From Gemmatimonadota bacterium (lineage in GTDB: Bacteria > Gemmatimonadota > Gemmatimonadetes > Longimicrobiales > Gaopeijiaceae): a stretch of 64,000 bases of DNA. The stretch lies in NCBI GenBank assembly GCA_030428885.1, contig JAUIEJ010000005.1:186001-250000 (forward strand). Direction: 5' to 3'. The translations under genes and the position numbers were made by a program. Shown here piece by piece: positions 1 through 64,000 of this stretch. Under the pieces are notes generated by a model, which had not been told where the DNA came from, made no database searches, and saw only the letters and a list, made by a program, of their open reading frames with translations. How positions within the stretch are numbered: position 1 is the first letter of the stretch; every line of letters starts with the position of its first letter.

Positions 1-2
1 GA

Positions 3-872
3 CTGCGTACCGTGGGGCGACTGATCCGGGATCGCTTCTGGCTCACCGCCGGCGTCAACGTTCCGGCGGGACGCACCGGGCTCGACAGCGACCAGACGGC
101 GGCGATCCGGGTGCTGGGAGCGCCGGCCCTGCGCATGCCGACCCCGGCTCTCGGGAGCGGAGCCGGATTCATCGTGGGGCCCGTCGTGACCGCGCGCTGG
201 GCGGGGTGGGCGGTGGGGCTCGGCGCTTCGTTCGAGTTGCGAAGTGCGTACACCCCGGTCGAAGCCACTCTCGGAGCGGCGCAGAACACCGTGGTCGACC
301 TCGATCCCGGCGAAGCGATCCACGTTTCGCTCGGCCTCGATCGGATCGTGGGGCAGGGCAAGCTGTCGGTCGTGTTCGCTGCCGACCGGTACACGCAGGA
401 TCGGATCACCGTCACCACGGGGGGCGGCCCGACCGTGGAGGCCGCGTATCGGCTGGGCCCGACCGTCGAGGCGCGGGGCCAGTATCGGGTCACCACCCCT
501 GCGCTTCGGGATTTCCGGATCGACGCGCGGGTGCGCCGTCGGTCGGAGTTCTTCGATGGGTCCGGCTCCCGCGTTCGGGGTTCGGGGGGCAGCTATGTCG
601 ACCTGGGGGTCGCCGCGGCATTCGGCGCCGCCGGGTCGACGAGCGTGGTCGTCGAGGGGGTCTTCAGTCGGGACTCGGGGATCGGGGTCGACGACACGTT
701 GGCGACGGCGGCAATGACGGGCGCGTCGGTGCTCGTGGGGGTCGAAGTCCCGTTCGGTCGGGTTCGGCTGGTACCACACGTGCGCGCGGGCGCCGCCTCG
801 ATCGACACCGGGCCGGAGACGGCCTCGGGTCGGCTCCTCGGTGTCGGCCTGACCGTTCGGAGCTCCTGGTAG
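3..872 (+). CDS. Partial secreted/outer-membrane beta-barrel-like protein (3' end)
   Basis: The reading frame is open to the left edge of the window, so the N-terminus is probably missing; a GTG at 12 is the first visible start but sits inside barrel-like sequence with no signal peptide. About 286 residues are visible. They alternate polar and hydrophobic residues, are rich in Gly, Val, Arg and Thr, and end in the aromatic Trp typical of outer-membrane beta-barrels (final residues RSSW). No named family is recognised. The gene converges on the CsgG-like gene that ends at 904, with about 30 bp between the stops. Function unknown; an outer-membrane location is inferred from composition only. 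Confidence 0.6.
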   Translation: MRTVGRLIRDRFWLTAGVNVPAGRTGLDSDQTAAIRVLGAPALRMPTPALGSGAGFIVGPVVTARWAGWAVGLGASFELRSAYTPVEATLGAAQNTVVDLDPGEAIHVSLGLDRIVGQGKLSVVFAADRYTQDRITVTTGGGPTVEAAYRLGPTVEARGQYRVTTPALRDFRIDARVRRRSEFFDGSGSRVRGSGGSYVDLGVAAAFGAAGSTSVVVEGVFSRDSGIGVDDTLATAAMTGASVLVGVEVPFGRVRLVPHVRAGAASIDTGPETASGRLLGVGLTVRSSW

Positions 873-903
873 GCCGTGTTCCGGACGTGAGCGGCCCGTC
901 GGG

Positions 904-1662
904 TCACCCCGCCGAGTCGTCCGGATGGGCGGACAATTGCGCGATGCGTGTCCGCGCCCGGGCCTGGAGCTCGGGAGCGTAGTCGTCGGGACACGCCTCC
1001 AGGAAGGCCCGGTACATGATCAGCGCACCCACCGGATCGCGACGGTCCTCGCGTTGAAGCGCGCGTGCGTAGCTCAGGTCCGCCCTTCGGCGGCGGGCGA
1101 CCGACTCCATCGTGTCGGACGGCGTGGGGCGAGGCGTACCGGCGTGAAGCGCCAGGCCGAGGTCCAGTCTCGCGCCGAGCCGTGTCACGGCGTCGATCAG
1201 GTCGTCGGCTTCGCCGACGACGGTTTCGGTGTGCGCCACGGCGGCGGTCTCGACCTCGACCGCCCGGGCATCGATTCGAAGGGTCCCGCCCGGATCGATC
1301 AGGATCACGCCGGTGATCACGTAGCGGGCGCCGAGGAGCCGGCCCGCGCGGGCCGCACCGGCGGCGCCGATCCGGCCCGACCGGGCGAGGTCGAGTTCAT
1401 CGAGAACTTCGTCGAGACGTTCGCGCTCGACCAGCTGGATGCCGGGCTGGCCGTGGAGTTCACCGATCAGCAGGGCGGCGACGCCCGCCTGGGCCGGACC
1501 GAAGGCCGCGTGATCCACGAGCGACGCGTTCGTGAAGTCGATCACGGCGACGACGATCGGCTGGGGGCTGTCCGGATCGGGGGGAACCTGGGCCGCGGCG
1601 GACGCGGCCGGCACGCAAAGCGACAGGACGAGCGCGATCAACGACGAATCGGGGCGTGGCAT
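904..1662 (-). CDS. CsgG-family secreted protein (copy 1)
   Basis: The 252-aa product has an N-terminal signal peptide ending near AASAAAQ. It is followed by a CsgG/HfaB-type domain (about residues 35-165) with the family's opening strand VVAVIDFTNASL, the LVERERL segment and the ARYVITG strand. CsgG proteins form outer-membrane secretion pores or related periplasmic assemblies; here the usual lipoprotein cysteine is absent, so a pore is not assured. A helical, charged C-terminal tail (about 185-252) follows. It lies 93 bp downstream of a paralogue on the same strand and probably shares its transcript. No curli subunit or CsgE/F gene is visible nearby. The family is clear; the role is not. 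Confidence 0.8.
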   Translation of the reverse strand: MPRPDSSLIALVLSLCVPAASAAAQVPPDPDSPQPIVVAVIDFTNASLVDHAAFGPAQAGVAALLIGELHGQPGIQLVERERLDEVLDELDLARSGRIGAAGAARAGRLLGARYVITGVILIDPGGTLRIDARAVEVETAAVAHTETVVGEADDLIDAVTRLGARLDLGLALHAGTPRPTPSDTMESVARRRRADLSYARALQREDRRDPVGALIMYRAFLEACPDDYAPELQARARTRIAQLSAHPDDSAG

Positions 1663-1755
1663 GGTACGACTCCTGGCCGCGGCGCGGGGACGGCGAAACG
1701 CGACCGGTGGGTGGGCAATCCCTTCGATGAGGGAGTGCCGCCCCGGGGGCCGTCC

Positions 1756-2493
1756 TTACATCCGCGGGGGGTTCCTCAACTCCCGCACCCGGTCCTCGAC
1801 GGCCCTGCGGAGGTTGGGAGCGTACGCCACGGGCAACTCCGAAAGGAACTCTTCGTAGAGGGCCAGCGCCCGGGCGAAGTCCCCCCGATCCTCCTCGAGC
1901 ATCGCTCGGGCGTACTTCAGGTTGATCTGCGCCTGACCCGGGACGGCTCCGGGTTCGCCTCCGTCGGCTGGAGGGGCGGCGCCGGGCAGGTCCAGCCCTT
2001 CGCCGAGCTGGCGGCCGAGGCGGCTCACGGCACGGAGCAGATCGTCGGCATCGTCGGTGACCGACTCCACGTGGACCACCTGCGATGTTTCGACGCTCAC
2101 GGCCCGGGCATCGATGCGAAGGGTGCCGCGGCGATCGATCACGAAGACGCCGGAAATCACGTACTGCGCCCCCAGGATACGCCCGGCCCGGGCCGCGGCG
2201 GCGGGATTCACGTCTCCGGAAACCGCGAGGGCCAACTCGTCGAGCACCGCACGAAGGCGCTCCCGTTCGACGATCTGCAGCTCCGGATTGCGAGCCAGGT
2301 CGGTGATCAACATGCCGGCGAGGCCCACGCGAAAGGGATCGTATTCGTCGTGGTCGACCAGAGACGCGTTCGTGAAGTCGAGCACCGCGACGGCGGGCCC
2401 CGGGTTCGTCGGGGGGGACTGGGCCCCGACGATGCGCGCGTCGGCCAGAGCGCACGCGACCAGAAGCGTTGCTGCGATCACCGGGTGCCGCAT
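1756..2493 (-). CDS. CsgG-family secreted protein (copy 2)
   Basis: This 245-aa paralogue of the neighbouring CsgG-like protein has the same plan: a signal peptide (hydrophobic stretch IAATLLVACALADARIVGAQ), a CsgG-type domain from about residue 35 (AVAVLDFTNASLVDHDEYDP, QIVERERLRAVLDELAL, GAQYVISGVF), and a charged C-terminal tail with ALALYEEFL, which resembles a single TPR-like helix pair. It is the first gene of the minus-strand pair and is divergent from the Ser/Thr kinase gene, with a 97-bp shared upstream region. The tandem copies suggest duplication and a possible hetero-oligomer, which is inference. Confidence 0.8.
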   Translation of the reverse strand: MRHPVIAATLLVACALADARIVGAQSPPTNPGPAVAVLDFTNASLVDHDEYDPFRVGLAGMLITDLARNPELQIVERERLRAVLDELALAVSGDVNPAAAARAGRILGAQYVISGVFVIDRRGTLRIDARAVSVETSQVVHVESVTDDADDLLRAVSRLGRQLGEGLDLPGAAPPADGGEPGAVPGQAQINLKYARAMLEEDRGDFARALALYEEFLSELPVAYAPNLRRAVEDRVRELRNPPRM

Positions 2494-2590
2494 ATTCTCC
2501 TTCCCCCTACCGGCCCGCCGCCCGACACGGGGTCACGGACCTGGACAATGATGCACCGACACTCCTCCGAGAGGGGACGGGGTCCGTCCC

Positions 2591-4267
2591 GTGCCTGACA
2601 AGAGCTGCCCGCTCTGCGGACGGCGCTTCGACTCGTCCGTTCGGTTCTGTCAGGACGACGGCACTCCCCTCGCACTCGCCGCCGGCACGGTCCTGGCCGG
2701 GCGATACGAGATCGCTCGCGAACTGGGTCGGGGCTCGATGGGTGTAGTCTATCTCGCGAGGGAGCGCGACCTGGGCGACCGGCCGTGCGCCATCAAGATC
2801 TTGCACGTCCAACCGGGAACCCCCCCGGTCGCCATGGCCGAGGCGGTCGCGCGGCTGAAGCGGGAGGCCAGTACTCTCGGCTCTCTCGGTTCGCACCCGA
2901 ACCTAGTGACCGTCTATACGGCGGGCCAGGATGATCATGGCCTGGCGTACATCGTGATGGAGTTCGTCGAGGGCGAGACCCTGAAGGTGAAGTTCGAACT
3001 CGGCACGCCGTTCACCGCGGTGCAGGCGGCGCGCATCGTGCGTCAGATCGCCGGAGGGCTCGCCCATGCCCACGCCCAGGGGATCGTGCATCGCGATCTC
3101 AAGCCCGGCAACCTGATTCTCACGCCCGCCTCGGCGAGCAACAGCTGGGTGAAGATCGTCGACTTCGGAATCGCGAAGCCCGGCGATGGCGAGGGGCTCG
3201 ATCTCACGATGCCGAGACACGTGCTGGGCACCCCCCGGTACATGAGTCCCGAGCAGCGCGCGGGACGCTCACTGGACGCACGCAGCGACATCTACTCGTT
3301 GGCGCTCATCGCGGCGGAACTCCTCTCCGACGAACGGATTGAGGTCGATCTCGGGCCGTTCGCCGAGGTGCCTGCGGACCTGACGAGCTGGCCGGATGCC
3401 CTGAAGCGGGTGCTGGAGCGGGGCCTCGAGCCCGATCCGGCCGACCGGTTCTCTTCGGCCCTCGAATTCGCCGACGCGTTCGAGGCCGCGGTCGACGGCT
3501 GGGAGCTCGACGACGACCCGCTCGTCGCCCCGCCGGTGGCCGGTCGCCCGATGGTTCCGGCGAGTGCGACGATCCGTGCGGCCGGCGAGGTTGAGGCTCC
3601 GGCACCCGTGGCGCCCGCGAGCGGAGAACGGGACCGTGGTCCGGTCGCGCGAAGGCGATGGCTCGGGGGATCGGTCGTGGCCGCCGTCGCCGTGGCCACC
3701 TGGGCGACCGTCACGTTCCTGCCGGGCCTGCGCGCCGGTGGAGCAGAGCGGGGATCGGGTTCGCTCCCGGCGGAGACGCTCGCCAGTGCCGTGCGGGTCG
3801 ACACCCTCGGGGACGCGCCGCCCGGGACCGTGGCCGGAATGGAGGTCTCCAGACCCGCCGAGGAGGGCCCCGACCCGGAGGCGGCCCGTCCCGTCTCCGC
3901 CCCTCCGGCGGCGGCCACGCAGGCCCCTGTCCCGGAGGCCCCTCCCTCCGCCGACCACGGGGCGGCCGTGGCCGATCTGCGGTCCAGGGTCGACCCCACC
4001 GATCCGGATACGACCGGACTCGGCGTCGTGGTGCGCCAGGCGACCCGGTTGATCAGCGAGACGGGGATCCCGGACACGCTGGTGGTCGAGGTCCGCTATC
4101 TGAGGGCGGAGGCCCGACTCATGCTCGGGGAGGGCGCCGGCGCCTGCGCCGACCTGGAGGTGATCCGGGAGGCCGGCGACACGAGCCCCTGGGTCGCGGC
4201 CCGGTACGCTCGGGCGGTGGCCGCCCTTCTGGCGTTGAACTGCTCGGGGGAGGGCCTCAAGCCCTAG
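2591..4267 (+). CDS. Zinc-ribbon membrane Ser/Thr protein kinase (PknB-like)
   Basis: The 558-aa protein begins at GTG with an N-terminal zinc ribbon (CPLCG at about 6-10 and FCQDDG at 19-24). A Hanks-type kinase domain covers about 38-305: glycine loop GRGSMG, catalytic Lys69 in CAIKIL, HRDLKPGN at 167-174 and DFG at 191-193, with MSPEQR in the activation segment, so it should be active. A single membrane helix follows at about 357-378, then a Pro/Ala-rich linker and an extracytoplasmic C-terminal region (about 450-558) of unknown ligand. Kinase inside and sensor outside is the usual arrangement. The gene converges on an ECF sigma gene; the shared region is occupied by an inverted-repeat element that starts at this gene's stop codon. 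Confidence 0.9.
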   Translation: MPDKSCPLCGRRFDSSVRFCQDDGTPLALAAGTVLAGRYEIARELGRGSMGVVYLARERDLGDRPCAIKILHVQPGTPPVAMAEAVARLKREASTLGSLGSHPNLVTVYTAGQDDHGLAYIVMEFVEGETLKVKFELGTPFTAVQAARIVRQIAGGLAHAHAQGIVHRDLKPGNLILTPASASNSWVKIVDFGIAKPGDGEGLDLTMPRHVLGTPRYMSPEQRAGRSLDARSDIYSLALIAAELLSDERIEVDLGPFAEVPADLTSWPDALKRVLERGLEPDPADRFSSALEFADAFEAAVDGWELDDDPLVAPPVAGRPMVPASATIRAAGEVEAPAPVAPASGERDRGPVARRRWLGGSVVAAVAVATWATVTFLPGLRAGGAERGSGSLPAETLASAVRVDTLGDAPPGTVAGMEVSRPAEEGPDPEAARPVSAPPAAATQAPVPEAPPSADHGAAVADLRSRVDPTDPDTTGLGVVVRQATRLISETGIPDTLVVEVRYLRAEARLMLGEGAGACADLEVIREAGDTSPWVAARYARAVAALLALNCSGEGLKP

Positions 4268-4569
4268 AAGGGTGTTGAAGAATTGGGGTGCGGTCGCGCG
4301 ACCACTCGCCGTTGGCGAGCGGTGCCCGGGTCTTCCGGGTGTCCAGGGTAGGAGAGACGACGAGTCGTGGCACCGTCACGGCGAGGAGGAGAGACGACGC
4401 CTGGGCCCCGTAACCCCCCGGCGCCCGAAGGGTTGGGGGCGGCACAGGGCCATCTCCTGCGTTGGCCCGTCTCGCCGTAGCTACGGCTATGCCTTCGACG
4501 AGCCGCCTTGGATCTGGCCCTGTGGCGCCCCCAACGCGACTCGCCCCACCTTCTTCAACACCCTTCTAG
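4264..4569. repeat. 306-bp MITE-like element with perfect 19-bp terminal inverted repeats
   Basis: The ends are perfect 19-bp inverted repeats at 4264-4282 and 4551-4569, each beginning with the palindrome CTAG. The interior is strongly structured. A second inverted repeat pairs 4432-4452 with 4515-4535 (20 of 21 positions). GGTGCC (4321-4326) pairs with GGCACC (4369-4374) around two small hairpins (4325-4339 and 4357-4368). CTCGCC/GGCGAG forms another hairpin at 4305-4319, and GCCGTAGCTACGGC is a full palindrome. The 12-mer GGAGAGACGACG occurs twice (4351 and 4388). No credible coding frame is seen. CTAG at each edge could be a target duplication and also supplies the stop codon of the kinase gene on one side and of the sigma gene on the other. 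It could alternatively be a large two-way terminator or structured RNA. Confidence 0.7.
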
Positions 4570-5144
4570 TCCTCCGTCTCGCGTCGTGCCATGAGCAGGC
4601 GCACGAGTCGGTCCTTCGCTCGGCTCACGCGCGTGTACGAGGCACCGTGGGCGATCCCGAGCTCGGCCGCGATCTCGTCGTGGGAGTACCCCTCGGCCCA
4701 GAGCGCCCACGCCCGCCGCTCTCCCTCCGGAAGCTCACCGACCAGTCCGCGGAGTTCCATCTTGGCGGTGGCGAAGAGGGTGGCATCCCGCTCGGCGGGG
4801 TCGCCGCCGGCCATCGTATGGATCGTGTCGAGGTGTTGCGAGAGCAGGCTGCGTAGACGCGTCCTGTACTCGAACTTCGCGACGCGCCGGAGCCAGGCCG
4901 GAAATCGTCCGTTCTCGGTATACCCGTCGAGCACGCGCGGGAGCTTGATGAACGTGCGCTGGGCGAGATCCGACGCCTCGGCCTCGGCGTCGTACCGCGG
5001 CGGATACCAGAGCCGGGCCAGGTAGCCCTGGATTTCGCTCCAGAACCTGCGGGTCAATTCGTTGACCGCCTCTTCGTCGCCCCTCTTCGCGGCGGCGACC
5101 AGGCGCGGCAGATCGACGGGGGGCTCTCGGGACTGGATGCTCAT
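4566..5144 (-). CDS. ECF-type RNA polymerase sigma factor
   Basis: This 192-aa sigma-70 family protein of ECF size is read from the ATG at 5144 (MSIQSREPP); the open frame extends upstream but the extension lacks family features. Region sigma2 lies at about 20-95 (EASDLAQRTFIKL at 56-68), and the sigma4 helix-turn-helix is near the C-terminus (YSHDEIAAELGIAHGASYTRVSRAKDRL). The acidic DAED-type core-binding motif is replaced by EASD, with Ser58 where an acidic residue is usual. No anti-sigma gene lies beside it; the partner in cis is the convergent Ser/Thr kinase. This resembles phosphorylation-controlled ECF groups (for example EcfP/PknT in Vibrio), so kinase control is inferred. Its stop codon falls inside the inverted-repeat end. 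Confidence 0.85.
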   Translation of the reverse strand: MSIQSREPPVDLPRLVAAAKRGDEEAVNELTRRFWSEIQGYLARLWYPPRYDAEAEASDLAQRTFIKLPRVLDGYTENGRFPAWLRRVAKFEYRTRLRSLLSQHLDTIHTMAGGDPAERDATLFATAKMELRGLVGELPEGERRAWALWAEGYSHDEIAAELGIAHGASYTRVSRAKDRLVRLLMARRETED

Positions 5145-5300
5145 GGCGACTCCGCGTTGTGGCCAAGGGTGCGGGTGCCGGCCGATTCGCGCCAGTCGTC
5201 TACGGTGCGGTCGAGCCGGTGCGTAAGGATCCGTCGACTCCCGGCACTGGCTCGGTGAAGGAGTCCCTTCCCGTCCCACCCTGGCCGAGCCGGAGGAACC

Positions 5301-5810
5301 ATGAGCGGCATCACGATCCATCGAGACGACCCCCGTGCACCGACACCGGAGCGACGACCCGTGGAGACGTCCGGGCACCGCGGGGTCCGGCGAACCGTGT
5401 TCACGCCCGGAGCCCGGACCCTCACGGCCCTGGTGGCGAGCTTCGCCCTCGTCGTGGGTGCGTGCGAGAGCGATCCCACGGGTCCTTCGGGGGCGTGCGA
5501 GATCATCTACGCCACTACGAATCCCCCTGGGCCGTCCGGGATCGAAGTGCACAACCGAACCGGTGGTGGTCTTTCGGTCCAGGTCGATTCCAACTCCCGT
5601 CCGGGTGCCGGCGCCGACATGGCCGCGGGCGCGTGCGAGGTCTGGGCCTACCCGGCGGGGACCTACTCGGTGACGCTCCAGCGCTGCCGGCAGGACGTGG
5701 CCGGCAGTTCCGAGTGCACCGCCCCGATCGGAGCGAGTGTCGTCCGCTCGGTTCGTGTGGACGGCGGCTCACGGACCGCCATCCGGGTCGACTCCTCCTT
5801 CTTCCCCTAG
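5301..5810 (+). CDS. Putative lipoprotein of unknown function
   Basis: The product is 169 aa from the ATG at 5301, which has a good upstream GGAGG. A hydrophobic stretch (LTALVASFALVVGAC, about 41-55) ends in a plausible lipobox, VGAC. The 38-residue N-terminal extension before it is unusually long; a GTG at 5397 would give a normal-length lipoprotein signal peptide, so the start is uncertain. The mature part has several Cys pairs (SGACE, AGACE, LQRCRQ, SSECT), suggesting disulphides, and a beta-rich composition. No family is recognised. It is divergent from the ECF sigma gene, so it may be a target of that sigma factor; this is inferred from position only. Confidence 0.6.
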   Translation: MSGITIHRDDPRAPTPERRPVETSGHRGVRRTVFTPGARTLTALVASFALVVGACESDPTGPSGACEIIYATTNPPGPSGIEVHNRTGGGLSVQVDSNSRPGAGADMAAGACEVWAYPAGTYSVTLQRCRQDVAGSSECTAPIGASVVRSVRVDGGSRTAIRVDSSFFP

Positions 5811-5893
5811 GCCCCGAGTGGCCGATGTAAGGACTTCGCCCTCGGCCGCACTCCCTGGTTGAACCCACTCCCCCTCACATCAGGAGCAGAACC

Positions 5894-6535
5894 ATGACCC
5901 GCCCCACGACGCCGGCCCGGCACTCGATCGCTGCGCGATCCTCCGCGCTCACTCTTGCGGTTCTCACCGCCCTGGCCACGATGCCGGTCTCCGCCCAGTC
6001 CCCGGACGGCGGACTCGATCCCGAACGTGAGGGTCGCGTCGAACGGAAGGGATTCGTGATCGGCTTCGGTCTCGGAGCAGCACGCGTGACCTCGAGCGCG
6101 AGTGCCGGACCGTTCTCGGTGAGCTACGCCGAGACGGCCGTGAGCACCGACTTCAAGATCGGCTGGGCGCCCACCGACCAGCTGCTCGTGTACTGGAGCG
6201 CAGACGGTGCGTTCCGGAGCTCTTCGGAGGCCCTGGAGACGGACGGGATTTCGTATTCCGGGCTCGGAGGCCTCGGCGCGACCTACTTCCTCGCCCCGGG
6301 CGCGAACTCGTTCTTCCTCACGGCGTCGATCGGGCGCTCGTCGTCGGCCTCCTTCGGCTCGGACGGCGGGATGGACTCGATCTCGGGTACCGGCTTCGCC
6401 ATCGGGGGTGGATACGAGTTCTCGGGGCACTGGCTCGTCGACGCCGATCTCGTCATGAACAGTCTGAACCAGAGCGGGCTCGACGGCTCCAGCCAGCGGA
6501 TCATTCGGGTCGGACTGAGCTGGCTCCACTACTGA
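5894..6535 (+). CDS. Outer-membrane beta-barrel protein (OmpW/OmpA-barrel-like)
   Basis: The 213-aa product has a clear Sec signal peptide (hydrophobic SSALTLAVLTALATMPVSAQ). The mature protein consists of alternating strands rich in Gly, Ser and aromatics (VIGFGLGAARVTSS, KIGWAPTDQLLVYW, GIAIGGGYEF-like repeats near residue 175) and ends RVGLSWLHY, with the terminal aromatic that BAM recognises. Size and pattern fit an eight-stranded barrel. It follows the lipoprotein gene by 83 bp, and a strong hairpin terminator lies just downstream. No ligand can be assigned. Confidence 0.75.
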   Translation: MTRPTTPARHSIAARSSALTLAVLTALATMPVSAQSPDGGLDPEREGRVERKGFVIGFGLGAARVTSSASAGPFSVSYAETAVSTDFKIGWAPTDQLLVYWSADGAFRSSSEALETDGISYSGLGGLGATYFLAPGANSFFLTASIGRSSSASFGSDGGMDSISGTGFAIGGGYEFSGHWLVDADLVMNSLNQSGLDGSSQRIIRVGLSWLHY

Positions 6536-6564
6536 CGACACGCAGGTCGCCCGTTCGGAAGGGA

Positions 6565-6590
6565 GGCCCCCGCCGTCGCCGGCGGGGGCC
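6565..6590 (+). terminator. Rho-independent-type terminator hairpin
   Basis: A perfect 10-bp GC stem (GGCCCCCGCC at 6565-6574 and GGCGGGGGCC at 6581-6590) with a 6-nt loop is followed by TTCCCC. It sits 30 bp after the stop of the barrel gene. The T-tract is weak, as is usual at this GC content. Confidence 0.7.
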
Positions 6591-6600
6591 TTCCCCGTTC

Positions 6601-6886
6601 GAGCTTGTCTGCCGTCTGCCGACGCACCACGGGGCGGACGCCGCGTCCCATGGAACTGCAGCCGAGCAGGCGTTCCTGGGCGCAGGCGTCACAACGCAGG
6701 ATCGTAGCCATGGCTCGGCGCCCGTTGGATTCCGAAGGCGTTCGTCCGCGACCGGCTCCGGACCCCCGGCGGAGCCGGGGGAACAACGTTGTATCGCCCG
6801 TGGGCCTTCCGGAGTCGCGTCACGAAGGGAACCGCGGAGTCGTTTTCAGATGAAACGGTCGAGGTCTTCGCCGGCGGGGAGGAGTC
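6601..6886. other. Intergenic region without a credible gene
   Basis: I see no convincing coding frame in this 286-bp stretch between the terminator and the next gene. It contains a perfect 8-bp hairpin (CCCCCGGC at 6763-6770, GCCGGGGG at 6774-6781), the palindrome ACAACGTTGT just after it, and an operator-like inverted repeat TTTCAGATGAAA at 6844-6855, 32 bp before the next start codon. GGAGGAG precedes the ATG at 6887. Confidence 0.5.
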
Positions 6887-7618
6887 ATGATTCGGAGACT
6901 GAGTCGGGGCGCGGTGGTGGTCGCCGTGGTCGTCGGGATGGCCGCCACGACCGAGGTCCAGGGCCAGGACCACGGCCCGCGCGTGGAGTTGACGATCGGG
7001 GTCGCCACCGATCCCGATGCGCTGGGGAACACCGGGGTTCTCGAGGAAGGGGGCTACCTGGGTCTCGGCCAAGTCGGCAGGGGCGCGATCCTGCAGGCGG
7101 GGTTCTCGTCGGCCGGGATCTGGCGGGGCCTTCGTCCCGCGGTCCGCATGTCGTGGAGGCCGGCCCGGAGCCTCGGGGCATGGTGGACGCCGTGTGCGCC
7201 GGGTGCGGCGTGCCCGTCGATTCTGGCCGAACCGGACACCCGCGTGAGCCGAGCCGACATCGTCGGGGGCGTCGAGGGGCGCCTGCCCGTCGCTCTCGGC
7301 CCGGTCGTCTCGGCGCTGTTCGTCGCAGCCGGCGTTCAGCGGTTCACCGTCTCCTGGCGGGAGTGGGGCGAGCCGGGAGGGATCCACCTCCCCGACGGTG
7401 CAGAGACCGCGCACGAGGCGGTCTTCGCAGGAGGGTTGACCCTCGCCGTGGGAGCCGGTCGGTGGACGGTACTCGGCCGCCTCGATGCGTCGGTCTCACG
7501 GTTCGGCCCGGGGCGCGTGACCGGGTCTTCCGGCGCGGAGGTCGACCTCGGTCGGCGACGGATCTCCGCGTTCGCGTTCTCCCTGGGGGTCCGGTCCAGG
7601 GTGGGAACGGCCGGCTGA
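6887..7618 (+). CDS. Secreted protein of unknown function, probable beta-barrel
   Basis: This 243-aa protein has an N-terminal signal peptide (RRLSRGAVVVAVVVGMAATTEVQGQ) after a strong GGAGGAG ribosome site. The mature part alternates hydrophobic and polar residues (RVELTIGVATD, PVVSALFVAAGVQRFTVSW, RISAFAFSLGVRSRV), which fits a small outer-membrane barrel, and has one Cys pair (TPCAPGAACPS) that could form a disulphide. It does not end in the usual aromatic residue. No family is recognised. It is transcribed alone, after the terminator of the previous gene and before the PadR gene. Confidence 0.65.
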   Translation: MIRRLSRGAVVVAVVVGMAATTEVQGQDHGPRVELTIGVATDPDALGNTGVLEEGGYLGLGQVGRGAILQAGFSSAGIWRGLRPAVRMSWRPARSLGAWWTPCAPGAACPSILAEPDTRVSRADIVGGVEGRLPVALGPVVSALFVAAGVQRFTVSWREWGEPGGIHLPDGAETAHEAVFAGGLTLAVGAGRWTVLGRLDASVSRFGPGRVTGSSGAEVDLGRRRISAFAFSLGVRSRVGTAG

Positions 7619-7749
7619 GTCCAGCGCCCGCACGATCGCACGGACCGCGGGTCGCCCGCGGAGTCCTCTGCCGCGATCCCGAAATGAGGGCCTCTTGCTC
7701 CGCTCCGCCGGGATATGTATTCTGTCGGAAAAGAAATGGAGGATCCGTC

Positions 7750-8076
7750 GTGCCCGATGTGCTCAGCGAACTCGAAGTCCTGGCTCTGGCCGCGCTCCTG
7801 CGGCTGGGTGACGACGCGTACGGCGTGGCGATCCGGGACGACATCCTGGAGCGCACCGGGCGCTCCGTCTCCATCGGGTCGCTCTACAAGGCGCTGCAGC
7901 GCCTCGAGGACCGGGGGCTGGCCGAGTCGGAGATCGGCGAGCCCACGGCGGAGCGGGGCGGCCGGGCCCGGAAACTGCTCCGCATCACCGCCCTCGGGCA
8001 GGCCGCGCTGCGGGACTCGGTGGCCTCGTTCCGGCGCATGATGGACGGGCTCGGCCTGGAGCGGGAGGGCACGTGA
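7750..8076 (+). CDS. PadR-family transcriptional regulator (pair 1)
   Basis: This 108-aa winged-helix regulator starts at GTG 7750; GGAGG at 7738-7742 with 7-nt spacing decides the start. PadR features are LSELEVLALAALLRLGDDAYGVAIRDDILERTGRSVSIGSLYKALQRLEDRGLAES, then the wing with RARKLLRITALGQAAL. It overlaps the downstream permease start by 4 bp (GTGA), so the two are translated together. PadR proteins of this short class usually repress their own operon; the AT-richer stretch at 7715-7737 (TATGTATTCTG) is the most likely promoter/operator. An equivalent PadR-permease pair lies at 37909-40868. Confidence 0.9.
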   Translation: MPDVLSELEVLALAALLRLGDDAYGVAIRDDILERTGRSVSIGSLYKALQRLEDRGLAESEIGEPTAERGGRARKLLRITALGQAALRDSVASFRRMMDGLGLEREGT

Positions 8077-10700
8077 GGGGCAGCCGCCTGCCCCGTCTCG
8101 TGGTCTGGGTCGTGAGCGCGCTGGTCACGGGTCCCCGGCGGGACTTCGTGCTGGGCGATCTCGAGGAGGACTTCCGGCGGCGGGTGTCCACCGGGGGGCG
8201 GGTGTGGGCGATGGTGGGGGTGTGGGTGGAGGTCGCGCGCTCGGCGGGACCTCTGGCGACGTGGAGCCTGGACGGGCGGGGAGGAACGATGCGGGGACTG
8301 GGACAGGATTGGACGGGCGCGGTGCGGATGTTCGGCCGGGCTCCGGGGTTCGCCTTCACGGTCGTGGCCACCCTGGCCCTGGGGATCGGGGGCGCCACCG
8401 CCGTCTACAGCGTTCTGCGGGGGGTGGTGTTGGAGCCCCTTCCCTTCGACGACCCGGAGCGGGTGGTGGTGCTGTGGGGCGAGACCCCCGAGTACCCCCG
8501 GGCTCCCCTCACCGTGGGGGATCACAACGCACTGGTCGACGGTGTGGAGGCCTTCGAGAGCGTGGCGGCGTCGTGGACGAACACGACGCTGCTGCTGGGC
8601 GGAGCCCGTGCCGAGCAGGTGCGGGTGGGATGGGTCACCCCCGGCTACTTCGAGACCGTGGGGGTGCAGCCGGCCCTGGGGCGGACGCCGGCGGCGGGTG
8701 AGGAGGCCCACGTGGTGCTGGGCCACGGGCTGTGGGAGCGCCGCTACGGCGGCGATCCGGACGTGTTGGGCCGCACCGTGGATCTGGGCGGCGAGCGCTT
8801 CGAGGTGGTGGGGGTGCTCCCCGCCGGTCGGGACCCGGATCTCACGGCCTTCGGCGGCGGCCGCACGAACCACGATCTGTGGCGCCTCATGCCCGCGGGG
8901 TGGGTCCAGGGCGACGACCGTTCGGTGGGGTGGCTCCGCAGCTCGGCCCGACTGGCCCCCGGGGTGAGCGAGGCCCGGGCCCAGACCGAGGTGGACGCCC
9001 TCATGGCCCGGGTCAACACCACGGTGACCGATCGGGACGGCGGCGCGGACCTCCGGGTGAACGTGATCCCGGCCCGGACCGACCTGGTGGGCGACGCCTC
9101 CCGCACGCTCTGGATCCTCATGGCCGCGGTATGCGGCGTGCTCCTCGTGGCCGCGGCCAACGTGGCCAATCTGCTCCTGGCCCGGGGCGAGGGCCGGGCC
9201 GCCGAGGTGGCGGTGCGGGCGGCCCTGGGGGGCGGCCGTGGGCGGCTGGTGCGCCAGTTCCTGGTGGAGAGTGCGACCCTTGCCGGCGCGGGGGCCGTGG
9301 CGGGCCTCGGGGTGGCCTGGGCCGGGGTGGCGGCCCTCCGCGCGGCGGCTCCCGCCGAGTTGCCCCGCCTCGACGGGGTGACGCTGGACGCCGGCGTGGT
9401 GACCTTCGCCGTACTGGCCACGGCGGCCACCGCCCTGGTCTTCGGCCTGCTCCCGGCGGTGCGGGCGAGTCGATCGGACCTGGCGGCGGCCATGGCGGCT
9501 CGGCGCGCCACCGACGACGCCGGGAGTCGCCGCTGGAGCCGGGCCCTGGTGGTGGCCCAGGTGGCCCTCTCCCTGGCCCTGGTGTCGGGCACGGGGCTCC
9601 TGCTCCGGAGCCTGTCGGGGCTTCACGACGTGGACCTGGGGTTCGCCCGGGCCGGCGTGCTCACCTTCGCCCTGGAGGCGCCGTCGTGGGGCGAGGGCGA
9701 CGCCGAGGCCGCTGCGAAGATGGGGGACTTCATCCGGAGCATGGACGCCGTGCCGGGGGTGGAGGCGGTGGGGTTCACCAACCGGGTGCCCCTGGCCGGG
9801 GGACTGTACACCGGCACCGTGGCGTCCCAGGCCATGGTGGCCGCCGAGAACGACGCCGTGGAGACCTCGTTCCGCTACGTGACTGCGGGGTATCTCGACG
9901 CCCTGGAGGTGCGGGTAGTGACGGGGCGGACCCTGACCCGGGACGACGACGCCACGGTGGGCCTGGTCGACGAACTCGTGGCCCGTCGGCTCTGGCCGGG
10001 GGGGGAGGCGGTGGGGCGGACCATACAGGTCCAGACGGTGGGCGGAGACCCCGCCTGGGTCGAGGTGGTGGGGGTGGTGGCGCCCATGAAACACGCCGGG
10101 GTCGAGGCCCCGGCCGCCGAGACCGTGCTGCTTCCCATGCTGCCCCGGGCAGCGAATCAGAACTTCCGCTACGTGGCCGCTCGGGTCTCGGGTGATCCCC
10201 TGGCGGTGGTGGAGCCCCTCCGGGAGGCGGTGGAGGCCGTGGACGCCCAGGGGGTCGTGGCCCGGGTGCGGACCATGGACGACCTCTTCGACGCGTCGGT
10301 GGCCCCCACGCGCTTCGCGTCGCAGTTGTTGCTGGTATTCGGCGGGGTCGCGCTGCTCCTGGCCACCGTGGGACTCCACGGTGTCATGGCCTTCACCGTG
10401 CGGAGACGCGCCCGGGAGATGGGCATCCGCATGGCCCTGGGAGCCGAGCGGGAGCGGATCCTTCGCGACGCGTTCCGGTCCGGCGCGACCCTGGTGGTGG
10501 CGGGTCTGGCCGGGGGACTCGTCCTGGCTCTGGCCGGTGGATCGTTCCTGGAGTCGCTCCTCTACGAGGTCGACGCCCGGGACGTCGTCACGCTGGGCGC
10601 CGCCGCCGGCGTGATCCTGGTCGCGGGCCTGCTGGGGGCCTGGGTCCCGGCCCGCCTGGTGTTGGGGATCGACCCGGTGAAGGCCCTTCGCAGCGACTGA
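8073..10700 (+). CDS. ADOP-type ABC transporter permease (MacB/FtsX duplicated)
   Basis: The 875-aa membrane protein begins with a short 'permease prefix' region (about 1-80, with DFVLGDLEEDFRRR). Two MacB-periplasmic-core plus FtsX modules follow: the first starts near GFAFTVVATLALGIGGATAVYSVLRGVVLEPLPF, with three helices at about 340-460. The second half begins near SRRWSRALVVAQVALSLALVSGTGLLLRSL and ends with helices around 740-860 (VRRRARREMGIRMALGAE-like loop). Such duplicated permeases, known from Acidobacteria and Gemmatimonadota, usually lack an adjacent ATPase; none is present here. Substrate unknown; the MacB/FtsX relationship suggests envelope mechanotransduction or export. The GTG start overlaps the PadR stop. 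Confidence 0.9.
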   Translation: MRGSRLPRLVVWVVSALVTGPRRDFVLGDLEEDFRRRVSTGGRVWAMVGVWVEVARSAGPLATWSLDGRGGTMRGLGQDWTGAVRMFGRAPGFAFTVVATLALGIGGATAVYSVLRGVVLEPLPFDDPERVVVLWGETPEYPRAPLTVGDHNALVDGVEAFESVAASWTNTTLLLGGARAEQVRVGWVTPGYFETVGVQPALGRTPAAGEEAHVVLGHGLWERRYGGDPDVLGRTVDLGGERFEVVGVLPAGRDPDLTAFGGGRTNHDLWRLMPAGWVQGDDRSVGWLRSSARLAPGVSEARAQTEVDALMARVNTTVTDRDGGADLRVNVIPARTDLVGDASRTLWILMAAVCGVLLVAAANVANLLLARGEGRAAEVAVRAALGGGRGRLVRQFLVESATLAGAGAVAGLGVAWAGVAALRAAAPAELPRLDGVTLDAGVVTFAVLATAATALVFGLLPAVRASRSDLAAAMAARRATDDAGSRRWSRALVVAQVALSLALVSGTGLLLRSLSGLHDVDLGFARAGVLTFALEAPSWGEGDAEAAAKMGDFIRSMDAVPGVEAVGFTNRVPLAGGLYTGTVASQAMVAAENDAVETSFRYVTAGYLDALEVRVVTGRTLTRDDDATVGLVDELVARRLWPGGEAVGRTIQVQTVGGDPAWVEVVGVVAPMKHAGVEAPAAETVLLPMLPRAANQNFRYVAARVSGDPLAVVEPLREAVEAVDAQGVVARVRTMDDLFDASVAPTRFASQLLLVFGGVALLLATVGLHGVMAFTVRRRAREMGIRMALGAERERILRDAFRSGATLVVAGLAGGLVLALAGGSFLESLLYEVDARDVVTLGAAAGVILVAGLLGAWVPARLVLGIDPVKALRSD

Positions 10701-10760
10701 CCCTCCGCGTTCACCAGATCGGGGAATTGCCCGACGGGGCGTCGCCGTGTATCGTGCGGC

Positions 10761-11918
10761 ATGAAACTTCTACGCGTGTCGAATGAGTCCTTTCCCCCCG
10801 GCCTCGTCCGGTTCGCGGGGGTCTCCATCGCCGTGGTGTGGGCCACCGCCTGTGGCTCTGAGCCGGCCCACGATCTGGACGCCGTGCCCACCGTGGACGC
10901 GGTACGGACCGTCCGCGCGGGGTCGTTCGGCACCGCCATCGGTCTCGCCCGCACCTCCGACGGCGTGCTGCACCTGCTCCAGGGGGAGGCGCCCGCCGTG
11001 ACGCGTATCGCACCGGACGGGTCCATCGTGGACGCCGCCGGCGAGTGGGGGGTGGTGTCCGGGGAGTATCAGAGCCCCGTGGCCATCGGGGCCCGGGCCG
11101 ACAGCGTCTGGGTCGCCGATCGGGGCACGGGGCGCGTGACGGTCTACTACGACGGAGCGTTCGTCCGGACCGACCGCATGGTGGCAGGAGGGATGCGGTA
11201 CGCCGTCCCCCTGTCTCCGGGGGCCATGTTGGGACGCCTGGTGGACACGGGCCACGACCGGCCCGAGTCGGGGCCGTTCTCCCGGGTGGACCACCTCGTG
11301 CGCGTGGACGACGGATCGGAGGTGGACACCCTCGCGGTGCTCACCACCGCGTCCACCACCACGATCCGATGGTTCCGCCCCGGTCGGGGCGGGGCCGTCA
11401 TGTCGGTGGGACCCACCGATTTTCCCCTCTACGACGTGGACGAACGCACCGGCGATCTCTGGATCGTGGAGCGACCCTTTCCCCGGCGGAGCGAGGCCCG
11501 AACCCGGTTGACCCGCATCTCCTCGTACGGCGACACCCTCGCCACGGTGTGGCTGCGCAAAGAGGCCCTTCCCATTCCCGACACCGAGACGGCGGCGCGC
11601 CTCTCGGAGCGCCGTGCCCAGCTTCTGCCCACCCTGTCCTGGGGCGAGATCGAGGGGTTCATGCCCCGGCCGAGCTGGCGGGCGCCGGCGTCCGGGTTCG
11701 TGGTGGGCTCGGACGGCTGGATGTGGCTCGGCCTGGAAGAGGTGCCCGATGACGCCCAGCGGACCTGGGTGCTCCTGGACCCCTCCGGAGCCCCCCGCCT
11801 CCGGACGCGCCTTCCGGCGAACTTCGTGGGGCGCGCGGCCGACCGGGTGACCCTCGCGGGGATCGTGCGCGACGACGGGGACCGCGCGTGGGTGGAGTCG
11901 TATCGCATCGAGGGGTAG
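10761..11918 (+). CDS. Beta-propeller-like lipoprotein
   Basis: This 385-aa protein carries a lipoprotein-type signal ending in the lipobox ATAC (about residues 17-32). The mature part contains repeated blade-like segments of the six-bladed propeller type (GIGLARTSDGVLHLLQG-like, PDGSIVDAAGEWG, SVWVADRGTGRVTVYYDGAF, GWMWLGLEEVPD), with the usual aromatic/Gly strand ends. NHL-like or 6-bladed propeller folds in this location often bind ligands or proteins at the membrane surface; no enzyme motif is seen. It is downstream of the permease by 60 bp and could be cotranscribed, although TATCGTG at 10750 may be its own promoter. Confidence 0.7.
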   Translation: MKLLRVSNESFPPGLVRFAGVSIAVVWATACGSEPAHDLDAVPTVDAVRTVRAGSFGTAIGLARTSDGVLHLLQGEAPAVTRIAPDGSIVDAAGEWGVVSGEYQSPVAIGARADSVWVADRGTGRVTVYYDGAFVRTDRMVAGGMRYAVPLSPGAMLGRLVDTGHDRPESGPFSRVDHLVRVDDGSEVDTLAVLTTASTTTIRWFRPGRGGAVMSVGPTDFPLYDVDERTGDLWIVERPFPRRSEARTRLTRISSYGDTLATVWLRKEALPIPDTETAARLSERRAQLLPTLSWGEIEGFMPRPSWRAPASGFVVGSDGWMWLGLEEVPDDAQRTWVLLDPSGAPRLRTRLPANFVGRAADRVTLAGIVRDDGDRAWVESYRIEG

Positions 11919-11936
11919 CCGGAGGGCCGCCGGGGA

Positions 11937-12728
11937 TCAGTCCGACACCGAGGCCAGGGTGGCGATGCGCTCCCGGTCGCTCACCACCACGCCCCCCGGG
12001 GGTTCGACCGTCACGGCGAAGAGGGTCGGGTCGTCGACGTGGAGCTTGGCCGTGATGGGCACTTCCGCCTCGGTCGACCCGGGAGCGACGTCGAAGACCC
12101 CGCCGTCCACGGGATACCGTTCGTCCCGCTCCCGATCGAAGATCCAGAGCTGATACTGGAACTCCCCGGGGGGATTCACGGCGAGTCCGCGCAGGCGCAT
12201 CACGCCCGTCTGGTGCACGGTGCTCCACACCACCTCGCCGCTCACCTCGGCGCCCGTGGGATCTCCGCCGGGCTCCCAGCGGGCGACCACGGCGTCGGAG
12301 AGGGCCGCCACGGCGGGGAAGTCCAGGGGCCCGGGATCCGGCGCTCCCCCCGGGATCAGCCAGAGCGCGGCCACCGCGGCGGCGGCGGCCCATCCGGACG
12401 CGGCGAGCCAGCGGGGGGCGGCGCGGCCCCCACGCTCCGGCCTCTCCGCCGGCGCCCGGCGGCGCCCCTTTCGCGTGGGCGCGGGGCCCGGGTCGGCGCC
12501 CGTGGGAACGGCCGCCACCAGCCGCGCCCGGAGATCGGCCGGGAGGGCGCCCTCGTCGTCGGCCACCGTGGCGGCGTCGAGTTCGCCCACGAGGCGGTCG
12601 ACCCACTCGGCGTCGGCGTCGGGATCCTCGGCCAACAGACGCGCCAGTCGACGCGCGTCGTCGGCGTCGAGTCCTTCGGTAGCCCGTCGGACGAGCAGGT
12701 CGTCGATTTCGGTGCGGTCTCGGCTCAT
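11937..12728 (-). CDS. RskA-like anti-sigma factor
   Basis: This 263-aa membrane protein is read from the ATG at 12728, which overlaps the sigma gene's stop by 4 bp. An N-terminal cytoplasmic region (about 1-110, no zinc-finger HxxxCxxC) is followed by one membrane helix (AASGWAAAAAVAALWLI). The extracytoplasmic C-terminal domain (about 145-263) has the RskA signature FQYQLWIFDRERDERYPVDGGVF and the strand AKLHVDDPTLFAVTVEPPGGV. RskA proteins hold SigK-type sigma factors inactive until regulated proteolysis. Gene order FAS1, sigma, anti-sigma matches the mycobacterial SigK system in content. It is the last gene of the minus-strand group. Confidence 0.88.
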   Translation of the reverse strand: MSRDRTEIDDLLVRRATEGLDADDARRLARLLAEDPDADAEWVDRLVGELDAATVADDEGALPADLRARLVAAVPTGADPGPAPTRKGRRRAPAERPERGGRAAPRWLAASGWAAAAAVAALWLIPGGAPDPGPLDFPAVAALSDAVVARWEPGGDPTGAEVSGEVVWSTVHQTGVMRLRGLAVNPPGEFQYQLWIFDRERDERYPVDGGVFDVAPGSTEAEVPITAKLHVDDPTLFAVTVEPPGGVVVSDRERIATLASVSD

Positions 12729-13348
12729 GGGGTCGCCTCCTCCGAGGCTGCTGGGGTCGCGAGCCAGGCCCGCATGTCGTGCAGGCCGCGGCGTATACCC
12801 GATTTCACCGTGCCCAGGGGGGTGTCGGTCGCCCGGGCGATGTCGCGATGGGAGTAGCCCTCGACCACGGCCATCACGATCCACCGCCGGCGTTCCTCGG
12901 GCAGACGATCCAGGGCCCGGAGGGCCGGGGCGGCAGCGACCCGCCCCACGGTGCGCTCGTGGTCGTCGGTGGCCCGGTCCCGGGTGGGAGCCAGGGGAAC
13001 GGTGTCGATCCGCCGTTCCCCATGCCGGCGTCGATCGATGATCCGGCGACGGGCGATCATGGCGACGAACCCGCGGTCCGATGCCCGGGCCGGGTCGAAC
13101 GTCCCGGCGGAGCGCCACAGCTCCACGAACACGTCCTGGAGCAGGTCGTCGACGTCGGCCCCCTCGGGAAGGAGCCGCCTGGCCAGGCCCCGGACCAGGG
13201 GCCCGTAGGCGTCGACGCACGCCTCGGCCGCACCGGGTTCGTCCCGGGCGAGCCGCGCCAGCGGCGGATCGCCTCGATTCGCGCGCCAGCGGTTCAGGTC
13301 CACCACGCCTCCCATGATCGGGCCGTCCTGTTCGGGGTCGTCGGGCAT
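12725..13348 (-). CDS. SigK/ECF19-like sigma factor
   Basis: This protein is 207 aa from the ATG at 13348; an ATG at 13315 (MGGVVDLNRW) is an equally possible start, and the open frame upstream overlaps the FAS1 gene without family features. Sigma2 shows the canonical acidic motif in ADVDDLLQDVFVELWRSAGTFDPARASDRGFVAMIARRRIIDRRRH. Sigma4 has GYSHRDIARATDTPLGTVKSGIRRGLHDMRAWL. The FDPxRASxxGF segment is typical of ECF19 (SigK) sigma factors, which are held by RskA-type anti-sigma factors such as the coupled downstream gene. The likely target is the upstream FAS1 gene and its own operon. Confidence 0.88.
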   Translation of the reverse strand: MPDDPEQDGPIMGGVVDLNRWRANRGDPPLARLARDEPGAAEACVDAYGPLVRGLARRLLPEGADVDDLLQDVFVELWRSAGTFDPARASDRGFVAMIARRRIIDRRRHGERRIDTVPLAPTRDRATDDHERTVGRVAAAPALRALDRLPEERRRWIVMAVVEGYSHRDIARATDTPLGTVKSGIRRGLHDMRAWLATPAASEEATP

Positions 13349-13409
13349 GCGTGGCGCCGGCCGCCCAGGAACCGGGTGGCCGGCGCACGCGTGGCGGCGG
13401 CGGAGGACC

Positions 13410-14243
13410 TCAATGCCGGTCCCGGAGCGCCATGCGGGCATCCAGGGCGTCCAGCGCCCGATCGAGAGCCCGGCGGTAGGCCCACGCCCGATCCGCCGGG
13501 TCGTGGATCCGCGCCCCGTCCTCCAGACCCGCTTCCAGGGCGCGTTCCGCCCGCGACGGGAGGGAGAACTCGGCGGCCAGGACCGAGCGGGCCGCCACCT
13601 CGTAGATGCCGGCGGTCCCGGCGGCGAAGCCGTCGTTGAAGAGGGGCACCCCTCGGTCGATGGCCAGCATCAGCAGGTCCCTGGCGCGCTGCGCATCCCG
13701 AGCGTCCCGGCGCGACATGGGGCGTTCGGCCGACCGATCCGACATGGCCTCCGGGGGGAGCAGCACGGCGTCGATGACGTGGATGACCCCGTTGCTGGCC
13801 ATCACGTCGGTGGTGATCACGTTGGCGTCGTTCACCTTCACCCCGGACCCGGGGGTGGTGATCCGCACGTCGGCGCCGTTTACCGTGGTGGCGGCGTCGA
13901 GGGCCACCACCTGTTCGGCGGTGACGCGCCCGGGAACCACGTGGTAGGTGAGGATCGCCGTGAGGGTCTCCCGGTTCTCGGGCCGGAGCAGGGATTCCAC
14001 CGTGCCCTCGGGGAGCGCGGCGAACGCCTCGTCGGTGGGAGCGAAGACCGTGAAGGGGCCCTCTCCCTTCAGGGTCGCCACCAGGCCGGCCGCCTCCAGG
14101 GCGGCGGCGAGGGTCCCGAAACTTCCGGCGGCCACGGCGGTCTCGACGATGTCGTCGTGCTGGGCCGAGGCGGCGACGGGGGCGAGGAGCGAACCGCCTA
14201 CCAGGGCGAGGCCGGTCAGGGCGGAGAGCAGGGAACGATGCAT
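13410..14243 (-). CDS. Secreted fasciclin (FAS1) domain protein, MPT70/MPT83-like
   Basis: This 277-aa protein has a signal peptide ([20 protein letters not shown]) and a complete FAS1 domain at about 30-160. Motif 1 is [17 protein letters not shown], the central element is LTYHVVPG, and motif 2 is the [14 protein letters not shown] strand. FAS1 domains mediate adhesion or surface interactions. The C-terminal 110 residues (from MSDRSAERP) are helical and charged and are not part of FAS1. The gene leads a minus-strand group with a SigK-like sigma and RskA-like anti-sigma, 61 bp upstream of the sigma start. The same three families are linked in mycobacteria, where SigK drives MPT70/MPT83. A sigma-type promoter candidate lies just upstream. 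Confidence 0.9.
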
Positions 14244-14262
14244 CGGGGAACTCCCGGTTGAA

Positions 14263-14312
14263 GTCGAAGAGTGCTTCGACAGGGGGTTCGTCCCGTTCGG
14301 CGAATCGGATGC
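14263..14312 (-). promoter_or_regulatory. Candidate SigK-type promoter and start-proximal hairpin for the FAS1 gene
   Basis: On the minus strand, GCATCC (14312-14307) and ACGAAC (14291-14286) are separated by 15 bp and lie about 42 bp before the FAS1 ATG. This resembles the mycobacterial SigK pattern as I recall it (near CCATCC, 16-17 bp, CCGAAT), matching five of six and four of six positions. Between this and the ATG is a perfect 7-bp inverted repeat (14263-14269 with 14274-14280, 4-nt loop) that would fall at or near the 5' end of the transcript. Confidence 0.4.
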
Positions 14313-14327
14313 ACGACGCGCCCGACC

Positions 14328-15671
14328 CTACTCCTCGCCGAGCCCGAAGTCCCGCATGCGCCGCCAGAGCGTGGTGCGGCTCATGCCCAGGAGTTCGGCG
14401 GCCCGGGTTCGCGATCCGTGGGCTTCGTCCAGCGCCGCTTCGATGGCGGCACGCTCCTCGTCTTCCGACGGTGCCCGGTAGCGGGATTCCCGGCCGGGGA
14501 CGCCGCCGTCCCCGTCGGGATCGCGAATCGCGGCGGGAAGGTGCTGTGCCTCGATGCGGGGTCCCCCGGAACGCACGGCCGCGCTCTCCACCGTGGCGAA
14601 GAGCTCCCGTACGTTGCCGGGCCAGTCGTGGGCCCGGAGGAGGCGCATGGCCAAGGGCGAAAACGCCGAGGGGGTGTGCCGGGGACTCCGCTGCCGGAGC
14701 CGGGCCAGGGCCGCCTCCACGAGGAGGGGCACGTCCCCGCGCCGCGCCCGGAGAGGGGGCACCTCGATCCGGAAGACGTTGAGGCGGTAGTACAGGTCTT
14801 CCCGGAACCGGCCCTGGCGGATCTCGGCGGGGAGGTCGCGATGGGTCGCCGCCACCACCCGCACGTCCACCGCACGCGGGCGCGACGACCCCACCGGCGT
14901 CACCTCCCGCTCCTGGAGCACCCGGAGCAGGCGCTGCTGCAGGGCCAGGCTCACGTCGCCCACCTCGTCCAGGAAGAGGGTGCCGCCCCGGGCCGCGGCG
15001 AACAGGCCCTCCCGGTCGGCCACGGCGCCGGTGAAGGCGCCCCGGACGTGGCCGAAGAGCTCGCTCTCCAGCACCCCCTCGGCGAGTCCGGCGCAGTTCA
15101 CCGGGACGAAGGGGCCGGTGGCCCGCTCCGAGAGGTCGTGGACCGCCCGGGCCAGGAGCTCCTTCCCCGTGCCCGTCTCCCCCTGGATGAGGACCGTGGT
15201 GGGCGTGGGGGCCACCTGGCGCACCGCCTCGAAGACCTCGCGCATGACGGGGGCGTGGCCCACCATGGAGCCCAGCGCGCCCTCCCGCACCCGGTCCTCG
15301 GCCGGTCGTCGCTCCAGGAGTTCGGTGACCTTGGCCGAGAGGAGGTCCGGGTCCACCGGCTTGGAGAGGAAGTGGTCGGCCCCCCGGTGCAGCGACTCCA
15401 CCGCCGTGTCGATGGTGCCGAAGCCGCTGATCATGAGAATGGGCGTGGTGAGGCCCCGTTTGCGCAGCACCTCCACGGCGGTGAGGCCGTCCATGCCCGG
15501 CATGCGCATGTCCAGGAGGACCAGGTCGAAGCGTCCCGCCCCCAGGAGGGCCACGGCCTCGGCGGCGTCGGCGGCCGTCTCCACTGCGTGGCCGTCCTGG
15601 CGCAGCAGCTCGCCGGTGGAGAGGCGGAAGGTCCGGTCGTCGTCGACGATGAGGATGCGACGGGGGCTCAC
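14328..15671 (-). CDS. NtrC-family sigma-54-dependent response regulator
   Basis: This 447-aa regulator has three domains. A receiver occupies 1-120 (phospho-acceptor Asp54 in LVLLDMRMP, conserved Lys in FLSKPVD). The AAA+ domain covers about 135-370, with Walker A GETGTGKELL, the sigma-54 contact loop GAFTGA, Walker B GTLFLDEVGD and the arginine-finger region GRFREDLYYRLNVF. A Fis-type HTH lies at the C-terminus (RTRAAELLGMSRTTLWRRMRDFGL). It should activate sigma-54 promoters after phosphorylation by the histidine kinase encoded just upstream, whose stop overlaps this start by 4 bp. Targets are unknown. Confidence 0.95.
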   Translation of the reverse strand: MSPRRILIVDDDRTFRLSTGELLRQDGHAVETAADAAEAVALLGAGRFDLVLLDMRMPGMDGLTAVEVLRKRGLTTPILMISGFGTIDTAVESLHRGADHFLSKPVDPDLLSAKVTELLERRPAEDRVREGALGSMVGHAPVMREVFEAVRQVAPTPTTVLIQGETGTGKELLARAVHDLSERATGPFVPVNCAGLAEGVLESELFGHVRGAFTGAVADREGLFAAARGGTLFLDEVGDVSLALQQRLLRVLQEREVTPVGSSRPRAVDVRVVAATHRDLPAEIRQGRFREDLYYRLNVFRIEVPPLRARRGDVPLLVEAALARLRQRSPRHTPSAFSPLAMRLLRAHDWPGNVRELFATVESAAVRSGGPRIEAQHLPAAIRDPDGDGGVPGRESRYRAPSEDEERAAIEAALDEAHGSRTRAAELLGMSRTTLWRRMRDFGLGEE

Positions 15672-17449
15672 ACCGCCACCTCCGGCTCCGGGCCCCGGGG
15701 CAGGACCACCCGGAAGCGGGCTCCCGGGCCGTCGTCCCGGTTGGCGGCGTCCATGCGCCCGCCGTAGCGCCGGGCCAGGCCTTCGGCCACGAAGAGGCCC
15801 AGCCCCACCCCCGTGACGGCGTCCTTGGTGGTGAAGAAGGGGTCGAAGAGGCGGGCCGCCACCTCCTGGGCGATCCCCGGGCCCCGATCAAGCACGTCCA
15901 CCGTGACCGTGTCGGCCCCGGCCGTGACGGCCACCACCACGGGCTGCTCTCCTCCCGCGGCTTCCCGGGCGTTGTCCACCAGGTTGAAGAGGATCTGCTT
16001 GAGGGCGTCGGGGGGCATGGGCACCCGCACATCGACGCCGTCGGCCCGGAGGTCCACGGGCACGGGTTGGTGGCCCATGCTCGCCAGGGTCGCCACCTGG
16101 CGCACCACCGCCACGGGGTCGCACGACCCGGCGCCCGGGTCCACCGGGCGGTTCAGGTCCAGGAGGTGCTCGGCGAGCTCGTGCATGCGGAGCAGCTCGT
16201 CGATGGCCATGTCGGCGAAGGCGGCGCTCTCGCTCCCCTCGGGCAACTTCCGCCGCACCACCTCCAGGCAGTTGCGGACGTTGGCCACGGGATTGCGGAT
16301 TTCGTGGGCGAGCTCGGCGGCCATGCGGGCGCTGGAGGCCAGGCGGTCCTGGCGGATCAGTTCGGCCTGGAGGTCCCGGAGCCGGTGCTGCCGTTCCTCC
16401 AGCTCCTCGTTGGCGGTGGCCAGCTCGGCCAGACGGCTCTGGAGGCTGGTGCGCATGCTCCGGAACGCCCGGCTCAGGCGATCCAGCTCCTCGATGGGCG
16501 ACGAGGGGACGGGAGCCGCGAAGTCGCCCTCCGCCACCCGTCCCGCCGCCGCGGCCAGCCCCCCCACCGGCCGGGCCAGGGAGAGGGCCACCACGGCCCC
16601 GACGCCCAGGGCCAGGATCAGGGTCAGGCCCCCGGCCAGGAGGGCGCTGCGCCGCACGCCGGGAAGCACCGCCAGTTCCTCGTCGGCGGAGCGGGAGAAC
16701 AGCACCCGGCCGGCGTCGGCCACCGGCGCCGCCGCCACCCAGGTCAGGCCCTCGCCCACGGCGATCTCGTCGACCTTCTCCGACGCCGCCCGCCCGGCTC
16801 CCGACCGGACCGCCGCGGCCAGGGCGGCGGCGGAGTCGGCCGCCAGGGTGGAGGCCACCAGGGTGCCGTCGGCCCCCACCAGGGTCACGTCGGCCCGGGC
16901 CAGGGCCGCCAGGGTGGTGGCCATGGTGGAGTCCATGGGGCTCGAGGTGCCCGCCGCGCCCATCCAGTCCTCGCCGGTCCCTCCCACCGGGGCCAGGGCG
17001 AGGCTTCGGGGCATGCCCCCGTCGAAGACGTAGAGCACCGGCGTCTCACCCCGGCGCACCGCCTGGAGCGCGTCGGAGGGGACCGGCGGGCCCGCCACCC
17101 ACCCTCCGTCGGGGCCCACCAGCACCGGGTCCTCCCCGTACATGGCCGCCGTCTCCGTGGCCTGGGCCAGGGCGTCGCCGGTGCGCCCGTCGGCCAGGGC
17201 CTGGGCCATGCCGTCGGCCGATGCCACCGACATGGCGTGCATGCTCAGGGCCTCCTCCCGAGCCGCGGTGCGGTCTTCCAGGATCATGGGAGCCCGCCCG
17301 AGGTCCTCCACCGCCGTGCTCCGGAGCACCGCCTCGATGCGGCGATCCAGGGCCAGTCCGGCCGGGACCAGGGCCAACGCCAGGGCGGAGGCCACGGCCA
17401 GGAGGAGGGCGGCGACGAGGGGAACACGACCGGATCGAGTGGGGCGCAT
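15668..17449 (-). CDS. Membrane sensor histidine kinase
   Basis: The 593-aa kinase has an N-terminal membrane helix (about 10-33), an extracytoplasmic sensor region (about 35-265, double-Cache-like in size but not firmly recognised), a second helix (about 268-292) and a HAMP domain (about 293-345). A coiled-coil stretch (LATANEELEERQHRLRDLQAEL) leads into HisKA with His382 in ELAHEIRNP. The ATPase domain follows, with N box NLVDNAREA, G1 DRGPGI, F box FDPFFTTK and G2 GVGLGLFVAEGL. All catalytic motifs are intact. It forms a coupled operon with the NtrC-type regulator (4-bp overlap). The signal is unknown. Confidence 0.93.
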   Translation of the reverse strand: MRPTRSGRVPLVAALLLAVASALALALVPAGLALDRRIEAVLRSTAVEDLGRAPMILEDRTAAREEALSMHAMSVASADGMAQALADGRTGDALAQATETAAMYGEDPVLVGPDGGWVAGPPVPSDALQAVRRGETPVLYVFDGGMPRSLALAPVGGTGEDWMGAAGTSSPMDSTMATTLAALARADVTLVGADGTLVASTLAADSAAALAAAVRSGAGRAASEKVDEIAVGEGLTWVAAAPVADAGRVLFSRSADEELAVLPGVRRSALLAGGLTLILALGVGAVVALSLARPVGGLAAAAGRVAEGDFAAPVPSSPIEELDRLSRAFRSMRTSLQSRLAELATANEELEERQHRLRDLQAELIRQDRLASSARMAAELAHEIRNPVANVRNCLEVVRRKLPEGSESAAFADMAIDELLRMHELAEHLLDLNRPVDPGAGSCDPVAVVRQVATLASMGHQPVPVDLRADGVDVRVPMPPDALKQILFNLVDNAREAAGGEQPVVVAVTAGADTVTVDVLDRGPGIAQEVAARLFDPFFTTKDAVTGVGLGLFVAEGLARRYGGRMDAANRDDGPGARFRVVLPRGPEPEVAV

Positions 17450-17529
17450 GGGTCACAAGGTACGTCGGAACGGGTGGGGCCGGGACGACTGATCGCCCCG
17501 ACCCCTCCCCGATTCGTGTCCGGCGGGCG

Positions 17530-18879
17530 TCAGCCCACGGGGGTGATGGTCACCCGGATGCGCTGGTCCACGGCTCCGTACTCGTAGCCGTCGCCGACCT
17601 GGCGCACGGTGCCGTTCTCTGCCGCGCCCGTGTCGGGACCGGGCTGGCGCGGCGCCTGGAAGAGCCCCACGCCGGGGCGTTCGTTGACCTCGGTCCCGGC
17701 GTCCCACAGCAGGATCATGCCCGTGACGTCCCCGTTCACCGGCGCACCGCCGGGGAAGAGGTCGATGCCCGGTTCCGCCGGCGCGAAGAAGAGGTCGTTG
17801 GACTGCACGTACATCGTCGCCAGGGAGAGGCGGTCCCCCTCTTCGGCGGTGATGGTGAACGAGTAGCTGCCGCCGGGGGTGAGGGGGCCGGGGGAGGAGG
17901 CGCCGTCGGGAGTGTCGAAGGCCCCGGCGGCGCTCACCGACGCCCGGGTGGAGAGGGCGCTCACCAGGGGGCCCGGCGTCCCGTCTTCGGCCACGCCTTC
18001 CAGCCCCTCGCCCCGATCGGGGGATCCGGCCGAGAAGAGCACCGACGCACCGGTGTGGACGGCCCACGCCCCGGGCGACAGGACCCCGGTCACGCCGGTC
18101 TCGGCGGCCAGGGCCCCGGCCAGGGCCCCGGTGGTGCCGTCCTCGGCGACGCCCTCCAGCCCTTCGCCCCGATCGGGCATGCCGGCGGTGAAGAGGGGAT
18201 CGGCCTCGGAGTGCACCACGAAGACCCCCGGCGCCAGGGGCACCGGATGCATGCCGCCGTCGGAGGTGGAGAGGGTGGTGGTGGTGCTCACGTTCTCGAT
18301 GCGGGCCCGCCACGAGGTGGGGCCGGTGCTGGCGAGGGTGAGCCGGATCACGTCGGCCACGTCCGGGAGGTTGCCGAACGCATCCGCCGCGAGACGCACG
18401 TCGGTGTCCGGGTCGGCAGCTCCCACGTCGGCCCCGGACTGGCGGGGGGCCTGATCGGGGCCCAGACCCGGTTCGCCGTCGGCCTCGGTGCCGGCGTCCC
18501 AGAGCTGGAGCGCGCTGGTGACGTCGCCCGTCACCTGGTCGCCCCCGGCGGTCCAGAGGGCGATGCCGTCGCCGTCCGGAGCGTAGAAGAAGTCGTTGGA
18601 CTGGACCATCATGGTGGCCAGCGACAGGCGCGCCCCCGGGGGCGCCGAGAACTCGAACTCGTACGCATCGCCCGGAAAGAGGGGACCGGGCGCGTCGGCT
18701 CCCACGGGCATGGCGAAGGCGCCGCTGCTCGGATAGGCGTAGGCGCCGGAGACGTTTTCGACGGTGACCTGGAACATGGCGGTCTGGGCGGGGGCCGTGA
18801 CGTCGTCGTCGTCACAGGCCCCCAGGGTCACCAGACCCGCCAGGGCCAGGGTGCGAAGGGCGGTGGAAGCGTGGTTCAT
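17530..18879 (-). CDS. Lipoprotein with two spondin-like domains
   Basis: This 449-aa protein is read from the ATG at 18879. The lipoprotein signal LALAGLVTLGAC is followed by an acidic DDDD, which suggests retention or export signals. Two spondin_N-like domains are evident. The first (about 30-185) has FQVTVENVSGAYA and LATMMVQSNDFFYAPDG. The second (about 215-449) starts with ARIENVSTTTTL and has LATMYVQSNDLFFAPAE. Both have ALQLWDAGTE or ILLWDAGTEVNE followed by QAPRQ. The second contains an extra internal duplication, with DRGEGLEGVAEDGT present twice. Spondin_N proteins are surface or adhesion proteins of unclear bacterial role. It is divergent from the OsmC-type gene. Confidence 0.8.
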   Translation of the reverse strand: MNHASTALRTLALAGLVTLGACDDDDVTAPAQTAMFQVTVENVSGAYAYPSSGAFAMPVGADAPGPLFPGDAYEFEFSAPPGARLSLATMMVQSNDFFYAPDGDGIALWTAGGDQVTGDVTSALQLWDAGTEADGEPGLGPDQAPRQSGADVGAADPDTDVRLAADAFGNLPDVADVIRLTLASTGPTSWRARIENVSTTTTLSTSDGGMHPVPLAPGVFVVHSEADPLFTAGMPDRGEGLEGVAEDGTTGALAGALAAETGVTGVLSPGAWAVHTGASVLFSAGSPDRGEGLEGVAEDGTPGPLVSALSTRASVSAAGAFDTPDGASSPGPLTPGGSYSFTITAEEGDRLSLATMYVQSNDLFFAPAEPGIDLFPGGAPVNGDVTGMILLWDAGTEVNERPGVGLFQAPRQPGPDTGAAENGTVRQVGDGYEYGAVDQRIRVTITPVG

Positions 18880-19179
18880 GGGACGGCCTCTGGGTTCGGT
18901 TCCGATGCCGGGCCGGCCGACCCGGCCGGTCCCGCGTGTTTCATCGGACCACCTGTCACAACCTCCGTGCCCCCTTCGGTCCAGAGCGCCGCCCCCCGGC
19001 GGTTCGTGGCGTCCCACAGCCACGAACCGGACGTCGATCCGCCTCGAGCGGGGTCGGTCGCTCCGTTTCACGAAACACGGGCCGGGCCTCCATGAAACAC
19101 CCATGAACCGCCGGTGGCGGAGCCGGCCCCGGCGGGACTACACTCCCCCCGTCGTCCGCATCCTTCCACGGAGTCCCCC
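18880..19179. promoter_or_regulatory. Divergent regulatory region between spondin lipoprotein and OsmC gene
   Basis: No gene is seen in these 300 bp. They hold a perfect 11-bp inverted repeat with 8-nt loop (19000-19010 with 19019-19029) and three related GTTTC/GAAAC elements: GTGTTTCAT at 18936-18944, the palindrome-like GTTTCACGAAAC at 19065-19076, and CATGAAACAC at 19091-19100. These could be operators for the two divergent genes. The motif is reminiscent of TTTCAGATGAAA at 6844. GGAG at 19170-19173 is the ribosome site for the ATG at 19180. Confidence 0.5.
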
Positions 19180-19650
19180 ATGAGCGAGAGCCCCTACGTT
19201 TCGAAGTCCCGGGTCCACAAGGTGGCCGGCGTCACCCGGCGCGGCGTGCTGGAAGACGGAACCGAGGTGACTTTCGGTGTCCACGGCCCCATCAAGGCGG
19301 CCTACGGCCTCGACGCCGAACCCGATCACCCCCTTCCCGTGGACTTCCTGGTGGCGGCGGCCTGCGCCTGACTACTGGGAACCCTCAACGGCGCACTGGA
19401 GGTGCGCGGGATCTCGCTGGACCCGGCCCACATCGTGGCCGACGCTCGGGGCGTGCACGCCCTCCGGGACCGGATTCCGGTGCTGGAGCGCATCGACGTC
19501 CACTACACCCTCCGGATTCCCGCCGGCTCCCGGGAGACGGTGGACCGGGCGCTGTCGCGCCATCTGGAGAAGTGCCCCACGGCCCGGAGCCTCGAGGGCG
19601 CGGTGACCATGGCCTGGACCGCCGACATCACGGAAGAGGCCGGGACCTGA
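19180..19650 (+). CDS. OsmC-family protein, predicted selenoprotein (in-frame TGA = Sec64)
   Basis: Read from the ATG at 19180 (GGAG six bases upstream), the frame is open to 19650 except for one TGA at 19369-19371, codon 64. The protein on both sides is one OsmC/Ohr-type domain: PLPVDFLVAAACA, then the TGA, then LLGTLNGALEVRGISLDP, and later IDVHYTLRIPAG and HLEKCPTARSLEGAVTMAW, with the second conserved Cys at 132. In OsmC proteins the position at TGA is the reactive cysteine (compare AAGGCSA in E. coli YhfA), so TGA most likely encodes selenocysteine. A SECIS-like hairpin follows. OsmC/Ohr enzymes reduce organic hydroperoxides using a Cys pair. The total is 156 residues including Sec, normal for the family. 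A nonsense mutation is the alternative. Confidence 0.8.
19382..19410 (+). promoter_or_regulatory. Bacterial SECIS-like hairpin within the OsmC reading frame
   Basis: A perfect 6-bp stem, GCGCAC (19391-19396) with GTGCGC (19402-19407), closes a 5-nt loop TGGAG whose second base is G. CCC/GGG (19382-19384 with 19408-19410) extends the stem across a 6-nt left bulge. The loop begins 25 nt after the TGA, within the 16-37 nt range used in bacterial SECIS models, which also ask for a G in the first two loop bases. Confidence 0.65.
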
Positions 19651-19702
19651 TAGATTTCGGCATCCTCGGACCCTCCCCGATTCCAACCTGGAGTCCCATT
19701 TC

Positions 19703-19894
19703 ATGGCGACCTACACCTGCGCCAAGTGCGGCATGAGCGTGAACATGACCTGCGCGACCTGCGACAAGGAGCTCGTCCACGACTCCATCACCACCGACAC
19801 CGGGGTCCAGGTGGCCGTGTCGAAGTGCCCCGACGGGCACGGCATGATCAAGTCGCCCCAGTGCTGTGCCCAGGACATGAGCTGCGAGATATGA
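19703..19894 (+). CDS. 63-aa cysteine-rich zinc-ribbon protein
   Basis: This very small protein carries CAKC at 6-9, CATC at 17-20, a later Cys at 42 and CCAQDMSC at 54-61, giving enough cysteines for one or two zinc sites. It resembles a family of stand-alone mini zinc ribbons I have seen in Gemmatimonadota and Bacteroidota-type genomes, with no assigned role. The ATG has GGAG about 9 bases upstream. It follows the OsmC gene by 52 bp; TAGATTTC at 19651 could be its own promoter. Cotranscription with a redox protein might hint at a thiol or metal role; this is inference only. Confidence 0.75.
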   Translation: MATYTCAKCGMSVNMTCATCDKELVHDSITTDTGVQVAVSKCPDGHGMIKSPQCCAQDMSCEI

Positions 19895-19904
19895 GGTAGG
19901 CACC

Positions 19905-21146
19905 ATGCCTCACCTGGGGCCCCTGGCGGTGGCCCTGGCCCTGGGGCTTCTGGTGGGGATGCAGCGGGAGTGGGCCGTCGACGAGATCGCCGGCATCCGG
20001 ACCTTCGCCCTCATCACGCTCCTGGGCGCCGTCTCGGGAATCCTGGCCCCCCTCCACGGCGGCTGGATGGTGGGGGCCGGGGCCCTGGGGCTGGTGACCC
20101 TCATCGCCGTGGCCAACCTGGTGCGGCTGCGTCGGGACGACACCCTCGATACGGGCATCACCACCGAAGTCGCGGCGATGCTCATGTACGGCGTGGGGGT
20201 GCTGGTGGCGTCGGGCGCCACCACCGAGTCGGTGGTTCTGGCCGGAGCGGTGGCGGTGCTGCTGCACTGGAAGCAGCCGCTCCACCGCTGGGTGAAACGC
20301 ATGGGCCAGGACGACGTCAATGCGGTGTTCCGCCTGGTACTCATCGCCCTGGTCATCCTCCCCATCCTCCCGAACCGAGCCTTCGGCCCCTACGGGGTGC
20401 TGAACCCCTTCCAGATCTGGCTGATGGTCGTGCTCATCGTGGGCCTCAGCCTGGCCGGATACGTGGCCTTCGTCCTCTTCGGCTCCCGGGGTGGCGCGGT
20501 GGTCTCGGGGGTGCTGGGCGGGATGATCTCGTCCACGGCCACCACGGTGAGCTACAGCCGTCGCTCGGCGGCCGAACCCGATCGGAGTCCCGCCGCCGCC
20601 GTGGTGGTGATGCTGGCCTCGGTGGTGGTGTTCGGGCGGGTGCTGGTGGAGATGGGGCTGGTGGCCCCGTCCCATCTGGGTACGCTGGCGCCGCCCATGG
20701 TGGCCATGATGGCCATCATGGCCGCGGTGGCCGGGGTGCTGGTGTTCACGTCGGGCAACACCCGGGAGCGGGAAGCGCGGGACCGCCAACCGCCCTCCGA
20801 TCTCACCGCCGCGGTGGTGTTCGGAGCACTCTACGCCGCCGTGCTCCTGGCCGTGGCTCTGGCCCGGACCCATCTGGGTGAAGGCGGCCTCTACGCCGTG
20901 GCCGCCGTGTCGGGCCTCACCGACGTGGACGCCATCACCCTGTCCACGGCCCAGATGGTGGCCATGGACGGTCTCGATCCGGCCCAGGGGTGGCGCTTGA
21001 TTCTGGTGGGAAGCCTGTCGAACCTCGTATTCAAGGCCGGGTTGGTGACGGTGCTGGGGCACCGTCGGCTCCGCGGCCGGATCCTCGCCGCCTTCGGGGT
21101 GTCGTTCGCCGCCGGAGTCGGCCTCCTTCTGTTCTGGCCCGGATGA
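19905..21146 (+). CDS. MgtC/DUF4010-type membrane protein
   Basis: The 413-aa integral membrane protein has about 11-12 hydrophobic segments. The N-terminal third (LGPLAVALALGLLVGMQREWA, GIRTFALITLLGAVSG) matches the MgtC/SapB fold, including the conserved GxxxGxxRE-like motif at LLVGMQRE. The remainder corresponds to DUF4010 (GMISSTATTVSYSRRSAAEP, GLTDVDAITLSTAQM). The biochemical role of the family is unsettled; MgtC proteins modulate membrane ATPases and Mg-limited growth. It is 10 bp after the zinc-ribbon gene and overlaps the next gene by 4 bp (ATGA), so the three genes likely form an operon. Confidence 0.88.
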   Translation: MPHLGPLAVALALGLLVGMQREWAVDEIAGIRTFALITLLGAVSGILAPLHGGWMVGAGALGLVTLIAVANLVRLRRDDTLDTGITTEVAAMLMYGVGVLVASGATTESVVLAGAVAVLLHWKQPLHRWVKRMGQDDVNAVFRLVLIALVILPILPNRAFGPYGVLNPFQIWLMVVLIVGLSLAGYVAFVLFGSRGGAVVSGVLGGMISSTATTVSYSRRSAAEPDRSPAAAVVVMLASVVVFGRVLVEMGLVAPSHLGTLAPPMVAMMAIMAAVAGVLVFTSGNTREREARDRQPPSDLTAAVVFGALYAAVLLAVALARTHLGEGGLYAVAAVSGLTDVDAITLSTAQMVAMDGLDPAQGWRLILVGSLSNLVFKAGLVTVLGHRRLRGRILAAFGVSFAAGVGLLLFWPG

Positions 21147-21829
21147 CGCCCGTGGTGTCCACAGCGGTTGCCCGAGCGGTGTGTATGGGACTCCTGGTGG
21201 CCGCCGTGGGCGGCTGTGGCGGAGCGGCCGACGACGAAGCCGCCGAGCCCACCAACCCTCTCCTGCAGCCCGCCGATTTCCAGGAGACGGCCCCCGAGAC
21301 GTTTCGGGCGCGCTTCGAGACCACGAAAGGGACGTTCGTGGTGGAGGCCCGGCGGGAATGGGCCCCTCGGGGCGCGGACCGCTTCTACAACCTGGTGCGG
21401 TCGGGCTTCTACGACGGAGTCCCCTTTCATCGGGTCATCGAGGACTTCGTGGTGGATTTCGGCATCCATCCCGATCCCTGGGTGAACGCCGCATGGCGAC
21501 AGGCCCGCATGCCCGACGACCCGGTGCTCCAGTCGAACCGTCGGGGCCGGGTGAGCTTCTCCAAGAGCGGCCCCGGGACCCGGACGGTGCAGATCTTCGT
21601 CAATCTCCGGGACAACGCCGAACTCGACGACGACGCCTTCGCCCCCTTCGGCGAGGTGGTGGAGGGCATGGAGGTGGTGGACGCCCTCTACGCCGGCTAC
21701 GGCGACGGTCCCCCGCGAGGCGACGGGGTCTACCAGGCCATGGCCATCGCCCGGGGCGAGGAGTACTTCGCCGAATTCCCCGAACTCGACCACATCGTGT
21801 CCGTGCGCCTGGTGGAGGACGGGCCGTGA
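21143..21829 (+). CDS. Cyclophilin-type peptidyl-prolyl isomerase lipoprotein
   Basis: The product is 228 aa from the ATG at 21143, which overlaps the previous stop. A lipoprotein signal (GLLVAAVGGCGG) precedes a linker and a cyclophilin domain at about 52-225 (FRARFETTKGTFVVEARREWAPRGADRFYNLVRSGFYDGVPFHRVIEDFVVDFG). The catalytic-type Arg is in FHRV, and the QIFVNLRDNAELDD segment equals the FFI-type strand. Cyclophilins catalyse proline cis-trans isomerisation; the lipid anchor and export place this one in the periplasm as a folding helper. The downstream gene starts at the GTGA overlap. Confidence 0.9.
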   Translation: MTPVVSTAVARAVCMGLLVAAVGGCGGAADDEAAEPTNPLLQPADFQETAPETFRARFETTKGTFVVEARREWAPRGADRFYNLVRSGFYDGVPFHRVIEDFVVDFGIHPDPWVNAAWRQARMPDDPVLQSNRRGRVSFSKSGPGTRTVQIFVNLRDNAELDDDAFAPFGEVVEGMEVVDALYAGYGDGPPRGDGVYQAMAIARGEEYFAEFPELDHIVSVRLVEDGP

Positions 21830-22941
21830 GCCGGTTGACCTTCCTGAGCGAGCGGGCCTTCGCCGTGGGCGAGGACCTGGTGGCGGCGTGGAACGCCCTC
21901 TGCGACCGGGTGCCCGACGCCCGGTTCCACCATCGTCCGGCGTGGGTCGCCGCGGTGGATCGATACCGGCCCGAGGCTCGCACCCGGGTCCACGCCGCGT
22001 TCGAGGGAGGTCGCCTCGTGGCGGTGGTCCCCCTGGGGCGCCCCGGCGTCCCGGGCCCCGACGCCCCCCACGGCGTCCGGGTCGGTCCGGCCCAGGACCC
22101 GAGCCACTTCACCGATGCCCTGGTGGTGCCGGAGTGGCGCACGGGGGTGTTCGTGGACGGCCTCCTGGACCACGTGCGTCGGGTGGAGGGCCCCTGCGAC
22201 GTGCTGCGATTCCCCGCCGTGCCCGCCGATGGAGCCCTGCTCCAGGCGGTGGGCGAGGGCGGCCCCGGTCATGTGCGACGCCCCGCCGGCGCGGCCCGGG
22301 TGGTGGACGTCTCCCACCCGGCGTGGGCCCGGCGCCTGTCGTCCCGGAAACTCCGGAATCTGGACCGGCTGGCGCGGCGGGCGGAGCGGGAGCTGGGCTC
22401 CCTCTCCCTCCGGACCTGGCGGGGCCTCCGGGGCATGGACGACGGCTTCGACCTCTTCACCACCGTGGAGGGGGCCGGATGGAAAGGCGACTGGCGTCAT
22501 CTCTCGGCGCTGGGATACCGCCCCCGGGAGCGGCGCTTCTACGGCGAGGTGCTCCGGGGGCTCGCCGCCCACGGCGAGGCCCGGGTCGACGCCCTCTTCG
22601 CCGGAGGTCGGCCGCTGGCGGCCCACCTGGCACTTCGGGGCGGCGACACCTGGTATCTGCTCAAGATCGGCTACGACGAGCAGTACCGGCGCTGGGGTCC
22701 CGGGGGACTGCTGTTGCGGCGGTTCCTGGACGCCATGGCCTCGGACCCCTCGGTCGGCCGGGTGCACCTGGTCACCGCTCCGGCGTGGGCGGATCGCTGG
22801 CACATGGACCACCAGGACGTCACCGACCTCTGGATCCGGGCCCCGGCCCGGGCCTCGGCGGTGCGGTCCACCCTGCGGAGCGCGGCTCCGTCTCGCACGG
22901 CCGTCGCTCCGCGGGCGGCCCGGGTGGCGGCCGGCTCCTGA
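21826..22941 (+). CDS. GNAT-type acyltransferase (BioF2/FemAB-like fold)
   Basis: The product is 371 aa from the GTG at 21826, coupled to the cyclophilin stop. The layout matches GNAT proteins with two tandem half-domains of the Acetyltransf_6 (BioF2-like) kind. The N-terminal half contains WNALCDRVPDARFHHRPAWV, the usual entry motif. The C-terminal half has LSSRKLRNLDRLARRAERELG, WKGDWRHL, AHLALRGGDTWYLLKIGYDEQYRRWGPGGLLLRRFLD and the terminal catalytic-like AWADRWHM. The acceptor is unknown; members act in polysaccharide or cell-wall assembly. It converges on the NRPS gene, with 15 bp between the stops. Confidence 0.8.
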   Translation: MSRLTFLSERAFAVGEDLVAAWNALCDRVPDARFHHRPAWVAAVDRYRPEARTRVHAAFEGGRLVAVVPLGRPGVPGPDAPHGVRVGPAQDPSHFTDALVVPEWRTGVFVDGLLDHVRRVEGPCDVLRFPAVPADGALLQAVGEGGPGHVRRPAGAARVVDVSHPAWARRLSSRKLRNLDRLARRAERELGSLSLRTWRGLRGMDDGFDLFTTVEGAGWKGDWRHLSALGYRPRERRFYGEVLRGLAAHGEARVDALFAGGRPLAAHLALRGGDTWYLLKIGYDEQYRRWGPGGLLLRRFLDAMASDPSVGRVHLVTAPAWADRWHMDHQDVTDLWIRAPARASAVRSTLRSAAPSRTAVAPRAARVAAGS

Positions 22942-22956
22942 CTCGCCGGCGGGGCG

Positions 22957-27633
<4,677 letters not shown>

Positions 27634-27774
27634 GGCGGCGCAGCGCGGATCGTGGGCGGTGGGACCCGTGGATCGGGTCGGGTGGCGGGGTGTAGTCCCC
27701 TTCGGTCCAATCGTCGGCGCTCGGGAGCGCTGATTCAAGCGTTGACCACCCTCGTCCAGGAAGCCGAGTCCATC

Positions 27775-30597
27775 ATGAAGGTACGTCCGATCCGCCTCTC
27801 CGCCCTCGTCCTGGCTCTCGCCGCGTGGGCGGGAGGGTCACCCGAAGTCGCCGCCCAGGAGATCCCCCTGGAGATGCCCCTCCCCGTGGACGGCGCCGTT
27901 CGCGTGGGGCAACTCGACAACGGCCTCTCGTACTACGTGCGGGAGAACGCCCGTCCCGAGAACCGCGCCGAGCTGCGGCTCGTGGTGAACGCCGGATCGA
28001 TCCTGGAGGAGGCCGACCAGCGAGGCCTCGCCCACCTCCTGGAGCACATGGCCTTCAACGGCACCGAACATTTCGCCAAGCAGGAACTGGTGGACTACCT
28101 GGAGTCCATCGGCATGGCGTTCGGGCCTTCGGTGAACGCCTACACGAGCTTCGACGAAACCGTCTACATGCTTCAGGTGCCCACCGACAGCGCCGAGGTG
28201 GTGGCCACGGCCTTCCAGATCCTGGAGGATTGGGCCCACGGTCTGACCCTGGATCCCGACGAGGTGGATCAGGAGCGGGGCGTCGTCATCGAGGAGTGGC
28301 GCCTGGGACGGGGCGCCGCGGCCCGGATCTCGGACCAGCAGCTCCCCATCATGTTCGCCGGCTCCCGGTACGCCGATCGTCTGCCCATCGGAGAGCCCGA
28401 CGTGCTGGAGAGCTTTCCCCAGGACGCCATCGAGCGGTTCTACCGGGACTGGTACCGGCCCGAGCTCATGGCGGTGGTGGCGGTGGGCGACTTCGACGCC
28501 GACGCCATCGAGGCGCTGATCCGGGAGCGGTTTTCGGGCATCGAGGCCCGGCCCGACGCCCCGGCCCGGAGCACGTTTCCCGTGCCCGACGCCGATTCGA
28601 CCCGGTACGCCGTGGCGTCGGACGCCGAGGCCACCACGTCCCGGGTGGCGGTCCTGACCTTTCAGGAACCCCGGACCGTGGGGTCGCTGGGGGACTACCG
28701 GCAGACGCTGGTGGAGGGGCTGGTGAACACCATGCTCAACGACCGCCTGGCCGAGTTGTCCCAGCAGGCCGATCCGCCGTTCGCCTTCGCCGGCACCGGG
28801 CGGGGTCGCTTCGTGCGGCCGAAGAGCGCCTACCAGCTCGTGGCGGTGGTGCCCGAGGACGGGCACGAGCGGGGCATGGAGGCGGTGCTCACCGAGGCCG
28901 AACGGGCGGCCCGCCACGGCTTCACCGGGACGGAACTGGAGCGGGCCAAGCTCGACGTGCTCCGGGCCCGGGAGCGGGTCTTCAACGATCGGGAGAACCA
29001 ACCTTCGGCCCGCTTCGCCGGGGAGTACGTCAATCACTTCCTCACGGGCGACCCCATTCCGGGCATCGAGTTCGGCTACCAGGTGGCGCAACTGCTCCTC
29101 CCGGGGATCGGCCTGGACGAGGTGAACGCGGTGGCCCGGGAGAACCTGGCTGCCGAAAACCGGGTCGTCATGGTGGACGCGGTGGAGAAGCCGTCGCTGG
29201 AGGTGCCCCCGGTGTCGACCCTGGCCGCCGTCTTCGACCGGGTGCGGGGCGCCGAGCTCGAGCCGTGGGTCGACACGGCGCTGGACCAGCCCCTGGTGGC
29301 CGAGGCTCCCGCGGGCGGGGCGGTGGTGGAGGAAGGCGCCATGGACGAATTGGGCGTCACCACCTGGACCCTGTCCAACGGGGTGACGGTCTGGCTCAAG
29401 CCCACCGACCTCAAGGAAGACGAGGTGGTGCTGAGGGCCACGAGTCCCGGGGGATGGTCCAACGCCTCCCTGGACGATCATCTCTCGGCGCTGCTGGCGT
29501 CGACGCTGGTGTCCCAGGGTGGAGTGGGGGCCTTCTCCCTCATCGACCTCCAGAAGGCCCTGGCGGGAAAGACCGTGGGGGTGAGCCCGTCCATCGGGGA
29601 GCGAACGGAGGGCTTCGCCGGCCAGGCGTCCCCCGCCGACCTCGAGACGCTCTTTCAGCTCGTGTGGCTCTACTTCACCGAACCCCGGCGCGACGAGACG
29701 GCCTTCGAGGCCTTCCGCGGACAGATGCGGGCGATCCTGGCCAACCGGGACGCGGTGCCCCAGGCGGCGTTTTCCGACACCCTCACTGCGGCTCTGACCC
29801 AGAACCACCCCCGGGCCGCCCCCGTGACCCTGGCGTCGGTGGACGAACTCGATCTCGACACCGCCATGGAGTTCTACCGGGACCGGTTCGCCAGCGCCGA
29901 CGACTTCGCCTTCGTGCTTGTGGGGGCCTTCGAGGTGGACGAAGTGCGTCCCCTGGTGGAGCGGTGGCTCGGGGGACTGCCGGCCGCCCCCCGGGACGAC
30001 GGTTGGGTGGATCTGGACATGGACCCGCCGGCGGGGGTGGTGGAGAAGGAGGTCCGGGCCGGGATCGAGCCCCAGAGCCAGACCGTCCTCGTCTTCCACG
30101 GGCCCTTCGACTACACGGCGGACGATCGGGCCCGCATCCGGGTCATGGCCTCGGTCCTGGAGACCCGACTTCGAGAGCGGCTGCGAGAGGACCTGGGCGG
30201 CACCTATTCGGTGTCGGCCGCCGCGGGCTACGAACGGGAGCCCGAGGCCCGCTACACGCTTCAGGTGGCCTTCGGGTCGGACCCGGAGCGGGTCGGGGAA
30301 CTCCGGGCCGCCGTCTTCGAGGAGATCGAGCGCCTCAAGACCGAGGGCCCCACCGAGGAGGACGTGGCGTCGGCGGTGGAGGGCGTGCGTCGGAGCCTGG
30401 AGACCAACCTCCAATCCAACGGCTGGTGGGCCTCCCAGCTCACCTTCGCCCTGGACGGCCAGACCGATCCACTGCTCCTCACCGACACCGGGCGCTACGA
30501 CCGCATCGACACCGCCGTCGTCCAGGACGCCGCGCGGCGCTACCTGGACGACGAGCAGTACGTGTCGGTGGTGCTGCTGCCCCGGGGAGGTGCCTGA
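27775..30597 (+). CDS. Secreted M16 zinc metallopeptidase (insulinase/PqqL type)
   Basis: The product is 940 aa from the ATG at 27775 with a signal peptide (LVLALAAWAGGSPEVAAQ). The inverted zinc motif HLLEH (87-91) sits in GLAHLLEHMAFNGTEHF, with the distal Glu in the following 80 residues. The two halves are each an active/inactive M16 pair. The C-terminal half (from about 520, LGVTTWTLSNGVTVWLKPTDLKEDEVVLRATSPGG) lacks HxxEH, as is usual for full-length PqqL-like enzymes. It degrades peptides in the periplasm; the substrate is unknown. It is divergent from the NRPS gene, with 141 bp between the starts. Confidence 0.92.
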   Translation: MKVRPIRLSALVLALAAWAGGSPEVAAQEIPLEMPLPVDGAVRVGQLDNGLSYYVRENARPENRAELRLVVNAGSILEEADQRGLAHLLEHMAFNGTEHFAKQELVDYLESIGMAFGPSVNAYTSFDETVYMLQVPTDSAEVVATAFQILEDWAHGLTLDPDEVDQERGVVIEEWRLGRGAAARISDQQLPIMFAGSRYADRLPIGEPDVLESFPQDAIERFYRDWYRPELMAVVAVGDFDADAIEALIRERFSGIEARPDAPARSTFPVPDADSTRYAVASDAEATTSRVAVLTFQEPRTVGSLGDYRQTLVEGLVNTMLNDRLAELSQQADPPFAFAGTGRGRFVRPKSAYQLVAVVPEDGHERGMEAVLTEAERAARHGFTGTELERAKLDVLRARERVFNDRENQPSARFAGEYVNHFLTGDPIPGIEFGYQVAQLLLPGIGLDEVNAVARENLAAENRVVMVDAVEKPSLEVPPVSTLAAVFDRVRGAELEPWVDTALDQPLVAEAPAGGAVVEEGAMDELGVTTWTLSNGVTVWLKPTDLKEDEVVLRATSPGGWSNASLDDHLSALLASTLVSQGGVGAFSLIDLQKALAGKTVGVSPSIGERTEGFAGQASPADLETLFQLVWLYFTEPRRDETAFEAFRGQMRAILANRDAVPQAAFSDTLTAALTQNHPRAAPVTLASVDELDLDTAMEFYRDRFASADDFAFVLVGAFEVDEVRPLVERWLGGLPAAPRDDGWVDLDMDPPAGVVEKEVRAGIEPQSQTVLVFHGPFDYTADDRARIRVMASVLETRLRERLREDLGGTYSVSAAAGYEREPEARYTLQVAFGSDPERVGELRAAVFEEIERLKTEGPTEEDVASAVEGVRRSLETNLQSNGWWASQLTFALDGQTDPLLLTDTGRYDRIDTAVVQDAARRYLDDEQYVSVVLLPRGGA

Positions 30598-30613
30598 CCC
30601 CGGGTCTTCGCCG

Positions 30614-31252
30614 TCAGAAGCCGGCGCTCTGACTCACGGCGATGCCGCAGATGGAGCCGGTCACGGTGCCGGTGCCCGTGCCCGAGATGCTGTTGCCCGA
30701 CGTGTCGATGTCCAGGTCCATGCTGCAGGTGCCGCTGCGACCCTCGGCGGCCCACGCCACGGCGCCGTCGAAGGTGGCGCCCACCGCGAAGTCGCCGGTC
30801 TGGGCGTTGCTGTCCAGGACCATGGCCACGATGACGCTGGGGGCGCCGTCCAGGGTGAAGAGCGTGCCGGTTTCGCCCCCTTCGGCGACGCAGGCCGCAT
30901 GGGTCTGGACCACGGTCATGGTGGTGGACACGGCGCCCGTCTCCACGTCCAGGGTGCCCGAGAGGTCGGCGTCCACGTCCACGGCCCCACCCAGGGGGCA
31001 GTCGGCGAGGAATGCCACCGAGGTGGAGAAGGTGACGGGCACGGCGGAGGGCACCGCCGCCGGCGCCGCAGCGGTTCCGCTGGAGCTGGCCGAGAAACCC
31101 TGCTCGATGGCCAGATCGCCCAGGATGGCAGCGAGTTCGGCCGCTTCCACGGCGGTCAGCTCGTTGGACGGAGCCGCGGGGTCGTCGGAACAGGCGGCGG
31201 CCACGAGGGCGAAGGCGACGGCCAGGGGGCGGGTGGAGCGAAGAACGCGCAT
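30614..31252 (-). CDS. Putative lipoprotein of unknown function
   Basis: This 212-aa protein has a lipobox-type signal (VAFALVAAACSDD) followed by an acidic export-like stretch. The mature region is a beta-rich, Ala/Gly/Thr-rich sequence containing three well-spaced Cys (FLADCPLGG, THAACVAEGG, SGTCSMD) and SICGIAVS near the end, compatible with disulphides. No family is recognised. It converges on the M16 gene, with 16 bp between the stops, and is 42 bp downstream of the CHAD gene, so it may be cotranscribed with it. Confidence 0.6.
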   Translation of the reverse strand: MRVLRSTRPLAVAFALVAAACSDDPAAPSNELTAVEAAELAAILGDLAIEQGFSASSSGTAAAPAAVPSAVPVTFSTSVAFLADCPLGGAVDVDADLSGTLDVETGAVSTTMTVVQTHAACVAEGGETGTLFTLDGAPSVIVAMVLDSNAQTGDFAVGATFDGAVAWAAEGRSGTCSMDLDIDTSGNSISGTGTGTVTGSICGIAVSQSAGF

Positions 31253-31294
31253 GGGACGGTCCGTTCGTTGAGGGTCGGGAATCGGCGTGGAGCT

Positions 31295-32206
31295 TCAACG
31301 AGTGTCGGCGGCGGAACCGGACACCCGTAGCCCGCCCGCCGCCCAGTCGAGGAGTACGGCCGCCGTCGCTCCGGGCTCGGAGGCCCAGACGCGCCGGAGT
31401 TGGGGCCCTGCGGCCCGCCACCGGGCCCGCCGCGCGTCGGTGCAGGCGGCTGCGACGCGCCGGCCCACCCTCGGGTCCACCAGGAGGGGCTCCCGGGCCA
31501 GGCGTTCCAGCACCAGCGTCAGGTCGTTGGCGTCGCCCAGGCGGTCGGTGAGGGTGTGGAGTTCGTCGGCCAGTGCCCCCAGGACGGTGGGCCATCCCGG
31601 TTCCAGGAACTCCACGGCGTAGCGCAGGTCTTTCGCTCGTTTGCGCACGGCGTGCCAGGCCGCCGGATCGTCCACCCGGGCCAGGGCCCGCTTCGCGGCC
31701 TTCCGGCCCGCGGCGAGCATGTGGCACAACCCGGGCTCGAAGACGGCCACGCCCCGGCCTCGACCTCGAGGAGGGTGGGCCCGGAGGTGGGCCTGGGCCT
31801 TCCGGATGCGCCGAACCGCGGCCGGTGCCGAGGCCCGGGCGGCCCGGGCCCGGTCCCGTTCTCCTCTCAGGCGCCGGAGTGCCGCGTCCAGGAGGTCGGG
31901 GTCGGCGGTCTCGGGGCGGGCACGGAGGGCTTCCAGCGTCTCGACCCGCGCCTCGGTGTCCCGCACGTCGCCCAGGGCTCGGCCCGCGCCCCGGAGCCGG
32001 CGGTCGAGGCGTCGACCGCCGTCGGGCCAGGCGGCACGGCCGAGGCGCACCAGGGCTCGGGCCCGCTTGAGGTGCCGGCGGGCGGCGTGGCAGTCCGGTG
32101 GCGTGGCAGCCGCCGAGCGACGGGCGTGCCGAAGCTCGTGGCGGAGGGCGCGCCGGAGTCGCCGCACCGGGCGGCGGGGGCGTCGGAGGCCGCTGGACAC
32201 GAACAT
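31295..32206 (-). CDS. CHAD-domain protein (polyphosphate-binding type)
   Basis: This all-helical, Arg/Ala/His-rich protein of about 300 aa has the CHAD pattern: LRRALRHELRHARR, CHAARRHLKRARALVRLG, GRALGDVRDTEARVETLEAL, WHAVRKRAKDLRYAVEFLEP and LTDRLGDANDLTLVLERL. CHAD domains bind polyphosphate and localise to polyP granules; a fused CYTH phosphatase is absent. Start choice: GGAGG abuts the ATG at 32206, too close for normal initiation, while the GTG at 32200 sits six bases from it and is probably the true start. It is divergent from the next gene, with about 70 bp between. Confidence 0.85.
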   Translation of the reverse strand: MFVSSGLRRPRRPVRRLRRALRHELRHARRSAAATPPDCHAARRHLKRARALVRLGRAAWPDGGRRLDRRLRGAGRALGDVRDTEARVETLEALRARPETADPDLLDAALRRLRGERDRARAARASAPAAVRRIRKAQAHLRAHPPRGRGRGVAVFEPGLCHMLAAGRKAAKRALARVDDPAAWHAVRKRAKDLRYAVEFLEPGWPTVLGALADELHTLTDRLGDANDLTLVLERLAREPLLVDPRVGRRVAAACTDARRARWRAAGPQLRRVWASEPGATAAVLLDWAAGGLRVSGSAADTR

Positions 32207-32277
32207 CCTCCCGGAAGAGGGCGGGGAGGGCCTATGGAAATCTAGTACCCCCTCCCCGTATCGTGGGTGGAGTCCAC

Positions 32278-33105
32278 ATGCGTGTTCCCCTCCCGGAGGA
32301 GGAAGTCGGGTTGATTCCGTACCCCACTCGCGCGGCCCTGTTGAGCCTGGCCGCCTGCATCGCCTGCGCCCTCCCCGCATCGGGCCAGCTCGGCGCCATC
32401 GAGAGCCTGGCCGGTCGCGTCTCGGACCTCAGCTTCTACGCCACCTTCGGGAACGTGGCCGACGGGGGCCCCCTGGAGAGCGACTTCCTGGGGATCTCGA
32501 GCTACGGGATGGAGGTGCTCTTCGAGGTGGGGACCATCGACCGCGTGGTGGAGGAGGCCCCGCCCCCCGGGGACTCGGTGGTGGTGCGATGGACGCGCAT
32601 GGTGGTGGAGCAGCGGGGGCGCCGCGCCGACACCACCTACACCTACGAGGTGGAGCCCGCCCCCGAACCCGAACCGGTGCTCGAGCCGGTGTGGACCTTC
32701 GAAATGGGTCTGGGCTACGGCGAGATCTCCGGCTATCGGTCGGCGTCGGTCGGGGTCGATCTCCGGGGCGTGGTCCGGGAGCTGCCCTCCATCTCCCTCT
32801 ACGCGAGCTACGAGCCCCTGGGGTTCTACGGGGGACTCCGGTCGGGATTCATGCGCCTCGAGGGACTGCAATTGTATCTCGACGACGGCGGCGTGGTGGC
32901 GGGGAAGGCCGACAGCTTCCTGGCCGGGGTCCTCATCGGTCAGGCGTGGGAGGTGCTGGGGCTCAACGTCTTCCTCGAAGGGGCCTGGACGATCCGGGAC
33001 TTTCCCAGCGTCGAGTGGGACGCGGCCCCTCCTCCCGACTTCCGCTCCCTCGATCTCACCGGGTGGTCGGTGGGCACCGGCGTCCAGTTCTCGGTGGGCG
33101 GCTGA
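32278..33105 (+). CDS. Secreted protein of unknown function, beta-barrel-like
   Basis: The product is 275 aa with a signal peptide (LLSLAACIACALPASGQ) after a GGAG ribosome site. The mature part has alternating strands (LSFYATFGNVADGG, GMEVLFEVGTIDRV, PVWTFEMGLGYGEISGYRSASVGVDLRGVV, SISLYASYEPLGFYGG, TGWSVGTGVQFSVGG) and a short Glu/Pro-rich turn (EPAPEPEPVLEP). The strand pattern fits an outer-membrane protein, but there is no terminal aromatic. TATCGTG at 32259 may be its promoter. It converges on the ATPase gene, with only 3 bp between the stops. Unrecognised family. Confidence 0.65.
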   Translation: MRVPLPEEEVGLIPYPTRAALLSLAACIACALPASGQLGAIESLAGRVSDLSFYATFGNVADGGPLESDFLGISSYGMEVLFEVGTIDRVVEEAPPPGDSVVVRWTRMVVEQRGRRADTTYTYEVEPAPEPEPVLEPVWTFEMGLGYGEISGYRSASVGVDLRGVVRELPSISLYASYEPLGFYGGLRSGFMRLEGLQLYLDDGGVVAGKADSFLAGVLIGQAWEVLGLNVFLEGAWTIRDFPSVEWDAAPPPDFRSLDLTGWSVGTGVQFSVGG

Positions 33106-33108
33106 CCC

Positions 33109-35772
33109 CTACGATCCGGGGGCGCGGCGGGCCTGGGTCCACTCCAGGGCCTGTCCCACGAGGGCCGGAACGAGCGACAGTCCCAGGCAGAGCCCCCACT
33201 CCCGGGGGCTGGGGGTTCGGGTGTCCAGAACGGCCTGGAGAGGCGGCCAGGTGACGGCGGCGAACTGGAGTCCCAGGACCAGGGCCACGGCGGCCAGGGC
33301 CCAGGGATTGGCCAGGGCGTCGCGGGGGGCCACCATGGGGCGCCGTCCCCGGGCGTTGCCCAGATGGAAGAGCTGGGCCAGGGCCAGGGTCGTGAAAGCC
33401 AGCGTTCCGGCCTTCGCCGGGTCGTCGCCGTGCAGCCCCCACAGCCAGGCCCCCAGGGTGACGGCGGTGATGGTCAGGGCGTAGAAGGAGAGGGACCCCA
33501 CGAAGGCCCGGGAGAGGAGGGGGGCCCCGGGCGCTCGAGGGCGCCGGGCCATGAGTCCCGGTTCGGCGGGTTCCAGCGCCAGGGCCAGGGCGGGAAAGGT
33601 GTCGGTGACGAGGTTGAGCCAGAGGATCTGGAGAGGGAGCAGGGGGAGGGGAAGGCCCACGACCCCCGCCCCCAGGAGGACCAGGATCTCGGCGAGGTTA
33701 CAACTGAAGAGGTACCAGGCGAACTTGCGGATGTTGTCGTCGATGGCCCGCCCCTCTTCCACGGCGGCGGCCACGGTGGCGAACCGGTCGTCCTGGAGCA
33801 CGATGGCCGCGGTCTCCCGGGCCAGGTCGGTGCCCCGCAGCCCCATGGCCACGCCCACGTCGGCCTTCCGAAGGGCCGCGGCGTCGTTCACGCCGTCGCC
33901 GAGCATGGCCACCACCTCGCCCCGGGCCTGGAGCGCCGTCACGATGCGGAGTTTGTCTTCGGGGCTCGTCCGGGCGTAGACCCCGGCCCTCGCCACCAGG
34001 CCCGGGAGGTCGGCGTCGGGCGTCCGGGCCAACTCGGCGCCGTCCACTACCGCCGTGTCGCCCTCCACCATGCCCAGTTCTCGGGCCACGGCCTCGGCGG
34101 TGGCCCGATGGTCGCCGGTGATCATCACGGTCCGGATCCCGGCCCCCCGCAGGCGGGCCACGGTGGGGGCCACCTCGTCGGCCGGGGGGTCCATGAGGGC
34201 CGCGTGCCCGAGGAACACGAGGTCGCTCACGTCGTCGAGGGCGGCGCAGCGCCGGGGCGCCCACGCCAGGGCGATGACCCGGAACCCCTCCCGGGCCAGG
34301 GCGTCCTCCTGGTCGGTCAGGGTCCGGCGATGGGTGTCGGCGAGCTCCATGTCGCCGTCGGCGCCGGCGACCCGGGTGCAGGCGGCCCGGACGGCGTGGG
34401 GCGCCCCCTTCACCCAGGTGGCGCCCTCGCCGGCGGCGGCGCTCATGAGGCGTTCGCCGGAGAAGGGGAGGACCTCCACGGCGGCGCCGTCGCCCCGGGC
34501 CGTTTCGGGGGTGACCCCGGCCCGGGCGGCCAGGACCCCCAACGCGGCGTCGGTGGGGTCGCCCACCACGGCACCGGTTTCGGGGTCGAAGGCGGCGGTG
34601 GGGGTGAGGGCGGCGGCCTCCAGAAGGCGAGCGAAGCCCGGGTGGCGGGGCTCGGGTTCGGGTCGACCGTCGACCTGGAGGGATCCGGTGGGCTCGTAGC
34701 CCCGGCCCTCCACGGCCACCTCGTAGTCGAGGCCCACGACCCGCCGGACGTTCATCTGGCCGGCGGTGAGGGTTCCGGTCTTGTCGGAGCACACCACGGT
34801 GGTGGACCCCAGGGCCTCCACGGCCGACAGGCGCCGGACCAGGGCGTTGCGTCGGGCCATGCGCGCCAGGCCCACGGCCAGGGCGATGGTGGCCACGGCG
34901 GGAAGCCCCTCGGGGACCGCGGCCACCGCGAGGGCGAGGCCCGTCTCGAGCATGCGGGCCCACGGCGCGCCCCGGAGCACGCCCAGGAGCACCACCACGG
35001 CGGCGATGAGGAGGGTCATGCCGATGAGGCGATGGCCCAGGGCGTCCAGGCGGCGTTCCAGGGGACTCCGCCCGGGCTCCACGGTGGCCAGCAGACGCCC
35101 CACCTCGCCCAGGCGGGTCCGGGGTCCCGTGGCCACCACGATGGCCTGCCCGGCTCCGGCGGCGGCGGTGGTGCCCATGTAGAGCATGGAGCGGCGATCG
35201 GGGAGGGGCGCAGCGGCTTCCACGGCCGTGGAGGACTTGTCCACCGGGACCGATTCCCCCGTGAGGGCGGCCTCGACGGCCCGGAGTCCCCGGGATTCCA
35301 CGAGACGGGCGTCGGCGGGGACGGCGTCGCCCGCTTCGAGTTCGACGAGGTCGCCCGGAACCAACTCGTGGGCCGGGATCCCCTGCTTCTCGCCGTCCCG
35401 GACGACCCGGGCGTCGGGCACGTCGTAGCGCAGGAGGGCGTCCATGGCCCGCCGGGCCCGGAGTTCGACCACGAACCCCAGGGAAGCGTTGAGCGCCAGG
35501 ACGGCGGCGATGGCCACCGCCTCGGCCACGTCGCCCACGACCCCGGCCACCACGGCGGCGGCCGCCAGGAGCAGCACCACGGCGCCGGCGAATTGACGGG
35601 CGAGAATGCGCCACCACGGGACGGGGCGCGCGATCTCCAGCCGGTTGGGTCCCTCGACGGCGAGACGGCGGGCCGCGTCGGACGACGACAGACCCCCGGG
35701 GCCGGTCTCGAGGCGGGACCGGACCTCGTCGGGGGTGAGGGCGTGCCAGTGCGGAGTCCCTGAAGCACCCAT
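33109..35772 (-). CDS. P-type (type II) cation-transporting ATPase
   Basis: The product is 887 aa from the ATG at 35772. Catalytic Asp330 is in CSDKTGTLT. The actuator TGES (171-174) and the M4 motif PEGLP (287-291) identify a type II (Ca2+/Mn2+ or Na+/K+-like) pump. KGAPHAV marks the nucleotide domain and [22 protein letters not shown] the hinge. Ten membrane helices are visible, with the C-terminal cluster from [14 protein letters not shown] to [10 protein letters not shown]. The protein ends with the SERCA-type C-terminal domain. Ion specificity cannot be read with certainty; Ca2+ or Mn2+ export is most likely. It is divergent from the DUF4403-like gene. Confidence 0.92.
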
Positions 35773-35893
35773 TGAACCCGGGGGCGAGGGCGGACGGGTG
35801 GGGGGTGCCTGGAAGGTCGGAAGGGTGGGGGCGGTCGACAAGGACGGACACGCCGCCATTGTGGGGGATGGGGACCCGGCGCGAGGTTCGGCC

Positions 35894-37396
35894 ATGGCCA
35901 ACGCCCCGCACTCCGACCGCCTCCGGGAACTCGCCCAGCGGGTCCGGCGCCGTCCGGTGGTGTCGGGCGCCGTGGCCGTGGCCCTGGTGGCCCTCGTGGT
36001 CTGGTGGGGGGGGCGTGGCACGGGCGGCCTGGGCCGGGTCCGGGCCCCCGTGGCCGATCCGTCGGCGGATCGCACGGCTCTGGCTCCCCTTCCGCCGTCC
36101 CTCCTCTCGGTGCCGGTGCATCTCGACCTCGCGCCTCTGGTGGACGCCATGGAAGGCGGTGTCCCCACCACCTGGGGCGACCTGGAGAATCGCATCGACG
36201 TCGCCGACAACGATCGCCTCGACGTGGCCTTCGACCTCGAGCGGTCGCCCCTCCGGGCCACCTTCCGGGACTCGGTGGCCCGGGTGGCCACCACCATCTC
36301 GTATCGGGCCCGGGCGTGGTACGATCCGCCGGTGCTCCCCACCGTGAGCGTCTCGTGCGGGACCGGCGAGGACGAGGCGCCCCCGCGCCTGGAGGTGGCC
36401 CTGGAGGGCACCCTCTCGCTGGACCGGGACTGGCGGCTGCGGTCCCAGGTGCGGGTCGACACCATCGTGCCCGTCACCGAGGCGGACCGGGACCGCTGCC
36501 GGGTGTCCATCATCCGCTGGGACATGACCGATCGGGTGGTGTCGGGCGCCCGCAGCTTCCTCACCGACGAGTCGGCCACCATCGATTCCCTGGTGGCCGC
36601 CGTGGACCTGCGGTCGAAGTTCGAGGAGTGGTGGGCCCTCATCGGCGAACCGGTGCGGCTCACGGAAGACGTCTGGCTGGTGCTGGGCGGCGAGGGACTC
36701 GTGCGGGGGGCCATCGAGGGGCAGGGCGACGGCGTCGAGACGATCCTGGGTCTCCGGGCCCGCCCCCGGATCGTGGTGGGGCCGCGCCCCGGCGACTCCA
36801 TTCCACCGCTGCCCCCCCTGGACACGGGCTACGTGGCGCCGGGCTTCGCCGTACGGGTCGAGGCGAGAGCCGAATACGCCGAGGCCGGAGAGCTCCTGGA
36901 GCGGGAGCTGGGGGGGCGCACCCTGGAGGCCGGAGGGCGGACCGTGCGCCTGGAGGGCTTCGAGGTGGGAGGCGTGGGCGACGGGCGCCTCTCCCTGGCC
37001 GTGGACCTGGGCGGCGACGCCCGGGGTCGCCTCTATCTGGTGGGCACGCCCCGGTTCGACCCCATCGACGGGCGCATCGGGGTTCCGGACCTGGACTTCG
37101 ACGTGGCGTCGGAGCGGGCCGTGGTGGAGGGGGCCGCCTGGCTCGCCCGGGTGGGGCTGGTGGGGCTGGTCCGGGAGGTGGCCCGGTGGCCCGCGGGGCC
37201 CGCCGTGGAGTGGGCCCGGACCCAGGTGGAGCGCGGGCTGAACCGCGACCTCTCCGACGAGGTCCAGCTCGAGGGGCGGGTGTCGGAGGTGGAGGTGGTG
37301 GACGTCCTGGCGGCCCGGGAGGCTTTGCGGGTGCGGGCCGACGTGCGGGCCGAGGCCACCCTGCGCATCGGGCGCCCGGGCGACGCCGGCAACTGA
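35894..37396 (+). CDS. DUF4403-like secreted/membrane-anchored protein
   Basis: The product is 500 aa from the ATG at 35894. An uncleaved hydrophobic N-terminal segment (PVVSGAVAVALVALVVWWGG) precedes a large extracytoplasmic domain of about 440 residues. The domain resembles DUF4403: LSVPVHLDLAPLVDAMEGGVPTTWGD, FRDSVARVATTISYRARAWYDPP, SFLTDESATIDSLVAAVDL, and a C-terminal half with RFDPIDGRIGVPDLDFDVASE. The fold is thought to relate to lipid-transfer or SMP-like tubular proteins; this is uncertain. It follows the divergent ATPase promoter; the small hydrophobic gene downstream is separated by 128 bp. Confidence 0.75.
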   Translation: MANAPHSDRLRELAQRVRRRPVVSGAVAVALVALVVWWGGRGTGGLGRVRAPVADPSADRTALAPLPPSLLSVPVHLDLAPLVDAMEGGVPTTWGDLENRIDVADNDRLDVAFDLERSPLRATFRDSVARVATTISYRARAWYDPPVLPTVSVSCGTGEDEAPPRLEVALEGTLSLDRDWRLRSQVRVDTIVPVTEADRDRCRVSIIRWDMTDRVVSGARSFLTDESATIDSLVAAVDLRSKFEEWWALIGEPVRLTEDVWLVLGGEGLVRGAIEGQGDGVETILGLRARPRIVVGPRPGDSIPPLPPLDTGYVAPGFAVRVEARAEYAEAGELLERELGGRTLEAGGRTVRLEGFEVGGVGDGRLSLAVDLGGDARGRLYLVGTPRFDPIDGRIGVPDLDFDVASERAVVEGAAWLARVGLVGLVREVARWPAGPAVEWARTQVERGLNRDLSDEVQLEGRVSEVEVVDVLAAREALRVRADVRAEATLRIGRPGDAGN

Positions 37397-37524
37397 AACC
37401 CGGGATCGGCGGCACCGTAGGGTCGAACGGAGTCCGGGGCGAAGGGTTCCGGGAACGTGCGCGTATCCGGGGCGTATGTCCCTCTCACTCCGAGGGACGA
37501 TCCCGACGCAGGTTGGAGAGGACC

Positions 37525-37800
37525 ATGATCATCGAATCCATGATCGCGGGGGCTCTGGGTGTGGCCTCCCATTTCAAGTCGAAGGACTTCGTGCGCCGCC
37601 GTCTGCGGTTCACCAGCGTGGTGGAGAAGCCCGGGATCGGGATCTTCACCGGTGCCGCCGCCACCATCGCGGCGGCTCCCGTGGTGGCGATCCTCCCGGT
37701 GGTGGGCCCCCTCACGGCGGTGGCCTTCGGGGCCGCCGTGGGCACGGGCGTGGCCCTGGGGGCTCGACAGGCCCGCCAGGGGCTGTTGCCCGAGGACTGA
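37525..37800 (+). CDS. Small hydrophobic protein of unknown function
   Basis: The product is 91 aa from the ATG at 37525 with GGAGAGG upstream. The first part (MIIESMIAGALGVASHFKSKDFVRRRLRFTSVVEKPG) is amphipathic and basic. Residues 44-82 form a long Ala/Gly/Val/Pro hydrophobic stretch (IFTGAAATIAAAPVVAILPVVGPLTAVAFGAAVGTGVALG), probably one or two membrane helices. A strong terminator follows the stop. No family is recognised; possible membrane peptide or stress protein. Confidence 0.65.
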   Translation: MIIESMIAGALGVASHFKSKDFVRRRLRFTSVVEKPGIGIFTGAAATIAAAPVVAILPVVGPLTAVAFGAAVGTGVALGARQARQGLLPED

Positions 37801-37808
37801 GACCGACC

Positions 37809-37854
37809 ACGGCCCGGGGCGGATCGGCGAATCCGGCCCCGGGCCGTTGTTTTT
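37809..37854 (+). terminator. Strong intrinsic terminator
   Basis: A perfect 12-bp GC stem (37809-37820 with 37836-37847) has a 15-nt loop that can itself pair as GGAT/ATCC. It is followed by TGTTTTT at 37848-37854. It ends the small hydrophobic gene and insulates the PadR operon. Confidence 0.88.
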
Positions 37855-37861
37855 CGGCCAT

Positions 37862-37893
37862 CGTGTCTACATTGTAGTCGAACGTGTCTACAT
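37862..37893 (+). promoter_or_regulatory. Putative PadR operator: two direct CGTGTCTACAT repeats and a CTACA-TGTAG palindrome
   Basis: CGTGTCTACAT occurs at 37862-37872 and again at 37883-37893, exactly 21 bp (two helical turns) apart. The first copy overlaps the inverted repeat CTACA/TGTAG (37868-37878). The pair ends 16 bp before the PadR ATG, where a bound repressor would block transcription. PadR or BlaI-like regulators favour TACA/TGTA half-sites. Confidence 0.6.
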
Positions 37894-37908
37894 CCTGAAC
37901 GGAGTCCC

Positions 37909-38238
37909 ATGAGCCCGTCGTTTCCAGGTGAGTTCGAGCAGATGGTCCTGCTGGCGATCCTGCAGCAGGGCGACGGGGCGTTCGCCCTGGAGGTGCGGCG
38001 CGAAATCGAGGAGAGCGCCGGCCGGTCCGTGTCCCGGGGGGCGTTCTACACCACCCTCGATCGACTCGAGCGGAAGGGGTTCGTGCGCTGGGAGGAGCGC
38101 ATGCCCCGGGACTCCCGGCGGACGGCGCCCCTCCGGCGCTTCGAGGTCACCGCCGCGGGTTTGGAGGCCCTCCGTACGTCGCGGCAGGCGTTGGAGACGT
38201 TGTGGCGGGGGCTGGACGACGTGCTGGAGACGTCGTGA
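37909..38238 (+). CDS. PadR-family transcriptional regulator (pair 2)
   Basis: This 109-aa winged-helix protein reads MSPSFPGEFEQMVLLAILQQGDGAFALEVRREIEESAGRSVSRGAFYTTLDRLERKGFVRWEERMPRDSRRTAPLRRFEVTAAGLEALR. PadR signature residues are present. The GGAG at 37901-37904 fits the ATG at 37909. It overlaps the ADOP permease start by 4 bp (GTGA), repeating the organisation of the first pair. The tandem repeats just upstream are the likely binding site, giving autoregulation (inference). Confidence 0.9.
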   Translation: MSPSFPGEFEQMVLLAILQQGDGAFALEVRREIEESAGRSVSRGAFYTTLDRLERKGFVRWEERMPRDSRRTAPLRRFEVTAAGLEALRTSRQALETLWRGLDDVLETS

Positions 38239-40868
38239 ACCCCGATCCCCACCGCCTGCCCTCGTGGGCGCGACGCGTCCTGGAGTGGGCTCTTCCGGGC
38301 GGTGTCCGGGGCGCGTCGATCCGGGGCGACCTGGGAGAGGAGTGGGGCGAGCGGCCGCCGGGGCCGACCCGTACGACCTGGCTCGTCCTGGAGGTGATCC
38401 GGTTGGTGTTCCACTATCGCATACGCCCGGTGGCGGGCGGGGGAGGGGGGATGGGCGGAGGTACGGGGGTGTGGCGGTTCGCGCTCCGGCGCATGGCGAA
38501 GGACCCGGGCTTCTCGGTCCTGGCGATCCTCACCACGGCCCTGGGCATCGGGGCCACGGTGGCCCTCTTCTCGGTGGTCCAGGCCGTCCTCCTGGATCCC
38601 CTTCCGTATCGAAGTCCCGACGACCTGGTGGCCGTCTTCGAGGCCCACCGCCCACGGGAGATTTCCCGCAACGTGGCGAACCCCGGGAATGTGGCGGCCT
38701 GGCGCGGCGTGCGGGCCCTGGAGGGTGCCGAGGCGGTGGTGCTCGCCCAGCCCCGGGTCGTGTCCCAGCCGGGGGAGCCCCGGGAGGTCATGTCGAGCAT
38801 CGTGACCCCGGGGTACCTGGAGCTCCTGGGGGTGGACCTGGCCGAAGGCACGGGCTTCACCCCCGCCGCCGGGGCCGGAGACGGCAACCAGGTGGTGCTC
38901 ACCCGGGACGGGTGGAACGAACTTTTCGGGGGCACCCCCGGAGCCGTGGGGCAGAGCGTGGTGGTGAACGGCCAGAGCGCCCGGGTGGTGGGGGTCCTGC
39001 CGCCGACCCACCTCCCCTTCGCCGACGGCGCGCTCCTGCTCATGGGCATGCCGTTGGAGGCCATGGGCGACCAGACCAACACCGGGCGGTTCCTCAACGT
39101 GGTGGCGCGTCTGGCCCCCGGCTCCGCCGTGGACGCCGCGCGCCTCGAGCTGGAAGGGGTGATGGCCGGACTTCGGGAGGCCCATCCCGACTTCAACGCC
39201 GGATGGGACGTGGAGGTCGAGTCGTTGCGCGCCGTGGTGCTGGGCGACCTCCAGGCCCCCCTGTGGACCCTTCTCGCCGCGGGCTCCCTCCTGCTGCTGG
39301 TGGCCTGCGTCAACGTGGCCAACCTCACCCTGGCCCGGGCCACCGAGCGACAGGCGGAGATGGCGGTGCGTTCGGCGTTGGGGGCGTCGGGGGGCCGCCT
39401 GGCGGGTCAGTTGGTGGTGGAGAGCCTCCTCCTGGCCGGGGTGGGAGGGGTCGTGGGCGTCGGTCTGGCGTGGGTGGCCACCCGGGTCCTCACCCCCGGC
39501 CTCCTGGAGGCCTTCGCCCTGCCGCGCCTGGGCGACGTGGGGCTGGACGGTAGCGTCCTGGCCTTCGCTGCCGCCGTCACCACGGCCACGGGGCTCGTCT
39601 TCGGCCTGGCCCCGGCGTGGGGCGCCGTGCGCCGGGGTCCGGCCGAGACCCTGGGTGCCGAGGGGCGGGGGCCGAGCCGGCGCACGGGCCGATTGCGGCG
39701 GGGCCTGGTGGTGGCCGAGGTGGCGCTCTCGGTGATGCTCCTGACCTCGGCGGGCCTCCTGGTCCGGAGCTTCCGGACGCTGGCGGCGGTGGACACGGGG
39801 TTCGAGGCCGAGCGTGTGGTGACGGGCCGCATCAACCTCACGGGTGAGCGGTACCGGGGCGCCGAACCCGATCTGCTGTTCTACGCCGACCTGGAGACGC
39901 GGCTGGCCGCCCTCCCCGGCGTGGAGGCGTTCGGAGGCGTGTCCTTCCTGCCCCTCGACGGCCTGGGGTCGGCCACATCGTACTACCCGGCCGACCGCCC
40001 CGTGCCGCCGAGGGACCAGTGGTCCGTGGCCGACATCCGGCCCGTGGTGGGCGACTACTTCGGCGCCATGGGCATCGAGCGGGTGGCGGGGCGCACCTTC
40101 GAGGCCACCGACGACGCCGACTCGCCCCGGGTAATCGTCGTGAACCGATCCCTCGCCGAAGAGGCCTGGCCCGGCGAAGACCCCCTGGGGCGCCCCCTGG
40201 CCATCAACTGGAGCGACCTCGAGCCCTGGACCGTGGTGGGGGTGGTGGACGACGTGGTCCACACCGGGATGGATCAGGCTCCTCGACCCATGGTCTACCA
40301 CACCCTCCGGCAGGCCCCCTACTTCTCGTTCATGACGCTGGCCCTCCGCACCCGGGCCGGCGACGTGGCGGGGGCGGTGGCCGGGCTGCGGAGCGCCGTG
40401 GCCGCCATCGACCCCGCGGTGCCGGTGACCCGGGTCCGGGCCATGGACGATCTCGTCCGGACCGCCACGGCCCGCCCCCGCATGACTGCGTTCCTGGTGA
40501 CCCTCTTCGCCGGGGCCGCGGCGGCGCTGGCGGCGGTGGGCCTCTACGGCGTGCTCGCGTTCGCCGTGGCCCGGCGGGTCCGGGAGATCGGGGTCCGCAT
40601 GGCTCTGGGGGCCCGGGCCACCGACGTGGTGGCGCTGGTCACCGGCCAGGGCCTGCGCCTGGTGGCCCTGGGGCTCGTCCTGGGACTCGGGGGGGCCGCC
40701 CTGGGCTCCCGGGTGTTCGAGGCGTTGCTCTTCGGGATCACGGCCCACGATCCCTGGGCCTTCGCCGCCGCCGGGGCCCTCTTCGCCGTCGTGGGGACGG
40801 CGGCGTCGGTGATTCCCGCGCTCCGGGCCGTGCGGATCCTGCCGGGACGGGCTCTTCGGGAGGAGTGA
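38235..40868 (+). CDS. ADOP-type ABC transporter permease (second copy)
   Basis: The product is 877 aa from the GTG at 38235, overlapping the PadR stop. The N-terminal prefix (about 1-75, VRGASIRGDLGEEWGERPPGPTR) is followed by two MacB-PCD plus FtsX modules. The first begins at DPGFSVLAILTTALGIGATVALFSVVQAVLLDPLPYRSPDDLV. The middle has ATERQAEMAVRSALGASGGRLAGQLVVESLLLAG, and the last has VARRVREIGVRMALGARATDVVALVTGQGLRLVALGLVLGLGG. It is related to the copy at 8073-10700 but clearly diverged. No ABC ATPase gene is near. Role: probable membrane-stress or export complex; substrate unknown. Confidence 0.9.
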   Translation: MNPDPHRLPSWARRVLEWALPGGVRGASIRGDLGEEWGERPPGPTRTTWLVLEVIRLVFHYRIRPVAGGGGGMGGGTGVWRFALRRMAKDPGFSVLAILTTALGIGATVALFSVVQAVLLDPLPYRSPDDLVAVFEAHRPREISRNVANPGNVAAWRGVRALEGAEAVVLAQPRVVSQPGEPREVMSSIVTPGYLELLGVDLAEGTGFTPAAGAGDGNQVVLTRDGWNELFGGTPGAVGQSVVVNGQSARVVGVLPPTHLPFADGALLLMGMPLEAMGDQTNTGRFLNVVARLAPGSAVDAARLELEGVMAGLREAHPDFNAGWDVEVESLRAVVLGDLQAPLWTLLAAGSLLLLVACVNVANLTLARATERQAEMAVRSALGASGGRLAGQLVVESLLLAGVGGVVGVGLAWVATRVLTPGLLEAFALPRLGDVGLDGSVLAFAAAVTTATGLVFGLAPAWGAVRRGPAETLGAEGRGPSRRTGRLRRGLVVAEVALSVMLLTSAGLLVRSFRTLAAVDTGFEAERVVTGRINLTGERYRGAEPDLLFYADLETRLAALPGVEAFGGVSFLPLDGLGSATSYYPADRPVPPRDQWSVADIRPVVGDYFGAMGIERVAGRTFEATDDADSPRVIVVNRSLAEEAWPGEDPLGRPLAINWSDLEPWTVVGVVDDVVHTGMDQAPRPMVYHTLRQAPYFSFMTLALRTRAGDVAGAVAGLRSAVAAIDPAVPVTRVRAMDDLVRTATARPRMTAFLVTLFAGAAAALAAVGLYGVLAFAVARRVREIGVRMALGARATDVVALVTGQGLRLVALGLVLGLGGAALGSRVFEALLFGITAHDPWAFAAAGALFAVVGTAASVIPALRAVRILPGRALREE

Positions 40869-40915
40869 CGAGGCGGTAGATTCGGGGGTCCTCGTTCCCC
40901 TGGCCTCGGCCCGCC

Positions 40916-42949
40916 GTGTCCGACTCCGACTCCGACTCCGACTCCGGGTCCCGTCCCGATCTCGATTTCGTCCAGCCGTGGTTTCTCGGCCCCGCCGCCG
41001 AGAACGACCGCCTCCTGGAAGACCTGGTGGTGGAGTTCCTCCGGGATCACGCCTACTGGCGGCGCAATTTCCATCCCGAAGACGGCCTCCGGATTTCGGC
41101 GGGCGCCCGCCACGCCCCGGCCTTTCTCGACGTGCAGGCCCGCATGCGGGCGGAGCTGCACCGGCTGTCGGCGTCGCTGAAGCGGGCAGTCCCCTTCTTC
41201 CACCCGCGGTACGTGGGCCACATGACCGGGGATCTCCTGATCCCGGGGCTGGTGGCCAAGCTCATCACCACCCTCTACAACCCCAACAACGTCTCGGAGG
41301 AGGCGGCTCCCGTGACCCTGGAGTGGGAACTCCAGGTCGGCGAGCAGCTCGCCCGGATGTTCGGCTTCGCCGTGGACGACGACGCCGAGCCGTGCGCGTG
41401 GGGGCACCTCACCAGCGGGGGCACGGTGGCCAACTACGAGGCCCTGTGGAACTTCCGCTCGGTGCGCTTCTACGGACTGGCCCTCCAGGCCGGGGCCCGG
41501 GAGGTGGGGTTCGATCCCGGGCCGGTGGGGCCGGCGCAGAAGGAGCTCTCCGCCTACACGGCGTGGGAGCTCCTGAACCTCTCCATCGACGACACCATCG
41601 CACTGCGACGGGACGTGGCCCGCCACCTCCGAGCCCACCACCCTCCGCCCCTCTTCCACGCCTTCGCCGCGGCGGTGCGGGCCGAGCGCATCGAAAGCCT
41701 GGGTACCGCCGGGTTCTTCCTGAAGCACGATCTGGCGCCGCCCCGGGTGCTGGTGTCGTCGTCGGCCCACTACTCCTGGGCCAAGGGCATGAAGGTCCTG
41801 GGTCTGGGGACGGCCCATCTGGTCCGGGTGGCGGTGGACGACCACATGCGTATGGCCGTGTCCCACCTCCGGGACGAGCTGGATCGGGCCGAGGAGGGCC
41901 GCATTCCCGTCCTGGCGGTGGTGGGCATGCTGGGCACCACCGAGTTCGGGACCGTGGACCCCATCCACGCCATCGCCGACGAACGCGACGAGCGGCGGGG
42001 TCGGGGGGTGGAACTGGGCCTCCACGTCGACGCCGCGTGGGGCGGGTATCTCACCAGCGTCTTCCGACGGCCCGACGGATCCTTCCACGGGCAGGACGAG
42101 GTGGCCGAGGGCTTCCGCCACTTTCCCAGCGACACGGTCTACCGCGCCTTCCAGGCCCTGCCGCGAGTGGACTCCGTCACCATCGACCCCCACAAGCTCG
42201 GCTACGTCCCGTATCCCGCCGGGGCCTTCGTGGCCCGGAACCGGGAGGTGGTGGACTTCATCACCCAGGAGGCGGCCTACGTCTTCGACCTGGGCGACGA
42301 GACCACGCCTCGGCCTCGGCGTGAGACGCTGCACAACCTCGGCCAGTACATCCTGGAGGGATCCAAGCCCGGGGCGGCGGCGGCGGCGGTCCACGTGACC
42401 CATCGGGTGCTCCCCCTGGATTCCCAGGGGCTCGGGCGCCTGTTGAAGCTCACGGTCCGGGCCTGCGAGATCTTCTACGACTCGGTGGCCGACATCCAGG
42501 CTCGCCTCGAGGGCCGGGTGCGGCTCTGCGTACCCTTCGAGCCCGACTCCAACCTGATCTGCCTCGCCGTCAATCCGTGGGACAACGCCTCGGCGGCGGC
42601 CATGAACCGGTTCGCCCGGGCGGTGTTTGCCCACATGAAGGTCGAAGGTCATCGGCCGGTCCAGGTGAAGACCTTCATCGGGTCGTACACGTCGCTCCTG
42701 AAATCCACGCTCCCGGGAGATCAGGCGCACCGGATTCTCGGGGGACTCCGTCTCGACCCCGACACCTTCCGGCTGATTCCCCAGGACCCGGCTCGGGAGG
42801 CCGACCACCTCTTCATCCTGCGCCACACCCTCATGAACCCGTGGCTCCTGGCCGGTCCCGACGAGCGCTCCTACATCGATCACTACTGGGACTGGCTGGA
42901 GGACGTGGTCGACGACGTGCTGGCCGGCGGGGAGTGGCGCCAGGGGTGA
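40916..42949 (+). CDS. Group II PLP-dependent decarboxylase (tyrosine/aspartate decarboxylase type)
   Basis: This 677-aa protein carries the PLP-anchoring Lys427 in TIDPHKLGYVPYPAGAF, His285 in SSSAHYSW (ring stacking) and Asp372 in HVDAAWGGY. Large spacer regions and the LTSGGTVANYEALWNF motif place it with the 600-plus residue bacterial tyrosine/aspartate decarboxylase branch, not with the shorter glutamate decarboxylases. The substrate cannot be fixed by eye. The start is the GTG at 40916, giving an odd N-terminus MSDSDSDSDSGS. It is transcribed alone, converging on the unknown gene at 42965. Confidence 0.85.
   Translation: MSDSDSDSDSGSRPDLDFVQPWFLGPAAENDRLLEDLVVEFLRDHAYWRRNFHPEDGLRISAGARHAPAFLDVQARMRAELHRLSASLKRAVPFFHPRYVGHMTGDLLIPGLVAKLITTLYNPNNVSEEAAPVTLEWELQVGEQLARMFGFAVDDDAEPCAWGHLTSGGTVANYEALWNFRSVRFYGLALQAGAREVGFDPGPVGPAQKELSAYTAWELLNLSIDDTIALRRDVARHLRAHHPPPLFHAFAAAVRAERIESLGTAGFFLKHDLAPPRVLVSSSAHYSWAKGMKVLGLGTAHLVRVAVDDHMRMAVSHLRDELDRAEEGRIPVLAVVGMLGTTEFGTVDPIHAIADERDERRGRGVELGLHVDAAWGGYLTSVFRRPDGSFHGQDEVAEGFRHFPSDTVYRAFQALPRVDSVTIDPHKLGYVPYPAGAFVARNREVVDFITQEAAYVFDLGDETTPRPRRETLHNLGQYILEGSKPGAAAAAVHVTHRVLPLDSQGLGRLLKLTVRACEIFYDSVADIQARLEGRVRLCVPFEPDSNLICLAVNPWDNASAAAMNRFARAVFAHMKVEGHRPVQVKTFIGSYTSLLKSTLPGDQAHRILGGLRLDPDTFRLIPQDPAREADHLFILRHTLMNPWLLAGPDERSYIDHYWDWLEDVVDDVLAGGEWRQG
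40919..40942 (+). repeat. Hexanucleotide repeat TCCGAC x4 at the start of the decarboxylase
   Basis: Four perfect TCCGAC units immediately follow the GTG start codon and encode Ser-Asp repeats, followed by TCCGGG. Being a multiple of three, changes in copy number would lengthen the acidic N-terminus without altering frame. If the true start lies further downstream, it would instead be a non-coding leader repeat. Confidence 0.6.
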
Positions 42950-42964
42950 GGTCCGGGAACCGCC

Positions 42965-43789
42965 TCAGCTCTCCGCGCCGTGGAGTCGGAGGCAGGCGTC
43001 CACCGCGTCGGCGTAGAAGGCCGTGACCCGTTCCGTGCCCTCGTCACCCAGCCACGCCGGGGCGGGCAGAACCGCTCCGAGCCATTCCTCGGTGTGCCAG
43101 TACCCGTGCCGGAGCGGTGGCCGGTGGGCGGTCCAGGGGTACGGCCAGGGCGTGACGTAGCCGTAGGGTGCCGGGTGCCCGTCGTCGCCGGGGGTCATCC
43201 CGCATCCGATGGTGCGCCGGGGCCCGTCGTCGTCGCCACCGAGTGCCAGCAGCGTGGCGAGATCGAAGTGATGGGGCCAGCAGCGCAGCGGGCCCGCATC
43301 GGCCCGATCCGCCCACGGCCGGAGCACCCGGTACGCCGCTGCGAACCAGGCCGCCAGCTCCCGTCCCGCGACGGGATGGGCACGGAACGCGGCGCCCTCG
43401 GCGACGGGATGGTGTGGCAGCGCGTACTCGGGAGGGGGGAGGGCGCACCCCACGTCGGCTTCGAGGCGGGTCCGGGCGGCCTCGAGTGTGACGCCGTCCA
43501 GAGACCATCGGCGCGAGCCTCCTGCGACCCCGTCCAGGGTGAGGTGCAGCGTCGCGGGGTCGAGATGGAGCGTCATGGGGGCGTCGGTGCGGGCGGTCGA
43601 CCCCGTCGAGAGGCGGGCTCGGTGGTCGTCCCAGCACAGGCTCCGGTGTCCGTCGTCGTCCCGCGGCGGCAGGAGCGCGCCGGCGAACGAAGCGAGGAGC
43701 TGAGCGGCGTGGTGGGCCTGCAGGCGGGCGTTCGCCAGGGCCGGGTCCGGGTTGAGGCGCGTTCTGGACCTCTCGGCTCCGGCGGTCAC
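42965..43789 (-). CDS. Unrecognised cytoplasmic protein coupled to a Rieske-FMN oxidoreductase
   Basis: The product is 274 aa from the GTG at 43789, which overlaps the upstream gene's TGA by 4 bp, so it is translated with it. There is no signal peptide or membrane helix. Conserved-looking segments are PLRCWPHHFDLATLLAL, RTIGCGMTPGDDGHPAPYGYVTPWPYPW and HGYWHTEEWLGAVLPAPAWL. The aromatic WPHHFDLA motif and repeated histidines could form a metal or ligand site. A distant relation to DUF5996-type proteins is possible but unproven. A role with the glutamate-synthase-like fusion is suggested by the coupling. Confidence 0.7.
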   Translation of the reverse strand: MTAGAERSRTRLNPDPALANARLQAHHAAQLLASFAGALLPPRDDDGHRSLCWDDHRARLSTGSTARTDAPMTLHLDPATLHLTLDGVAGGSRRWSLDGVTLEAARTRLEADVGCALPPPEYALPHHPVAEGAAFRAHPVAGRELAAWFAAAYRVLRPWADRADAGPLRCWPHHFDLATLLALGGDDDGPRRTIGCGMTPGDDGHPAPYGYVTPWPYPWTAHRPPLRHGYWHTEEWLGAVLPAPAWLGDEGTERVTAFYADAVDACLRLHGAES

Positions 43790-45453
43790 GGTGCCCGGCC
43801 GTCGCCAGAACCGATGCCGGCGTAGCGAACTCCAGTGAGGTCGGCCACGTCGCGCTTCCAGGTGGTGAGATCCACGGGGGAGAAGTCCGACAGGCGGCGG
43901 TGGCCGCAGGCACGGGCCAGGACCTTCATCAATCCGGTGGTCGCCTCGAACCAGTTCGCCAGCCGTTGGGCCGACGCCTCCACCACGAGCCGGGCCCGGA
44001 GGTGGTCTTTCTGGGTGGCGATCCCCACCGGGCAGTTGTTGGTGTGGCAGGCGCGCATGCCCAGGCACCCGATGGCCTGGAGAGCGGCGTTGGCCACGGC
44101 CACGGCGTCGGCGCCCAGGGCCAGCGCCTTCACGAAGTCCGCTTCGGTCCGGAGGCCGCCGGTGATCACCAGGGTCACGTCGGACGCTCCCGAGCGATCC
44201 AGATGGCGGCGGGCCCGGGCGAGGGCAGCCAGGGTGGGCACGGAGATGTGGTTGCGAAAGACGTCGGGAGCGGCGCCGGTGGCGCCTCCCCGGCCGTCGA
44301 GGATCACGTAGTCGGCGCCGGCCTCCAGCACGAAGTCCAGGTCGTCTTCGATGTGCTGGGCCGAGAGCTTGAAGCCCACGGGGATCCCTCCCGACACCTC
44401 CCGGACCTGGGTAGCGAGGTCGGCGAAGTCGGCGGGGGTCACCAGGTCCGGGAATCGGGACGGGCTGATGGCGTCCTGGCCCGGCGCCAGCCCCCGAACC
44501 TGGGCGATGCGCTCCGTGACCTTGGCGCCCGGGAGGTGTCCGCCGGTCCCCGTCTTGGCGCCCTGACCGCCCTTGAAGTGGAAGGCCTGGACGCCCCGGG
44601 CTTTGTCCAGCTCCCACCCGAAGCGGCCCGACGCCAGCTCGTAGAGGTATCGGGAGTTGGCATCCCGCTCGTCGGGGAGCATGCCGCCTTCGCCGCTGCA
44701 GATGCCCGTGCCCGCCGACTCGGCGCCCCGGGCCAGGGCGAGCTTGGCCTCCTCCGAGAGGGCCCCGAAGCTCATGTCGCTCACGAAGAGCGGAATAGCC
44801 AGTTCCAGGGGCCGGGCCGCACGGGGGCCGAGGACGGTGCGGGTGTCGACGTCGGCGTCGTCGGCCAGGGGGCGTCGGGCCAACTGGGCCGTGAGGAGTT
44901 GCAGATCGTCCCAGCGGGGCAGCTCGGTGAGGGGCACCCCCATGGCCGACACCGGGCCGTGGTGTCCGATGCCCTCGTACCCTTCCCGAGCCAACCGCTG
45001 GATGTGGGCGTTGTAGGGCTCTTCCGGTGTCCCGTGGGGGTCCTGGTATGCGCCGAGATATTCCTGGCGACGCCAGGGCTGGGGGTGGTCCTCGGACCAG
45101 CGCGCCACGGCGGCCGCGTCCACCCGGACCTCGTCGGCCTCCCGGTCGATTTCGGCCTCGAAGCGTTCCAACGCCTCGGCGTTGTCGTATTCGCTCACCC
45201 CCGTGTCCAGGCGGTAGTCCCAGTGGTGGAGGCCGCAGATCAGGTTCGCACCGTCGACGTGGCCGTCGGCGAGGAGCGCCCCTCGGTGGAGGCAACGTCC
45301 GTACAGCACCGACACGGTCTCGTCGTGCCGCACCACCACGAGATCGACGCCCGCCACCAGGGCGTGGGCCGGCTCCCGGTCGGCGAGGGTGCTCCAGCGG
45401 GCCACAACGGTGGGGCGGGCGAAGGAGCGGGCGGTGGGAAGGGGGTCGGCCAT
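43786..45453 (-). CDS. Rieske domain fused to FMN-binding glutamate synthase-like domain
   Basis: The product is 555 aa from the ATG at 45453. The N-terminal Rieske [2Fe-2S] domain (about 10-110) carries the pattern Cys54-X-His56 and Cys73-XX-His76 (GRCLHRGALL, LICGLHHW). The C-terminal 400 residues match the central glutamate-synthase (FMN) domain: AIPLFVSDMSFGALSEEAKLALARGAESAGTGICSGEGG, KGGQGAKTGTGGHLPG, and a Cys cluster GCLGMRACHTNNCPVG like the 3Fe-4S site. It lacks the glutaminase and NADPH parts, so it is probably a ferredoxin-type oxidoreductase of the archaeal GlxD/GltB-like kind rather than complete glutamate synthase. Next to it is a coupled unknown gene. Confidence 0.88.
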   Translation of the reverse strand: MADPLPTARSFARPTVVARWSTLADREPAHALVAGVDLVVVRHDETVSVLYGRCLHRGALLADGHVDGANLICGLHHWDYRLDTGVSEYDNAEALERFEAEIDREADEVRVDAAAVARWSEDHPQPWRRQEYLGAYQDPHGTPEEPYNAHIQRLAREGYEGIGHHGPVSAMGVPLTELPRWDDLQLLTAQLARRPLADDADVDTRTVLGPRAARPLELAIPLFVSDMSFGALSEEAKLALARGAESAGTGICSGEGGMLPDERDANSRYLYELASGRFGWELDKARGVQAFHFKGGQGAKTGTGGHLPGAKVTERIAQVRGLAPGQDAISPSRFPDLVTPADFADLATQVREVSGGIPVGFKLSAQHIEDDLDFVLEAGADYVILDGRGGATGAAPDVFRNHISVPTLAALARARRHLDRSGASDVTLVITGGLRTEADFVKALALGADAVAVANAALQAIGCLGMRACHTNNCPVGIATQKDHLRARLVVEASAQRLANWFEATTGLMKVLARACGHRRLSDFSPVDLTTWKRDVADLTGVRYAGIGSGDGRAP

Positions 45454-45570
45454 GGCGAAGGCGGGGCGGAGGGAAGGGGGACCGGGTTCGGGAGCCCAAC
45501 CCGTGTCGGGGGGAATCGGTTCCGGGCTCCGAAGTGGAACCGCGCGGTATGGACCGTCGTAGGACGGGCA

Positions 45571-46509
45571 ATGGACGAGATACGAATTCCCAACGACGCG
45601 ACGTACAGCCCCGTCTCCCTCACCGACCTGGCGGTGGCCGCACCCCTGGCCGCCCGGGTGCTCCTGGGAGCGACTCTCCCCGGGCGCATGGTGCAGGTGG
45701 CGGCCCTGGGCCTCTACGCCGGAAGCGTGGCCAAGGATTGGACCGCGCGGCAGGGCATGCGCCGGATCGATTTCCTGGCCGAGTACGGCTCGGACGTGGA
45801 GCGGCTGGACGCCCAGCCCCTGGCCGCCCGCCGGGACGAGATCGCCCGGCTGGGCCAACTCCTCAACGAGGGATACGTGGCCGAACGGGTGCCTCGCCCC
45901 GAACTCGCCGAGCGGGTGAATCGGGTGCTCACCGACTACATCGCGTCGGTGACGGGGCAGCGGGTCGAGACCAGCAGCCAGATCCGCAACGTCACCCTGG
46001 CATCCCTCGTCTTTCCCTTCGCCATGGGTGCCTGCGACATGCTCAGCGGCGACGTGGCGATCTTCCGGGACACGGGCATTTTCGAGGCCCACATCATCAC
46101 CCACGAGTTCGTCCACCGGAAAGGGTACTGGAAGGAACTCCACGCCCAGGCCCTGGCCTACCTGGCGCTGCGCAACTCCGACGACCCCCTCCTGATCCAG
46201 GCGGCCCGGGCCGAGCGCATGCACCGGCAGCTCCGGGTGGTGGCGGGCGAGGATCCCGAGGCTTTCGGAGAGGCCGTGGACCACGCCGGGCTCCGGGACG
46301 AACTGCGGGACGCCTTCCATGCCCTGCGCCCCGATCCCGGGGCGATCCAGTCGTTCGTGAGCGACGGCATGAAGCAGGTCTACGACATGCGGCTCAAGCT
46401 CACGGGCCAGAACGGGCTGTCGGACTACGACGAGGGGTTCACCAACTTCCTCTTCACCTTCGCCGCCTCCCCCCAGGCCCGGCAGCCCCGGATGCAGGCG
46501 CGCCTGTAG
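45571..46509 (+). CDS. HExxH membrane protein, DUF3810-like
   Basis: The product is 312 aa from the ATG at 45571. Hydrophobic segments near residues 20-60 could anchor it. The catalytic-type motif HEFVH (in HIITHEFVHRKGYWKELHAQALAYLAL) is followed by a second Glu, as in the DUF3810 zinc-metalloprotease-like family, whose HExxHxxG-x(n)-E pattern and downstream aromatic layout it shares. A zinc peptidase activity is plausible, not proven. It ends before a large bidirectional terminator. It is divergent from the Rieske fusion gene. Confidence 0.65.
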   Translation: MDEIRIPNDATYSPVSLTDLAVAAPLAARVLLGATLPGRMVQVAALGLYAGSVAKDWTARQGMRRIDFLAEYGSDVERLDAQPLAARRDEIARLGQLLNEGYVAERVPRPELAERVNRVLTDYIASVTGQRVETSSQIRNVTLASLVFPFAMGACDMLSGDVAIFRDTGIFEAHIITHEFVHRKGYWKELHAQALAYLALRNSDDPLLIQAARAERMHRQLRVVAGEDPEAFGEAVDHAGLRDELRDAFHALRPDPGAIQSFVSDGMKQVYDMRLKLTGQNGLSDYDEGFTNFLFTFAASPQARQPRMQARL

Positions 46510-46530
46510 GCGCCGACGGCGTTCGACACG

Positions 46531-46569
46531 ACGAAGCCCCCGCCCGGTCGTTCCGGGCGGGGGCTTCGT
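46531..46569. terminator. Bidirectional terminator with perfect 17-bp stem
   Basis: ACGAAGCCCCCGCCCGG (46531-46547) and its exact complement (46553-46569) enclose a 5-nt loop. It lies between two convergent genes (ends at 46509 and 46595) and can end both. Confidence 0.85.
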
Positions 46570-46594
46570 GTTCGCTCTGGGTATCGAGGGCGGG

Positions 46595-47026
46595 TCAGGC
46601 CATCTCGATGTCGTAGCGCACGCGCCAGTTGCTCATTTCCTCGGGATCCTCCGAGCCTTCGTCCGACGGGACGTAGTTGCCCACCCAACCGGCGCAGTCC
46701 CCGCTGAAGTCCCGACGGTAGTCGTCCAGATGGTCGTTTTCCGACAGCGTGTCGATCTCCTCACCGAAGAGTTCCACGCTCATGGTATCGCCGGGCTCAC
46801 CTTCGAAGAGGATCCGGTCGATCTTATCTACACGACTGAACCGCGGATGATCGGAGATCTCCCAGTGGCCCTTCTCGGGGAGACGATGCTCCACCGTGAC
46901 GGCCCCGGAGGTCACCTTGGTCCGGAAGAAGAACTCGCCGTACTCCTTGAAGAACGGCTCGAGTTTGTCCTTGACCTGGATCCAACGCAGGATGACGCGG
47001 ATCCGCTTTCCGGAGTTGACCCCCAT
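46595..47026 (-). CDS. Orphan 143-aa protein of unknown function
   Basis: This is a cytoplasmic-looking, charged protein read from the ATG at 47026 with AGGAG seven bases upstream. It is rich in Lys, Glu, Asp and aromatic residues (VKDKLEPFFKEYGEFFFRTKVTSG, EHRLPEKGHWEISDHPRFSRVDKIDRILFEG, ENDHLDDYRRDFSGDCAGWVGNY). Its composition is clearly less Ala/Arg-rich than its neighbours and its DNA is visibly less GC-rich, so it may be acquired or highly constrained. A beta-sandwich (C2-like) fold is conceivable from the alternating pattern but unproven. It has its own promoter region and a strong terminator. Confidence 0.7.
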   Translation of the reverse strand: MGVNSGKRIRVILRWIQVKDKLEPFFKEYGEFFFRTKVTSGAVTVEHRLPEKGHWEISDHPRFSRVDKIDRILFEGEPGDTMSVELFGEEIDTLSENDHLDDYRRDFSGDCAGWVGNYVPSDEGSEDPEEMSNWRVRYDIEMA

Positions 47027-47324
47027 GTATGACTCCTGTCGATCGGTGACGAAAACGGGAGCGGGATTAATACGCCCCCCCGAAGGGGCGGGTCAAGGAC
47101 GAGGCCCCGAGACGCCCGGCGATCTCCGTTCTTGTCCGCGGTTGAGAAACAAGTGTATCCTTGAACAAGGCCCGTCCTCGTGGGACGGTCCGCCGATCCG
47201 CCCGGGAGCCCTCCCGGTGGCTGCGTAGGGAAGAGCCCCTTCCCGGTCGGTATCCCCGCCAGATTCCCGCCACACCGGTACCACACCGGCCCCTCCAGGG
47301 CGGTGTCGGGAAATGGGGAGCAGT
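47027..47324. promoter_or_regulatory. Divergent promoter region, AT-richer than surroundings
   Basis: No credible gene is seen in these 298 bp. It contains a GC hairpin (CGCCCC at 47073-47078 with GGGGCG at 47085-47090) and an AT-richer segment 47135-47172 with two near-identical AAACAAG/GAACAAG repeats that could be operator or promoter elements. GGAG upstream of 47325 favours that ATG over the one at 47313. Confidence 0.45.
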
Positions 47325-48629
47325 ATGCCCATGCGGTTCCAGTTCCTGTATCTCGACAAGGACGGGGTAGAGACCAAGGTCGAGACCCTCGACGACCTTC
47401 GTCGGTGCGTGGAGGATGGACGCATCGGTGAGGACACCCTTCTCTACGACGCCCGCTCCCGGGAGTGGGGTCCGGCTCGGGTCCACACCGCCTATCGTTC
47501 GGTGGTGGGCGACGACGAGGCCGAGGCTTCCGACGAGGCCATGGAGGCGGGAGGGCTCGCCCTCACCGACGAACGTCCCGACACGGTGGGGCGGTTTCTC
47601 GAGAAACGGGCCCAGGAGCGGCGCGAGGAGGACGAGCGCCGCGCCACCGCCCTGGACGAGCTCCACCTGGTCGACGAAGGCGCCGCCTGGCGCCACGACG
47701 AGGCCGACGAGGACTCGGAGTCGGCCGCCCCGCCGTTCTCCGGGGCCGAGGCCGAGGTCCCACAGGAGTCGGAACCCGGGCCGGCGGATGCGCACCGACC
47801 CGAACCCTCGCCGGTCACGGTGCGGGTCAACGCCACGGGAGGGCAGGCTCGCCGCCGGCGGCGCCTGGCCCTGGCCACCACGGCCATCGTCACCACGGTG
47901 GGACTCCTGGCGGCCCGGAGCGTGTTCCTGGACGGGCAGGCCGCCGAGTCCGACACCGCCCCCGCGGTGGACACCGGCCCTCCGCCGGCGGCGAATCCGG
48001 AACTCGAGGCCCAGATCCGGGACGCCGAGGGCTCGGCGTTCCAGGACATGATCGTGGCCATGGACTCGCTGCGGAGCGTCCACGACGTCACCGGCGGCCC
48101 CCGGGAGTGGCTCTCGGGCCGGTACCTGGCCAACGCCTCGGAATACCCGGACGTGGGGGCGTACTGGGACCGGTATCGGGCCTACGTGGCCGAGCTCAGG
48201 GCGCGGGACGAGGAGCTGTTCCGTCGGGGCTTCGTCCACCGGCTGGAGCGGTCGGGGCTCGAGGGCGCCGTGCTCTCCATGCGCCTGGCCCGGGCCACCG
48301 AGCAGTTCCGGTCCACGGGAGCGTCCCGGGACACGGTGTACTCGGCCATGGACGAGATGGCCCAGGCGGCCCTGGACCTCCACGAACTCCTTGTGGAGCG
48401 GGAGGCTGACATCGCCTACACGCCCGTGCGCCCCGGGGTGGTGACCCGGGATCCGGTGCTGGAGGCCGTGCCTACCGACGCCGCGCTGCGCACCCGGATC
48501 TGGGATACCCTGGACCGTCTCTTCGCCGGCATGGACGTGGTGCTGGGGGGGGTCCCGGGGTCCGGGAATCAGCTCAGCGACGCGGCGCTGGAGGGCATCC
48601 GGAGCACGGCGGGACGCCACGTTCCCTGA
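47325..48629 (+). CDS. GYF-like domain membrane protein of an unnamed paralogous family (copy A)
   Basis: The product is 434 aa from the ATG at 47325. The N-terminal GYF_2/DUF4339-like domain (about 1-62, RFQFLYLDKDGVETKVETLDDLRRCVEDGRIGEDTLLYDARSREWGPAR) is followed by an acidic, disordered linker and a membrane helix (about 181-200, LALATTAIVTTVGLLAARSVF). The extracytoplasmic C-terminal domain (about 220-434) has WLSGRYLANASEYPDVGAYWDRYRAYVAELRARDEELF and VTRDPVLEAVPTDAALRTRIWDTLDRLF. The same three-part plan and recognisable matches occur in the gene at 57061-58710. Function unknown; the cytoplasmic domain probably binds peptides or proteins. Confidence 0.75.
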   Translation: MPMRFQFLYLDKDGVETKVETLDDLRRCVEDGRIGEDTLLYDARSREWGPARVHTAYRSVVGDDEAEASDEAMEAGGLALTDERPDTVGRFLEKRAQERREEDERRATALDELHLVDEGAAWRHDEADEDSESAAPPFSGAEAEVPQESEPGPADAHRPEPSPVTVRVNATGGQARRRRRLALATTAIVTTVGLLAARSVFLDGQAAESDTAPAVDTGPPPAANPELEAQIRDAEGSAFQDMIVAMDSLRSVHDVTGGPREWLSGRYLANASEYPDVGAYWDRYRAYVAELRARDEELFRRGFVHRLERSGLEGAVLSMRLARATEQFRSTGASRDTVYSAMDEMAQAALDLHELLVEREADIAYTPVRPGVVTRDPVLEAVPTDAALRTRIWDTLDRLFAGMDVVLGGVPGSGNQLSDAALEGIRSTAGRHVP

Positions 48630-48633
48630 CGCC

Positions 48634-50886
48634 TCAGAAGCTCCACGCCACGCCGAGGACGGGAAGCACGCTCCGGCGGGCCAGGGGGCGCAACTCCGGG
48701 CTCCGCCAGGGTTCGAAGTAGTAGAAGAGGGCGTCGCGGCGATCCAGGGCGTTCAGCACCCGCACGTAGGGCCGCACGCGCCCCGTTCCCACGGGGGAGT
48801 CCCACTCCCCGAAGAGTTCGAGATCCACGCGCAGGAAGCCGTCGGCGTCGGCGGGGAGGCTCAGATCCCGAGCGCCCGACTCCCCCAGGTCGTCGGGTAC
48901 CTCCCCGGTGAGGGCGTCGCTCACGGCCACGGGCACTTCCGTGAGGGGCAGTCCGTCGGAAAAGGCCACCCGGGCTTCCAGCCCCACCGGCCCCCGGACC
49001 GGTCCCCGGAATCCGGCGCTCAGGACGTGGCGACCCAGGAAGCGGTCGGTGTCCCCGCCCCGGGCCCCGTCCTCCCACGTCCAGTTCAGGGAGTAGCCCA
49101 CCCACCCCACCCGCTCCGCTCCCCCGGCCCGTAGACGGAGGTCGACCCCGGACGAGGTGCGGCCGGCCCCCTCCCCCAGGATGTCGGCGAACCGCTTCAC
49201 GTAGCCCTGGAGGCCCAGGCGAACGGCCGGCGTCAGGTCCTGGTCCAGCCCCACCAGCACGTGGTCGCCGGTGGCGACCTCGAGGGCCGTGAAGGCCGGA
49301 TCCAGGGCCCCCACCGAATCGAGGGCGGTGACCAGCGCCCCCTCCACCGCGGTGTCCGAGGCCCGGGTGAACTGGTGGTACCGCCCCGCGGCCAGGGTGA
49401 GGATCGCCGTGGGGGACACGGTCCAGGTGAGGGCCCCCCGGAGGGCCGTGCGGGTGCCGCCGGGGGCGAAGCGGTCGACCCGTCCTCCGATCCGGAGTCC
49501 CACGGCCGACGAGAGGGGGCCGGCCCATTCCCCATGGCCTCCCACGGTGTGGCCCCGGGAGCGCACCTCGGTGCGCGCGTACCCGGCGTCGGTCCGGAGC
49601 GACGACCCGTAGGTGGCCCGGGTTCGGTCGGCGGACAGCCCGAACCGGAGTACGCCCCCGTCCAGCGTGACGCGGCCGTCCACGGTGGCCCGCAGCCGTC
49701 CCGTGCGCCCCTGGGCCAGAACCGGGTTGGTGATCCCGGTGACGGTGGAGTCGGTGTGAAGGGGAAGGGCCGCGTCGTAGCGGGATGCGGCGGCGGTCCA
49801 GGCGACGTCCACCGGGCCCACGGCGTGGGCGGCCCGGACCGAGACGGCCCGATTGCTCCAGTCCGCCTGCTCCGGCACGAAGGGGGCGTCGGGCAGGCCC
49901 AGGGCCACCGACTCCCGATTGGCGAAGCCCGTGAAGCCCCACTCCACGCCGCCCGGGCGCCAGGCCGCCCGGATCAGTCCGTCGGCGTATCCGTAGGGGC
50001 TCGACACGCCGTCGAAGAGGCGGGGCCCGACGCCGTGGAGGGTCCGGCCCGAGGCCAGGACTCCCCCTTCCTCCCCGCCCCATTCGCCCGAGGCCCGGGC
50101 CGACAGCAGGTCCACCGCGCCTCGGAGCGCCGGGCCACGAGTCGCGGGATCCCGGGTGTCGAGGTCGAGGATGTAGTCGATCCCCCCGTCGTATCGTGCC
50201 GGCGCCGCTCCGACGTAGTGGGCGGCCCGCCCCAGGACGTCGGTGTCGAAGCTCTCCAGCATGCCCGCCAGGTGGAAGGGGGTGTAGACGGGAGCGCCGT
50301 CCAGGAGCAGGAGCTTGAGGTCGGCGGTGGACCCCCGCATGAGGAGCACCTGAGCCCCGTCCGACGGAGGCTCGCCGCCGGCGTCCCGGGCGGCCCCGGC
50401 GGCGCTGGCCACCTCGGCGAGGCCGGCATCCAGCGTGAGGGTGGTCATCTCCAACGCCGGATCCACGGGACGCACCGGAGGGAGTTCCCGGGGGGCCGGG
50501 GGGGCCACGGTGAAGGGGTCGGCCCGTACCACGAAGCCCGGGAGGGCGAGGGCCTGCTCCTCCAGGCGGACGTCCACCCGGACCTGGGCTCCCGCCGGCA
50601 CCGAGACCTCCACTCCGGCGGGTCGATGCCCCAGGTACTCCACCCGGAGCTCCACCGAGCCGGCGGGGACGTCCAGCCCGTACACGCCCAGGCTGTCGGC
50701 CAGGGCGTGGCGCACGTCGGCGCCGCTCCGGACCCGGATCCAGGCGTGGGCCAGGGCCGATCCGTCGCTCCGGGTGACCCGCCCGGCGATCCGACCTTCA
50801 GCCTCGGGAGGCGGCGTCTGCCCCGCCGCCGGCGCCGACACCAGGGCCAGGACGGCCAGGGCCAGGACCGCGGCCCGGCGTCTCAT
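48634..50886 (-). CDS. TonB-dependent receptor with carboxypeptidase-regulatory-like N-terminal domain
   Basis: The product is 750 aa from the ATG at 50886. A signal peptide is followed by a carboxypeptidase-regulatory-like Ig-type domain (about 33-115, GRIAGRVTRSDGSALAHAWIRV, LRVEYLGHRPAGVEV). A plug region follows (DGAQVLLMRGSTADLKLLLLDGAPVYTPFHLAGMLESFDTDVL), then a large beta-barrel ending in Phe (VLPVLGVAWSF). It imports a ligand across the outer membrane with TonB energy; the ligand is unknown. It is the last gene of a sigma/anti-sigma/receptor operon with 4-bp overlaps, reminiscent of FecI/FecR/FecA organisation. Confidence 0.88.
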   Translation of the reverse strand: MRRRAAVLALAVLALVSAPAAGQTPPPEAEGRIAGRVTRSDGSALAHAWIRVRSGADVRHALADSLGVYGLDVPAGSVELRVEYLGHRPAGVEVSVPAGAQVRVDVRLEEQALALPGFVVRADPFTVAPPAPRELPPVRPVDPALEMTTLTLDAGLAEVASAAGAARDAGGEPPSDGAQVLLMRGSTADLKLLLLDGAPVYTPFHLAGMLESFDTDVLGRAAHYVGAAPARYDGGIDYILDLDTRDPATRGPALRGAVDLLSARASGEWGGEEGGVLASGRTLHGVGPRLFDGVSSPYGYADGLIRAAWRPGGVEWGFTGFANRESVALGLPDAPFVPEQADWSNRAVSVRAAHAVGPVDVAWTAAASRYDAALPLHTDSTVTGITNPVLAQGRTGRLRATVDGRVTLDGGVLRFGLSADRTRATYGSSLRTDAGYARTEVRSRGHTVGGHGEWAGPLSSAVGLRIGGRVDRFAPGGTRTALRGALTWTVSPTAILTLAAGRYHQFTRASDTAVEGALVTALDSVGALDPAFTALEVATGDHVLVGLDQDLTPAVRLGLQGYVKRFADILGEGAGRTSSGVDLRLRAGGAERVGWVGYSLNWTWEDGARGGDTDRFLGRHVLSAGFRGPVRGPVGLEARVAFSDGLPLTEVPVAVSDALTGEVPDDLGESGARDLSLPADADGFLRVDLELFGEWDSPVGTGRVRPYVRVLNALDRRDALFYYFEPWRSPELRPLARRSVLPVLGVAWSF

Positions 50887-51635
50887 CGCACCTCGAACCG
50901 CAGCCGGATCTCGCCCTCGCCCTCCACGGCGTGGTCGGGGGCCGACGTGAGCCGACCACCGTCGTAGGTGACCGACGGGGCGCCGTTGACCTCGATGCGG
51001 GCCGAGGCGCCGGAGGCCGGGAGCTCCACCCGGACCGGGCCGCCGTCCAACTCGGCCCGGAGCCACCCCTCGCCGGCGGAGAAGGTCGACGACGCCGGGC
51101 CGAAGACTCCGGCGCGGCGCCCCGTGAGGACGATCTCCACCTCCGTCCCCACGGGCGCGTCGATGGCGACCCGCACGAAGCCTCCGTCGTCGGCCGCGCG
51201 CACCCCGGCCCGGGCCGAGGGGGGATCCGCGACCAGGGCCGGAACCGCCTCGGGAGCCGCGGGAGCCGGGCCGGAGTCCCACAGGCTCCGGAGGGGGGAG
51301 CCGGGCAACACGGCGGCGGCTGCGCCCCCCCCGAGGAGCAGGACCAGCCCCGCCGCCCGGGCGAGCGGACGGCCGAAGGGCGCGGAGCGCGCCGGGTGGG
51401 CCACGGCCGGTGCCGCCAGTCCAGCCGACACCCGGGCCCAGGCCGCCGCACCGGGAACCGGGGCGTCCAGCATGGCCAGCGCGGTCTGCACGACGCTCTC
51501 GGCCCGGCGCAGTTCCCGCACCCGGGCCCGACAGTCGCCGCAGCTCTCCACGTGGTCCTTCACGTCTCGACCGTCGTCGGGAGTGAGTTCGCGGTCCATC
51601 CAGGCCCGCAGCACACCGTCGTCGAGATGGATCAT
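50883..51635 (-). CDS. Zinc-finger anti-sigma factor
   Basis: The product is 250 aa from the ATG at 51635. An N-terminal zf-HC2/ASD-type module is present (MIHLDDGVLRAWMDRELTPDDGRDVKDHVESCGDCRARVREL: H-x(3)-C-x(2)-C), then a membrane helix (about 105-125, AAGLVLLLGGGAAAAVLPG). A Pro/Ala-rich stretch leads into an extracytoplasmic beta domain (about 145-250, VRVAIDAPVGTEVEIVLTGRRAGVFGP) that resembles a FecR-like or carbohydrate-binding fold. It should bind the ECF sigma encoded just upstream (4-bp overlap). Confidence 0.85.
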   Translation of the reverse strand: MIHLDDGVLRAWMDRELTPDDGRDVKDHVESCGDCRARVRELRRAESVVQTALAMLDAPVPGAAAWARVSAGLAAPAVAHPARSAPFGRPLARAAGLVLLLGGGAAAAVLPGSPLRSLWDSGPAPAAPEAVPALVADPPSARAGVRAADDGGFVRVAIDAPVGTEVEIVLTGRRAGVFGPASSTFSAGEGWLRAELDGGPVRVELPASGASARIEVNGAPSVTYDGGRLTSAPDHAVEGEGEIRLRFEVR

Positions 51636-52144
51636 GAGTCGAATTCTCCTGGGTCGATGTCCCCGGCCTCCGCTCGGAAGGCGTCGGCGAATCTCCGTTG
51701 GGCTCGGGCGAGCAGCGTTCCGATGGACGAGGCCTTCACGCCGATCTCGTCGGCGATTTCGCCGTAGCTGAACCCCTCCTCCCGCATGAGGAGCAGGGTG
51801 CGGTCCCGTTCCGGCAGGCCGGCCAGGACCGTGCGGACCCGGGCCACGGTTTCGTCCCGCTCCAGGCTCTGCTGGGCATCGGGCGCCGGCTGCGGCGCCA
51901 CGGGATGCACCTCCAGCAGCCGGCGCCGGTTCTCCGACACCCGGTACCGGTCCCGCACCAGGTTCGAGGCCACCCGGAAGAGCCACGCCTTCAACGCCGG
52001 CACCGGACCCTGCACGTCGTCCCGCACGAGGCGCACGAACGCCTCCTGGGCCACGTCCTGGGCCACGTCCGGTTCCCCCGTCATCCGCAGGCAGTAGCGG
52101 TAGAGCGGGGGGAACTGGTCGTCGAAGAGGGCCTTGATCTCCAT
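51632..52144 (-). CDS. ECF sigma factor (FecI/RpoE type)
   Basis: The product is 170 aa from the ATG at 52144 (MEIKALFDDQFPPLYRYCLRMTGEPDVAQDVAQEAFVRLVRDD). Sigma2 has the acidic core-binding segment EPDVAQDVAQEAFVRL, and sigma4 has the HTH GFSYGEIADEIGVKASSIGTLLARAQRRF. The stop overlaps the anti-sigma start by 4 bp. It likely controls the anti-sigma and TonB-receptor genes downstream, and perhaps the divergent M28 gene, across a 244-bp shared upstream region. Confidence 0.9.
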   Translation of the reverse strand: MEIKALFDDQFPPLYRYCLRMTGEPDVAQDVAQEAFVRLVRDDVQGPVPALKAWLFRVASNLVRDRYRVSENRRRLLEVHPVAPQPAPDAQQSLERDETVARVRTVLAGLPERDRTLLLMREEGFSYGEIADEIGVKASSIGTLLARAQRRFADAFRAEAGDIDPGEFDS

Positions 52145-52388
52145 GCGTCCTGGGTCGGGGTTCGGCTCCCCTCCCGGGAACCGCCGTCCGGAAGAGAACG
52201 ATCCACCCGGGGAGGGTGTGACGGCGCCGGCCCGAGGGCCAGGGACCCTCGCTCCTGCGGGGACTCCCGGGTCGCATGGTACCCGTGGCGCGGCGCGGGG
52301 ATCGCAGGGCGCCGAAAGGGGGGCTTCGGGGTTGCCGTCCGTGGCGTTCCGACGCCACATTGCGGGCTGCCTCCAACCCCGACTCTCC

Positions 52389-53714
52389 ATGCGCCGAAGC
52401 GGCACGGTCCTCCTCGCGATCCTCGCGTCGTCCCTGGTCTCGGCCGGGGCCCTCTCGGCCCAGGGTGGGCCCTCGGTGGATCCCCGGGTGAAGGCCCTCG
52501 TCGATGCGGTGTCGCCCGACTCCATGGAGGTCTGGCTCGCGGCGCTCACGGCCCTGGAAACACGCCATACCCTTTCGGCCGATCTGGCCCCCGAGCGGGG
52601 CGTCGTTCCCGCCCGGGAGTACATTCTGGACCGCTTCCGCGCTTTCGGTCTCGAGGCGGAGCTGGATTGCTACCGGATTCCGGCCCAGGGGCGCATCACG
52701 GTGGAGGCCGAGGTGTGCAACGTGGTGGCGGTGCTGCCGGGGCGGACCGACCGGCGGATCTACGTGAGCGGCCACTTCGACACGGTGGCCCGCCGGGACG
52801 ACGGGGGCGGCTTCGACTGGTCCCGGTGGGACAATCCGGCCCCGGGCGCCAACGACGACGGCAGCGGGACCGTGCTGACCATGGAGGTGGCCCGGGTCCT
52901 GGCCGCCTCCGACCTGGCGTTCGACGCCACCCTGGTCTTCGTGGCCTTCGCGGGCGAGGAGGAGGGGCTCGTGGGCGCCACCCTCCACGCCCAGCGTGCG
53001 GTGGAGGACTCCCTCCGCATCGACGCCGTCTTCAACAACGACATCATCGGCAACGTCGAGGGCGGCAACGGCCTCGTGGACGGCCGCACCCTCCGGGTGT
53101 TCTCCGAGGGACCCGCCGACTCCCCCTCCCGCCAGTTGGCCCGGTTCATTCGCCGGTGGGCGGCCCCCTACGTGCCCGGCCACGAGGTGCGCCTCATCGC
53201 CCGGGAGGATCGATTCGGGCGGGGGGGAGATCACACGGCGTTCAACCGGCTCGGCTTCGCCGGCGTCCGGTTCAGCGAGAGCCGGGAGAACTACAGTCGG
53301 CAGCACACACCGGCCGATACTCTCGCGGGCGTGGACTTCCGCTACCTCGCCCGCAACACCCGCGTGAATACGGCCACGGTGGCGACCCTGGCCCTGGCGC
53401 CGTCGGCGCCCGACATCTCTTCGCCCCGGGGCCCGCGCCTCGACCGGGGGGAGTCGGGCTACGACGCGGTGCTGTCCTGGGACCCCGTGCCCGGTGCGGT
53501 GGGCTACCGGGTGGTGTGGCGGGAGGCCTGGGGCGTCGACTGGACCCACGAGGTCCGGGTCGGAGCCGTGGACAGGCTGGTACTGCCGGACCTGTCCATC
53601 GACGATTACATCTTCGGGGTGTCTGCCGTGGGCCCCGGGGGTCACGAGAGCCTCGTATCGCCCTACGTCCGCCCACCCCGTCCCTTCCAACCGATCCGAG
53701 AACTCGGTCGCTGA
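52389..53714 (+). CDS. Secreted M28 zinc aminopeptidase with C-terminal fibronectin-like domain
   Basis: The product is 441 aa from the ATG at 52389 with a signal peptide (TVLLAILASSLVSAGALSAQ). The M28 core (about 35-330) has the zinc ligands and catalytic residues: HFDT, PGANDDGSG (bridging Asp), FAGEEEG (Glu-Glu), FNNDIIG (Asp) and the final His in RFGRGGDHTAFN. The C-terminal 90 residues (YDAVLSWDPVPGAVGYRVVWREA, FGVSAVGPGGHES) are fibronectin type III-like. It removes N-terminal residues from peptides in the periplasm or outside. It is divergent from the ECF sigma gene and precedes the pilin operon by 5 bp. Confidence 0.9.
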   Translation: MRRSGTVLLAILASSLVSAGALSAQGGPSVDPRVKALVDAVSPDSMEVWLAALTALETRHTLSADLAPERGVVPAREYILDRFRAFGLEAELDCYRIPAQGRITVEAEVCNVVAVLPGRTDRRIYVSGHFDTVARRDDGGGFDWSRWDNPAPGANDDGSGTVLTMEVARVLAASDLAFDATLVFVAFAGEEEGLVGATLHAQRAVEDSLRIDAVFNNDIIGNVEGGNGLVDGRTLRVFSEGPADSPSRQLARFIRRWAAPYVPGHEVRLIAREDRFGRGGDHTAFNRLGFAGVRFSESRENYSRQHTPADTLAGVDFRYLARNTRVNTATVATLALAPSAPDISSPRGPRLDRGESGYDAVLSWDPVPGAVGYRVVWREAWGVDWTHEVRVGAVDRLVLPDLSIDDYIFGVSAVGPGGHESLVSPYVRPPRPFQPIRELGR

Positions 53715-53719
53715 CCTTC

Positions 53720-54214
53720 GTGCCGTCGCCCCCCCGCCCCCCCGACTCCCGACGTCCCGACGACATCCAGGACCTGGTGTCCGAGGCCCAGCGCCACGCC
53801 CAGGCCCGGGACTCGGCCTATGCCCAGCCCTCGGATCGGGCCGAGCGCCCGTGGACCCGTTGGGCCCTGGCCCTGGCTCTGCCGGTCCTGGCCCTGGTGG
53901 TGCTGTGGAACGTCCGGGTGATGGGGGCTCAGACCGTCCCGCCGCCGGACGTGGAGGCGGTGGATCTGGCCCGGACCCTCCGGGTGGCCGTGGACGAGAT
54001 CGAGACCTTCCGGGAGGAGAACGGACGCCTCCCCGACGTCGACGAGGCCGAGGACTTCCTACCGGTGGGAACCCGTCTGGTCCGGTTGGAGGACGGGTAC
54101 GAACTCGTGCTTCCGGCCCCGGTGGTGGAGGAACTCCGCTACCGCAGCGAGGAGAACCCCGACCGCTGGCTGTCCACCATCCGGGCGGCGTTGGAGCCCG
54201 GGGGGGCCGCATGA
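53720..54214 (+). CDS. Bitopic membrane protein with pseudopilin-like periplasmic part
   Basis: The product is 164 aa from the GTG at 53720. A 49-residue charged cytoplasmic stretch (DIQDLVSEAQRHAQARDSAYAQPSDRAERP) is followed by one membrane helix (about 50-70, WALALALPVLALVVLWNVRV). The 90-residue periplasmic part (VDEIETFREENGRLPDVDEAEDF, LVRLEDGYELVLPAPVVEELRY) resembles the globular end of type II secretion pseudopilins in the IE-FREENGRLP motif. It lacks the GFTLxE cleavage site. It is the first of three genes with 4-bp overlaps encoding pilin and ATPase, so an assembly role is inferred. Confidence 0.7.
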   Translation: MPSPPRPPDSRRPDDIQDLVSEAQRHAQARDSAYAQPSDRAERPWTRWALALALPVLALVVLWNVRVMGAQTVPPPDVEAVDLARTLRVAVDEIETFREENGRLPDVDEAEDFLPVGTRLVRLEDGYELVLPAPVVEELRYRSEENPDRWLSTIRAALEPGGAA

Positions 54215-54654
54215 CGCCGCGCCGCTCTGGCCGGGGTTTCACCCTGGTGGAGGCGCTCCTGGTCATGGTGATCATCGCCATCCTCGCCGGGATCGCCCTT
54301 CCGCTGCTTCGGGGGGCGGTGGCCCGGGCCGATGCCGCGCGGGTCCGGACCGACGTCCGGCAGATCGAGGTTGCGGCTCTCCAGTACCGGGAGGACCAGG
54401 GCCGATTTCCGCCCCGGTCGGCGTGGGGCGCCTCGGTGCCGGGCCTGGATCCGTACCTCAACGAGGGAACCCCCTTCACGTACAAGGACGTGGAGTATCG
54501 GATGGTGCGGACCGGCAACCCCCGTCGAGGGGAGACCTTCCGGGTCATGGTGCGGTACCCGCGGGACTCCCCCATCGGTGAAGCCCTCCAGGCCTTCCGG
54601 GACGACAACGTGATCTGGACCCGCCGTCGCACGACCTTCCTCCTCTATCCGTGA
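54211..54654 (+). CDS. Type IV pilin/pseudopilin (GFTLVE)
   Basis: The product is 147 aa from the ATG at 54211, overlapping the previous stop. A short leader with the prepilin-peptidase motif RRSGRGFTLVEALL (cleavage after Gly) is followed by a hydrophobic helix (LLVMVIIAILAGIALPLLRGAVARADAARVRTDVRQIEVAALQYREDQGRFPPRS). The C-terminal globular part is short, GspG/minor-pilin-like. It is the structural component of a type II secretion or type IV pilus system. The next gene, which overlaps by 4 bp, is the assembly ATPase. No prepilin peptidase or PilC/GspF-type gene lies in the window. Confidence 0.88.
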   Translation: MTPRRSGRGFTLVEALLVMVIIAILAGIALPLLRGAVARADAARVRTDVRQIEVAALQYREDQGRFPPRSAWGASVPGLDPYLNEGTPFTYKDVEYRMVRTGNPRRGETFRVMVRYPRDSPIGEALQAFRDDNVIWTRRRTTFLLYP

Positions 54655-56918
54655 CGGCGATGGACCCCATGTACACCCCCCTCGACTCGGAGCACTGGAT
54701 CGCCCGGGCGGTCCGTCGAGCCGGCCTGGTGGAGGAGGTTCCGCCGGGGTCGGTGGCCGCCGGCGCCTCGTCGGTGGAAGCGTGGGAGTCCATTCGCGAC
54801 GCCATCCACGCCGACGACGCCACCATGGAATCGGCGGTGTCGACGTTCTTCCGGACCCGGACCGCCGACCTGGCCAACGCCCAGCCCACCGCGGTGCAGC
54901 TCCTTCCGCCGTCGGTGGCCCGGAAGTACCTGGTGTTCCCCCTGGCCGACCAGAACCGCAGCCTTCTGGTGGCCACCTGCGACCCGTCCGACCTGGAAGC
55001 CGAACGGGAGATCGGGTTCGCCTCGGGCCGGCGCCCCGAATTCGTCGTGGCATCGCCGGCCTCCCTCCGTGAAGCCATCGACCTCGCCTACGAACCGGAC
55101 CGGGCGGTGGAGGACGTGCTCGGCAAACTCGGTGACATGGACCGGGTGTCGCTGGAGGTCCTGGAAGAGGCCGAGGAGGAGATCGACGCCGACGAACTCG
55201 ACCTCGATTCCGGGCCGGCGGTGAAGCTGGCCAACCTGATCCTCCACGAGGCCATTTCCCAGGGCGCCAGCGACATCCACATCCAACCCACGGTGACCGG
55301 GGGCGTGGTGCGCTTCCGGGTGGACGGGGTGCTGCGCACCAGCGTGCAGTTCCCCCTCCCGGTGATGAACCGGGTGGTGTCGCGGATCAAGGTCGTGGGC
55401 AAGATGGACATCGCCGATCGCCTCCGCCCCCAGGACGGGCGAGCCCAGATCCTGAATCAGGGCCGGAAGTTCGACCTCCGCATCTCCACGGTGCCGGTCC
55501 GGGGCGCCGAGAAGGTGGTGATCCGGATCCTGGATCCGTCGGCCGTGGGGACCCTCGAGGAAACCCGGCTGCCCGAGCGGGATCTGGAGAGCCTCCGACA
55601 CCTGCTGCGCCAGCGGGACGGCATCGTGGTGGTCACGGGCCCCACCGGGTCGGGAAAAACCACGACCCTCTACGGCGCCCTCACCGAGATCGCCACCGAC
55701 GAAGTGAACATCATGACGGTGGAGGACCCGGTGGAATACGAGCTCCCGGGTCTGGCCCAGATCCAGGTGGAGCCCAAGAAGGGGGTGACCTTCGCGTCGG
55801 CCCTTCGGGCCATTCTCCGCCAGGATCCCGACGTCATCTTCGTGGGGGAGATCCGGGACGTGGAGACCGCCGAGATGGCGGCTCAGGCGTCCCTCACCGG
55901 CCACCTCGTGCTGGCCACCGTCCACGCCAACGACGCGGTAGGCGCCATTCGCCGCCTCACCGACATCGGCCTGGACTCGGCCACCGTGGTCCAGACCCTC
56001 CGGGGGGCCCTGGCCCAGCGTCTCGTTCGGCGCGTCTGCCCCGATTGCCACGAGTCGTTGGACGGCGACCTGAACGAGGAAGAAGAGGAACTGGTGGAGC
56101 GCTTCGGCGTGCGGCCCCTGGTCCGGGCCGTGGGCTGCGACGCCTGTCACTACCAGGGATATCGGGGACGCCTCCCGGTGGCCGAGATCCTCCACATGTC
56201 CCAGGCCATCGAGAACCTCGTGCTGGGGGGGGCGTCTCCGTCGAAGATCGACGCCCGGGCCCGGCGCGACGGCATGCGGTCCCTCCTGGAGGCCGCCCTG
56301 GAGCGGGTCGAGGCCGGCGAGACCACCCTGGAGGAGGTCCAGCGGGTGCTGGGCGACACCATGGGAGGCGACGAGGACGGCGCCGACGGCGACGACACCG
56401 AGGCCCCCGGCCCCGAGGCGAAGGCGGCGACCGGAGGCGGCGAGACGGCCGGGGGTCGGCCGGCCGCGGCGTCGAAGCCCAGGTCCAGGAGTCCTGCCAA
56501 GGCCCCCCCTCCCGGAGCCGACGACGACCCCGAGGAGCTCACGCCCCGGGTGCTCTTGGTCGACGATGATCCGGTGGCCCGGGCCATCGCCCGAGCGCTC
56601 CTGGAGCGGGACCGCTTCGACGTGGAGGAGGCCGAAGACGGTCAGGAGGCGCTGGACATCCTCGTCCGGGATCCGGACTTCTCCATCGTGGTCCTCGATC
56701 TGGACATGCCCCGCCTGGGCGGCCAGGAGGCGCTCCGAGAGATTCGGACCATGCCCGCCACGGCCTCCCTGCCCGCCATCGTCCTCACGGGACGGACCGG
56801 GGCCGATACCGAGGCCGAACTGCTTCGCGACGGGGCCGACGACTACCTGAACAAGCCCATCGACGCGGTGCGGTTCGGGGCCCGGGTCCAGGCGGCGCTC
56901 CGGCGCGTTCGGGGCTGA
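54651..56918 (+). CDS. GspE/PilB-type assembly ATPase with C-terminal receiver domain
   Basis: The product is 755 aa from the GTG at 54651. The N-terminal T2SSE_N (MshEN-like) domain covers about 10-150. The ATPase domain (about 185-560) has Walker A GPTGSGKTTTL, the Asp box, Walker B DPDVIFVGEIRD and the zinc-binding four-cysteine motif (CPDCHESL and CDACHYQGYRGR). A disordered acidic and basic linker (about 565-625) leads to a complete receiver domain (about 628-752) with DDD at its start, the phospho-acceptor in VVLDLDMPRLGG and the conserved Lys in YLNKPID. It powers pilus or secretion-pseudopilus assembly; the fused receiver suggests direct control by a histidine kinase. Confidence 0.92.
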   Translation: MTAMDPMYTPLDSEHWIARAVRRAGLVEEVPPGSVAAGASSVEAWESIRDAIHADDATMESAVSTFFRTRTADLANAQPTAVQLLPPSVARKYLVFPLADQNRSLLVATCDPSDLEAEREIGFASGRRPEFVVASPASLREAIDLAYEPDRAVEDVLGKLGDMDRVSLEVLEEAEEEIDADELDLDSGPAVKLANLILHEAISQGASDIHIQPTVTGGVVRFRVDGVLRTSVQFPLPVMNRVVSRIKVVGKMDIADRLRPQDGRAQILNQGRKFDLRISTVPVRGAEKVVIRILDPSAVGTLEETRLPERDLESLRHLLRQRDGIVVVTGPTGSGKTTTLYGALTEIATDEVNIMTVEDPVEYELPGLAQIQVEPKKGVTFASALRAILRQDPDVIFVGEIRDVETAEMAAQASLTGHLVLATVHANDAVGAIRRLTDIGLDSATVVQTLRGALAQRLVRRVCPDCHESLDGDLNEEEEELVERFGVRPLVRAVGCDACHYQGYRGRLPVAEILHMSQAIENLVLGGASPSKIDARARRDGMRSLLEAALERVEAGETTLEEVQRVLGDTMGGDEDGADGDDTEAPGPEAKAATGGGETAGGRPAAASKPRSRSPAKAPPPGADDDPEELTPRVLLVDDDPVARAIARALLERDRFDVEEAEDGQEALDILVRDPDFSIVVLDLDMPRLGGQEALREIRTMPATASLPAIVLTGRTGADTEAELLRDGADDYLNKPIDAVRFGARVQAALRRVRG

Positions 56919-57060
56919 CCGGCCATCCGAATATCCGGCCGTCGTCGACGCCGGCCTGCAATGACGTCGAGGTGGCCCGTTGGCCGCGTGACACCTACCT
57001 TTCAAGGATCGCCGGTCACCAGCCGCCGCGAGTCCGAATCCATTTGTTTATGGGTCGCCC

Positions 57061-58710
57061 ATGCGCTTCGCGTACATCGACTCCCAGGGGAACGAAGTCG
57101 CCATCCCCTCCGAAGACGCGCTTCGCCTGCGCATCGAACTCGGGGCCATCGTCGAAGGCACCTCGTTCTTCGATGAGGGCAGCGGCCGCTGGGCGCCGGC
57201 GGGAGACCACGAGGTCTTCCGGCGCTTGAAGCGTGAACTGGCCGAGAAGGATCACCCGGGCCCCCTCTCCGTGGCGGCGCTCCGCCCCGATCCCCTCTCC
57301 CCCCCTCCGACCCAGCCCAGCCGCCCCACGCCTCCCCCCTCGCCGGCCCCGCCCCGGACGGCGGCTCCTTCCGAGCCGCCCCCGGCTGCCGAGGCGCCCC
57401 CGGCTCCACCCCAGGGGGACGCCCCTGCGCCGACGATGGAACCCGAGGCCCCCGCCGACACAGGGCTCAACGATGACGAGGGGTTCGACTTCGGCGACTT
57501 CGGAGCCCTGGATCTGGAGGAGGCCGGGCCGGTGCCCGCCCGGGCGTCGTCGCCGTCGCCCGACACCCCCGCGCCCCACTACCAGGTCGATCAGGTGCCC
57601 GAGGTGGCGGAGCCCGAAGACGATCCCTGGACCGTGCCCGGGAGGGACCCGTGGGCGCCCGAACTCGACGCCCCCGGGGCGTCGGCTCCGGACATGGGGT
57701 CGGTGGGCTTCGGCGACGAGCCGGCTCCCCCGGCCGACGTTCCGGCGGGCCGGCATCCCTTCGAGTCCGACGAGGAGATGCCCGACTGGCTCAAGAACGA
57801 TCCCGAGTTCGGGGCGGAGCCCCCTGCGGGTCGCTCCTTCCCCACCCGGGAGCAGGTCCGGGAGCGGTACGAGCAGGACCACGGCGGAGCGCCTCCCGCG
57901 CCCTCCAGCCCACGCCCGCCCCGGCGGACGAGCGCCCGGGCTTCCGGAGGCCCTCCCTGGGGGCGGATCCTGGCCGGGCTGGCCGCCGTGGTGGTGATCG
58001 GCGGCGGGGGGTGGTACATGACCCGAGGCGGCGGAGACGCCGCAGGCCCCGACGGGGCGCCCCTGGTGGAACTTCCCCCCATCTCGCCCTCCCTGGAGCC
58101 GGTCTTCCGGGAGGCGGCGAATCTGGCCATGGCGGCCACGGTGGACAGCCTCCAGACCCTGCCGTCCCGGGCCGCCGTGCCCGAGGAGCCCCACGCCGAC
58201 TGGCTGGCCGGGAGCTACATGGCCCGGGCGGGAGACTACGGCGACGTTCGCCTCTACTGGGAGGCTCTGGGCCGGTACGTCCAGATCATCCGGGCCCGGG
58301 AAGGGGAGGTCTTCGCCGCGGCCCTGGGCATGGCCCTGGACACGGTGGTGCTGGCCGACGACGATCGCGCCGCCGTGGTGGCCCGGAGCGAGGCCGGCTT
58401 CGCGGCGGCGGCCCCGGAGCGGGAAGGGGTCTACGGGCAGTTGCGTGCGGTGGTGGACGCGGCCCTGTCCCTCCACCTCTTCCTGGAGCAGAACCAGGAC
58501 GCCATCGATTACGAACCCGCCGATGCGGGCCTGAGTCGAGACCCCATCCTGGAAGCGGTGCCCGCCACCGAAGCGCTGGGCGAGGAGATGTGGAACCAGG
58601 TGGCCGAGATCACGTCGGCCCTGGACGCGCTGGGCTACCTGGACCGGGTCACCACCGAACGGCTTCTGGACGTCTTCTTCGGAAAGCTCGCCGCCGTGGA
58701 GATCCGCTGA
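57061..58710 (+). CDS. GYF-like domain membrane protein of an unnamed paralogous family (copy B)
   Basis: The product is 549 aa from the ATG at 57061. The N-terminal GYF_2-like domain (1-62, MRFAYIDSQGNEVAIPSEDALRLRIELGAIVEGTSFFDEGSGRWAPAG) is followed by a very long Pro/Asp-rich disordered region (about 75-300). A membrane helix lies at about 304-322 (ILAGLAAVVVIGGGGWYM), followed by the extracytoplasmic C-terminal domain (about 340-549). The last has matches to copy A at ADWLAGSYMARAGDYGDVRLYWEALGRYVQ and LSRDPILEAVPATEALGEEMWNQVAEI. It follows the pilin/ATPase operon by 142 bp; TACCTTTC at 56996 may be its promoter. Function unknown. Confidence 0.75.
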   Translation: MRFAYIDSQGNEVAIPSEDALRLRIELGAIVEGTSFFDEGSGRWAPAGDHEVFRRLKRELAEKDHPGPLSVAALRPDPLSPPPTQPSRPTPPPSPAPPRTAAPSEPPPAAEAPPAPPQGDAPAPTMEPEAPADTGLNDDEGFDFGDFGALDLEEAGPVPARASSPSPDTPAPHYQVDQVPEVAEPEDDPWTVPGRDPWAPELDAPGASAPDMGSVGFGDEPAPPADVPAGRHPFESDEEMPDWLKNDPEFGAEPPAGRSFPTREQVRERYEQDHGGAPPAPSSPRPPRRTSARASGGPPWGRILAGLAAVVVIGGGGWYMTRGGGDAAGPDGAPLVELPPISPSLEPVFREAANLAMAATVDSLQTLPSRAAVPEEPHADWLAGSYMARAGDYGDVRLYWEALGRYVQIIRAREGEVFAAALGMALDTVVLADDDRAAVVARSEAGFAAAAPEREGVYGQLRAVVDAALSLHLFLEQNQDAIDYEPADAGLSRDPILEAVPATEALGEEMWNQVAEITSALDALGYLDRVTTERLLDVFFGKLAAVEIR

Positions 58711-58726
58711 GCCGGATCGCCGTCGG

Positions 58727-59308
58727 CTACGCTTCGAAGTAGGGGTTCACCCCGCTGGCGTGGTCCGTCACGTCGTGGACGGCGGTGAGTTCGGGAATGG
58801 CCTGACGCAGCATGCGCTCCACCCCCTGCCGCAGGGTCAGACGCGACATGGCGCAGCCCTGACATCCGCCGGACATCTCCAGGTAGATCTCCGTGCCCTG
58901 GACATCCACCAGGCTGATGGCCCCGCCGTGGCTGGCGATGGCCGGGTTGACCTGGGCGTCCAGCACGTCCCGGACCCGCTCGGCCACGGGGCCCGAGGGT
59001 TCGGCGAAGGCCGGGCTCGCCTTCCGCACCGGGCGCACCTCGAAGCCGCTCTCGTTCACCCGCTCCACGAAGTCCACGGTGGCGCCCTCCAGGGCGTCGG
59101 CCTGGTTCTCGGCCACGAGCACCGTGATTCCGTCGGCCTCCACCTGCCGCTCGTCGTCCCGCCGTTCCCCCGGGGCCACCAGGGTCAACTCGAACTCGGG
59201 CGTCACGGGGCTGCCGGACATGGTGATGCGAAGGAACTCGAGCTCGCCGTCTCCCTGACCCAGGAAGGAGCCGAGCATTTCGCGGGCGCGGTCGGTGAAC
59301 GTCAGCAT
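58727..59308 (-). CDS. nfuA: Fe-S cluster carrier protein NfuA-like
   Basis: The product is 193 aa from the ATG at 59308. The N-terminal 95 residues are a degenerate A-type (HesB-like) domain without its cysteines (LTFTDRAREMLGSFLG). The C-terminal NifU domain (about 105-193) has the CxxC pair Cys149/Cys152 in GGCQGCAMSRLTLRQGVERML and ends like E. coli NfuA (VHDVTDHASGVNPYFE). NfuA delivers 4Fe-4S clusters to apo-enzymes. The gene converges on the GYF-like gene (16 bp). Upstream lie the two PepSY-associated genes on the same strand. Confidence 0.9.
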   Translation of the reverse strand: MLTFTDRAREMLGSFLGQGDGELEFLRITMSGSPVTPEFELTLVAPGERRDDERQVEADGITVLVAENQADALEGATVDFVERVNESGFEVRPVRKASPAFAEPSGPVAERVRDVLDAQVNPAIASHGGAISLVDVQGTEIYLEMSGGCQGCAMSRLTLRQGVERMLRQAIPELTAVHDVTDHASGVNPYFEA

Positions 59309-59387
59309 GGAATCTCCTGCGCGGTGGGTGCGATGCGCTGCACACCGAAGAATACTCGATCCCCGTACCCGACGGGACCTCGGGAGT

Positions 59388-59681
59388 TCATCGCCCCTCG
59401 CCCCCGAGGCGGGACCCCGCCGCGGCCCCGAGAATCGGGCCCACCAGGAGTCCCGCCGCCAGGAGGAGGCGGACCAGGGTGGACGAGGGAGGCCAGGTGA
59501 AGGGGGGAGCCAGGAGCACACCGGCGACCCCCGTACACGACACCAGGTAGCCCACGAGCCCGCCGCGCCACGCGCTCAGGGCCCGGGGGGTGAAGCCCCG
59601 GAAGTGCCGACCCGTCCAGAGGAGCGCTACCGGGACCCCCACGAGCCCCAGGAGGACCACCACCGCCACGGGGACGCTCAC
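59388..59681 (-). CDS. Small three-helix membrane protein coupled to PepSY protein
   Basis: The product is 97 aa from the GTG at 59681, which overlaps the PepSY gene's stop by 4 bp. It has three hydrophobic segments (VPVAVVVLLGLVGVPVALLW, GLVGYLVSCTGVAGVLLAPPF, LVRLLLAAGLLVGPILGAAAG). No known family is recognised. The tight coupling to a PepSY-associated membrane protein suggests a subunit of the same membrane complex, possibly iron- or redox-related as for many PepSY transmembrane systems; this is inferred. Confidence 0.65.
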   Translation of the reverse strand: MSVPVAVVVLLGLVGVPVALLWTGRHFRGFTPRALSAWRGGLVGYLVSCTGVAGVLLAPPFTWPPSSTLVRLLLAAGLLVGPILGAAAGSRLGGEGR

Positions 59682-60217
59682 GACCGGAACCGGGGCAGGA
59701 GCCAGAGCCAGAATCCCGTGACCAGCAGCAACACGAGGGCCACGGCCGCGGCGTCGCTCAGGAGGATCCACCCGTCGCCGAAGAGTTCGCCGGAGTGGAG
59801 TTTCTCCATGAACACGTCGCGACGCGGACCCACGTGGAGCACCCGTCCGTCGGCCAGGGCCACCGTCACCTCGGTGACCTCGGGGTCGTCGAACCGCACC
59901 TTCACGTACCCGTCGTCGGGGCGCACGTCCATTCGATCGACCGGCGTGTCGGGATCGGCCAGGGCGGCCCGCCCGGCGTCGGCCAGGGCGCTCAGGGGAA
60001 GGGATCCGGCGAGCCCCCCGTCCACGCCCGCCACGTCGGGCATGAGGCCCAGACCCCGCTTGTGGTTCAGGGCGACGCCCGTCACCCCGATCACGCCCAC
60101 CGCCAGAGCCGTGATCACGCCACCCCAGAGATGGACGTGATACGAGGCCCTGGTCCACGCCCGCGCGCGGTCGGACAGGGGTTCTCGGCGCTTCGGTCGT
60201 GGACGGGAAGAGGGCAT
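59678..60217 (-). CDS. PepSY-associated membrane protein
   Basis: The product is 179 aa from the ATG at 60217. A basic N-terminus is followed by a membrane helix (about 30-52, [21 protein letters not shown]) preceded by the heme/metal-type SYHVHLWGG motif, then NHKRGLGL. A periplasmic PepSY-like domain follows (about 60-140, [29 protein letters not shown]), then [11 protein letters not shown] and a second helix ([26 protein letters not shown]). The pattern matches the PepSY_TM family often tied to iron-siderophore reduction or metal handling. It is coupled by 4 bp to the small membrane gene that follows. Confidence 0.85.
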
Positions 60218-60297
60218 CGCGGGGGCGTGTGGTGGGCAGAGGAGAGGGCCGGCGGAACAGCCTGCCTACTGGGATCAGGACCCGCAAGTCCGCCCGG

Positions 60298-60329
60298 TTG
60301 CTGGCGTCCCGGCTCCGGGCCTACCTTTC
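60298..60329 (+). promoter_or_regulatory. Candidate promoter for glycyl-tRNA synthetase
   Basis: TTG at 60298-60300 is followed after 21 bp by TACCTTTC (60322-60329), 43 bp before the ATG. This resembles the Bacteroidota-type pattern (TTG near -33, TAnnTTTG near -7). The same octamer TACCTTTC occurs before the gene at 57061. Confidence 0.35.
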
Positions 60330-60372
60330 GGGCTCTCTTGCGACCCCCTTTTCCGGTGCCCTCCCCCACCCC

Positions 60373-61692
60373 ATGGCCGAGCACGACGTGATGGACAAGC
60401 TCGTGTCGCTCTGCAAGCGACGCGGATACATCTTCCAGTCCTCCGAGATCTACGGGGGAACAGGCTCCGTGTGGGACTACGGTCCCCTGGGAGTCGAACT
60501 CAAGCGCAACGTGAAGGACCTGTGGTGGAGCGCCATGGTCCACCAGCGCGACGACGTGGAGGGTCTCGATGCCGCGATCCTCATGCACCCCCGGGTGTGG
60601 GAGGCGTCGGGCCACGTGGAGGGCTTCACCGACCCCCTGGTGGAGTGCGCCAACTGCCACCGTCGGTTCCGGGCCGATCTTCCGGAGGTGGCCGACGGCC
60701 AGTGCCCCGTCTGCGGCACGAAGGACGCGTTCTCCGAACCCCGGTCCTTCAACCTCATGTTCAAGACGTTCATGGGACCCGTGGAGGAGGCCGCCGCCAC
60801 CATCTACCTGCGCCCGGAGACGGCGCAGGGGTCCTACGTGAACTTCCTCAACGTGCAGGGGGCCGCCCGCCAGAAGGTGCCCTTCGGCATCGCCCAGATC
60901 GGGAAGGCGTTCAGGAACGAGATCACCCCGGGCAACTTCATCTTCCGCACCCGGGAGTTCGAGCAGATGGAGCTCCAGTTCTTCGTGGAGCCGGGCACGG
61001 ACGAGGCGTGGTTCGACAACTGGCTCGACGCCCGCATGGCGTGGCATCGCTCTCTGGGCATCCGCCCCGAGAAGCTCCGGCTCCACGAGCACGGGCCCGA
61101 TGAATTGGCCCACTACGCCAAGAAGGCCGTGGACATCGAGTACGAGTATCCCTTCGGCTGGAAGGAGTTCGAGGGCATCCACAACCGCACCGATTTCGAC
61201 CTGGGGCGCCACCAGGAGTACTCGGGCAAGCGGCTGGAGTACATCGATCCCGGCAGCAACCAGCGCTTCCTGCCCTACGTCATCGAGACGGCGGTGGGCG
61301 TGGACCGCACCATGCTGGTGGCGCTGGTGGACGCCTATCGGGAAGAGTCGGTGGACGGGGAGGAGCGGGTGGTCCTGTCCCTCCATCCCCGGCTGGCGCC
61401 CCTCAAGGCGGCCATCTTCCCCCTGGTCAAGAAGGACGGTCTGCCCGAGGTCGCCCGGAAGCTCCACGACGAACTCCGGGCCGCGTCGATCCCGTCGTTC
61501 TACGACGAGTCGGGATCCATCGGCCGACGCTACCGGCGCCAGGACGAGGCCGGGACGCCGTGGTGCGTCACCGTGGACGGCCAGACCCTGGAAGACGAGA
61601 CCGTGACCATTCGGGATCGGGACTCCCTGGAACAGGTCCGGGTCTCCCTCGGGAGCGTGCGGGGCTGGATCCGGGAACGCCTGGACGGCTGA
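60373..61692 (+). CDS. glyS: Glycyl-tRNA synthetase (alpha2 dimer type)
   Basis: The product is 439 aa from the ATG at 60373, charging tRNA-Gly. Family motifs are the N-terminal [36 protein letters not shown], a zinc-type insertion (CANCHRR and CPVCGTKD), [15 protein letters not shown], motif 2 [21 protein letters not shown] and motif 3 [21 protein letters not shown]. The anticodon-binding domain follows at about 330-439. Length and motifs identify the eukaryote-like, single-chain class II enzyme. The DUF481-like gene follows by 11 bp. Confidence 0.96.
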
Positions 61693-61703
61693 GGAGCGGC
61701 GGC

Positions 61704-62495
61704 ATGGGGCGCGGGGTCCGAGGCGCGGCGCGGGCGGCGATCTGGGCGCTGGCGGTCGTGGGCCTTCCGGGGGCGGCGACCGGCCAGGACGAGGGTGAGT
61801 CGTCGTCGTGGGCGTTCGAGGGAGAGGTGGGCACCAGCCTCTACTTCGGGGCCTCGGACCAGACGGCGGTCCTCCTCAAGGGGGGATCGGAGCACACCTC
61901 CGATCGGCTGGTGTTCGGCGGGGAAGGGGGCTTCGAGTACGGCGAGGCCCGGGTGCTCGAGGGAGAGCCCTACGTCAACAAGCGGTCGTGGACGTCCAGT
62001 CTCAGCATGGACTACACCCCTGGCGCCCGGGTGAATCCCTTCGTGTCCGTCGCCGCCGAAGGCAGCTACGAACGGCGCATCGATCTGCGCCTCAGCGGCG
62101 GCATGGGGGCGCGCTACCGCTTCGTCCGGAGCGACGCGGGTCGGCTGGATCTGAGCCTCGCCGCCCTGGTGGAGCGCACCGATCCCCGGGACCTGCCCGA
62201 CGAGGCCGACGAGGTGGAAACCCTGGGCCGATGGTCGGCCCGCTTCCGGGCCCGGCGCAGCATGCGCGAAGGGGGCGTCGTGTTCGACCTGGTGTCGTTC
62301 TACAAGCCGGCCTTCGAAGAGCCGTCGGAAGACTTCACCGTGGAGGTCACGTCGAGCCTGACCTTCGCCCTCACGCGGCAGGTGGGGCTCAAGCTGAGCC
62401 TGGCCGACAAGTACGATTCCCTGGCCGAGGACCGGGGCGCCCGGGACAACAACGACGGGCGCCTCTTCTTCTCCCTGTCGGCGGCCACCCGGTAG
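61704..62495 (+). CDS. DUF481-like outer-membrane protein
   Basis: The product is 263 aa with a signal peptide (AIWALAVVGLPGAATGQ). The mature part comprises repeated beta strands (WAFEGEVGTSLYFGASDQTAVLLKGGSEHTSDRLVFGGEGGFEYGEARV, VNKRSWTSSLSMDYTPGARVNPFVSVAAEGSYERRIDLRLSGGMGARYRFV, TVEVTSSLTFALTRQVGLKLSLADKYDS). The RxLxxSxGxGxRY arrangement is characteristic of the DUF481/YdiY barrel family. Outer membrane; function unknown. It is 11 bp after the synthetase gene. Confidence 0.8.
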   Translation: MGRGVRGAARAAIWALAVVGLPGAATGQDEGESSSWAFEGEVGTSLYFGASDQTAVLLKGGSEHTSDRLVFGGEGGFEYGEARVLEGEPYVNKRSWTSSLSMDYTPGARVNPFVSVAAEGSYERRIDLRLSGGMGARYRFVRSDAGRLDLSLAALVERTDPRDLPDEADEVETLGRWSARFRARRSMREGGVVFDLVSFYKPAFEEPSEDFTVEVTSSLTFALTRQVGLKLSLADKYDSLAEDRGARDNNDGRLFFSLSAATR

Positions 62496-62574
62496 GGTCC
62501 CGGTTGCCGCGGCGGGCGGTGCCGGATAGCGTGACCCGGCCGCGATCGAGCCCTTCCTCCCCCGGAGTCCCCCC

Positions 62575-64000
62575 GTGAGCGCAGCGTCGAAGAGCCAGGT
62601 CTTCAGTTCCCGGTGGGGCATGCTCCTGGCCATGCTGGGCATGGCCGTGGGGACGGGCAACATCTGGCGGTTCCCCCGCATCGCGGCCTCCAACGGGGGG
62701 GGCACGTTCCTGGTCGCCTGGGTGTGCTTCCTCCTCGTCTGGTCCATTCCCCTGCTGATCCTGGAGTTCGGCATGGGGAAGGGCACCCGGCGGGGGCCCG
62801 TGGGCGCAATGGTGGCCACCATCGGCGAGAAGTTCGCCTGGATGGGTGCGTGGGTGGCCTTCACGGCCACGGCCATCATGTTCTACTACAGCGTCGTCAT
62901 GGGCTGGACGATGCGGTTCTTCTGGGCCACGGTGACGGGGGAGATTCCCACTGCCGTGCCCGGGGCCTTCTGGGAGTCCTTCGCCGGCTCCCCCAACGCC
63001 CTCCTCACCCACACCCTGGCGGTGGGGCTCGGGGTGTTCGTGGTGGCCTGGGGGGTGCGGGGCATCGAGACCGCGGCCCGCATCCTGATTCCGTCGCTCA
63101 TCGTGCTGGTGGTGGTCCTGGCCATCAAGGCCCTGACGCTGCCCGGGGCGTCGGAGGGGCTGGCGTTCCTCTTCACCCCCGACTGGTCGGCGCTGGGCGA
63201 CTACCGCATCTGGCTCGAGGCTCTCACCCAGAATGCATGGGACACCGGGGCGGGGTGGGGGCTGGTGCTGACCTACGCCATCTACATGCGGGCCCGGGAA
63301 GACACGGCCCTCAACGCCTTCGTCATCGGGTTCGGCAACAACTCCATGTCCCTCCTGGCGGGGATCATGGTGCTGTGCACCGTGTTTTCCGTGATGCCCG
63401 AAGCGGCGGGCGAGATCGTGGGTGCGGGCAACGAGGGACTCACCTTCATCTGGGTGCCTCAGCTCTTCGCCCAGATGCCCGGTGGCCAGTTCTTCATGGG
63501 ACTCTTCTTCCTGGCCCTGACCTTCGCGGCGTGGACCAGCCTGGTGGCCATGATCGAACTGGCGAGCCGGGTGCTCATCGACCTGGGACTGGGTCGAGGC
63601 ACGGCCATCGCCCTGGTGGGCGTGTCGAGCCTGCTCTTCGGCGCCCCCTCGGCGCTGAACATGGACGTCTTCGCCAACCAGGACTGGGTGTGGGGCGTGG
63701 GCCTCATGCTCAGCGGGTTCTTCTTCGCCGTGGCCGTGCTGAAGTACGGGGTCAGGGAGTGGCGGGAGACGTTCATCAACCACGCCCATTCCGACGTCCG
63801 CATCGGGGCGTGGTGGGACTGGGCGATCCGCTTCGTGGTGGTCCAGGCCGTGGTGCTCATGGTGTGGTGGCTGTGGAACGCCCGGGGCGACGATCCCGCG
63901 GCGACCTGGACCCTCTTCTCGCCGTACAACGTGGGGACCGTGCTCATCCAGTGGGCGGTGGCCCTGGGGCTCTTCGTGGGCCTGAACGGGTGGATGGTCC
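62575..64000 (+). CDS. Sodium-dependent neurotransmitter-type (SNF/NSS) symporter, partial
   Basis: The gene starts at GTG 62575 and runs off the right edge, so the C-terminus is missing. The visible 475 residues show the family's first helices with GMAVGTGNIWRFPRIAASNGGGTFLVAWVCFLLVWSIPLLILEFGMGK, then further segments such as LEALTQNAWDTGAGWGLVLTYAIYMRA and FVIGFGNNSMSLLAGIMVLCTVFSV, where Asn/Ser residues contact sodium and substrate in LeuT homologues. It imports amino acids or similar small molecules with Na+. Substrate unassigned. TAGCGTGA at 62527 may be a promoter. Confidence 0.92.
   Translation, partial: MSAASKSQVFSSRWGMLLAMLGMAVGTGNIWRFPRIAASNGGGTFLVAWVCFLLVWSIPLLILEFGMGKGTRRGPVGAMVATIGEKFAWMGAWVAFTATAIMFYYSVVMGWTMRFFWATVTGEIPTAVPGAFWESFAGSPNALLTHTLAVGLGVFVVAWGVRGIETAARILIPSLIVLVVVLAIKALTLPGASEGLAFLFTPDWSALGDYRIWLEALTQNAWDTGAGWGLVLTYAIYMRAREDTALNAFVIGFGNNSMSLLAGIMVLCTVFSVMPEAAGEIVGAGNEGLTFIWVPQLFAQMPGGQFFMGLFFLALTFAAWTSLVAMIELASRVLIDLGLGRGTAIALVGVSSLLFGAPSALNMDVFANQDWVWGVGLMLSGFFFAVAVLKYGVREWRETFINHAHSDVRIGAWWDWAIRFVVVQAVVLMVWWLWNARGDDPAATWTLFSPYNVGTVLIQWAVALGLFVGLNGWMV

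What the first reader, a model, noticed from the sequence alone, without database searches (positions are those of the whole stretch)
19180..19650. OsmC-family gene with in-frame TGA at the catalytic-cysteine position: predicted selenoprotein
The frame continues unbroken on both sides of TGA (19369-19371) as one OsmC domain. The stop replaces the family's reactive cysteine (residue 64); the resolving-type Cys132 is present. A hairpin with GCGCAC/GTGCGC and loop TGGAG starts its loop 25 nt after the TGA, within the SECIS range for bacteria. All three elements coincide. Sec-containing OsmC-like proteins have been predicted before from metagenomes, but would be notable in this phylum and imply selABCD in the genome.
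Basis: partly seen in the sequence, partly recalled or inferred. Interest (0 to 1): 0.85.

Follow-up and report, generated by a model that had tools for sequence, protein, structure and literature searches.

The report
Selenocysteine-containing OsmC-type peroxidase gene
A bacterium of the phylum Gemmatimonadota carries a small detoxification-type gene whose internal "stop" codon is almost certainly read as the rare amino acid selenocysteine; the same stop codon sits at the same place in every relative examined, so this is a real, selenium-dependent protein family and not a broken gene.

Summary
Window 19180-19650 (+) encodes one OsmC domain with an in-frame TGA (19369-19371) at residue 64, the reactive-cysteine position; Cys132 is present. 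The genome encodes selA, selB, selD (itself with a TGA at its catalytic Cys) and a tRNA-Sec. All 150 homologous loci read codon by codon (subfamilies A and B) carry TGA here; none has Cys; every listed match in two genome surveys (196 relatives, 395 of the phylum) also has a TGA. The hairpin is real: all six pairs form in 93/93 distinct subfamily-A sequences, with compensatory changes (GCA..GTG, GCG..GCG, GTG..GCA) and strong synonymous bias (Ala GCA 79/80 versus 8% elsewhere). Presence tracks selA (104/110 versus 38/86, P=1e-15). The part after the TGA is under purifying selection; the predicted fold is OsmC/Ohr (pLDDT 95). Sec-OsmC has been predicted since 2005, so the kind is known. This clade is new in being Sec-only, in scoring far below NCBI's Sec-OsmC cut-off (20 versus 95 bits), in its U-x-x-G-T motif and in its host phylum. 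Inferred function: selenoperoxidase, Sec64 peroxidatic, Cys132 resolving. Translation and activity are untested.

The parts
19180..19650 (+). Sec-osmC coding sequence, 156 codons including one Sec codon, final stop TGA 19648-19650 followed directly by TAG
   Evidence: single OsmC domain across the TGA; purifying selection on both sides
19369..19371 (+). TGA Sec codon, residue 64, at the position of the reactive (peroxidatic) cysteine
19391..19407 (+). bacterial-type SECIS hairpin: stem 19391-19396 / 19402-19407, loop TGGAG 19397-19401 with conserved G
19573..19575 (+). codon of Cys132, proposed resolving cysteine (CPT motif), invariant
19237..19239 (+). codon of Arg20, invariant; candidate counterpart of Ohr Arg19
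   Evidence: correspondence to Ohr Arg19 is inferred
19342..19344 (+). codon of Asp55 (Sec minus 9), invariant acidic residue where several OsmC-like Cys paralogues have Glu
   Evidence: role inferred

Best explanation
The gene encodes a selenocysteine-containing OsmC/Ohr-type protein. SelB with Sec-tRNA (anticodon UCA) reads the UGA at codon 64 as Sec, guided by the 6-bp hairpin 20-36 nt downstream, whose loop carries G at its second and third positions. The product most likely works as a small dimeric hydroperoxidase: Sec64 is the peroxidatic residue that attacks an organic hydroperoxide; the selenenic acid is resolved by Cys132 to a selenenylsulfide, which a dithiol reductant, plausibly a lipoylated protein as for Ohr, reduces again. 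Shown by computation: the reading frame, the Sec machinery, SECIS conservation, the fold, and invariance of U64 and C132. Inferred: actual Sec insertion, peroxidase chemistry, dimer, reductant. The stated confidence is for the Sec reading of an OsmC-fold redox protein; I put the peroxidase mechanism at about 0.6.
For: Sec machinery in the same genome: selB 317 bits, tRNA-Sec 74.5 bits with anticodon tca, selA 519 bits, selD 355 bits with TGA at its catalytic Cys. TGA in 150/150 homologous loci and in every listed match of a 196-genome and a 395-genome survey. SECIS: 93/93 distinct subfamily-A sequences form all six pairs; Ala+8 is GCA in 79/80 when paired to Val versus 8.2% elsewhere in the same genes, GCG in 28/31 when paired to Ala; Ala/Val swap with pairs kept in L074 and L148, C-G for G-C in L166; covariation 0.260 versus shuffled 0.117, 0/500. 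A third, separate Sec subfamily C has U-A in place of G-C in the same hairpin. Co-occurrence with selA: 104 of 110 versus 38 of 86, Fisher P=1e-15; selA also over cut-off in 6 of 8 host genomes mostly labelled as other phyla. dN/dS after the TGA 0.18-0.51. Model pLDDT 95.4; best PDB hits are OsmC and Ohr, including Ohr with dihydrolipoamide. U64 aligns with the Cys of 1ukk.
Against: No protein-level evidence of Sec. Six genomes with the gene lack a detected selA (G007, G062, G085, G100, G110, G124), five of them 63-89% complete, one 95%. Three of 20 distinct subfamily-B sequences (L050, L052, L056) keep the TGA without the six-pair stem. Peroxidase activity is not shown; the catalytic Glu of classical OsmC/Ohr (Cys minus 10) is not conserved, an Asp at minus 9 being the nearest acid.
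Confidence: 0.95

Rival explanations
1. Pseudogene or sequencing/assembly error: a Cys or Trp codon mutated or misread as TGA in this one assembly.
For: A single-base change from TGC, TGT or TGG would give TGA (sequence logic only).
Against: 150/150 homologous loci with the same TGA; all matches listed in a 395-genome survey have a TGA; purifying selection after the TGA.
Confidence: 0.005
2. The TGA is read as another amino acid (Trp, Cys) by a reassigned code or plain suppression, not by the Sec machinery.
For: TGA is in frame and conserved, which alone does not name the residue.
Against: The same gene ends in TGA, and a SECIS hairpin is conserved by covariation; tRNA-Sec, selA, selB, selD are present; gene presence tracks selA.
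Confidence: 0.015
3. Real selenoprotein, but not a peroxidase: an OsmC-like (COG1765/YhfA-like) redox protein acting on another substrate, for example persulfides, electrophiles or protein disulfides.
For: The classical Glu at Cys minus 10 is missing, and several Cys paralogues in the phylum that are matched best by the OsmC-like models have Glu at minus 9. Genome neighbours are not conserved enough to tell the substrate.
Against: U64, C132 and an Arg at position 20 are all invariant, as in Ohr/OsmC chemistry; the fold matches Ohr with dihydrolipoamide.
Confidence: 0.35
4. Regulated truncation: the short 63-residue product is the functional one and read-through is incidental.
For: None found beyond the TGA itself.
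Against: The half after the TGA is conserved, with invariant C132 and low dN/dS; 63 residues are not a whole OsmC fold.
Confidence: 0.01

Closest known systems
Sec-containing OsmC-like protein of Zhang and colleagues (Sargasso Sea 2005, PMC1088965; GOS 2008, PMC2398784; listed in reviews PMC9312934 and PMC13188914)
   Same: OsmC domain (COG1765/PF02566) with Sec at the redox position and a downstream bacterial SECIS.
   Different: Published motif is UxxT (3 sequences in 2005, 5 in 2008) with Cys homologues listed beside them; here the motif is U-[LM]-L-G-T (Thr at +4) and no Cys form was found in the clade. The published sequences themselves could not be aligned here.
NCBIfam NF041052 OsmC_like_Se (OsmC-related (seleno)protein)
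   Same: Only NCBIfam match of the window protein; covers the same domain.
   Different: 20 bits against a curated cut-off of 95; in this phylum most matches to that model are proteins without TGA.
OsmC of Thermus thermophilus (1ukk) and E. coli (1nye)
   Same: Fold; Sec64 aligns with the reactive Cys and Cys132 with the second Cys of 1ukk.
   Different: Cys instead of Sec; Glu at Cys minus 10 replaced by Val, Asp at minus 9.
Ohr (Xylella fastidiosa; Chromobacterium violaceum 6ebg)
   Same: Fold, two redox residues, conserved Arg; Ohr is reduced by lipoylated proteins (PMC5962072).
   Different: Cys-based; counterpart of catalytic Glu51 not conserved; about 17% identity.

Membership tests
Bacterial selenoproteins | In-frame UGA at a position where homologues have Cys | tested here: met
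   Alignment to 1ukk and Cys paralogues; TGA in 150/150 orthologous loci
Bacterial selenoproteins | SECIS hairpin directly downstream, small loop with G | tested here: met
   three of 20 subfamily-B sequences are exceptions
Bacterial selenoproteins | selA, selB, selC, selD in the genome | tested here: met
Bacterial selenoproteins | Selenium in the expressed protein | not testable with these tools
   Needs 75Se labelling or mass spectrometry
OsmC/Ohr superfamily (PF02566) | Domain match over the curated cut-off, and fold | tested here: met
   46.2 bits versus 27.5; Foldseek OsmC/Ohr at E about 1e-9
OsmC/Ohr superfamily (PF02566) | Second (resolving) Cys in a CPxxR-like motif | tested here: met
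   C132 P133 invariant
Classical OsmC/Ohr peroxidases | Catalytic Glu at Cys minus 10 (Glu51 of XfOhr) | tested here: not met
   Val54 at that position in the alignment to 1ukk; Asp55 at minus 9 invariant
Classical OsmC/Ohr peroxidases | Hydroperoxidase activity with lipoyl reductant | not testable with these tools
   Biochemical
NF041052 OsmC_like_Se | Score over the curated cut-off | tested here: not met
   20 bits versus 95 for the window protein
Published Sec-OsmC (UxxT) | UxxT motif | tested here: not met
   U-L-L-G-T here; Thr at +4

The most novel reading that the evidence does not exclude
Subfamilies A and B form an OsmC clade that has become strictly Sec-dependent: Sec at the reactive position is never replaced by Cys across Gemmatimonadota and the Eisenbacteria- and Acidobacteria-labelled genomes that carry it. 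A second Sec-OsmC lineage (subfamily C) arose separately within a Cys branch of the same phylum. The proteins would be lipoyl-linked selenoperoxidases tied to the 2-oxoglutarate dehydrogenase complex.
Probability: 0.3. Interest if true: 0.65.

Novelty: new variant of a known kind. Interest (0 to 1): 0.52.

Why it matters
Most selenoprotein families have many Cys counterparts; a widespread clade with none makes it possible to ask what Sec does that Cys cannot in an OsmC active site. The papers found here do not describe selenoproteins of this kind in Gemmatimonadota. Annotation that stops at TGA will truncate or miss well over a hundred such genes, and the curated NCBI Sec-OsmC model does not catch them. 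The hairpin, with Ala/Val exchanges dictated by base pairing, is a clean natural example of an RNA element shaping protein sequence.

Tried and rejected
Pseudogene or sequencing error: rejected by the homologues. Conserved operon as a guide to function: neighbours in the window (spondin-domain gene, Cys-rich 63-residue protein, DUF4010/MgtC membrane protein, PPIase) are shared almost only within the genus. The Cys-rich small protein as the known dual-CxxC selenoprotein NF041197: no match in the genome, though that search rang in no control either. A 2-oxoglutarate dehydrogenase E1 gene lies divergently near subfamily-A genes in 21 of 64 loci with enough flank, with a YfiH/LACC1-like gene between by inspection; suggestive of a lipoyl link but absent near the window gene, and E1 is not the lipoylated subunit. 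A first motif-based attempt to find the Cys paralogues failed and was replaced by an HMM search. Distances between U64, C132, R20 and D55 could not be measured, as model coordinates are not exposed.

Full report
What is there. Window 19180-19650 on the + strand is one reading frame of 156 residues once the TGA at 19369-19371 is read through; the frame ends at a second TGA (19648-19650) followed at once by TAG. Pfam sees one OsmC domain across the TGA, residues 48-145, 46.2 bits against a cut-off of 27.5. The TGA is codon 64. Aligned to solved Thermus OsmC (1ukk) it falls on the reactive cysteine, and Cys132 on the second cysteine. The Cys paralogues of the phylum have Cys at the same column.

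Is it a selenoprotein? The same genome holds selB (317 bits), a tRNA-Sec (74.5 bits, anticodon tca by ARAGORN), selA (519 bits) and selD (355 bits), all over their curated cut-offs. SelD is itself interrupted by a TGA at its catalytic cysteine, HGAGUACK. A survey of 196 related genomes found the protein in 110, and every match listed carried a TGA. A scan of 85,000 species genomes returned 80 loci, mostly Gemmatimonadota with a few labelled Eisenbacteria, Acidobacteria or Deltaproteobacteria; one of its two patterns, C[LM]LGTL[NVS]GAL, could only match a Cys form. Of all 150 homologous loci read codon by codon, 150 have TGA. A profile survey of 395 genomes of the phylum again listed only matches with a TGA. 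Some loci represent the same genome reached by two routes, so 150 is a count of loci, not of species.

The hairpin. GGC GCA CTG GAG GTG CGC gives a six-pair stem (19391-19396 with 19402-19407) and the loop TGGAG. In 93 of 93 distinct subfamily-A sequences all six pairs form; in subfamily B 17 of 20. The pairing rules the codons: when the partner is Val GTG, the Ala is GCA in 79 of 80 cases, against 8.2% GCA elsewhere in the same genes; when the partner is Ala GCG, it is GCG in 28 of 31. Two sequences with the amino acids swapped (Val-Leu-Glu-Ala) use GTG..GCA, and one (L166) exchanges the outer G-C for C-G. Pair counting on 83 distinct rows gives 98.2% paired cells, 43 doubly changed cells and covariation 0.260 against 0.117 after shuffling, 0 of 500 shuffles as high; sliding the partner by 1-3 columns gives 0.10 or less. 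A separate subfamily C, found in genomes of another family of the class, carries UTSMT and the stem TCGCGC/GCGCGA with U-A at the outer pair.

Co-occurrence and selection. Among 196 relatives selA is found in 104 of 110 genomes with the gene and 38 of 86 without it (P = 1e-15); the six exceptions are mostly incomplete genomes. Relatedness is not corrected for in this test. dN/dS after the TGA is 0.18-0.51 against the closest relatives.

Family. A tree places A and B together in one Sec-only group (95/98) and C inside a Cys branch (98/98), so Sec-OsmC arose at least twice or was lost in Cys relatives of C (long branches make deep nodes unsure). NCBI's model for Sec-OsmC, NF041052, gives 20 bits against a cut-off of 95, and most of its matches in the phylum have no TGA. 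Sec-OsmC was first predicted from the Sargasso Sea with motif UxxT, three sequences (PMC1088965), and is listed in later papers and reviews. No paper found connects it with Gemmatimonadota; only the open library was searched. The kind is therefore known; this clade is a new, Sec-only variant of it.

How it most likely works. AlphaFold gives an OsmC fold at pLDDT 95.4; the best structural matches are OsmC and Ohr, including Ohr bound to dihydrolipoamide. In Ohr the peroxidatic Cys reduces the hydroperoxide, the second Cys resolves it and a lipoylated protein reduces the disulfide (PMC5962072). By analogy Sec64 attacks the hydroperoxide and Cys132 resolves. Arg20 is invariant and may play Arg19 of Ohr; the classical Glu at minus 10 is missing and Asp55 at minus 9 is invariant instead. 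These roles are inference. In 21 of 64 subfamily-A loci a 2-oxoglutarate dehydrogenase E1 gene lies close by on the other strand, which fits a lipoyl link but is weak evidence and is not seen beside the window gene.

Limits. There are no protein data; distances in the active site could not be measured; three subfamily-B sequences lack the canonical stem and are unexplained.

Noticed in passing
L017 (G000:C15:127054-127992): SelD of this genome is itself a selenoprotein: HGAGUACKLG with TGA at the catalytic Cys.
   Followed up: partly
L194-L201: A third Sec-OsmC subfamily (C) in another family of the class, motif LGAU[TM]SMT, with its own hairpin TCGCGC-TGTAT-GCGCGA at about the same distance.
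   Followed up: partly
L050, L052, L056: Three subfamily-B genes keep the TGA but not the six-pair stem (GGA GCC CTG GAA GCC AGA/CGA); the SECIS may be shifted or of another shape.
   Followed up: partly
L092, L095, L099, L113, L117, L121, L133, L137, L153 and others: 2-oxoglutarate dehydrogenase E1 gene (-) close to Sec-osmC (+) in about a third of subfamily-A loci with enough flank, with a YfiH/LACC1-like gene (+) between in several.
   Followed up: partly
L181, L190: Cys-type OsmC domain at the end of a long frame that in L190 begins like an alpha/beta hydrolase: a hydrolase-OsmC fusion.
   Followed up: no
19703-19894: 63-residue protein with eight cysteines in CxxC, CC and single positions directly downstream; no Pfam or NCBIfam match; found only in close relatives (L023, L091).
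   Followed up: partly
22957-27738 (-): Long frame with formyltransferase-like, adenylation, luciferase-like monooxygenase and carrier regions by eye: a nonribosomal-peptide-type hybrid.
   Followed up: no
17530-19104 (-): Divergent neighbour is a protein with spondin domains (NF038123, 237 bits), conserved beside the gene only within the genus.
   Followed up: partly
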